Origin: Synechococcales cyanobacterium M55_K2018_004
GTDB taxonomy: Bacteria > Cyanobacteriota > Cyanobacteriia > Elainellales > Elainellaceae
Direction of reading: 5' to 3'
Assembly: GCA_015295905.1 (NCBI GenBank)
Contig: DVEB01000142.1
Location: 1-35,663, forward strand
DNA: 35,663 nucleotides
Of the stretch, positions 1 through 35,663 are shown piece by piece. Every line of letters starts with the position of its first letter. Position 1 is the stretch's first letter. Below the pieces are notes generated by a model. It was not told where the DNA came from. It saw only the letters and a list, made by a program, of their open reading frames with translations, and ran no database searches. A program made the position numbers and the translations under genes.

Positions 1-53
1 CGCGGGGTTGCCCGCAAAACGTATTGTCCTAACCTATGCGCGTAGCACTATAT
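1..53 (+). repeat. Element I, right half (copy a, cut by window edge)
   Basis: This matches the right half of the element I copies at 25425-25528 and 32340-32443. It has the GGGGTT...CAAAACG arm, the signature GTCCTAACCTATGCG at 26-40 and the terminal GCGCGTAGCACTATA. The left half would lie before base 1. No element II follows it within the window, unlike the other three loci. Confidence 0.8.
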
Positions 54-110
54 CCGGTGCAGTTTGAAAGACGGTGATGCTGTCTTACAGAAATTAACTC
101 TCAGGAATTG

Positions 111-145
111 AAAAAAGTGCGGTGCAATGCACCGCACTTTTTTTT
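111..145. terminator. Strong hairpin with A-tract and T-tract, bidirectional terminator candidate
   Basis: A perfect 15-bp stem (arms 111-125 and 129-143) closes on the 3-nt loop AAT. The arms start with six A and end in a run of T. This is the form of a factor-independent terminator readable from both strands. The gene it would serve on the left lies outside the window. Confidence 0.65.
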
Positions 146-289
146 ACTATGGCTGAGTAGACTCTCTTGAATAATGTGTGGGCGTACTGCATCCCCCCCG
201 TGCCGCTTGTCCTCAGCCCCCCTTTAGTGACTGTTGGTGGGGCACGTTTCGTAAAGGTCACATAGCAAAGGTCACATTAGAGTAGTGGT
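146..289. other. Spacer, no gene seen
   Basis: No convincing gene or promoter is seen here. The stretch holds a short imperfect tandem duplication at 253-280 (AAAGGTCACAT repeated with a 14-base period), of the kind seen in several other spacers in the window. Confidence 0.5.
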
Positions 290-402
290 ATGGCTGCTTG
301 CAGTGGTGGGGGCACGGCCCCCACTACTCAACCCATTAACCAGCGGGATCTTGTGAACGTGACTGGCTCTCATCAATATGAAAACCGCTATAGCGGTTTT
401 CA
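290..402 (-). repeat. Element III (copy a), possibly part of a head-to-head pair reaching 497
   Basis: The reverse complement aligns along its length with 22796-22906. Shared blocks include AGCGGTTTTCATA, TGATGAGAG, GCTGGTTAA and GCAAGCAGC. Inside it, GTGGTGGGGGC and GCCCCCACTAC (303-327) form a hairpin. Its outer end merges into a perfect 22-bp palindrome at 380-401. Beyond the palindrome, 391-497 on the plus strand has weaker resemblance to a second, opposite copy (TTTTCA, then TACAAG, and finally GCAAG followed by GCTATA). The second copy is tentative. Confidence 0.65.
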
Positions 403-510
403 CTGGGGTGAAGTACAAGGGGGATGGAGGCAGACCCTCCACGCAGGCGGCGATGTCCCTGCACCCCCGTATCTCCCTAGCGCAAGAAGCGCTATATACA
501 CCGTCAGAGT

Positions 511-1482
511 ATGCAGCATAAAACCGGAACACGTCTAAGGGCACTTTTTAGCACCATTGCGATCGCCTGTTCTCCTCTCATCCTGTTCTCGACTCTTGGT
601 TCCACCTCACCGACCTCGTCTGCCTCACTCTCACCGACCTCACTTCCCACTCCCCCTGAAACTCCCCCCCCCGAAACTACTCTTCAACGGATTGCCCGGA
701 CGGGCGTGATGAATGCGGGGACCCGCACCGACTCCAGCCCCTTCGCGTTCCAGGTGGCGGAGGGGCGTTTTCAGGGATTTGCGGTGGATTTGCTGGGGTT
801 AATTCACGACCGTGTTGAACAGGTGTTAGGACGCAACGTTCAGCTCAACTGGGTTCCCGTCACCGTCAACGAACGGTTTCTACAGGTACAGCGGGGACAG
901 GTTGACCTCGAATGTGCTGTTAGTAGCATTACACCGGGGCGATCGGCACAGATCGATTTCTCCCTCAGCTATTTCACGACAGGAACTCAGGTTTTAGTCG
1001 CTCGCAACTTTACGGTCAAGCAGAACGAATTTCGTATTGGGGTGATCCCTAACACCAGCAATGCGCTCACAGTTGAGACTCGACTGCGTAATGTGCGGTT
1101 GTTTTTCTTTGGCGATCGCTCTTCTGGATTTGCGGCCCTAGAAAACCGCAACATCGACGGTTTTGCCAGTGACGGCATTTTGCTCTACGGTCTGTTGCGT
1201 GTGCGAAACGCTGTGCAGCGTTACGAGATAACTCCGAATCCAACGATGGATGTCTCTCGATATGGCTGTATCTTGCCAAACAACGACCCCGAATTTCGCC
1301 AGCTTGTGAATCAAACTATTGAAGACCTGCTGCAAGGAATCCTAGATGGCAAGTCTCCCTACCTCCAGATCTTCGACACGTGGTTTGGCCCAGACGGATT
1401 TACGCCAATTCCCCGCGAACCCATTTTTCGGGAATTTCGCCGTACCCTCCAAGAAAATGGTCGGACGGAAGGGGTTCCCTAA
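511..1482 (+). CDS. Family 3 extracellular solute-binding protein (amino-acid ABC transporter type)
   Basis: This 323-residue protein resembles periplasmic binding proteins of the PBPb/SBP_bac_3 fold, which usually deliver polar amino acids to an ABC permease. The N-terminus has basic residues and then a hydrophobic stretch (about residues 10-35), consistent with a signal peptide. A Ser/Thr/Pro-rich linker follows. The two-lobe domain then starts near TLQRIARTGVMNAGTR and includes FQGFAVDLLGLI, a segment ending DFSLSYFTTGTQVLV, and NIDGFASDGILLYGL. No permease or ATPase gene is adjacent, so it is either an orphan subunit or uses a transporter encoded elsewhere. The start at 511 has only a weak AGAG upstream and is the first in-frame ATG. 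The ligand cannot be told from the sequence. Confidence 0.85.
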   Translation: MQHKTGTRLRALFSTIAIACSPLILFSTLGSTSPTSSASLSPTSLPTPPETPPPETTLQRIARTGVMNAGTRTDSSPFAFQVAEGRFQGFAVDLLGLIHDRVEQVLGRNVQLNWVPVTVNERFLQVQRGQVDLECAVSSITPGRSAQIDFSLSYFTTGTQVLVARNFTVKQNEFRIGVIPNTSNALTVETRLRNVRLFFFGDRSSGFAALENRNIDGFASDGILLYGLLRVRNAVQRYEITPNPTMDVSRYGCILPNNDPEFRQLVNQTIEDLLQGILDGKSPYLQIFDTWFGPDGFTPIPREPIFREFRRTLQENGRTEGVP

Positions 1483-1528
1483 CCTATATCCAATCTATGC
1501 TGGAGCAGGATTAGGCGAAATACCAAAT

Positions 1529-2566
1529 CTACACCGGCTTCGAGCAGTTGAGCCGACGGGCAAACTGCTGAGACTTTAAGCCATACTCGATCGCCTCCAG
1601 AATCCGAATCACCCCCGTGGTGTTAATCATTTCAGGACTTTTGCCGGCTCGTTCTGCTGCTTGCAAAGCCTTCTCAGTCAGTTTATGACTGGTATATCCT
1701 GTCATCACTAAAATCAAGTCTGCACTGGAAATATGGCTCTCGGCCTGCTCAGCAATCTGCGGCCCGGCCTGAGCCGTACACCAAATCAATGTCACATTGG
1801 CATCGCGCAGACGATTACGAACCGCCGTCTCTAGTCGATCATGCCCGCCAAAAATGACCACCTTGCCCTCTAGCTGGGCATAGGGGTTGGGGCGCTTCTC
1901 GGACGTACGGTGTCGCACACGCGGCTGCACATCGGGGCTACGTTCAACTCTGGCGCGGTTTTCCAGCGCTTTGTTATAGATGAAATTCAGCGTTTGCTCG
2001 TGTGTCCCCCGCAACCGGGCGACTGGGCCTTCTTCACTGTTGGCATTAATTTGAGCAATTAACGCTTCAACGACCTCTTCTAGCGCGCCAATGGCTTTCA
2101 GGTCGGCCATATAGCCACGAATGGCAACCGCTGCATCCGTTGCACTGTAAAAATCTTGCTGTTCGCGGATCATGTCCAAGATGTCATCCTTGAGCGCATG
2201 ACGCCAGCGAGCAGCCTGCTCTGCCAACCGTTCGTCGAGTAATCGCTCTTCATTGAGAATGACCTGACGGTCTACCAGTTGGGTGGCCAGTTGGGGGGCA
2301 TCCTCAAGCTTTTGTCGCAGTTCTGCGGCCTTATCTTCTAGTTTGCGACGGGTGACACTATCACTAAAATCGTTTGGGTCAAACTGCGACAGCATCTGCT
2401 CAGTTTGTTCTAATAATGGCTTCAGACGTTTTTGGATTTCGATTATTTTTTGCTGAATTTGTTCATCACGTTGCTGTTGTAATTTTTTTTCTTCGAGTTC
2501 TATCTTTGCCAGTGACAGCAAATCCTGAACTGAAGATTCAATATCATCCAGTTCTGTATAGTCCAT
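1529..2566 (-). CDS. DUF2325 domain protein with N-terminal coiled coil
   Basis: This is a 345-residue soluble protein. Residues 1-110 are rich in Glu, Gln, Lys and Leu and should form a long coiled coil. The C-terminal 100 residues match the DUF2325 pattern: a beta strand KVVIFGGHDRLETAVRNRL, a second strand VTLIWC, then ADLILVMTGYTSHKLTEKA. That resembles a small Rossmann-like domain. The function of the family is not established. The ATG at 2566 follows AGGA at about five bases, a reasonable ribosome binding site. It is transcribed away from the aldo/keto reductase across a 384-bp spacer full of short tandem duplications. Its 3-prime end faces the solute-binding protein gene. Confidence 0.75.
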   Translation of the reverse strand: MDYTELDDIESSVQDLLSLAKIELEEKKLQQQRDEQIQQKIIEIQKRLKPLLEQTEQMLSQFDPNDFSDSVTRRKLEDKAAELRQKLEDAPQLATQLVDRQVILNEERLLDERLAEQAARWRHALKDDILDMIREQQDFYSATDAAVAIRGYMADLKAIGALEEVVEALIAQINANSEEGPVARLRGTHEQTLNFIYNKALENRARVERSPDVQPRVRHRTSEKRPNPYAQLEGKVVIFGGHDRLETAVRNRLRDANVTLIWCTAQAGPQIAEQAESHISSADLILVMTGYTSHKLTEKALQAAERAGKSPEMINTTGVIRILEAIEYGLKSQQFARRLNCSKPV

Positions 2567-2950
2567 ATTTCCTACTAATCAACTAATTTTGCCGAGAAAA
2601 ATTTAACTGGAATGCATCAATTGCACCTGAACAGACCACCTGAACAGACAATAGGGGCAATACTCAAGACAGCAAGTCTTTGAGCCTTCAATTTGAGTCT
2701 TCCAGTCATTCAGTGATTGACTCCTGTTCTATTATTGCTACTTTTGTAAGAGATGCGTGTAAGAGGCGCATGGAGCCATCCCCAATGCAACCAGACAAAA
2801 TAACCAGACAAAATAACTAGTAGAGCAGGTTCAAATTCCTTAGTGCCTGCTCTGAGGTGATATGCGCCGGGCCGCATCACCGAAACTTGCAAATGGTGCA
2901 AGATGTGAGTGGTCTGAGATTCTGAGATTAAGTAATAATGCAACCCTCCT
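2567..2950. other. 384-bp divergent spacer with stacked short tandem duplications
   Basis: No gene is seen. It contains CACCTGAACAGAC twice in tandem (2624-2649) and AACCAGACAAAAT twice (2789-2814). It also has 13-base-period pairs at 2679-2704 (11 of 13 identical) and 2745-2770 (10 of 13), and TCTGAGAT twice (2913-2928). An 8-bp stem (2822-2829 with 2846-2853) and a short ATGCG/CGCAT inverted repeat (862-877 past base 2000) follow. The divergent promoters of both neighbours must lie here, but none stands out. Confidence 0.7.
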
Positions 2951-4132
2951 ATGCAATATCGTCGATTTGGACGCACAGAATTATTGATGCCGGTGTTCTC
3001 GTGTGGGGGCATGCGCTACCAGTACAAATGGCAGGATGTTCCAGACTCCGAGATTTCCCAGGATAGCCAAAAAAACCTGGAAGCGACGATCTATCGAGCC
3101 ATCGATGCTGGCATCACTCACATCGAAACTGCGCGGGGCTACGGAACATCCGAAGTGCAGTTAGGGCGAGTGTTGCCTCGCTTACCGCGAGAAAACCTTA
3201 TCGTACAGACGAAAGTGGCTCCAGTCGAAGATGCCGAGGAATTTCGGAGGACAGTGGAACAGTCTCTGGCAAATTTACGGTTGGATTACGTTGATTTACT
3301 AGCGCTACACGGGGTCAATACTTCTGAGTTGTTGGATTATACCATTAGGCCACGGGGGTGTCTTGAAGTGGCGAGACAGTTTCAGGCGCAGGGGCGAGTG
3401 CGGTTCATTGGTTTTTCTACCCATGCCCCGACCGATGTAATTGTTAGGGCGATCGCCACCGACCAGTTTGATTACGTCAATCTGCACTGGTACTACATCA
3501 ACCAGCGCAACTGGCCCGCTATTGCAGCCGCCACCCAACACGATATGGGGGTTTTCATCATCAGCCCCTCTGACAAGGGGGGAATGCTCTACAGCCCACC
3601 TCAAAAGTTGGTAGACCTGTGCGCGCCCCTCAGCCCGATTGTGTTCAACAACCTGTTTTGCCTCAGCCACCCACAGGTGCATACCCTCAGCATTGGCGCT
3701 GCCCGCCCCTCAGACTTCGACGAACATCTGAAGACCCTACCCTTGCTGGATCAGGCGTCAGAGATTTTGCCTGCCATTCTAGAACGTCTAGAGAACGAAG
3801 CAATCCGCTGTCTGGGGGAGGACTGGTATAAGACCTGGGAGATTGGCTTACCTAGCGTGGAGGAAACGCCTGGCCACATTAATATTCGCTCCATTCTCTG
3901 GCTGCGAAACCTGGCGTTGGCTTACGATCTAGTGGACTATGCCAAAGCCCGCTATGGGATGTTGGGCAATGCTAGCCACTGGTTCCCTGGGGAAAAGGCG
4001 ACCCATCTTGACCAACTCGACTTGCGCGATTGTTTGAGCCGCAGCCCCCACGCAGAGAAAATTCCGGCACTGCTACGGGAGGCTCACAACCTGCTAGTGG
4101 GTGAGGAACGCCAGCGGTTGTCTCAGGCCTGA
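2951..4132 (+). CDS. Aldo/keto reductase
   Basis: This is a 393-residue NAD(P)H-dependent oxidoreductase of the AKR TIM-barrel superfamily. The barrel occupies about residues 1-265 and starts with MQYRRFGRTEL. The catalytic tetrad positions read Glu59 (in HIETARGYG, where Asp is usual), Tyr64, Lys88 (VQTKVAP) and His120 (LLALHGVN). The remaining 130 residues are helical. In some related reductases this region carries a 4Fe-4S cluster, but no CxxCxxC cluster is visible here. The upstream sequence has no clear ribosome binding site. The substrate is unknown. The family call is firm because the tetrad and barrel blocks are in order. Confidence 0.88.
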   Translation: MQYRRFGRTELLMPVFSCGGMRYQYKWQDVPDSEISQDSQKNLEATIYRAIDAGITHIETARGYGTSEVQLGRVLPRLPRENLIVQTKVAPVEDAEEFRRTVEQSLANLRLDYVDLLALHGVNTSELLDYTIRPRGCLEVARQFQAQGRVRFIGFSTHAPTDVIVRAIATDQFDYVNLHWYYINQRNWPAIAAATQHDMGVFIISPSDKGGMLYSPPQKLVDLCAPLSPIVFNNLFCLSHPQVHTLSIGAARPSDFDEHLKTLPLLDQASEILPAILERLENEAIRCLGEDWYKTWEIGLPSVEETPGHINIRSILWLRNLALAYDLVDYAKARYGMLGNASHWFPGEKATHLDQLDLRDCLSRSPHAEKIPALLREAHNLLVGEERQRLSQA

Positions 4133-4267
4133 GGTGTGGTGTTGGGGGGGCACTGTCCGATGCCGATGCCGAGTCAACGATGACGAAGGGGCTGACGAAA
4201 AATCTCTTGCGATCTGCCGCCCCAAACCCCTTATAGTATTGGGAGTTACTGAAAAGCTTAAGTAATC

Positions 4268-5455
4268 GTGAAAGCCATCACCCTGCTTGGTTCAACCGGC
4301 TCCATCGGTACCCAAACCCTCGATATTGTCCGTGAGTGTCCTGACCAGTTCCGAGTGGTGGGGCTGGCCGCAGGTCGCAATGCGACGTTGTTTGCTCAGC
4401 AAATTCGGGAGTTTCGTCCTGAAATCGCTGCCATCTGCGATGAGAGCCAGTTGACGGCGGTGCAAGAGGCGATCGCAGACCTCGACAAGCCCCCCATCTT
4501 GCTGGCTGGGGAGGCAGCGATCGCAGAGGTCGCACGCTACGGCGACGCTGAAGCCGTCGTTACTGGCATCGTCGGCTGTGCTGGGTTGATGCCCACCATT
4601 GCTGCCATCACGGCCGGGAAAGATATCGCCCTGGCCAACAAAGAAACCCTGATTGCGGGTGGTCCCGTTGTCCTGCCACTGGTGCAGCAGCATGGCGTCA
4701 AACTGCTACCTGCAGACTCAGAACATTCTGCGATTTTTCAGTGTCTCCAAGGAGTCCCTGAGGGTGGGCTGCGCCGCATCTTGCTGACTGCATCCGGTGG
4801 TGCCTTTCGTGACCTACCTGTGGAAAAACTGGCGACGGTGAAGGTGGCCGATGCCCTGAAGCACCCCAACTGGACGATGGGCCGCAAGATTACCATTGAC
4901 TCTGCCACGCTGATGAACAAGGGACTGGAAGTCATCGAAGCCCACTTCCTGTTTGGCCTAGACTACGACTTTATTGAGATTGTTATCCATCCCCAGAGCA
5001 TTATTCACTCGTTGATTGAACTGCAAGACACCTCTGTCCTCGCACAACTGGGTCTGCCCGATATGCGGCTGCCCCTCCTCTACGCCCTCTCCTATCCGGA
5101 ACGCATCCCAACCAGTTGGGAACGGCTCAATCTCCTAAAGTGTGGTGACCTCACCTTCCGCGCGCCAGATCACAAGAAATATCCCTGTATGCAACTGGCC
5201 TATGCTGCCGGACGGGCTGGTGGTTCCATGCCTGCGGTGCTGAATGCCGCCAACGAGCAGGCTGTCGATCTGTTCCTGCGGGAACAGATTGCCTTCCTCG
5301 ATATCCCCCGCTTGATTGAGACGGTGTGCGATCGCCACCATCCCCACAATCGCAGCCAACCCACCCTAGAAGATATCATCGAAGCAGACCGCTGGGCACG
5401 GCAAGAAGTGCTGGCTGCTCAGGAAAAATTGCCCCAGGCCGCCACTGTCGCTTAA
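4268..5455 (+). CDS. dxr: 1-deoxy-D-xylulose 5-phosphate reductoisomerase
   Basis: Dxr converts 1-deoxy-D-xylulose 5-phosphate to MEP with NADPH. This is the committed step of the plastid/cyanobacterial isoprenoid pathway that supplies carotenoids, the phytyl tail of chlorophyll and quinone tails. The 395-residue length is normal. The NADPH-binding loop [16 protein letters not shown] is at the N-terminus. The metal and substrate motifs follow: [33 protein letters not shown], then [21 protein letters not shown]. The start is GTG at 4268, which places the nucleotide-binding strand at the expected distance. The gene follows the aldo/keto reductase by 135 bp. A small membrane protein gene lies 69 bp downstream. 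Confidence 0.97.
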
Positions 5456-5524
5456 GCTGCCTAAAATCCCCAACCCACGATCTAACCCCCAGCATCCAAC
5501 CTTCCAAATGCCCTAACCCCTCCT

Positions 5525-5935
5525 ATGTATAATCCCTTGCAACAACTCAAACGGCTTCCTTGGTTAACGTTGCTTCAGGTTGCGGCTTTAGCGGTTGTTG
5601 CAATCACTCTGCTGGAAGGACTGCTGCTGCTCGGTTACGGCTCGGTGCCGCTACTACAACGGATGTTGCAGCTTCTATTCTCGCCGCCGCTCGATATTTT
5701 GATGGTGGTGCTGGTGAGTGGGGCGTTGGGCGCGATCGCTGTTTTCTTTCTAGAGCAATTGAAGCGAGATATCTACATCACCACAGGGGTGTTGTGGGCA
5801 CTGGTACCTTGCCTGATCCTGTGGATCTTGCTGCGGGGATTCCTCCCTATTCCGGCTCTGATTAGTCCCAACCAGACCTCCCTGATCGGCATCGTGCTCG
5901 GCATTTTCATGTATGGTCGCAAGTATTGGCGCTAG
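5525..5935 (+). CDS. Small multi-pass membrane protein, function unknown
   Basis: This 136-residue, very hydrophobic protein has about four predicted membrane segments: near residues 15-38, 53-76, 84-105 and 111-130. The loops are short, with some basic residues (LKRLP, EQLKRD, GRKYWR). I do not recognise a characterised family; it looks like a conserved hypothetical cyanobacterial membrane protein. It follows dxr on the same strand by 69 bp and could be co-transcribed. Its TAG stop overlaps the stop of the convergent dihydroorotase-like gene in the shared tetramer CTAG at 5932-5935. The ATG at 5525 has no strong ribosome binding site. Confidence 0.65.
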   Translation: MYNPLQQLKRLPWLTLLQVAALAVVAITLLEGLLLLGYGSVPLLQRMLQLLFSPPLDILMVVLVSGALGAIAVFFLEQLKRDIYITTGVLWALVPCLILWILLRGFLPIPALISPNQTSLIGIVLGIFMYGRKYWR

Positions 5936-7287
5936 GAACCAAACCGGAGTGCCTGTCCCCGCACATCTGTATTGAGTTTGCCGTGGTCGTAAACTACCTG
6001 ACCGCCCACGATAGTCACCACCGGGAATCCTGTGAGTTCCCAGCCCTCAAATGGACTCCAGCCACACTTTGTCTGCAGTTCTTCCCGTCGCACTGGTCGG
6101 TAGGTGTTGAGGTCTACTAGCACCAGATCGGCGTCGTAGCCAGGGGCAATGATGCCCTTGTTGGGAATCTGATAGCCCTTCGCCACAGCAGTAGACATCC
6201 AGTTAGCAACCTGGGCCACGGTGCAGCGTCCCTTCATCGCCTGGGTCAGCATCAGGGGCAGGGACGTTTCCACACCGGGCATTCCCGAAGGCGTGTGGGG
6301 ATAGCCTTTGGCCTTTTCTTCCAGGGTGTGGGGGGCGTGGTCGGTGGCGATGAAGTCGATGACGCCATCCAACAGGGCTTGCCAGAGGATCTCGTTGTCT
6401 CTGGGCGATCGCAAGGGTGGGTTCATTTGGGCCAACGTGCCGATCGTCTTGTAGGCATCTGTATTCAGGAGGAGGTGCTGCGGCGTCACCTCTGCGGTCA
6501 CCCAGGCAGGTTTGTCCTGGCGCAATAGTTCGGCCTCTTCTCCGGTGGATAGGTGCAGGATGTGGAGCCGGCGCTGATATTTTTTGGAGAGGGCTAGCGC
6601 TCGCTGGGTTGCCATCAGCGCTGCTTGGTTGTCCTGAATGACGGAATGGATCGCAGGGTCAGTTTCGTCGGCAAACTGGGCGCGGCGCTCGCGCAGTCGC
6701 TTCATGTCCTCCGCGTGGACAGCAATCAGGCGATTTTCATAATTCGGGTCAGACAGGTCGCGGTAGAAGATGCGGTCGAGCACTGCGTCGTCATCGACCA
6801 ACAGCGGGCCATGCATCGACCCCATAAAGACTTTGATACCACAGACCGGATTAGCGGTTCGCAAGTCTGGCAAGTTCTCAGCCGTCGCGCCAATAAAGAA
6901 TCCATAGTTGACCAGACATTTTTCAGCGGCGCGACGGAGTTTGTCATCCAGTGCGGCCTGGGTAATGGTCAAAGGCTTTGTGTTGGGCATTTCTAGAAAC
7001 GAGGTCACGCCTCCCTTGGCGCAGGCACAGGAGGCGGTGAACAGGTCTTCTTTATGTTCCAGTCCGGGTTCGCGGAAATGCACTTGGGGGTCGATCACGC
7101 CTGGCAACAAAGTTAGCCCCGTTGCGTCAATTTCTGGCAGGTCGGCTGAGGGGGCGATCGCCCCTGCTGCTGTGACCTGTAAAATTTGCCCATCCCGCAC
7201 CTCCACATCCCCTGGAGAGATAGTTCCATCGGGGTGGAGAACTTGGGCGTTGCGAATCAGGAGCGATCGCCTATTCATTTCACTCAT
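5932..7287 (-). CDS. pyrC: Dihydroorotase-like amidohydrolase (PyrC class I type)
   Basis: Dihydroorotase cyclises N-carbamoyl-aspartate to dihydroorotate in pyrimidine synthesis. The 451-residue product has the amidohydrolase pattern: LLPGVIDPQVHFREPG (Asp66 to His70), a KGGVTSFLEMPNT strand, HAEDMKRL, RRLHILHLSTGEEAEL, and the catalytic Asp in FIATDHAPHT. The metal site normally reads D-x-H-x-H, but here it is D-P-Q-V-H, so the first His is Gln68. The annotation is therefore less certain than overall similarity suggests; it may be a variant or non-catalytic form. I start it at ATG 7287, because a longer reading frame begins with TTG at 7308 and adds nothing recognisable. It converges on the small membrane gene, sharing CTAG at the stops. 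Confidence 0.82.
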   Translation of the reverse strand: MSEMNRRSLLIRNAQVLHPDGTISPGDVEVRDGQILQVTAAGAIAPSADLPEIDATGLTLLPGVIDPQVHFREPGLEHKEDLFTASCACAKGGVTSFLEMPNTKPLTITQAALDDKLRRAAEKCLVNYGFFIGATAENLPDLRTANPVCGIKVFMGSMHGPLLVDDDAVLDRIFYRDLSDPNYENRLIAVHAEDMKRLRERRAQFADETDPAIHSVIQDNQAALMATQRALALSKKYQRRLHILHLSTGEEAELLRQDKPAWVTAEVTPQHLLLNTDAYKTIGTLAQMNPPLRSPRDNEILWQALLDGVIDFIATDHAPHTLEEKAKGYPHTPSGMPGVETSLPLMLTQAMKGRCTVAQVANWMSTAVAKGYQIPNKGIIAPGYDADLVLVDLNTYRPVRREELQTKCGWSPFEGWELTGFPVVTIVGGQVVYDHGKLNTDVRGQALRFGS

Positions 7288-7377
7288 AATTGCAGTCCAA
7301 AATGCCAAAAGATCAATTTATCGCTAGAGTTGGAGATGCATCGGTTAGAGCAATAAATGTTAGGCTATCGATACAAT

Positions 7378-7403
7378 AAGTCGTTAGAGAAAGTCGTTAG
7401 AGA
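7378..7403. repeat. Perfect 13-bp tandem duplication
   Basis: AAGTCGTTAGAGA occurs twice with no gap in the spacer between the dihydroorotase-like gene and lepB. It is one of several duplications in the window with a unit of exactly 13 bases. Confidence 0.9.
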
Positions 7404-7507
7404 CTCATGACTGAACTGCAGTGAAGGGAGACTGGCGCCAAATCAGTAGAGTTGGCTCTTCTCTTCACCCAACCCCTCCAAGCCATTGTTTCGCTCTGAA
7501 GTCAAAC

Positions 7508-8191
7508 ATGTCCGATCAAATCGACCCTACTCCCCAACCTGATGCCCAACCTCCTCAAGGGTTGCCTGCGGAACCACTGTCCACGAGCGTCCCCAAGGCT
7601 GCAAATGGTGGGGGCATATCATCCGCATCACAACGACCCGCCGACAATCCCTGGGTTGAAGGACTGAAGACCATTGGGGTGAGCATAGTGTTGGCGTTGG
7701 GCATCCGCACCTTTGTAGCCGAGGCTCGTTACATCCCCTCTGGCTCCATGCTACCAACTCTAGAGATCAACGATCGCCTGATTGTTGAAAAGGTCAGCTA
7801 CCTGTTTCAAAGTCCCAACCGAGGAGACATCATTGTCTTTGTGCCGCCTGACCAGTTAAACCAGCGCAGCTTCAAAGACGCCTTTATTAAGCGGGTGATT
7901 GGTCTACCAGGAGAGAAAATCCAGGTAAAAAATGGCCAGGTCTTTATCAACGACCAACCCTTGACAGAAAACTATCTGGAGTCTCCCCCGGACTATGAAT
8001 GGGGGCCAGAGATCGTTCCAGCGAACTCTTATCTCGTTCTGGGGGATAATCGTAACAACAGTTTTGACAGTCACTTCTGGGGCTTTGTGCCACGCGAAAA
8101 CATTATTGGGCGGGCAGCAGTGCGCTTCTGGCCCCCCAACCGCATTGGGGGTATCGGACCAGAGCCACCTTATCAGACACAGGGCCAGTAG
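7508..8191 (+). CDS. lepB: Signal peptidase I
   Basis: Type I signal peptidase removes signal peptides from exported proteins at the outer face of the plasma or thylakoid membrane. From ATG 7508 the product is 227 residues. A Pro/Gln/Ser-rich cytoplasmic tail (1-48) leads to one membrane segment (about 53-70). The catalytic Ser80 lies in [11 protein letters not shown], and the general-base Lys128 lies in [11 protein letters not shown]. The C-terminal box [19 protein letters not shown] is intact. A frame extension to GTG 7421 is open, but its first 29 residues look like non-coding sequence, so I prefer 7508. Just after the stop, CAGTAGGTTAAA is repeated at 8186-8197 and 8202-8213, the first copy overlapping the end of the gene. 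Confidence 0.95.
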
Positions 8192-8270
8192 GTTAAAAAG
8201 GCAGTAGGTTAAACGACAGTTTTCGGCGGCGGCAATCCCCCCAGGCGGGTTCACACGGCTTACCCACTCA

Positions 8271-8363
8271 CAGGCGTTGCTGATTTAAGCAATGATTGTT
8301 TGAGTGAGGGGCGCACGGAGTGCGCCCCTCACTCAAACAATCATCTTTGGATTAAGCAACGCC
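8271..8363. mobile_element. MITE-like palindromic insertion with 8-bp flanking duplication
   Basis: A perfect 24-bp inverted repeat (8292-8315 and 8321-8344, loop CGGAG) sits inside shorter terminal inverted repeats GGCGTTGCT (8273-8281) and AGCAACGCC (8355-8363). CCCACTCA lies directly on both sides (8263-8270 and 8364-8371), as expected for a target-site duplication. No transposase is encoded, so this would be a non-autonomous element. The hairpin could also end lepB transcription before ureA. Confidence 0.7.
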
Positions 8364-8627
8364 CCCACTCATGTGTCGCCTACCACGGGTCGCCTACAAG
8401 TATGAAGAAAACGGAAAAGAGGACAAAAATCTGGCGCTTGACCTGGAGAATACTGTAACTGTCCTTTCGCTGCTCATCTTCTGAGAACATCGCTGGACGA
8501 GTATCCACTACCCGGCTGAGAGCCGGGGTAATGTCCAGTCGGGGTTCCTGGGCCGTTGTTCTGTGCCTGGTATTCCTGTTCGATGAGATGGATCGATGAA
8601 GATGGGCAAGTTTCCCAAATGTCGCCT
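8364..8627. promoter_or_regulatory. Leader region of ureA with nested stem-loop
   Basis: No gene is seen here. CTGGAC (8493-8498) and GTCCAG (8533-8538) enclose an inner hairpin CCCGGCT/AGCCGGG (8511-8527), giving a possible structured leader about 90 bases before ureA. TTGACC near 8438 followed by weak A/T-rich hexamers could be a promoter. No GTA-N8-TAC NtcA site was found, although urease genes are often nitrogen-controlled. Confidence 0.35.
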
Positions 8628-8930
8628 ATGCAACTCACTCCCCAGGAAAAAGATAAACTACTGATCTTCACTGCTGCGCTGCTGGCCGAACGCCGCAAAG
8701 CTAAAGGACTAAAGCTCAACTATCCCGAAGCAGTTGCATACCTCTCGGCGGCCATTTTGGAGGGAGCCAGAGAAGGGCGCACGGTCGCAGAGTTGATGAG
8801 CTACGGCACGACGTTGTTGACGCGGGATGATGTGATGGAGGGTATCCCCGAAATGTTGCACGAAGTCCAGGTGGAGGCCACCTTTCCCGACGGCACGAAA
8901 CTAGTCACGGTTCATGACCCGATTCGATAA
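8628..8930 (+). CDS. ureA: Urease gamma subunit
   Basis: UreA is the small structural subunit of the nickel enzyme urease, which hydrolyses urea to ammonia and CO2. From ATG 8628 the protein is exactly 100 residues, the usual length. It starts [20 protein letters not shown] and contains [58 protein letters not shown] and a C-terminal LVTVHDPIR, all hallmark blocks. An upstream extension of the frame has no family similarity. ureB follows 25 bp after the stop, and the two are surely co-transcribed. The catalytic subunit gene ureC, usually next, is not in the window. Confidence 0.97.
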
Positions 8931-8955
8931 AGTTCGACAAAGGAGATTAGATTCG

Positions 8956-9315
8956 ATGATCCCTGGTGAAGTGTTTGTTGAGGATAGTGAAATTATCTTA
9001 AATGAAGGGCAACCAACAGTTACGTTGAGAGTGGCCAATACGGGCGATCGCCCCATTCAAGTCGGTTCTCACTATCACTTCTTTGAGGTCAACAAGGCAT
9101 TAACGTTTGACCGCGACCGAGCGAAAGGAATGCGGCTGGATATTCCTGCCGGAACTGCCGTTCGCTTTGAGCCAGGGGACGAAAAGGAAGTGACGCTTGT
9201 TCCACTCAGAGGCAGTCGGGAAGTCTACGGGTTTAATGCTCTGGTGAATGGTCCCCTAGACGGACCGAGTCCTGATCAGCAGAAACCCCCTAAAAAGAAG
9301 AAGAAAAAAGCATAG
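8956..9315 (+). CDS. ureB: Urease beta subunit
   Basis: UreB is the second small structural subunit of urease. It packs with UreA against the catalytic UreC. The start ATG 8956 is preceded by AGGAG at 8941-8945 and gives 119 residues beginning [18 protein letters not shown]. The family core is clear: [21 protein letters not shown], then [24 protein letters not shown] and [14 protein letters not shown]. After the conserved domain the chain ends in PPKKKKKKA, an unusual basic tail. The next gene is a large sensor kinase rather than ureC, so the urease operon is split in this genome or the rest lies elsewhere. Confidence 0.97.
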
Positions 9316-9422
9316 CTTTATTGTTCTGGTCAGCCAATCTCTGGTTAGGAAATCTAGGGTGAATTGAAACCAATTGCTATAGCGCTGGGTGTCTTCTCCC
9401 AGCGATCGAGGGGTTTTAGAAT

Positions 9423-9452
9423 ACTCCCTAGGCGTAGGCTGACGCTAGGAGT
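9423..9452 (+). promoter_or_regulatory. Hairpin that includes the kinase ribosome binding site
   Basis: ACTCCCTAGGCGT (9423-9435) can pair with ACGCTAGGAGT (9442-9452): 11 base pairs, two single-base bulges and a 6-nt loop. The 3-prime arm contains AGGAG (9447-9451), ten bases before the ATG at 9462, so the ribosome binding site would be masked when folded. A second hairpin lies just upstream (9383-9404, CGCTGGG/CCCAGCG). Both are visible in the sequence; a regulatory role is inference. Confidence 0.45.
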
Positions 9453-9461
9453 GTCTCCCCA

Positions 9462-12400
9462 ATGAGTGCAATGCCTCGGTTACCAGGATATCGGATTGTC
9501 GTTTCCCTCTATGAAAGCCCCCAGACACTGGTCTACAGAGGAATTCGGGAGTGCGATCGCCAGCCAGTGGTGATCAAGGTTCCGCGTCACGCCTTTCCTA
9601 GCATTCACGAACTGGTGCAGTTCCGTAACGAGTACACCATTGCCTGCAACCTCAATCACCCCAACATTCTGAAATCTCTTGCCCTGGAGCCTTACCAGAA
9701 CGGGTATGCTCTGGTGATGGAAGATTTTCAGGGGATCTCGCTCAAAGAACAGTTGAAGCAAGCAGGGCCGTGGGGGAATACGCCACAACGCTTGACGGCA
9801 TTTTTTCAAATTGCCCTGCAAGTGGTAGAGGCTCTTGCTGAGCTGCACCATCAGCGTGTGATTCACAAAGACCTCAAGCCCAGCAACATTCTGATCCATC
9901 CAGACACCCGGCAGGTCAAACTGGCGGATTTCAGCCTCGCTTCCCTGCTGCCCCGCGAGACCCAGGAGATACAAGCGGCCCATGCCCTGGAGGGCACCCT
10001 TGCCTATCTGGCACCAGAGCAAACGGGGCGGATGAATCGCGGCATTGACTACCGCAGCGACTTCTATGCCCTGGGGGTCACTTTTTATCAGTTACTCACG
10101 GGGCAGTTGCCGTTTGTTAGCGATGACCCGATGGAGTTAATTCACTGCCATCTGGCAAAACACCCCGTGCCCCCCCATGAAGTCGGGGCTTCAGGATCTA
10201 TCATTCCCGCTGTCCTCTCAGACATTGTTCTGAAACTGATGGCGAAGAATGCTGAAGATCGCTATCAAAGTGCGCTAGGCATCCGGCATGACCTCGAGGA
10301 GTGCCTGGCCCAGTGGCAGGAAAATCTGAGGATCGTGCCCTTTCAGTTAGGTCGGCGAGATGTCAGCGATCGCTTCCTGATTCCCGAAACGCTCTACGGA
10401 CGCGCCCAAGAAGTCCAGACCTTATTGGATGCTTTTGCCCGCGTTGCATCGTTGCCAGAGCATCCCCCCCCTGACCAATCTCAAACTCCCAATCCCCCTT
10501 CCCCAATTCCCAGTCCCAAATCCGAACTGGTGCTGGTCACTGGCTTTTCTGGCATTGGCAAAACGGCTGTCGTGAATGAAGTTCACAAGCCCATTACTCG
10601 ACAGCACGGCTATTTCATCAAAGGCAAATTTGACCAATTTAACCGCAACATCCCCTTTTCTGGTGTGGTGCAGGCTCTGCGCGACCTGATGCGGCAACTG
10701 CTGAGTGAAAGTGATGCCCAGTTGCAGGTGTGGAAGGCTCAGATGCTCGCGGCCCTGGGGGAGAGCGGCCAGGTGATGATTGACGTGATCCCAGAACTGG
10801 AGCAGGTGATTGGCCCCCAACCTGCTGCCGTTGAACTCTCTGGCATGGCAGCCCAGAATCGATTTAATTTACTGTTCCAGAAGTTTATTCAAGTCTTCGC
10901 AACGCCAGCCCATCCGTTGGTGTTGTTCTTAGATGACTTGCAGTGGGCAGATTCTGCCTCCCTCAACCTGATGCACCAGGTGATGACCGAGTTGGACACG
11001 AGCAATCTGCTGCTGATTGGGGCCTATCGCAACAATGAGGTGTCCCCCGCCCACCCCCTGATGCTGGCGATCGCCGCTATTGCCCAAGCCGGGGCTACGG
11101 TCAGCACCATCACGCTGCAACCCCTGACCCCAGCCGATCTCAATCACCTAGTGGCAGATACGCTCCATTGTCCCGAGGCGGTGGCTCACCCCCTCACCAA
11201 GCTAGTAGTTCAGAAAACCCAGGGCAACCCGTTTTTTGTCACCCAGTTTCTCAGAGCGCTGCACCAGGACGGGTTGATTACGTTTGACTGGCAGGCGGGG
11301 CACTGGCAGTGCGATATGGCGCGGGTGCAGGATGCTGCCCTAACGGATGACGTGGTGGAGTTTATGGCGTTGCAGTTGCAAAAGCTGCCTCCTCCAACCC
11401 AGGCGATCCTCAAGTTAGCCGCCTGCATTGGCAATCAATTTGACCTCACCACGCTGGCAATCGTCTCGGAGCAATCGGAAGTCGAAGCAGCAACCCGGCT
11501 GTGGACAGCGTTGCAACAGGGGTTCATTCTACCTCAGAGTCAGATCTACAAGTTTTTCCAGCAGCAGGCCGGCAGCAGTCGTTGGGAGGCGGGCAGTCCG
11601 CGAGAAACGATTGCTGATTTCTCGCGGCAGGATTCTGGCACCTGTGCCTATCGGTTTCTCCACGACCGCGTCCAGCAGGCGGCCTATTCCCTCATCCCAG
11701 ACGACCAGAAACAGACGACCCATTACCACATCGGCCAATTGCTGTTGCAGCAAACCTCTGCCGCCGAGCGAGAGGAGCGCATTTTTGAACTGGTGAACCA
11801 ACTCAACTGGGGCACCGCGCTGATGACCGACCAAGCCGATCGCGACGAGCTTGCCCACCTCAACCTGATTGCTGCGCGTAGGGCAAAAGCAGCAACAGCC
11901 TATCAAGCCGGACGGGACTATGCCGCCTTGGGTCTGTCGTTGCTAGGAGCGGCAGCTTGGCAACGGCAGTATGGCCTTACCCTGGCCCTGCATGAACTCG
12001 CCGCAGAATCGGCCTCCCTGTGTGGTGACTTTGCGGCGATGGAGCAGTGGATTGATGCTGTGATTGAACAAGCGAATACCCTACTGGAAACAATCCCCGT
12101 TTACCGCACAAGGATTCTGGCCAGTGTCTACCAAAACAAGCTGACCGAAGCCATTGCCATTGGGCAACAGACCCTACAGCGGTTGGGCGTGCAGTTTCCC
12201 GAAACTCCCACCCCCACTGATATTCACCAGCAGATTCAGGCGATCGCCGAGTTGATTGGCGATCGCACTATTGAGGAGTTAGTCCAACTCCCGCTGATGA
12301 CTGATCCGACCCATCTTGCCATTACCCAGATCGCCAGTAGCCTATTAGGCACTGCTTACCTGTCGGGTTCGCCCCTATACCCACTGCTGGTGATGTTGGG

Positions 12401-15338
12401 TGTCAGGCTCTCAATTCAGTCGGGTAACACCCTTGCTTCACCCGTCAGCTATGCCTTCTATGGGGCAATTTTGTGCAACCTGTTGCAGGATGTGGAGACA
12501 GGCGTGCAGTTTGGCCAATTGGCACTGAACATTGTTTCCGCCCTGGAGGCCAAAGTTGCGAAACCGGAAGTCATTGGTGCTGTAGTCGCATTTATTCTGC
12601 ACCGCAAACACCACCTCAGAGACCTACTGCCGATTGCCAAAGAGGGCTACACAACGGGGCTGGAGGTCGGCAGTCTGGAATATGCCGGTTACAATGCGAT
12701 TCTGTTTTGCGTCAAGGCGTTTAACTGTGGTCAGCCGCTGGCCACTCTAGAGCCAGAAGTGCGCGCTTACTCCAATGGCATGGTCCAACTGCACCAACTG
12801 ACCGCTGCTAACTATTGTTGGATCATCTGGCAGTCAATCTTAAATTTGCTGGGCCGTTCAGACCATCCCACCCGTTTGTCGGGAGAAGCATTACAGGAAG
12901 CGGAGTTTTTGCCATCCCTGCTCTCCGCCAACGATCCGGGGAAGTTGTTTCAGTTTTATCTCTATAAGGCGATGCTGTGCTTCCTGTTTGAGGACATTGC
13001 CGCCGCTATGACCCAGATCACAGCGGCCCGGCAATACTTAAGCGGAGCCGTTGGCCTGGTTGGTGAACCAACGCTCTATTACTATGACTCTTTGATTGCG
13101 ATCGCCCACTGGGAGCAATCTCAGGATGACTCAGGGGATAACTTGGCTGCGGTGTTGCAGCGCGTGGCAGAGAACCAAGCCCAGTTACAACAAGCCTGGG
13201 CACAGTATGCCCCGATGAATTACCAGCACAAGGTGGACTTGGTGACTGCTGAACACTATCGCGTCTTAGGGAAACACTACGAAGCCGCAGACTGGTATGA
13301 TCGTGCGATCGCAAGAGCCAGAGAAAACGGTTACATCCAGGACGCTGCCTTGGGCAATGAACTGGCTGCCCGGTTCTACCTCCAGTGGGGCAAAGACAAG
13401 GTTGCGGCAGGTTATCTGCAAGATGCTTACTACGACTACGCCCGTTGGGGAGCAAAAGCCAAAACCGATGACCTGGAAAATCGCTATCCTCAGCTTCTAG
13501 GACCGCTCTTCCAAGCGCAACACCACCACGTGATCCTCAGTCACACCAACCGCCAAACGGCGAAAACTGCTGCCGCGTTTGACCAACCTAGTCAGACCAG
13601 TCTATCCAGTCAGGCCAGTCAATCTAGCCGTTACTTGTCTGCTGCGACGCTTGATTTCGCCAGCGTCCTCAAAGCTTCTCAGGCGTTATCGAGTGAAATT
13701 CACCTCGATCAATTGGTGGCCAAACTGCTCCAGGTCGTGATGGAAAACGCTGGGGCCAAAAAGGCAGCCCTACTGATTGCCCAAGACGATAGCTTGGCAA
13801 TTGAAGCCGTGGCCACCCTAAGCGATGCGGGTAGCACATTGTTCTCGGTGCCTCTTGCCATCAGCGAGGGCATTCCCCTCAGCTTGGTGAACTACGTCAA
13901 ACACAGCTTAAAGACTGTGGTTCTGGATGACGCAACCGCTCAGACAGAGTTTACGGCTGATCCCTATCTGCTGAGTCACCAACCTAGGAGCGTGTTGTGT
14001 ACGCCTATCCTGAATCAGGGGAAGTTTATCGGGCTATTGTATTTGGAAAATCCGTTGACTGTCGCTGCCTTTACTCGCGATCGCCTGGAAGTGATCCACC
14101 TGCTCTGCACCCAAGCTGCGATTTCTTTAGAAAATGCTCGTCTATATCGCAACCTCCAGGCCAGCGAAGCCCGCTATCAACGGCTGGCCGAAAACGTTCC
14201 TGGGGTGATTTATCAGTTTCGGCTGAGTCCTGAGGGGCAGCAGCATCTGTCCTACATCAGCCCCCGCTGTATTGAAATGTTTGAAGTAGAGCCGGAGCTC
14301 ATTCTGGCAGATGCTCAGGCGATTCTGGGTATGGTTCATCCAGACGACTCCGTTAAGTTTGAGCAGTCTATCCTGGCCTCAGCCCAAACCCTACAATCCT
14401 GGCAGTGGGTAGGCCGCATTCGGTTGCCCTCGGGTCGGGTCAAATGGATTCAGGGAGGCTCCCGACCGGAACGCCAGTCGGATGGGGCGATTGTTTGGGA
14501 TGGCATCCTGATGGATGTGAGCGATCGCAAACAGGCAGAGTCAGACATTCTGCTGCTCAACCAGGCGCTGGAACAACAAAATCAAAACCTAGAGGCCCTA
14601 GTCGAGCAACGCACGGCAGAACTCATGCGTCGGACTGTCCAGCTAGAGGCCAGCAATCGAGAGCTGGAATTTTTCTCCTATTCGGTCTCTCATGATCTAC
14701 GCGCTCCCCTGCGCCATATCAATGGCTTCGTCAGTGCCCTACAACAGCAATTGCAGAACCACCATGCTCTGTCTGACCCTAAAGTTGACCATTATGTGCA
14801 GGTCATTCAAAACAGTAGCCAGAAAATGGCACTCTTAATCGACAGCCTCCTCGATCTCTCTCGCATTGGGCGCAAACCCATGCAGTATCAACCCGTGAAC
14901 CTGCGACAACTGGTGGATGAAGCGATCGCCTCATTGCAGCACAATCCAGACCTCGAAACTACAGCGGAATTTGTCATTGGTGAGTTGCCCACTGTCCAGG
15001 GGGATGCCCGATTGCTGCAACAGGTCTTGAATAATCTGGTTAGCAACGCCGTTAAATTCAGCCGTAACCATCCCACTCCCCACATTGAAATCGGTAGTTT
15101 GCCGGCGGGAGTGATCTTCATTCGCGACAATGGGGCTGGGTTTGATATGCAGTATGCCGACAAGCTCTTTGGACCGTTTCAGCGGTTACACACTGCAACG
15201 GAATTTGAGGGCACCGGCATCGGACTGGCGATTGTGCAACGGATCATCCATCGTCATGGCGGCAAAGTTTGGGCCGAGAGCCAGCCCAACCAAGGCGCTA
15301 CCTTCTATTTCACCCTGGGCGGTTCTGCCCATCCGTAA
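9462..15338 (+). CDS. Trifunctional Ser/Thr kinase / AAA ATPase / GAF-PAS sensor histidine kinase
   Basis: This is a 1958-residue soluble signalling protein. Residues 1-280 form a Hanks-type kinase: Lys39 in VVIKVP, catalytic loop HKDLKPSNI (135-143), and ADFSLAS (155-161) where DFG is usual. Residues 305-500 form an AAA/NACHT-like ATPase with Walker A GFSGIGKTAV (361-370) and Walker B VLFLDDLQWAD. A long helical, TPR-like region reaches about 1390. A GAF domain (about 1400-1555), a PAS domain (about 1568-1690, ending DVSDRKQAE) and a short coiled coil follow. The histidine kinase has phospho-acceptor His1744 in SVSHDLRAPLRHI, an N box near 1855 (NNLVSNAVKFS), a DNGAGFD box at 1889 and a GTGIGL box at 1917. 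No receiver or membrane segment is seen. The architecture is known from cyanobacteria; the stimulus and targets are unknown. Confidence 0.93.
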   Translation: MSAMPRLPGYRIVVSLYESPQTLVYRGIRECDRQPVVIKVPRHAFPSIHELVQFRNEYTIACNLNHPNILKSLALEPYQNGYALVMEDFQGISLKEQLKQAGPWGNTPQRLTAFFQIALQVVEALAELHHQRVIHKDLKPSNILIHPDTRQVKLADFSLASLLPRETQEIQAAHALEGTLAYLAPEQTGRMNRGIDYRSDFYALGVTFYQLLTGQLPFVSDDPMELIHCHLAKHPVPPHEVGASGSIIPAVLSDIVLKLMAKNAEDRYQSALGIRHDLEECLAQWQENLRIVPFQLGRRDVSDRFLIPETLYGRAQEVQTLLDAFARVASLPEHPPPDQSQTPNPPSPIPSPKSELVLVTGFSGIGKTAVVNEVHKPITRQHGYFIKGKFDQFNRNIPFSGVVQALRDLMRQLLSESDAQLQVWKAQMLAALGESGQVMIDVIPELEQVIGPQPAAVELSGMAAQNRFNLLFQKFIQVFATPAHPLVLFLDDLQWADSASLNLMHQVMTELDTSNLLLIGAYRNNEVSPAHPLMLAIAAIAQAGATVSTITLQPLTPADLNHLVADTLHCPEAVAHPLTKLVVQKTQGNPFFVTQFLRALHQDGLITFDWQAGHWQCDMARVQDAALTDDVVEFMALQLQKLPPPTQAILKLAACIGNQFDLTTLAIVSEQSEVEAATRLWTALQQGFILPQSQIYKFFQQQAGSSRWEAGSPRETIADFSRQDSGTCAYRFLHDRVQQAAYSLIPDDQKQTTHYHIGQLLLQQTSAAEREERIFELVNQLNWGTALMTDQADRDELAHLNLIAARRAKAATAYQAGRDYAALGLSLLGAAAWQRQYGLTLALHELAAESASLCGDFAAMEQWIDAVIEQANTLLETIPVYRTRILASVYQNKLTEAIAIGQQTLQRLGVQFPETPTPTDIHQQIQAIAELIGDRTIEELVQLPLMTDPTHLAITQIASSLLGTAYLSGSPLYPLLVMLGVRLSIQSGNTLASPVSYAFYGAILCNLLQDVETGVQFGQLALNIVSALEAKVAKPEVIGAVVAFILHRKHHLRDLLPIAKEGYTTGLEVGSLEYAGYNAILFCVKAFNCGQPLATLEPEVRAYSNGMVQLHQLTAANYCWIIWQSILNLLGRSDHPTRLSGEALQEAEFLPSLLSANDPGKLFQFYLYKAMLCFLFEDIAAAMTQITAARQYLSGAVGLVGEPTLYYYDSLIAIAHWEQSQDDSGDNLAAVLQRVAENQAQLQQAWAQYAPMNYQHKVDLVTAEHYRVLGKHYEAADWYDRAIARARENGYIQDAALGNELAARFYLQWGKDKVAAGYLQDAYYDYARWGAKAKTDDLENRYPQLLGPLFQAQHHHVILSHTNRQTAKTAAAFDQPSQTSLSSQASQSSRYLSAATLDFASVLKASQALSSEIHLDQLVAKLLQVVMENAGAKKAALLIAQDDSLAIEAVATLSDAGSTLFSVPLAISEGIPLSLVNYVKHSLKTVVLDDATAQTEFTADPYLLSHQPRSVLCTPILNQGKFIGLLYLENPLTVAAFTRDRLEVIHLLCTQAAISLENARLYRNLQASEARYQRLAENVPGVIYQFRLSPEGQQHLSYISPRCIEMFEVEPELILADAQAILGMVHPDDSVKFEQSILASAQTLQSWQWVGRIRLPSGRVKWIQGGSRPERQSDGAIVWDGILMDVSDRKQAESDILLLNQALEQQNQNLEALVEQRTAELMRRTVQLEASNRELEFFSYSVSHDLRAPLRHINGFVSALQQQLQNHHALSDPKVDHYVQVIQNSSQKMALLIDSLLDLSRIGRKPMQYQPVNLRQLVDEAIASLQHNPDLETTAEFVIGELPTVQGDARLLQQVLNNLVSNAVKFSRNHPTPHIEIGSLPAGVIFIRDNGAGFDMQYADKLFGPFQRLHTATEFEGTGIGLAIVQRIIHRHGGKVWAESQPNQGATFYFTLGGSAHP

Positions 15339-15443
15339 GCTGAAACTCTCGATTTTCCGGGCGCGACGCGCAGGAAAAATCAAGGGGTTCGGGTCACCGC
15401 ACCAGGCGCAGTGCCCCAAACCCCACTTAACCCGAACTGACGT
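15339..15443 (+). repeat. Element II (copy a), left end degenerate
   Basis: It fills the space between the convergent kinase and clpB genes. The first hairpin pairs GATTTTCC and GCGC with GCGC and GGAAAAATC (15351-15381). The second pairs 15384-15400 with 15408-15424, with three mismatches. The right terminus CGAACTGACGT (15433-15443) is intact, but the left ACGTSARTTCG end is not recognisable. In this position it may serve as a two-way terminator. Confidence 0.75.
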
Positions 15444-15446
15444 TAC

Positions 15447-18071
15447 CTAGGCTTGAGTCATCACCAAGTCTGCTGGCAGTCGCTTGAACGACAGCCGTTC
15501 GTTTTCAACATCGACGAAGATGGTGTCTCCATCGGTGAACTCACCGCGCAGGATATGCTTGGCGATCGCCGTTTCCAACTCTCGTTGGATGGCTCGCTTC
15601 AACGGACGAGCACCGTATACTGGGTCGTAGCCCACTTCCGCCAGGAAGTCGAGCGCCGCATCGGAGAGCTTGAGAGCCATCTTGCGATCTTCCAGTCGCT
15701 GCGCCAAGCGTTGCACTTGCAGTTGCACAATCTGCCGCAGTTGGTTTTGTTTGAGGCTGTGGAAGATGATCACCTCATCCACCCGGTTGAGGAACTCAGG
15801 TCGGAAGTTTGCTCTCATGGCTTCCATCACCCGAGCTTTCATCTCTTCGTAATTGGCATCATCCGCTGCCAAATCCAGGATGTATTGGGAACCAATGTTA
15901 CTGGTCATAATGATGACCGTATTCTTAAAGTCCACTGTGCGACCCTGCGAATCGGTGACGCGACCATCATCGAGGATTTGCAGGAAGATGTTGAATACAT
16001 CCGGGTGAGCCTTCTCAATTTCGTCAAACAGAATGACGGCATAGGGGCGACGTCGGATTGCTTCCGTCAACTGACCGCCTTCTTCGTAGCCCACGTAGCC
16101 CGGAGGCGCACCGATCAGACGCGAGACAGCGTGTTTCTCCATGTATTCCGACATGTCGATACGCACCATTGCCTCTTCGGTGTCAAACAGGTAGGCCGCC
16201 AAGGCTTTGGCCAGCTCGGTCTTACCTACACCCGTTGGCCCCAGGAAGATGAAGCTGGCAATCGGACGGTTGGGGTCGGCCAGTCCAGCCCGCGATCGCT
16301 GGATTGCATCGGCTACGGCAGTCACGGCTTCGTCTTGACCAACGACACGGCGGTGCAGTTCGTCTTCTAAGTGCAGCAACTTCTCCATCTCGGATTCCAC
16401 CAGCTTGCTGACGGGAATGCCCGTCCACTTAGAAATAATTTCTGCAATGTCGGATTCGGTCACTTCCTCACGCAGCAGAGATTTACCACTCTTCTGCGCC
16501 TCGTTCAGCTTGGCGTCGGCCTCATCGAGTTGTTTTTGCAGAGCTGTTAACTTTTCGTACTTCAACTGAGCCGCTCGGTTGTAGTCGTAGTCTCGCTCGG
16601 CCTGTTGCACCTCGATGTTGACCTTTTCGATCTCCTGCTTGAGCCGCTGAATTTCTTGGATGATGCCTTTTTCTGCGTCCCACTGGGCGTTGAGGGTGGC
16701 CTGGGTCTCTTTCAGATCTGCCAGTTCTCGCTCTAATCGTTCCAGGCGATCGCGCGAGGCCGGATCGGTCTCTTTCTGCAACGAGACTCTTTCCATCTCG
16801 AGTTGCAGGATCTTGCGATCGACCTCATCCAGTTCTTCTGGCTTGGAGGTGATCTCCATCTTCAGCTTGGCCGCGGCCTCATCCACCAAGTCGATCGCCT
16901 TATCGGGCAAGAAGCGATCGCTAATGTAGCGGTGAGACAACACTGCCGCTGCTACCAGCGCACCATCAGAGATCTTCACCCCGTGGTGGTTTTCGTAGCG
17001 TTCGCGCAGCCCCCGCAGGATCGAGATGGTGTCTTCCACCGTGGGCTGATCCACATACACCTGCTGGAACCGGCGTTCTAACGCCGCATCCTTTTCAATA
17101 TACTTGCGATATTCGTCCAGCGTCGTCGCTCCGATGCAGCGCAGTTCGCCACGGGCCAGCATCGGCTTCAGCAGGTTGCCAGCGTCCATTGCGCCCTGGG
17201 TTGCACCCGCTCCCACAACGGTGTGAATTTCGTCAATAAACAGGATGATGTTGCCCTGGGAATCCGTCACTTCCTTGAGGACGGCTTTCAGACGTTCCTC
17301 AAACTCGCCCCGGAATTTGGCCCCGGCAATTAGGGCACCCATATCCAGGGCAATCAACCTACGGTTCTTGAGTGATTCTGGCACGTCGCCGTTGACGATG
17401 CGCTGAGCAAGTCCTTCGGCGATCGCCGTTTTACCCACCCCAGGTTCGCCAATCAACACTGGGTTATTTTTCGTGCGGCGCGAGAGGATCTGGATCGTGC
17501 GGCGAATTTCCTCATCCCGACCAATCACGGGGTCAAGCTTACCCGCGCGGGCAAACTCCGTCAGGTCGCGGCCATACTTTTCTAGAGCTTCGTACTTTCC
17601 TTCGGGGCTTTGGTCAGTCACTTTTTGATTACCTCGTACCTGTTGAATAGCGGCTTTGAGATTGGCCTCCGTCAGCCGCACCTCGTTAAACAAGCCTTTG
17701 CCGAAGTGGTCATCCTGGGCATAGCCCAATAGCAAATGCTCAATAGAAATAAAACTGTCGTCAAATTCCTTACGATACTTTTCGGCGCGGTCAAGCAGGG
17801 CATCGGCAGAGCGCCCCCAGTAGATGGAACTGATCGTGCCAGAGATCTTCGGCTGTTTTGCGATGAAGTTGTCGGTGTAGTCGCGCACGCGCGGCACGCT
17901 GACCCCCGCCTTGTTGAAGATACTCACCGCCAGCCCTTCCTGTTCGAGCAACGCCTTCATCAGGTGTTCGGTCTCAATCTGTTGCTGCTGGGCCTGACGA
18001 ACAATGTCCTGAGTCTGGGCGATCGCCTCAAACGCCTTTTCGGTGAATTGATTGGGATTGGTTGGTTGCAT
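15447..18071 (-). CDS. clpB: ATP-dependent chaperone ClpB
   Basis: ClpB is a hexameric AAA+ disaggregase that works with DnaK to recover aggregated proteins after heat stress. The 874-residue length matches cyanobacterial ClpB. The N-terminal Clp domain (1-145) is followed by AAA module 1 with Walker A GEPGVGKT (208-215) and Walker [10 protein letters not shown]. Next come the M-domain coiled coil (about 410-525) and AAA module 2 with GPTGVGKT near residue 610, the pore loop [13 protein letters not shown] and Walker [12 protein letters not shown]. The C-terminal domain ends near DLVMTQA. There is no ClpP-binding loop sign. I found no CIRCE operator upstream, so control is not evident. The ATG at 18071 starts [17 protein letters not shown], as in the family. 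Confidence 0.97.
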
Positions 18072-18396
18072 AGCGCTTAAGAGATAAGGAGGTGAATTTA
18101 GGGGGCAGGAAGCTCAACGGCGGCAACAGGGAGAGGGCTGTCAGCAGTCTCACCCTGCAAATTCATCAACGTCATCCTAGTTCAGACCATGGGTCATGAA
18201 CAGAGACTCTGCCACCTAAAACTTCCTAGGCTGTAGCAATCGGGATACATTTTGCTGAGCAGTCCAACACAATGCGGCCTCACAGCAAAATTCATCCATC
18301 CTGTCAGCGAATCTAAACCCGCTGTTCTGATTCTAGAGGGAAGCGGGCGATCGCCAAGTACGGTGTTCCCCAGCAAAAAGTCGGTGTTACCCGCCA
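18072..18396. other. 325-bp spacer between clpB and the UPF0182 gene
   Basis: I see no gene, strong hairpin or repeat here. It must hold the clpB promoter, read leftward from near 18080-18200, but no clear -35/-10 pair and no TTAGCACTC/GAGTGCTAA inverted repeat were found. Short frames crossing it have no protein-like composition. Confidence 0.5.
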
Positions 18397-21387
18397 TTAG
18401 CCAATGCCATTGGCGGCTGCAGCATCTTCCTCGTCAACCGGGCGAATGATGGGGGTCGATTCAAGCGTCTGGGGTTGAAAAATTCCTTCCAAGGCTCGTT
18501 CTAGGGTTTCTGCCATGATGATGCGGTTGCCATAGGCAACGATTACCCGGGCCAGCGTTGGTAATTGATTCTGTTCTGCCACCAAGTAAAGCGGCTCCAC
18601 GTAGAGCAGCGACTCCTCGATGGGAATCACCAGCAAGTTGCCTTGGATCACCTGCGAACCTCGACGGTTCCACAAAGAAATTTGCTGTGAAATCACAGGG
18701 TCTTGATTAATACGGGCCTCCAACTGTTCGGGGCCAAACACAAGCTCCTGTTTCGGAAATCGGTAGAGCAGCACCTTGCCATAATTCTCACCATCGGAAC
18801 GAGCAGACATCCAAGCAATCAGGTTAGTCCGCTGGTTGGGAGTAAAGGGCAGGAACAGCAAGAACTCTTCAACTGACCCTGCTGGTAGCTTCATGATCAG
18901 GTAGTAGGGACGGACAGGTTGAGTCTTGCCACCATAGACCTCGTTGGGGGCACGCCACTGGTCTTCGCGGTTATAAAAGACCTGGGGTTCCGTCATGTGA
19001 TAGACCATCAGTTGGTTCGACTGGACACTGTAAAAATCTTCCGGGTAGCGGATGTGGCGTTGCAGGGCCAGCGGCATGTGCGCAAACGGATGGAACAGGT
19101 CTGGAAAAATGCGACTCCAAGACTGAATAATCGGGTCTTCGGGGTCAGCCACATAGAAGGCAACATGGCCGTTGTAGGCATCCACCACAACTTTGACGGA
19201 ATTACGGATGTAGTTGAAATCGTTCTCTCCAGGATCAGAGTAGGGGTAGCGATCGCTCGTGGTGTAGGCATCAATCATCCAGTACAGGTGGCTGGGGCTG
19301 GGGGTTGTTCCCGCAGGAGCGGCACTGTAGAAGTTGCTCACCAGCGGTTGGTTGCCGATATCCACCACCACCAAATAGGGGTTGCGATCATAGCGCAGGA
19401 AAGGGGCGATCGCTTCTACCCGTTCCTGGATCTGGCGGCGAAACAGCAGCCGACTCTGGGGCGTTAGATCCTCGCTCAGTACCATCCGCCAGTCCAGCAG
19501 ATGGCGAGCAAACAGCAAGCGAGCCGCCCAGTTGCCAATGCCGATCCCCCCCCAACCATCGTAGGAGTTGTAGACGTTATCACTGCCGCTGGGGAAGTCG
19601 AGTTCGCGCACGCGCGTCTGGGTAATTACATGATTGGTGGTGATCTCACCGTAATAGATGCGGGGACTACCGATTGGGATGGTGTTGCGAATGCGGGGAT
19701 CGCTGACGGTCTGTCCAATCCCCCGGATAAAGTAGTCGGGCAGCCCCCCCTCTGCGGCTGTATTCACCGGACTCATGGTGAAGCCGTAGCCGTGGGTATA
19801 GATCAGGTGGCGGTTTTGCCAAGTCTGAGCGTCGGCAGGGACGGAGTTGTAGTCCAACTCGCGGGCGGCAATCAGGATCTGGCGCTGGGCCAGGGTGTTG
19901 TCGTCGCTGGGCAATAGGTAGCGATCAACATCGGCTCCCGGAAATTCGTAGTAGGGGCGAATGCGCTCAAGCTGACGGTTGGTTTCGAGCAGGGGTTCGG
20001 TTGCCCAGAGACGAATATTCGTCACAGTGGCGCTGTTGTTCTGCAGGTCGGCCTGCGTCAGATTGCCCTGGGGAGTGAAGTTGTCTACCTGGATGTTTTC
20101 AAGCGCAAAGCCTCGCCGCGTCAGAGCGATCGTGCGATCGAGGAAGGGCGTCTCTAATTCCAGTTCAGTCGGTTGCACTATAAACAACTGCATCGCTGTT
20201 GGCACGGCTACGGTCAAGAGCGGGATCAGCGCCAAGTAGCCCAGCAGCATCCAGGCCAAGCGGTTGTGGGCCAAATCTTTGACCGGGGCAGGAGGAGTGG
20301 CCTCGCGGGCAGTTAAGCTGGGGGGGTAGGCAATCGGCGGCGGTGGAAGTTGAGGCCGAAACAGCGGGATCACCGCCCGACCAAGTAGCAGCAAACAGAT
20401 CACCAACGCCAGGAGACTGAGCAGCGTGTAGGCCGGCAAGCGGGCATACACATCGGTATAGCTCGCCCCAAAGCTGACCCCCTGTCTGGAGTAGAGCAGC
20501 ATCACCCGGTCGAGCCAATAACTGAGCGCAACGGTTCCCATAAAACTACTGCCCAGGCCATACAGGTGGCGCACCTGGGTGTGGGTGAAACCAGGAAATT
20601 TGCCGTTGCTGAGGCTGTTATTTGCCAATAGGTAGATCAGCGCCGTCCCTAACAAAGCCAGCGTCGTTAACCCCAGCAGCCAATAGACCAGCAACTCCCA
20701 CAGGGGGAGTTGAAAGATATAGAACTCCAGGTTGATCCCAAACAGCGGGTCAGCCTGGTCAAAGCGTGTGGGCTGCTGGGCCAGCAGCACTGTTGCCCAG
20801 TGTTCCGAGACGACGAGCGCAAAGCCCAGGCTGACCAGCAGCCCAATCACCGGCAACACTAGACGGGGGAAAACGAGCAGCACGATCGCCCCTGCTAGCA
20901 GCACAATCCACTGCCAAGGCTGAGATGAGGCCTGTTGACCCAGTTTCCAGAAGGTCTGCCAACTGAGTTTAACCGGCAGTTGCTCCACAGGGTTGTCTAG
21001 GTTCAAGGGGGAATGCCAATAGTCAATGGCGATCGCCCCGTGGTGCAGCAAAACAGCAAAAATCATCAGTGCCATCCCTAGGGTGAGGGGCATCAGCAGC
21101 CGAAACCGCATCCCCCCCTGCAAGGCACTTTGTTCTCTGGGGGCATCTCGCAGGTAACGATGGGCAATCGATTGGTTGCCCCACACCATCGCCAGACTAA
21201 TGGTAAACACGGTCGCCCCCAAAAATCCTTGGGTCTGGAACCGCTTCCAGAACACTGAAAGATAGCCCAGTTCGCGAAACCACAGGCCCTCAGCAACTAG
21301 GTAAGCGAGCACATCCAGAAGAAAAAGGCTTGCCACCAGTAACAGCAGCATCCAAAGCCGACGACGGGTGGGGAGCGAATGATTCAT
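18397..21387 (-). CDS. UPF0182 family (COG1615) large membrane protein
   Basis: This 996-residue protein has about seven hydrophobic segments in its first 400 residues (the first is LLLLVASLFLLDVLAYLVAEG). A large domain of roughly 550 residues follows, probably extracytoplasmic, with the family blocks FTPQGNLTQADLQNN, PADAQTWQNRHLIYTHGYG, GRIYYGE-like PRIYYGEITTNHV, and IQSWSRIFPDLFHPFAHMP. These are typical of UPF0182, a family of unknown function widespread in cyanobacteria and actinobacteria. The start codon at 21387 follows AGAGG at about eight bases. It is flanked by clpB and trpG on the same strand, with spacers of 325 and 56 bp to the nearest possible coding ends. No catalytic motif is known for the family. 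Confidence 0.9.
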   Translation of the reverse strand: MNHSLPTRRRLWMLLLLVASLFLLDVLAYLVAEGLWFRELGYLSVFWKRFQTQGFLGATVFTISLAMVWGNQSIAHRYLRDAPREQSALQGGMRFRLLMPLTLGMALMIFAVLLHHGAIAIDYWHSPLNLDNPVEQLPVKLSWQTFWKLGQQASSQPWQWIVLLAGAIVLLVFPRLVLPVIGLLVSLGFALVVSEHWATVLLAQQPTRFDQADPLFGINLEFYIFQLPLWELLVYWLLGLTTLALLGTALIYLLANNSLSNGKFPGFTHTQVRHLYGLGSSFMGTVALSYWLDRVMLLYSRQGVSFGASYTDVYARLPAYTLLSLLALVICLLLLGRAVIPLFRPQLPPPPIAYPPSLTAREATPPAPVKDLAHNRLAWMLLGYLALIPLLTVAVPTAMQLFIVQPTELELETPFLDRTIALTRRGFALENIQVDNFTPQGNLTQADLQNNSATVTNIRLWATEPLLETNRQLERIRPYYEFPGADVDRYLLPSDDNTLAQRQILIAARELDYNSVPADAQTWQNRHLIYTHGYGFTMSPVNTAAEGGLPDYFIRGIGQTVSDPRIRNTIPIGSPRIYYGEITTNHVITQTRVRELDFPSGSDNVYNSYDGWGGIGIGNWAARLLFARHLLDWRMVLSEDLTPQSRLLFRRQIQERVEAIAPFLRYDRNPYLVVVDIGNQPLVSNFYSAAPAGTTPSPSHLYWMIDAYTTSDRYPYSDPGENDFNYIRNSVKVVVDAYNGHVAFYVADPEDPIIQSWSRIFPDLFHPFAHMPLALQRHIRYPEDFYSVQSNQLMVYHMTEPQVFYNREDQWRAPNEVYGGKTQPVRPYYLIMKLPAGSVEEFLLFLPFTPNQRTNLIAWMSARSDGENYGKVLLYRFPKQELVFGPEQLEARINQDPVISQQISLWNRRGSQVIQGNLLVIPIEESLLYVEPLYLVAEQNQLPTLARVIVAYGNRIIMAETLERALEGIFQPQTLESTPIIRPVDEEDAAAANGIG

Positions 21388-21443
21388 CGGTGTGACCTCT
21401 GGACGTAGAGCGCCATCTGATGCCTGACTGGGGGGCTAGTATG

Positions 21444-22052
21444 TCAAGCGGAAGGATGACTCAAGGGGAGCGATCGCAAAAAATTCCTCAACAATTGCTT
21501 GCCTTCCCCGGTGAGAATACTCTCGGGGTGAAACTGCACCCCCTGAATGTGGGGATACTCGCGGTGACGCACCCCCATAATGGTGCCGTCTTCTACCCAG
21601 GCCGTAATTTCTAGCACAGGCGGGCAAGTCTCCCGGTCGATCACCAGGCTGTGGTAGCGAGTTGCGGTCATGGGGCTGGCGATCCCCTCAAACACCCCCA
21701 CCCCCTTATGCTCGATCGGTGAAGTCTTACCGTGCATCAGTTCTGCTGCGCTGGTGATGGTGGCACCGAACACCAGGCCAATTCCCTGATGCCCCAGACA
21801 CACACCCAGGATGGGTAGAGTCGGCCCCAGCTCTCGGATCACATCCGGCGAAATCCCGGCATCTTCAGGCCGACCGGGGCCGGGAGAGATGACAATGGCA
21901 TCGGGCTTGAGCTGACGGATCTGCTCCAGTGTGATCTGGTCGTTGCGGTAGACCTGCACCGTTGCAGCGACAGGCAGTTCTGCTCCGAGTTCTCCCAGGT
22001 ATTGCACCAGGTTGTAGGTAAAGCTGTCGTAGTTATCAATTACCAAAATCAT
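21444..22052 (-). CDS. trpG: Anthranilate/aminodeoxychorismate synthase glutamine amidotransferase subunit
   Basis: This is the class I glutaminase subunit that supplies ammonia to chorismate-using synthases, giving anthranilate for tryptophan or aminodeoxychorismate for folate. From ATG 22052 it is 202 residues starting [20 protein letters not shown]. The triad motifs are complete: nucleophile Cys85 in [10 protein letters not shown], and His-Glu in [13 protein letters not shown] near the end. The oxyanion strand [13 protein letters not shown] is also present. The TrpG and PabA names are not separable from sequence, and in many bacteria one subunit serves both. An upstream frame extension of 14 residues is not family-like. 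It lies 85 bp downstream of dgkA, same strand. Confidence 0.93.
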
Positions 22053-22137
22053 GGGGCAAACCGAGAGAGCACAACAGATTTCTCCCTCAAACATACCCCA
22101 TTGTTCAATGCTATGGCATGGATCTCTGGCCTGACTG

Positions 22138-22587
22138 CTAGAGCAAGTTGAGGCGCGTCAGCAGGGCAGGCAGGAGCAGCGAACCAGCCACCAGGACGGA
22201 GGCGATCGCCGCTACCAGCACGGCTCCTGCGGCACAGTCCTTTGCTACTTTGGCAAGTTCGTGGTAAGTCTGCTTCACAGTCAAGTCAACGACTGATTCC
22301 AGGGCTGTGTTGAGCAGTTCCATCGCCAGAACAAAGCCACTAGTCAGGCTGATGATGGCTATTTCAACGCGCGTCAAGTTGAGGAACAGGGCTAGGGCGA
22401 TCGCCAGTGTACCCACTACAACATGAATCCGAAAGTTGCGCTGAGTCCGGAAGGTGTAGATCAACCCGGCCCAAGCATAACGAAAACTGACAAACAAGCT
22501 AGGAGCGACTTTCCAGGCCAATTCGCGGTTTGGTTTGACCCATTTCATCGCGGGGGGCGGGGTCTTGGCGGAGAGTTCTTGTGTCAT
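22138..22587 (-). CDS. dgkA: Diacylglycerol/undecaprenol kinase family protein
   Basis: A small integral membrane lipid kinase that phosphorylates diacylglycerol or undecaprenol, recycling lipid carriers. The 149-residue protein has a soluble N-terminus of about 45 residues (rich in Pro and Lys), then [22 protein letters not shown] and three membrane helices. The signature Glu-x-x-Asn-Thr-Ala sits in [16 protein letters not shown], followed by [19 protein letters not shown]. Lipid specificity is not decided by these motifs. It sits between trpG and a 491-bp spacer that separates it from ybeY. Confidence 0.93.
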
Positions 22588-23078
22588 ATCACACCACAGA
22601 TTTTGAGGGTAAGGGCGATCGCCAAGAACAGTGTATCGAGAGAATTCCTGTTCGTTTTGATGCCTCTAATTGTCTTTCCAAAAGATTCATCAACCGATCG
22701 GCAAGGGATAAACTTTCCTTACATCGATTTGAGGAATGCCCCGGGAAAGCGCTTCAGCGGGAATGGTTACTTTTTATGAGTTACTTTTTATAGGTTATAA
22801 GCGGTTTTCATAGTGATGAGAGACAAGCACGCAGTGCAAGCTCCTGCTGGTTAAGGGATTGAGTGATGTGGCCCGTGACCACGCCACCGCAAGCAGCTAT
22901 AAGCGGGCAAGTACTGGCTTACAGAGGATGACTGCACAGCGTCACTGCGGCAAACAGCGATCCAGCCCCGTATTTGATCCAGTTATTTGATCTAGTCCTA
23001 AATAGGGGGAGGGGCTTGAGTCGCTGAAATCGCTGACCTTAAAGTTCCCATTCCTTGATGAAAATGAATGGATATCAA
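22588..23078. other. 491-bp spacer between dgkA and ybeY
   Basis: No protein-coding gene is supported. It contains element III copy b (22796-22906), a 14-base-period tandem duplication GTTACTTTTTAT (22766-22793) and a 13-base-period pair, TATTTGATCCAGT then TATTTGATCTAGT (22971-22996). The promoter of dgkA should lie in its left part, read leftward, but is not obvious. Confidence 0.6.
22796..22906 (+). repeat. Element III (copy b)
   Basis: It aligns with the reverse complement of 290-402. Shared blocks, in order, are AGCGGTTTTCATA, TGATGAGAG, CACG, GCTGGTTAA, TTGAGT, CCGTG and GCAAGCAGC. TATAAGCGG occurs at both ends (22796-22804 and 22898-22906) as a direct repeat, which might reflect insertion. 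It does not code for a protein. Confidence 0.75.
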
Positions 23079-23660
23079 CTAAACGTCACCTGTTGCAGCA
23101 GAATTTGCCATCAAGTCATCATACTTAATACTTACGCCAACAATCTGTAACAAATCTTCTTGCTGATCCAGCATCCGCGTCAAGCTTTCTTCATCGGGGT
23201 GATCCCAACCCAGCAGGTGCAACAATCCGTGAGCTGCAAGCCAGGCCAGTTCTGAGGCAAGTTCGTGGCCGCGTTCCTGCGCCTGTCGTTCGGCGGTTTC
23301 AACTGAAATCACCAGATCTCCTAAGTAAAGTGGCGTCCCTTCAACCAGTTCTTCGGGTTGAGGCAGGTCAGCCTCCAGCGCAGCGAAGGCCAGCACATCG
23401 GTAGGCTGGTCTTGCTGGCGGAACTGGGCATTTAGGCTTTGCATTTCGGCATCGTCAGTGAGTCGCAGGCTCAACTCGTAGGCGCCATTTTTGGAGAGTT
23501 CCGGTTTCAGATAATTGATCCAATGCTGAAACCAGTCCTTCCAGGTGGCGATCGCCACGGCTAAATAACGGGGATCGCTGACTGGCTCTGGCATTTCCTC
23601 GTCTAACGCGATGGCACCTGCCAGCACAGTCACTTCAACATGAACAGGGGATGCGTCCAC
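23079..23660 (-). CDS. ybeY: rRNA maturation endoribonuclease YbeY
   Basis: YbeY is a zinc-dependent endoribonuclease needed for 16S rRNA 3-prime end maturation and ribosome quality control. The metal motif H-G-x-L-H-L-x-G-x-D-H is complete in [17 protein letters not shown]. Upstream blocks are [19 protein letters not shown], then [22 protein letters not shown] and [13 protein letters not shown]. The frame is open from GTG 23675, but AGGAGG at 23672-23667 lies six bases before a second GTG at 23660, so I choose that start (193 residues). The ribosome binding site overlaps the TGA of the DUF3285 gene, showing tight coupling of the two genes. The first 30 residues are weakly conserved. Confidence 0.93.
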
Positions 23661-23666
23661 GACCTT

Positions 23667-23672
23667 CCTCCT
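23667..23672 (-). promoter_or_regulatory. Ribosome binding site that sets the ybeY start
   Basis: On the minus strand AGGAGG is spaced six bases from GTG 23660. The upstream in-frame GTG at 23675 would place this perfect site inside the coding region. The first A of the site is the last base of the preceding gene's TGA. Confidence 0.7.
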
Positions 23673-23920
23673 CACCGCGTCAGATAGGCCAGACCCACCA
23701 GCAACACCAGCAGTCCCAAGGTGGTCAAGGCAAAGTGATAGAGGGAGGTGCCCCGTTTCTTCACCATGTTTCGCATGGCTAACTTGACGTAGCTGGGCGG
23801 GGGTTCGTCCTGAACTGACGTGACTTCAAGTGGAGCAGTGGAAGTTGGGACAGCAGCCTTATCAGGATTAAGGATCGCTTCTGACGCAGCGGTTTCAGTT
23901 GAAGGGATGGGATCGCTCAT
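23672..23920 (-). CDS. Small DUF3285-type single-pass membrane protein
   Basis: From ATG 23920 the product is 82 residues. Residues 1-42 are a Pro/Ser/Thr-rich cytoplasmic stretch. The conserved part starts at [20 protein letters not shown] and ends with one membrane helix, [18 protein letters not shown]. This matches what I recall of DUF3285, a cyanobacterial family of unknown function commonly found next to ybeY. It overlaps ybeY translation signals (its TGA at 23674-23672 abuts the AGGAGG), so the two are one operon. Longer frame starts upstream (23965) add a hydrophobic but unconserved stretch and are less likely. A role in ribosome or membrane assembly cannot be inferred from sequence. 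Confidence 0.75.
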
Positions 23921-24127
23921 AGGAATCGAGGACAGGGAATGGGCCGGTAGGAACTGGATAAACACCAGGAATCCAATCAGGAGGCTGGATTTCTCGTTGT
24001 GTTGTGTGCGGGAATTCAGCGTTCATCACCCAGCTTCCATCAATGTAACAATTTGTTGACAACTTCGTTACACTCTCCACTGGTTTTCGACGATGGAAGG
24101 TCTAGAGCCGCTCATTTTGTCCAACCG

Positions 24128-25339
24128 ATGCCCGACTTTTACCCACCCCGATTGAATCCTGTGTTTGCTCGCCTCTGTCAGAGCCTGGCGCCCTTGGTCG
24201 CGGATGTGGAGTACCGCCTGCGGTTACAGGTAGATACCGCTGATCTGGACCGGTTGGCAGCGCTGCACGACCATCGATTGCTGCTGCTACCCAACCACCC
24301 CAGTCACCACGATTGGCTGGCGGTGTTTTTGCTGTCGGCTCGCCTAGGAGATCTGTTTCATTACTTGGCAGCCTACGAGCAGTTTACTCATCCCACGGGT
24401 TGGCTGTTGCAGGCAATCGGGGCCTACTCGGTCAAGCGGGGCATGGGCGATCGCGCCTCCATTGCCTTCACCCTCGACTTGCTGACCCAGGAACGCTGCC
24501 GCCTAGTGGTTTTCCCAGAAGGGGGCTATTCCTTCCAGAACGATACGGTCATGCCGTTTCGACCAGGGCCAGTCCAACTTGCCTTCCAGGCGATCAACCG
24601 GTTGGTCAAGCAGGGCGCACCTCCCCCCGATTTTTATGCGGTTCCACTCAGCCTCAAGTATCGCTATCGAGGAAATATGCAACCCGCGATCCACGACACG
24701 CTGCTCCGCTTGGAGCGGGCACTGGGGATTCAAGGCCAAGGCGACTGTTATCAGCGGTTGCTAGCGGTGGCCGATTGTGTCCTCGACCAGTTCGAGCAGA
24801 GCTACGGGGTGCCTGTCCAGGCAGTGGTTGAGTCGGCAGGACAAACGTCAGAGCGATCGCCCTCCCCAGACCGCAACGAACGCATCCAGACCATTAAGCG
24901 CCATGTTTTGCAGACCTGTGAGCAGCAGCTTGGCCTCACGCCAGCCCCCCAGGATCCCTTGCGAGAGCGGGTCTACCGCATCCAGAATGCTGTCAATGCC
25001 AGAGCCGATTCCCAGACCGAGGTGGTCGAGACTAGCGAACTCTGGAGCAATGATGCGATTCAAACTGCGGCAGCCCGTCTGCTCAACTTTGATGCCATCT
25101 ACGACGGCTATGTGGCGGCAAACCCTACACCAGAGCGATTTCTGGACACGCTGACGCGCCTAGAACGATCGGTCTTCAGCATCGACCAACCGCCACCGAA
25201 GGGCGATCGCAGGGTCATCATCCGCGTCGGAGACCCCTTAAACCTCAAGGACTTCTTCACTGCCTACACCCAGAACCGCCAGAAAACCCTGAAACAGGTA
25301 ACGGAAACATTGCGCGATCGCGTCCAGGCAAATGTGTAA
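24128..25339 (+). CDS. PlsC-type 1-acyl-sn-glycerol-3-phosphate acyltransferase family protein
   Basis: This glycerolipid acyltransferase-like protein is 403 residues from ATG 24128. The catalytic H-x4-D block reads LLLPNHPSHHDWLAVF. The glycerol-phosphate site is likely VVFPEGGYSFQND, with the Pro-Glu-Gly core conserved. Its C-terminal 200 residues, with VLDQFEQSYGV and LRERVYRIQNAVN, go beyond the usual 230-280 residue length of PlsC proteins. It may therefore belong to a longer cyanobacterial group. No membrane helix is strong. The gene is divergent from the DUF3285-ybeY pair across about 207 bp. Earlier in-frame ATG 23999 gives 43 residues without family features. Acyl donor and exact acceptor are not decided. 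Confidence 0.82.
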   Translation: MPDFYPPRLNPVFARLCQSLAPLVADVEYRLRLQVDTADLDRLAALHDHRLLLLPNHPSHHDWLAVFLLSARLGDLFHYLAAYEQFTHPTGWLLQAIGAYSVKRGMGDRASIAFTLDLLTQERCRLVVFPEGGYSFQNDTVMPFRPGPVQLAFQAINRLVKQGAPPPDFYAVPLSLKYRYRGNMQPAIHDTLLRLERALGIQGQGDCYQRLLAVADCVLDQFEQSYGVPVQAVVESAGQTSERSPSPDRNERIQTIKRHVLQTCEQQLGLTPAPQDPLRERVYRIQNAVNARADSQTEVVETSELWSNDAIQTAAARLLNFDAIYDGYVAANPTPERFLDTLTRLERSVFSIDQPPPKGDRRVIIRVGDPLNLKDFFTAYTQNRQKTLKQVTETLRDRVQANV

Positions 25340-25415
25340 GGCGCGTGCTTAACAGTCCTTGGCACTGACCACAGGCCATTCCTCAGGGAGCAACCATTCT
25401 CCTTTTGGGCTGCCA

Positions 25416-25556
25416 GTGTGGTTTTATGGCGCTACGCGCTCATGATGTCAAACGCGTTTTGTAGGAACCCCCACGGCGCGGGGTTTCCCACAAAACGCTG
25501 TGTCCTCACCTATGCGTATAGCGCTATAACCCGCCTGTGGCGAGCTAAAACCACAC
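25416..25556. repeat. Outer 11-bp inverted repeat enclosing element I copy b
   Basis: GTGTGGTTTTA (25416-25426) and TAAAACCACAC (25546-25556) are perfect inverted repeats on both sides of the element I copy, enlarging the potential cruciform to 141 bp. The other copies lack these flanks. Confidence 0.6.
25425..25528 (+). repeat. Element I (copy b), full length, 104 bp
   Basis: It starts TATGGCGCTACGCGC and ends GCGTATAGCGCTATA, which are imperfect terminal inverted repeats. Inside, GCGTTTTGT...CCCCC (25454-25472) and GGGG...ACAAAACGC (25480-25498) form a stem with two mismatches. It carries GTCCTCACCTATGCG near the right end. Same length as copy c at 32340-32443. Confidence 0.85.
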
Positions 25557-25559
25557 GAG

Positions 25560-25681
25560 CAGTCAGTTCTGGCTAAGAGGGGTTTGGGGCACCGCGTCGG
25601 GCGCGGTGCCCCAAATCCCTTGCTGTTCCGTGCGCGACGCGCACGGAACAGCAAGGGATTCAGCGTATCTCGAATTCACGT
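25560..25681 (-). repeat. Element II (copy b), full length, 122 bp
   Basis: The ends are AGTCAGTTC (from 25561) and CGAATTCACGT (25671-25681), inverted relative to each other. Hairpin B has 14 perfect pairs (25583-25596 with 25602-25615, loop TCGGG), extended by about four more. Hairpin A is a perfect 19-bp stem (25617-25635 with 25639-25657, loop GAC). Bases 25617-25619 (CCC) are claimed by both stems, so the full forms cannot exist together. It lies between the convergent acyltransferase and msrP genes and may end transcription from both sides. Confidence 0.85.
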
Positions 25682-25702
25682 CATTCCCACTAAAGTGGCT
25701 GC

Positions 25703-26677
25703 TCAGGTATACAGATTCGCAACAAATTCGCCGTACCCGTTGTAGGGCAACGTTGGCACTTCTGTAAACGTAAACTCCGAATCTGGCCCAATCAACCGTT
25801 CTCTGGCCTGCGACCAACGGGGATGAGGCACGGTCGGGTCTACGTTGGACTCAAATTTATACTCATTTGCGGCCAGCGTGTTCCAGTAGGTCGCAGGTTG
25901 CCGATCAATAAATTCGATCTTGACGATCGACTTTGCGCCCTTAAACCCATACTTCCAGGGCAACACAGCACGGATGGGGGCACCATGTTGTTTGGGCAGG
26001 GTATGACCGTAAATCCCCACGGCAAAGAAGGCCAGGTCGTTTGCCATTTCCTCAATCCGCAGCCCCTCGGTGTAGGGCCAGGGCAGGAACTGCGAGGGCG
26101 GGAAGCTGGGACCAGGAGTGATCTGGCGATCGTAGAAGGAGGTAAAGCGGACGAATTTTGCCTGGGAGGTTGGTTCCACCTGCTGCATGATTACTTTCAT
26201 GGGAAACCCAATCCAGGGCACCACCATCGACCAAGCTTCGACACAGCGGAAGCGGTAAACGCGTTCCTCTAGGTCAAACTTCAGCAAGTCATCTAGGTCG
26301 TAGGTGCGGGGGTTTTTCACGAGTCCGGTCACTTCAACCTGCCAAGGATGAGTGGGCAATCGCTGTGCCTCATCCCAGATGTGCTTGTTGCTACCAAATT
26401 CGTAGAAGTTATTGTAGGTTGCAGCAACCCGTTCATTGGTCAAGGGGCGATCGCTCACCACGAAGGTGGGGTTGCGGTCAGCAGGTAGTGACACTACGCC
26501 CTGCAGGGGATCTCCCTCGGTGGCTTGCGACTGACACCCCAACAGCGGCAAAGCAGCTCCGGCAATGCTGAACCCCGTGAAGGCCTTGAGAAATTTGCGC
26601 CGATTCAAGAAAGCAGTTTCAGACGTAGCAACCCGTTCGGGTAGTTGCCAAGGTTTTGGCACATGGATAAACGCCAT
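25703..26677 (-). CDS. msrP: Protein-methionine-sulfoxide reductase catalytic subunit MsrP (YedY family)
   Basis: MsrP is a molybdopterin enzyme that repairs oxidised methionine in exported proteins, taking electrons from the membrane partner MsrQ. From ATG 26677 it is 324 residues. A twin-arginine signal is visible: Arg26-Arg27 in FLNRRKFLKAFTGFSIAGA, with a cysteine at 48 (LLGCQ) that could be a lipid site. The molybdenum-ligand Cys145 lies in YRFRCVEAWSMVVPWIGFP. Further blocks are LTFY-like VRFTSFYDRQ and GAPIRAVLPWKYGFKGAKSI. No msrQ gene is adjacent. A longer frame to 26779 adds a segment without signal features. A short 16-base-period tandem duplication (TTTGAAATTGTCC, 26729-26757) lies just upstream. 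Confidence 0.93.
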   Translation of the reverse strand: MAFIHVPKPWQLPERVATSETAFLNRRKFLKAFTGFSIAGAALPLLGCQSQATEGDPLQGVVSLPADRNPTFVVSDRPLTNERVAATYNNFYEFGSNKHIWDEAQRLPTHPWQVEVTGLVKNPRTYDLDDLLKFDLEERVYRFRCVEAWSMVVPWIGFPMKVIMQQVEPTSQAKFVRFTSFYDRQITPGPSFPPSQFLPWPYTEGLRIEEMANDLAFFAVGIYGHTLPKQHGAPIRAVLPWKYGFKGAKSIVKIEFIDRQPATYWNTLAANEYKFESNVDPTVPHPRWSQARERLIGPDSEFTFTEVPTLPYNGYGEFVANLYT

Positions 26678-26841
26678 AATTGCTGGGTCGATGACTTGAA
26701 GAGTCCAGAGATTACTGCACAATACGGGTTTGAAATTGTCCCTTTTTGAAATTGTCCTTAAATTTTTGCCCAGTCCCACTGTATTGGGAATTGGGGAAGG
26801 GACACGATCTGATCTAGTTCTGATCTAATACTGTGTCAAAC

Positions 26842-26882
26842 TCCAAAAACGCGAGGAGCGCTCCCCGCGGGGAACGCTCCTC
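26842..26882 (-). terminator. Factor-independent terminator of psbA
   Basis: On the minus strand, directly downstream of psbA, GAGGAGCG pairs with CGCTCCTC (26853-26860 and 26875-26882) around an inner TCCCC/GGGGA stem with one mismatched pair. The hairpin is followed by GCGTTTTTGG, a T-tract. This is a good intrinsic terminator placed 33 bases after the psbA stop. Confidence 0.75.
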
Positions 26883-26914
26883 AAACCTACCAAACGCTCA
26901 ACACTAAACCACGA

Positions 26915-28096
<1,182 letters not shown>

Positions 28097-28192
28097 GCCC
28101 CTGGTAGGATTTTTTATTTTCCAGTTGCAGCAGTTCTAGAGGACTCAGTCCGGCTACCCAAGGCAAAATTGGGCACCGATAAGGCACCCCTT

Positions 28193-28777
28193 TCACGATC
28201 GGCCCATATTGCGCTTCAGGTCCTCTAACTCCTGGTCAGTTTCCCAGCGACGGAACTGCTGTTCCAGGGGGTCAGCAGAGTTCTGGAACTGATAGCTGGT
28301 AGCCCAGCCACTCGTCTGCCAGGGCTGGGAAGACGACTCAGAGGAGCGAGCAGATCGTTGCGCCTGTGCCTCTGTCACCTTGTTCTGTACCTCCTGGCGT
28401 TTTGCCTGGATCTGCCGTTGCAGGTCTATCGTCTGCTGGATGCGTTGCTTCAGCATCTCCATCTGCCCCCAGAGTTGGTTCCCCTGACGCAGCAGAGCAG
28501 CCTCTCGCTCCTCAGCAGGCTGAGCCAGATCCATGCGTCCGGCGGCTTTTGCTTTCTCGACCCGCTGATGCCAGCGTTGCACTTCCTGCGCTGTCTCTAG
28601 GATTTCGTCCTGGAGGCGTTTTTCCCTCAGTCTTAAATCCGCCAGGAGGCGCAAGGCTTCCTCCTCTTGGTCGCGCAATTTGTCTTCCAGGGCTTGCAAT
28701 TCCAGGTGGGGATTTTCCCGCAAAAACTCATCCAGGCGGTCTTCTAAAAAGCGGCTAAGGTCTTCAAACAAACCCAT
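28193..28777 (-). CDS. TIGR04376-like coiled-coil protein, function unknown
   Basis: This is a 194-residue acidic and basic helical protein with no membrane segment. It opens MGLFEDLSRFLEDRLDEFLR, a pattern I associate with the cyanobacterial TIGR04376 family, and continues in a long coiled coil (about residues 20-135, rich in Glu, Gln, Arg, Leu). A flexible Ser/Gln-rich part then precedes a C-terminal DPLEQQFRRWETDQELEDLKR segment. The ATG 28777 has GGAGG eight bases upstream (28790-28786). It lies just upstream of psbA on the same strand, 195 bp away. A thylakoid or vesicle role is sometimes suggested by such coiled coils, but nothing in the sequence shows it. Confidence 0.75.
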   Translation of the reverse strand: MGLFEDLSRFLEDRLDEFLRENPHLELQALEDKLRDQEEEALRLLADLRLREKRLQDEILETAQEVQRWHQRVEKAKAAGRMDLAQPAEEREAALLRQGNQLWGQMEMLKQRIQQTIDLQRQIQAKRQEVQNKVTEAQAQRSARSSESSSQPWQTSGWATSYQFQNSADPLEQQFRRWETDQELEDLKRNMGRS

Positions 28778-28841
28778 TGGGGATGCCTCCAGAGGCGTGC
28801 GCTTTTATCGTAGCAAGGGAACGTGCCTGGGGCATGGGTCT

Positions 28842-29957
28842 TCAGAATCGTTGCCCCACGCTGATCGATCGGACTTCACCATTGCGACGAATAATTGCTT
28901 CCTGATTTCTCACACTCACCAGCGTCCATCCTGATGCACCGATGGGTTCGCCAATCTGGATGCGGCGGGTTGTGCCATTGAACTCAAACAAAGCAGCAGA
29001 ACGGTTCCCCAGTTCTAGCACACCAATCAGAGTTGTGGTTGGGGCAGGGGCAACGCTTGGCGCAGGGGCAGGAGCGATCGCCGCCCCTGGTGGTGCAATG
29101 GCTCTGGACGGCTCGGTAGCCGCCTGACCAGCCGCCTGACCAGGAATCACAGGCTGCTGCGGCAGAGAGGGCACTGCGGCAGTGGGCAGATTGAAGGGCT
29201 GAGGCGGTTGATAGACCGGAACGTAAATTCGCTCTAGCACAGTCCCCCCAGCGCTGGTGTTGGGGGTTCCCCCAGCAACGGCGACAGGAGGAAGCTGTGC
29301 GGCTGGATTGCTGGCGATCGCCTCAGTTTGGCGACGGATTTCCACTTTGCGGTCAATCACTCCCAGTGAGCGCTCCACGTAGTCCAAAAAATCTCGGTCA
29401 GCTTGGGAGACCGTAGGGGTGGTGACAGCGGGAGCCGTTGCCACGGCAGTGCTTACCTGTTGCAAGCGAGCCTGTAGGGCAAGCCAGACCGCCCCGGTAC
29501 CCACCAGCGCGAGGGTGGCGATCGCCAGCAGCAGTCGGTCAAATGCTTTGCTGGAAGCGGAGGATTCAGGTGCGTTTAGGGGGTGGGCGAGCGCGTCTAG
29601 GGCCTCATCCTGCTGGGGAAGGGCCAGCGCACTAACGTTGGCCTCTGACGTTTCCGCCGCCGCAACGGGGGCTTGGCGGTTCACCAGTGGCCCTGGCTGT
29701 GACAGATCTAGATGTTGCAAGGGAGAGACGGGGGGTGTTTCTTCCTCCTCGACCCAAGTCTGGGGCAGCGTACTGCCCTCTAGCAGACTCCGCTCCATAT
29801 CGCCAAACAAGTCATCCATTACCCGGTCGGCTTGCTGCTCAACCGAGGCCAGCCCTGTCGTAGCGGTGGCGATCGCATCAGGACTAGTCTCCATCGGAAG
29901 ACTTACCTCTAACGCTGGATCCAGGACAGCAGGACTTGAGTTGGGATAGTGTGCCAT
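28842..29957 (-). CDS. Membrane-anchored protein with PilP-like C-terminal domain
   Basis: This is a 371-residue protein. Residues 1-137 are disordered-looking, acidic and rich in Pro, Ala and Ser, with no signal peptide. One membrane helix is likely at 141-162 (LLLAIATLALVGTGAVWLAL). Residues 165-310 are Pro/Ala-rich with a predicted helix (VSQADRDFLDYVERSLGV). The last 60 residues form a compact beta-rich unit: TLIGVLELGNRSAALFEFNG, then RIQIGEPIGASGWTLVSV and VRSISVGQRF. That resembles the beta domain of type II secretion/type IV pilus proteins PilP and GspC. The resemblance is by pattern only. It might act in pili or envelope assembly, but no pil genes are nearby. Confidence 0.6.
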   Translation of the reverse strand: MAHYPNSSPAVLDPALEVSLPMETSPDAIATATTGLASVEQQADRVMDDLFGDMERSLLEGSTLPQTWVEEEETPPVSPLQHLDLSQPGPLVNRQAPVAAAETSEANVSALALPQQDEALDALAHPLNAPESSASSKAFDRLLLAIATLALVGTGAVWLALQARLQQVSTAVATAPAVTTPTVSQADRDFLDYVERSLGVIDRKVEIRRQTEAIASNPAAQLPPVAVAGGTPNTSAGGTVLERIYVPVYQPPQPFNLPTAAVPSLPQQPVIPGQAAGQAATEPSRAIAPPGAAIAPAPAPSVAPAPTTTLIGVLELGNRSAALFEFNGTTRRIQIGEPIGASGWTLVSVRNQEAIIRRNGEVRSISVGQRF

Positions 29958-30250
29958 AACCAGTTGAATGAAAAGGATGGATTGAGATCAGACAGCTGAC
30001 GCAGAATCAGCGAAACCGATCGATTGTCAAGTGAAACGTTGGAGCAATCAGAGCAAAAAATCATCCCTGAACTTGCTGTAGAACACCCTTAACCCCATAC
30101 AGGATTTCCCTGGGATGAATAAAATTTAGCAAGCAATTCACAAAAATACTGCATTGTTAATCAAAGTGAATCGCTCACCCCAGTCATCATGCACTGGAAT
30201 AGCGCAATGTTGGTGACTTTGATGCGACATATTTAATGCGACGTCACGAC
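29958..30250. other. Spacer between the PilP-like and DUF815 genes
   Basis: No gene is supported. It contains an imperfect 14-base-period duplication, TTTGATGCGACATA then TTTAATGCGACGTC (30218-30245). The promoter of the PilP-like gene should be here, read leftward from about 30050, but is not distinct. Confidence 0.4.
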
Positions 30251-31573
30251 TCAGTAGGAGATCCCACATTCCTTGAGTGCTTGTTCAGCCTGGACAAAAT
30301 CCACAAATTGTCGGGCCGTCCGTCCCGATCGCCCATTGTGCCGGGTGGCCCACTGCAAGGCTCGAAACTCAAGTTCATGGGGCGCAAGGGTGAGGTTTGC
30401 GCGTTGGGCGAGGTGTCGCACGATCGCCAGGTAGGTATCCTGGTCTGGGGGTTCAAACGTGAGGGTGAGGCCAAAGCGATCGCTAAACGACAGCTTCTCC
30501 TGCACAGTGTCCCAGCTAGAAATCTCATCTGCATCGTTGGGACGGGGGCGATCGCCAAAAAACTCACGCACCAGATGACGACGGTTGGAAGTTGCGTAAA
30601 TGACAACATTACGCGGACGGGCAGAGAGGCTGCCTTCTAAAACTACCTTGAGGGACTTGAAGGCATCGTCATCTTCCTCAAAAGACAGGTCATCCACGAA
30701 AATGATGAATTTCTGAGGGAGTCCTCGCAGGCGCTCAATCACCTCTGGTAACTGTCCTAGGTCAGCCTTGGGGACTTCGATTAGCCGCAGTCCTTGGTCT
30801 CCCATTTCGTTTAGCAGGCTTTTGACCAGGGACGATTTGCCAGTGCCGCGACTGCCATAGAGCAACACATTGAGGCTGGGGAGTCCGGCCAGTAGAGCGT
30901 GTGTGTTTTGCCGCAGAATGTCCCGTTGCCCTTCGTAGCCAACCAATTCCTGGAGTTGGATGGGGTCAGGGTGGGCGATCGCCCTTAACTCTCCCTTCAC
31001 CCAGCGAAAGGCACGGTAGGTGGCAAAGTCTCCCGTTCCGGCCTGACGATAGTGAGCGGCTAAGGCTTCTAGGACGGTGGCCCAGTCCTCAGCATTGGCT
31101 AACTTATCCCAAATAGGCGGGTGGGGCGAGTCTTGACCGTTGGTAGCCTTGTCTTGCCAGATGACGGGCGAATTTTCGAGGTGGGCGATCGCCTCTACCC
31201 ATGCCCCAATCTGCTGGGCCTGACAGTGATAGAGTTGCTGCAACGCTCGCAGGTCATGCCATGCCGCTGCTACTAAGCCAGGCGCCAGTTCTGACAACAC
31301 CATTCGCTGGGCTTGCTGGCTGAAGGGGTTCTCTGCCGTTAGGATCTGCTTCAGCAGAAATGCCTGCCAACTGCAGGACTCCGCTGCCAGCTTGCTAAAC
31401 CACTGACCGTAGGCCCAGAGTGTCGCCATGCCATTGGCGACGGGAGCCTCCAGTAGCTCCAATAGGTAAAGAAAGGCTCGTCCAGTTGGGTTTTCTAGCA
31501 CCCCCTGGTAGACCAGCAGAGAAGCTGCCTGCTGCCGAAGCTGCTGAACTTGGGCTTGGATCTGCGGTTGCAT
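30251..31573 (-). CDS. DUF815 family AAA ATPase
   Basis: From ATG 31573 the protein is 440 residues. An N-terminal helical region (about 1-190) is followed by a P-loop ATPase of the DUF815 type. The Walker A loop LLYGSRGTGKSSLVK has Lys246, Walker B reads KFIIFVDDLSFEEDD, and the sensor segment reads NVVIYATSNRRHLVREFF. The tail RHNGRSGRTARQFVDFV is the usual small AAA C-terminal region. The biological role of DUF815 proteins is not known. The longer frame (to 31747) crosses a ninefold-period repeat at 31589-31615 and is unlikely to be translated. The next gene upstream is the Cys4 mini-protein. Confidence 0.88.
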   Translation of the reverse strand: MQPQIQAQVQQLRQQAASLLVYQGVLENPTGRAFLYLLELLEAPVANGMATLWAYGQWFSKLAAESCSWQAFLLKQILTAENPFSQQAQRMVLSELAPGLVAAAWHDLRALQQLYHCQAQQIGAWVEAIAHLENSPVIWQDKATNGQDSPHPPIWDKLANAEDWATVLEALAAHYRQAGTGDFATYRAFRWVKGELRAIAHPDPIQLQELVGYEGQRDILRQNTHALLAGLPSLNVLLYGSRGTGKSSLVKSLLNEMGDQGLRLIEVPKADLGQLPEVIERLRGLPQKFIIFVDDLSFEEDDDAFKSLKVVLEGSLSARPRNVVIYATSNRRHLVREFFGDRPRPNDADEISSWDTVQEKLSFSDRFGLTLTFEPPDQDTYLAIVRHLAQRANLTLAPHELEFRALQWATRHNGRSGRTARQFVDFVQAEQALKECGISY

Positions 31574-31588
31574 GGGAGTTGAGCGAAT

Positions 31589-31615
31589 GGTCAGGAAGGT
31601 CAGGGAGGTCAAAGC
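31589..31615. repeat. 9-base-period triplicate upstream of the DUF815 gene
   Basis: GGTCAGGAA, GGTCAGGGA and GGTCAAAGC follow each other directly, 16 bases before the chosen DUF815 start. On the minus strand they form an untranslated leader of pyrimidine-rich units. Confidence 0.6.
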
Positions 31616-31836
31616 AGAGGGAGTAGCAAAATGAGCGATGAAGTTGGGGATCATCTTACTCCCTAACGAGATGGCTTGAAACAGACAGTCTGTTTTGGGG
31701 GCAGGGGAGACGAGGACAGCCCTCACAACCGCCATGCTGCGTATCAAACAGCATTCGTATCAGACAACTTTACTCGATCGCGCTGCTGATACCGCATCAC
31801 CGGCAGAACAAACCGGGCGATCGCCGCAATTTCCCT

Positions 31837-32157
31837 TCACCCCACCTCGCGACGGTGCATCTCAAACTCATCCTCCAGGCTAGGAAGTTCCATCGTTTCG
31901 TGAGCTAGGGCCTTCAGTTCATCGAGTTTTTCCTGGATGCTCTCGATCCGTTCCTCCAGCCGCGCCTTAATCACTTCCGCACCTGAGGCCACACAGTCCA
32001 TACAGGCTTCCCCACGCATCTTACCCTGGCGATCGTAAATCACTGCCAGCAACAGTTGATTAGTTCCACTGCGAATTGGATACGTTCGATGCCCACAAAT
32101 GCTACAGAAGACGGGGGCGTTACCAAAGTAAATACTTTGCTCCCAAACAATTCTCAC
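31837..32157 (-). CDS. Small Cys4 zinc-ribbon-like protein with C-terminal coiled coil
   Basis: This is a 106-residue protein of no named family that I recognise. Cys18-x2-Cys21 (FCSICGH) and Cys52-x2-Cys55 (ACMDC) could bind one zinc ion, with 30 residues between the pairs. A strand pattern in this part (LLLAVIYDRQG) fits a small zinc ribbon. Residues 60-105 form a strongly charged coiled coil (RLEERIESIQEKLDELKALA). The start is GTG at 32157, with GAG upstream only weakly like a ribosome binding site. Elements I and II separate it from htpX upstream, and the DUF815 gene follows downstream. Such proteins often act in protein-protein or RNA contacts, but the function is open. Confidence 0.65.
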   Translation of the reverse strand: MRIVWEQSIYFGNAPVFCSICGHRTYPIRSGTNQLLLAVIYDRQGKMRGEACMDCVASGAEVIKARLEERIESIQEKLDELKALAHETMELPSLEDEFEMHRREVG

Positions 32158-32339
32158 GACGATGCCTCACTCGTTTTTGTGGGTTTAGAACTCAAAGGAG
32201 ATAACACACCCATCCCGGATGAGTGCTGCTGCAATGCCTCCAGCCTAGCTTCCCTGAACAAGATGCTGTGTTCTTTTCAACACAGTCAAGCAAAGGTGGC
32301 CAGCAATTATCCATAGGATCCAGCCGCTCATCGCAACAT
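32158..32339. other. Spacer left of element I copy c
   Basis: No gene or clear signal is seen here. It precedes the Cys4 gene on the minus strand and so should contain its promoter. Confidence 0.4.
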
Positions 32340-32443
32340 TATGGCGCTACGCGCTCACGCTGTAAGCAGCGTTTTGTGAGAACCCCCGCTGCATGGGGGT
32401 TCTCACAAAACGCTTGGTCCTAACCTATGCGGGCAGCGCTAAA
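32340..32443 (+). repeat. Element I (copy c), full length with perfect 19-bp stem
   Basis: This is a 104-bp copy from TATGGCGCTACGCGC to GCGGGCAGCGCTAAA. The central stem is perfect: 32369-32387 with 32395-32413 around a 7-nt loop. It contains the signature GTCCTAACCTATGCG. It lies only three bases before element II copy c. Confidence 0.87.
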
Positions 32444-32446
32444 AAA

Positions 32447-32567
32447 ACGTGAATTCGGCCTATGCTAAAACCTTTGCTGTTCTCGGCGCGATCGCTTGTA
32501 ACCTCAAAAGGTTTGGGGCACCGCGCTGGGCGCGGTGCCCCAAAATTTTTCTAACTCGAACTGACGT
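32447..32567 (+). repeat. Element II (copy c), 121 bp
   Basis: Its ends are ACGTGAATTCG (32447-32457) and CGAACTGACGT (32557-32567), inverted repeats. Hairpin A is reduced to its left arm (CTTTGCTGTTC at about 32472). Hairpin B keeps 14 perfect pairs (32512-32525 with 32531-32544, loop CTGGG) and is followed by a T-run. It ends five bases before the htpX stop and may end htpX transcription. Confidence 0.85.
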
Positions 32568-32571
32568 AGAA

Positions 32572-33453
32572 TTAAAAACCCATTGAGTTGGTCAATCTGC
32601 CCTGTGCCTGCATCTCCTTTTCAACCTTCAGTAAGTTCTCGATGCGAGACTGGGTGTCGGGATGAGTTCTGAACAGGTTGACGAGGAATTGACCGGAGCG
32701 GCTTTCGACAATCAGTAAGGGGGCAAACGCAGGGTTAGCCTCCAAGGGAATTTGCTGAGCACCTGCTTCCAACCGCTGCAGGGCACGAGCTAAAGCACGG
32801 GGATTGCCCGTTAGCTCAGCGGAGCCATTGTCGGCGGCAAATTCGCGAGTGCGAGAAATGCCCATCTGAATGATGGTCGCCGCCAAGGGAGCCACAAAAA
32901 TTCCGACCAGCAGGCCGAGGGGATTGCCACCTTCACGATCATCGCGAGATCCCCCCCAAAAGAGACTATATTGCAACACCTGCGCCAGCCAAGAGATGGC
33001 ACCAGCAATCGTAGCCGCAACCGCTTGGGTGAACGTGTCACGATTTTTGACGTGGCTGAGTTCGTGGGCAATGACCGCTTCTAGCTCATCTTCCGGAAGG
33101 AGCTGAATAATGCCCTGGGTGACTGCGATCGCCGCATGTTCAGGATCACGCCCGGTTGCGAAGGCGTTGGGGCTAGGGCTGGGAACGATGTACAGACGGG
33201 GCATGGGGAGTTGGGCGCGATCGCTCAACTTCTTCACCATGTTGTATAACCCTGGTGCTTCCGCGGGAGTGATGGGCTGAGCACCGTAGGCCGCCAGAGC
33301 AATCTTGTCAGACTGATACCAGGAGAACAGATTGGTTGCTGCTGCAAACAACAGTCCCATCAAGGCTCCACCAGAACCACCGAGATAGTAGCCAACCGCT
33401 ACCAGCAGTCCACTCAAAAGACCCAGCAGAGCAACTGTCTTAAATTGATTCAT
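32572..33453 (-). CDS. htpX: Membrane zinc metalloprotease HtpX (M48B)
   Basis: HtpX is an inner-membrane zinc endopeptidase of peptidase family M48 that degrades damaged membrane proteins. From ATG 33453 it is 293 residues. The first two helices are MNQFKTVALLGLLSGLLVAV and GALMGLLFAAATNLFSW. The active site HELSH is at 130-134 in VIAHELSHVKNRD. The third ligand is the Glu in SRTREFAADNGSAEL. Two more membrane segments follow the active site. A longer frame to 33483 adds ten unconserved residues. Element II copy c starts right after the stop. Confidence 0.95.
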   Translation of the reverse strand: MNQFKTVALLGLLSGLLVAVGYYLGGSGGALMGLLFAAATNLFSWYQSDKIALAAYGAQPITPAEAPGLYNMVKKLSDRAQLPMPRLYIVPSPSPNAFATGRDPEHAAIAVTQGIIQLLPEDELEAVIAHELSHVKNRDTFTQAVAATIAGAISWLAQVLQYSLFWGGSRDDREGGNPLGLLVGIFVAPLAATIIQMGISRTREFAADNGSAELTGNPRALARALQRLEAGAQQIPLEANPAFAPLLIVESRSGQFLVNLFRTHPDTQSRIENLLKVEKEMQAQGRLTNSMGF

Positions 33454-33616
33454 ACGACTGATCCTGCCTCTGTGAGTAACCACTCAAGGCGCTGCAACCA
33501 CTCGCTGACTACAGCCTCAAGTGATTGATTTCTTTTCAAATTGTAACGAGAATCTCTGATGCTTCAGCTTCCATCTCTTCCCAGGAAACCGCCTGTCACA
33601 GGTACGGTTTCTTGCC

Positions 33617-34570
33617 CTACGTTTCGTATGCTTCGTAGGCGGCCACAATTCGCTGCACCAGTGGATGACGAACCACATCTGCCTTTGTAAGTTGACAGAA
33701 AGCAATTCCCTCCACACTGCGCAGAATTTTTTCAGCCACGATGAGTCCTGAAGACTGGTAGCTGGGCAGGTCAGTTTGGGTCGTATCTCCCGTCACCACC
33801 ATTTTGGAGCGGAAGCCCAACCGCGTCAGCACCATCTTCATCTGGGCAGGGGTTGTGTTTTGGGCTTCATCCAGGATCACGAAGGCATTGTTTAAGGTGC
33901 GCCCGCGCATGTAGGCGAGCGGTGCCACCTCGATAATGCCGCGCTCCATCAGGCCAGGAATTTTTTCGGGGTCAATCAGCTCGTAGAGGGCATCGTAGAG
34001 GGGACGCAAGTAGGGGTCAATCTTCTGTTGCAAGTCTCCTGGCAGAAACCCCAGCTTTTCGCCTGCTTCCACCGCAGGACGGGTGAGAATCAGGCGCTCA
34101 TATTCGTTGGCAAGCAAGGCCTGAACTGCCAAAACAGCCGCAAGAAAGGTCTTTCCCGTGCCAGCTGGGCCCAGGCAGAAGGTCAGGTCGTGGCTGCGGA
34201 TGGCCTGGATATATTGTCGCTGGCGAAAGGTTTTCGCGCGAATCTCGTCACCACGACGGGTGCGGGCCAAAACATCGCGTTGCAGGGTTTGCAGTTCATC
34301 CTGGCGATCGCTGTCCAGCGCATGGCGAGCCGTCAGGATATCCACGCCAGTGACGGCTTTGCCCTGACTCCAATACGGTTCCAGCGATCGCACCAGTTTC
34401 TCCACTTGGGCGACCTGGGTTTCAGTTCCCGAAACGAGAATTTGCTGGCCTCGCAGGACGATCGTTGCGCCCGTTAGTTTGGCCAGTTGTTTCAAATTTT
34501 CCTCACGATCGCCCGCTAGTGCGATCGCGCTTTCCACCGTGGGAAGGTCAATCGTGAAAGGGTTGCTCAT
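33617..34570 (-). CDS. phoH: PhoH-like ATPase
   Basis: A cytoplasmic P-loop ATPase of the PhoH family (PhoH/YbeZ), linked to RNA metabolism and found next to YbeY or KH-domain genes. The 317-residue product has Walker A GPAGTGKT with Lys140, a Walker B AFVILDEAQN, and ILTRPAVEAGEKLGFLPGDL between them. An N-terminal KH-like region (about 1-85) precedes the ATPase. The start ATG 34570 gives MSNPFTIDLPTVESAIALAG, as in related proteins; a TTG at 34642 in the same frame is less likely. It is the last gene of rpsP-khpA-phoH. Confidence 0.93.
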   Translation of the reverse strand: MSNPFTIDLPTVESAIALAGDREENLKQLAKLTGATIVLRGQQILVSGTETQVAQVEKLVRSLEPYWSQGKAVTGVDILTARHALDSDRQDELQTLQRDVLARTRRGDEIRAKTFRQRQYIQAIRSHDLTFCLGPAGTGKTFLAAVLAVQALLANEYERLILTRPAVEAGEKLGFLPGDLQQKIDPYLRPLYDALYELIDPEKIPGLMERGIIEVAPLAYMRGRTLNNAFVILDEAQNTTPAQMKMVLTRLGFRSKMVVTGDTTQTDLPSYQSSGLIVAEKILRSVEGIAFCQLTKADVVRHPLVQRIVAAYEAYET

Positions 34571-34687
34571 AAACAGAAGCGCCGCCATGCTCAGGCAGGC
34601 ATCCCCCAACTGAGCCACTGACGGCAAAAGTGTATTAGTCAAGACAACACGAAACGCTTGAACTGAGTCTGGTTGCCAGTCACCTCA

Positions 34688-35086
34688 TCAAGTACGAGGG
34701 CGAGAAGGGCGCGGTGGAGATTTTCTAGTACCACTGGCTCGCCGCTCTGGTGGACTCTCCACAGCACCGCCATTCCGTTCCGCCGCAGGACTACTGCCAA
34801 AAACTTCCAGGTGGAGCGTGTAACCAGCAATTTGGGCGATCGCCTGCATGACTGTCCGAATTGCCTGAATGTTGCGCCCCCCTCGACCAAAGACACGCCC
34901 CTTATCTTCGCCATCAAAGGCGACCCGCAGCAGAACACGCATCCGACTCTGAACAACTTCGCAATCAACCTTCAAGCGGTCGGGCGATTCTAGAAACGGC
35001 CCCACCAAAAATTTGACTAGCTCCACGTAGTTAGGAGCTATCTGGGATTCAGCAGTCGCAGAGGTGGCGGAAGTCAGTTCAGACAT
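34688..35086 (-). CDS. khpA: KhpA-type KH-domain RNA-binding protein
   Basis: A small single KH-domain protein. It opens with a low-complexity Ser/Thr/Ala stretch, then YVELVKFLVGPFLESPDRLK, and has the RNA-contact loop GRGG (67-70) in KGRVFGRGGRNIQAIRTVM. A 35-residue tail rich in Pro, Arg and Ser is added, unusual for the short KhpA proteins. Bacterial KhpA binds RNA, often as a dimer with KhpB, and influences small-RNA and cell-length control. ATG 35086 and a GTG at 35089 are both possible. The gene sits 24 bp after rpsP, the order rpsP-khpA-phoH being common in cyanobacteria. Confidence 0.92.
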   Translation of the reverse strand: MSELTSATSATAESQIAPNYVELVKFLVGPFLESPDRLKVDCEVVQSRMRVLLRVAFDGEDKGRVFGRGGRNIQAIRTVMQAIAQIAGYTLHLEVFGSSPAAERNGGAVESPPERRASGTRKSPPRPSRPRT

Positions 35087-35113
35087 CACAGCAAATTACA
35101 TCACGGCAAATTA
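35084..35113. repeat. 15-bp tandem duplication joining rpsP stop and khpA start
   Basis: Read on the plus strand, CATCACAGCAAATTA (35084-35098) and CATCACGGCAAATTA (35099-35113) differ at one base. On the minus strand each copy runs from TAA to ATG. One copy holds the rpsP TAA, the other the khpA ATG at 35086. The junction makes an extra ATG followed at once by TAA (ATG 35101-35099, TAA 35098-35096). Confidence 0.9.
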
Positions 35114-35365
35114 GGAATTGGCTTTCATTTGCTCAAACACATTGGCCTTTTGCAGGATGTGACGTACCGTATCAGTTGGTTGAGCACCTTCCCGCAAACG
35201 CTTGATGATAGCAGGAACATTCAGTTTCACTTCGTCGCTCCGGGGGTTATAGAAGCCCAACTCCTCCAGCGGACGACCATCCCGACGGCTGGTGCTCTGT
35301 GCTGCCACAATCCGATAGCTTGCCTCAAATTTTTTGCCGTACCGCTTAAGACGCAGTTTAATCAT
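35111..35365 (-). CDS. rpsP: 30S ribosomal protein S16
   Basis: S16 is a small primary rRNA-binding protein of the 30S subunit. From ATG 35365 the product is 84 residues starting [20 protein letters not shown]. The family core [23 protein letters not shown] is intact, and the chain ends with [20 protein letters not shown]. An upstream frame extension to 35398 is not family-like. It is first in the rpsP-khpA-phoH cluster. In many cyanobacteria ffh precedes rpsP; here a repeat-filled spacer lies upstream and ffh, if present, is outside the window. Confidence 0.96.
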
Positions 35366-35530
35366 GCTTGAAACGCTCGCTCCTAAGGAAAAACTCAAAG
35401 ATTTTTGGGTTAGTGACAGAGCAAATTACCCAATTCACTAACAAGTCACGATTTTCCATTCTATCGCTGGATTTACTATTCTACCACTCAATTTCCAATC
35501 CTAATTATATTTTTTCTCCTATGGCGCTAC
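35366..35530. other. Upstream spacer of rpsP
   Basis: AT-rich spacer with several pyrimidine-rich blocks (TTTCC, ATTCTA); it should contain the rpsP promoter, read leftward, but no hexamers stand out. ATGGCGCTACT at 35521-35531 is a partial extra copy of the left end of element I. Confidence 0.4.
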
Positions 35531-35592
35531 TATGGCGCTACGCGCCCATGATAAAAACGCGTTTTGTCCTAACCTATGCGCGTAGCACTACA
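35531..35592 (+). repeat. Element I (copy d), internally deleted, 62 bp
   Basis: Both ends match (TATGGCGCTACGCGC and GCGCGTAGCACTACA), but about 42 bp covering most of the central stem are missing, so the left arm GCGTTTTGT joins straight to CCTAACCTATGCG. The short form may be an ancestor or a deletion derivative. Confidence 0.8.
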
Positions 35593-35634
35593 CATAGTAG
35601 TTTTTATGTAGTTTTTATAGTTATGAGCTAGTTA

Positions 35635-35663
35635 ACGTCAGTTCGGGTTAAGCGGGTTTTGGG
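35635..35663 (-). repeat. Element II (copy d), cut by window edge
   Basis: It starts with the terminus ACGTCAGTTCG (35635-35645), followed by GGTTAAGCGGGTTTTGGG as in the beginning of copy b. The rest is beyond the window. Confidence 0.75.

Follow-up and report, generated by a model that had tools for sequence, protein, structure and literature searches.

A palindromic MITE, probably of the IS1 family, between lepB and ureA in a Synechococcales cyanobacterium

Results

A 91-bp palindromic element lies between lepB and ureA

The window, by which we mean the whole stretch of DNA analysed (35,663 nucleotides of contig DVEB01000142.1 from Synechococcales cyanobacterium M55_K2018_004), carries the genes for signal peptidase I and the urease gamma subunit on the same strand, with a short palindromic unit between them. 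The features of the region are:

7421–8191, forward strand: lepB, signal peptidase I, left of the element
8263–8270, no strand: probable left copy of the 8-bp target duplication, CCCACTCA (from the sequence and the family signal at lag 8)
8271–8272, no strand: extra CA between the left duplication and the element
8273–8363, forward strand: 91-bp MITE, likely a non-autonomous IS1-family element; left end GGCGTTGCTGATTTAA, right end (reverse strand) GGCGTTGCTTAATCC
8292–8344, no strand: perfect 25-bp inner stem with a 3-nt loop at 8317–8319 (from folding; the arms co-vary among copies)
8364–8371, no strand: probable right copy of the 8-bp target duplication, CCCACTCA (from the sequence and the family signal at lag 8)
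8386–8498, forward strand: decayed 3′ remnant of an nhaC-like antiporter gene (from DNA similarity, alignment and a weak protein match); it may extend, less clearly, to about 8627
8628–8930, forward strand: ureA, urease gamma subunit, right of the element

The arms of the element, 8273–8316 and 8320–8363, are inverted, 84% complementary and spaced by 3 nt. In a single-strand fold, the outer stem begins at 8273/8363 and the inner stem pairs 8292–8316 with 8320–8344. The fold has a predicted energy of −68.1 kcal/mol (z = −12.66), and none of 200 shuffled sequences was equally stable. The unit was originally predicted to be 93 bp long with a perfect 24-bp stem. The length includes the CA at 8271–8272 and is actually 91 bp; the stem is indeed perfect but comprises 25 bp. 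No open reading frame of 80 aa or more was listed over this short element with its inverted ends.

Several other features were seen nearby. An imperfect 14-bp tandem repeat (CATGTGTCGCCTAC / CACGGGTCGCCTAC) lies directly to the right of the element (8370–8397), and two exact copies of CAGTAGGTTAAA occupy 8186–8213, of which the first extends over the end of lepB. A 1958-aa protein is encoded at 9462–15338, further downstream than ureA and ureB; by eye it looks like a kinase/histidine-kinase fusion.

Copies are dispersed in the genome and occur in other cyanobacteria

Searching the genome of the organism itself (a 5.01-Mb draft in 362 contigs) gave matches to the element at 40 or more places with E < 1e-16. 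This number is a tally from 83 pieces listed at E values of 10 or less, including four weak ones (E > 0.03), and since 40 of 116 first-look candidates were scored in this search, the copies may number more than 40. The end motif GGCRTTGCTKAWTYNAR, with at most one mismatch, occurred 121 times in the same genome, compared with once for the backward control.

Some copies deviate from the simple form. The right or left end is repeated in L010 (938–1052) and L008 (1481–1585), as if these copies had been partly duplicated. Other hairpin subfamilies of this genome (L318 201–274, L033 1427–1517, L045 1501–1591) combine the same ends with a shorter or different middle, for example GATGGGGAGGCGTG. Wider pairs of ends were rejected as single elements: a 2.03-kb pair on contig C266 encloses a gene for an AMP-binding enzyme with MITE-like hairpins on either side, and the two wide pairs that were read (in L158 and L203) each consist of two MITEs plus ordinary genes.

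Among 30 related genomes, including that of the organism, the unit was matched in three: G000, G017 (19 pieces) and G003 (one piece). The middle of the G017 copies is related to, yet different from, that of the window unit. The exact left end, GGCRTTGCTGATTTAA, was present in 16 of 291 genomes at the class level, again counting the organism itself. Scanning a sequence collection with a consensus end retrieved at least 114 stretches, and all 80 of the matches listed carry cyanobacterial names. When plasmids were searched with the MITE itself, a single Salmonella match at chance level (E 0.7) was returned; the same search of phages gave zero matches. Two end patterns run against viral contigs found zero and one stretch, respectively, and no IS1 relatives were found there.

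An 8-bp target duplication is a property of the family

For 57 hairpin elements of the organism's genome, each having both ends paired, we compared the two flanks. The sample includes 36 of the 40 places with E < 1e-16, the rest having come from a motif search; 9 of the 57 exceed three end mismatches and are possibly not real members. Identity between the two flanks was 0.658 at lag 8, compared with 0.248–0.255 for mismatched control pairs, and stayed near background at the other lags (0.247–0.316 for lags 5–7 and 9–14). Perfect abutting 8-mers were found in 13 of the 57 elements (1 of 3192 control pairs) and were absent from the remaining 44, and at least six of the eight flank positions matched in 30 (14 of 3192 controls). 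With a 2-nt shift allowed, a run of seven or more matching bases occurred in 16 elements and in 3 of 3192 controls. As flank identity rises at lag 8 alone, an 8-bp target duplication is a property of the family.

Sites without an insertion were sought by joining the flanks of 40 elements. No gene-based empty site could be demonstrated: a frame of at least 150 aa crossed the joint in seven of the 40, and by eye these frames lay near gene ends or were not genes.

The window copy adjoins a new junction upstream of ureA

To place the window copy in its genomic context, we compared ureA and lepB loci among relatives. ureA was detected in 36 of 40 genomes, and 30 loci were kept, including that of the window. 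None of the other 29 has lepB within 1.5 kb of ureA, and no empty site for the window copy was found, because the gene arrangement itself is not shared. Instead, nine of these 29 loci have an nhaC-like antiporter gene directly upstream of ureA; the two such genes tested matched TIGR00931 with E 2.5e-71 and 3.1e-69, below the family cut-off. In the window, 8396–8498 resembles the 3′ part of the nhaC-like gene (82% over 62 bp to L291, E 6e-12). A weak protein match covers 8386–8478 (55% over 31 aa, E 0.011), and in the alignment the remnant has a stop where the relatives read on. No further match to the nhaC-like gene was found in the organism's genome. On the other side, a pyrC match, partial in some cases, adjoins lepB in 14 of 17 other lepB loci.

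The nine nhaC–ureA neighbours and the remnant here place the element beside a new junction: a pyrC–lepB block has come to lie against the ureA side, the nhaC-like gene has been largely lost, and the element adjoins the junction. The insertion had been predicted to separate lepB from ureA. It does lie between them, but they are not an old gene pair, given the nhaC-like neighbour in nine of 29 loci and its remnant in the window. A close hairpin (three or fewer end mismatches) was absent from all 29 ureA and 17 lepB loci, so the unit was not seen at the same site in distant genomes. Weaker candidates (4–6 end mismatches) were present at eight of the 29 ureA and four of the 17 lepB loci.

The proposed 8-bp duplication at the window copy is present on both sides as CCCACTCA; the right copy abuts the element, whereas the left copy stands 2 nt off its end. 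The extra CA is best read as a slip after insertion (CTCA to CTCACA), which we consider likelier than a 10-bp duplication because the family shows background identity at lag 10.

This shift, together with the position of the element within ≈ 25 bp of a real synteny junction, raises the question of whether any transposition took place here. Recombination between two MITE copies, of which many were available as partners, could have joined pyrC–lepB to the ureA side and left CCCACTCA on both flanks by chance; the strictly abutting 8-mers agree at just five of eight bases, the full repeat requiring the 2-nt shift. Such a coincidence would be rare, however. A repeat of eight or more with a 2-nt shift was found in one of 3192 control pairs made by mismatching the flanks of family members, and an 8-base repeat around a 91-nt unit, with a shift of up to 2 nt, at four of 35548 positions in the window, a count that includes the present site. 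Moreover, 14–24 bp in which no nhaC similarity was detected separate the end of the right repeat (8371) from the start of the remnant (8386 by protein, 8396 by DNA). We therefore regard recombination as an unlikely origin and retain insertion by transposition. Provided that CCCACTCA is a genuine duplication, the element arrived after the junction had formed, or earlier within the left-hand DNA; it need not have caused the junction.

Paired changes in the hairpin stem

Co-variation was analysed in an alignment of 29 copies. These were drawn from 40 copies with three or fewer end mismatches and lengths of 80–105 bp; of the 33 with 88–93 bp, L035, L052, L056 and L087 were omitted. In the stem, 91.3% of the cells pair, and 18 of the 42 stem pairs show changes on both sides. 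Cells changed on both sides numbered 49, compared with 14.8 ± 2.9 in shuffles and 3–13 in slid controls, counts that kinship among the copies can inflate. Of the 18 doubly changed pairs, the inner stem accounts for 16; double changes are rare at the outer ends, a pattern that a protein-binding site would be expected to show. When 40 copies were oriented by their ends, the centre read CGGAG in 14, CTCCG in 7 and otherwise in 19. The centre thus appears to invert, and this suggests that palindrome dynamics during replication are one cause of the stem pairing; selection on the hairpin structure may also have kept it.

The very stable fold and the co-varying arms would also suit a functional host element maintained between lepB and ureA, for instance a terminator or structured RNA, and three terminator-like matches were found in the unit where 0.5 were expected in the 551-base region. 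The T run that would follow the outer stem is absent, however, and no Rfam family reached the gathering threshold in the window. The copies are also dispersed and have target duplications, and a close element is missing from the other ureA and lepB loci examined. A host function of this kind is therefore very improbable, and a mobile element remains the preferred reading.

Some IS1-family elements share the ends and the duplication

The end sequence and the 8-bp lag led us to test IS1 as the parent. The IS1 transposase profile PF03400 matched in seven of eight genomes tested, all eight of which hold such ends or elements; the organism's own draft genome (362 contigs) gave no match. Thirty IS1 loci from relatives (L244–L273), some of them cut by contig ends, were scored for exact GGCRTTGC at a fitting distance. 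It was present on both sides in 6, on one side in 6 and on neither side in 18, among them the best-scoring locus, L244. Thus, only some IS1 elements have MITE-type ends. The clearest chromosomal IS1 (L248, 1420–2211) encodes a 231-aa transposase (NF033558, E 7e-66), and one side of the copy in L273 starts with AGCGTTGC. By eye, a clear 8-bp repeat was not seen at the chromosomal copies whose ends were read (L246, L248, L255, L273).

A protein search of plasmids returned 51 records, and 12 regions, all cyanobacterial, were fetched (H2–H12, H14). Ends were picked by motif and mutual similarity, independently of any duplication. Ten of the 12 regions have GGCGTTGC at both ends, and an exact 8-bp duplication, the length found in the MITE family, flanks seven, the other five matching at 2–6 of 8 bases. 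The elements are 754–896 bp long. Compared with the window unit over 22 bases at each end, the element of Microcystis NIES-2481 agrees at 37 of 44 positions, those of Geminocystis and Stanieria at 36 and the others at 28–35. In the Geminocystis IS1 (L359, 216–1111), a 13-bp inverted repeat, AAGTGGCGCTGCG, lies inside both ends; deletion between these repeats could yield a hairpin MITE.

The organism's genome holds a decayed IS1: a C-terminal transposase stub (33 aa, 64% identity, E 3.9e-7) adjoins an end, GGCGTTGCTGAATAGCGGG / GGCGTTGCTGAATAGCGGGAGGAATC, that resembles an IS1 end in G017. The proposal that an IS with matching ends would be found in this genome thus holds for a decayed end and not for an intact element, which could still sit in an assembly gap; IS1 elements with such ends exist on cyanobacterial plasmids and in relatives, so related IS ends are not lacking altogether. 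We conclude that the parent is likely the IS1 family. The original prediction of a MITE-like insertion is borne out by the 40 or more places, the family-wide 8-bp duplication and the IS1 elements with matching ends.

Two other transposase families were considered. DDE_Tnp_1 (PF01609) gave seven matches and was rejected: at none of the seven loci is the gene enclosed by two end motifs facing each other, and the end-motif matches seen there were single and loose (2–3 mismatches of 17). An ISL3-type parent, as the authors of the 187-bp MITE of Microcystis PCC 7806 propose for that element, would share the duplication length, and the Microcystis MITE (PMC11448079) resembles the window family in its stem-loop, 8-nt repeats and ends beginning GGC, but these ends (GGCTCTTCG) and the ISL3 link differ; as IS1 elements with MITE-type ends were found, and as PF01610 had no match in the organism's genome, an ISL3 parent has next to no probability.

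Discussion

The element is of an ordinary kind, and its parent family is well supported. Taking the evidence together, we consider it very probable that the unit is a palindromic IS1-family MITE that was moved by IS1, made an 8-bp duplication and inserted near the lepB/ureA junction. Its likely history can be outlined from what was observed directly, namely the copies, their ends, the signal at a lag of 8 bp, IS1 elements that share both the ends and the duplication, the stub of an IS1 transposase and the nhaC remnant. An IS1-type transposase would recognise the ends GGCRTTGCTKA...ATGA and move the element, which has no gene of its own and whose long hairpin middle appears to come from a source other than IS1. 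Insertion would duplicate 8 bp of target (here CCCACTCA), and slippage then probably added the CA on the left. Its spread to about 40 places would date from a time when the genome had an IS1 transposase. Because a transposase stub is all that was found in the draft genome, present-day copies probably cannot move, unless an assembly gap conceals a transposase or one is newly acquired. The present insertion would have occurred close to the junction of pyrC–lepB with the ureA side, in one of the orders given above.

Cyanobacterial IS1 elements on plasmids of Geminocystis NIES-3708, Calothrix 336/3, Nostoc C052/C057, Cylindrospermopsis, Gloeothece and Tolypothrix share with the window unit the ends GGCGTTGC..(usually AAT)..ATG and the 8-bp duplication. 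In contrast to them, the unit has no transposase and has a long hairpin middle, and by eye the MITEs and IS1 elements have only ≈ 24 bp at each outer end in common. Among cyanobacterial MITEs, Nezha (Zhou 2008) reportedly has 24-bp ends and 8-bp repeats; the likeness to our family is one of description. Two papers that cite it state that Nezha was proposed to be moved by ISNpu3-like elements (PMC3049150, PMC10969869). The 147 type II MITEs of Anabaena sp. 90 resemble our family by description, in that the IS elements of their own genome lack ends that match them (PMC3542288). A text search for an IS1-linked cyanobacterial MITE found none, which does not by itself establish absence from the literature. 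Paper texts gave zero matches to the end motif together with cyanobacteria and inverted repeats, and the listed matches to the motif alone look like primers in unrelated papers.

A wider scheme can be put forward tentatively, although we think it rather unlikely as a whole: a phylum-wide cyanobacterial superfamily of palindromic MITEs with IS1 ends and lineage-specific, non-IS1 hairpin middles, in which pairing would be kept stepwise through folded-strand transposition or arm repair at replication.

The analysis ties a widespread type of cyanobacterial MITE to a likely parent family, IS1, and offers a test case for MITEs that seem to outlive their transposase. One copy adjoins a rearrangement in which an antiporter gene neighbouring urease was lost, and the paired stem changes provide data on how palindromes stay palindromic.
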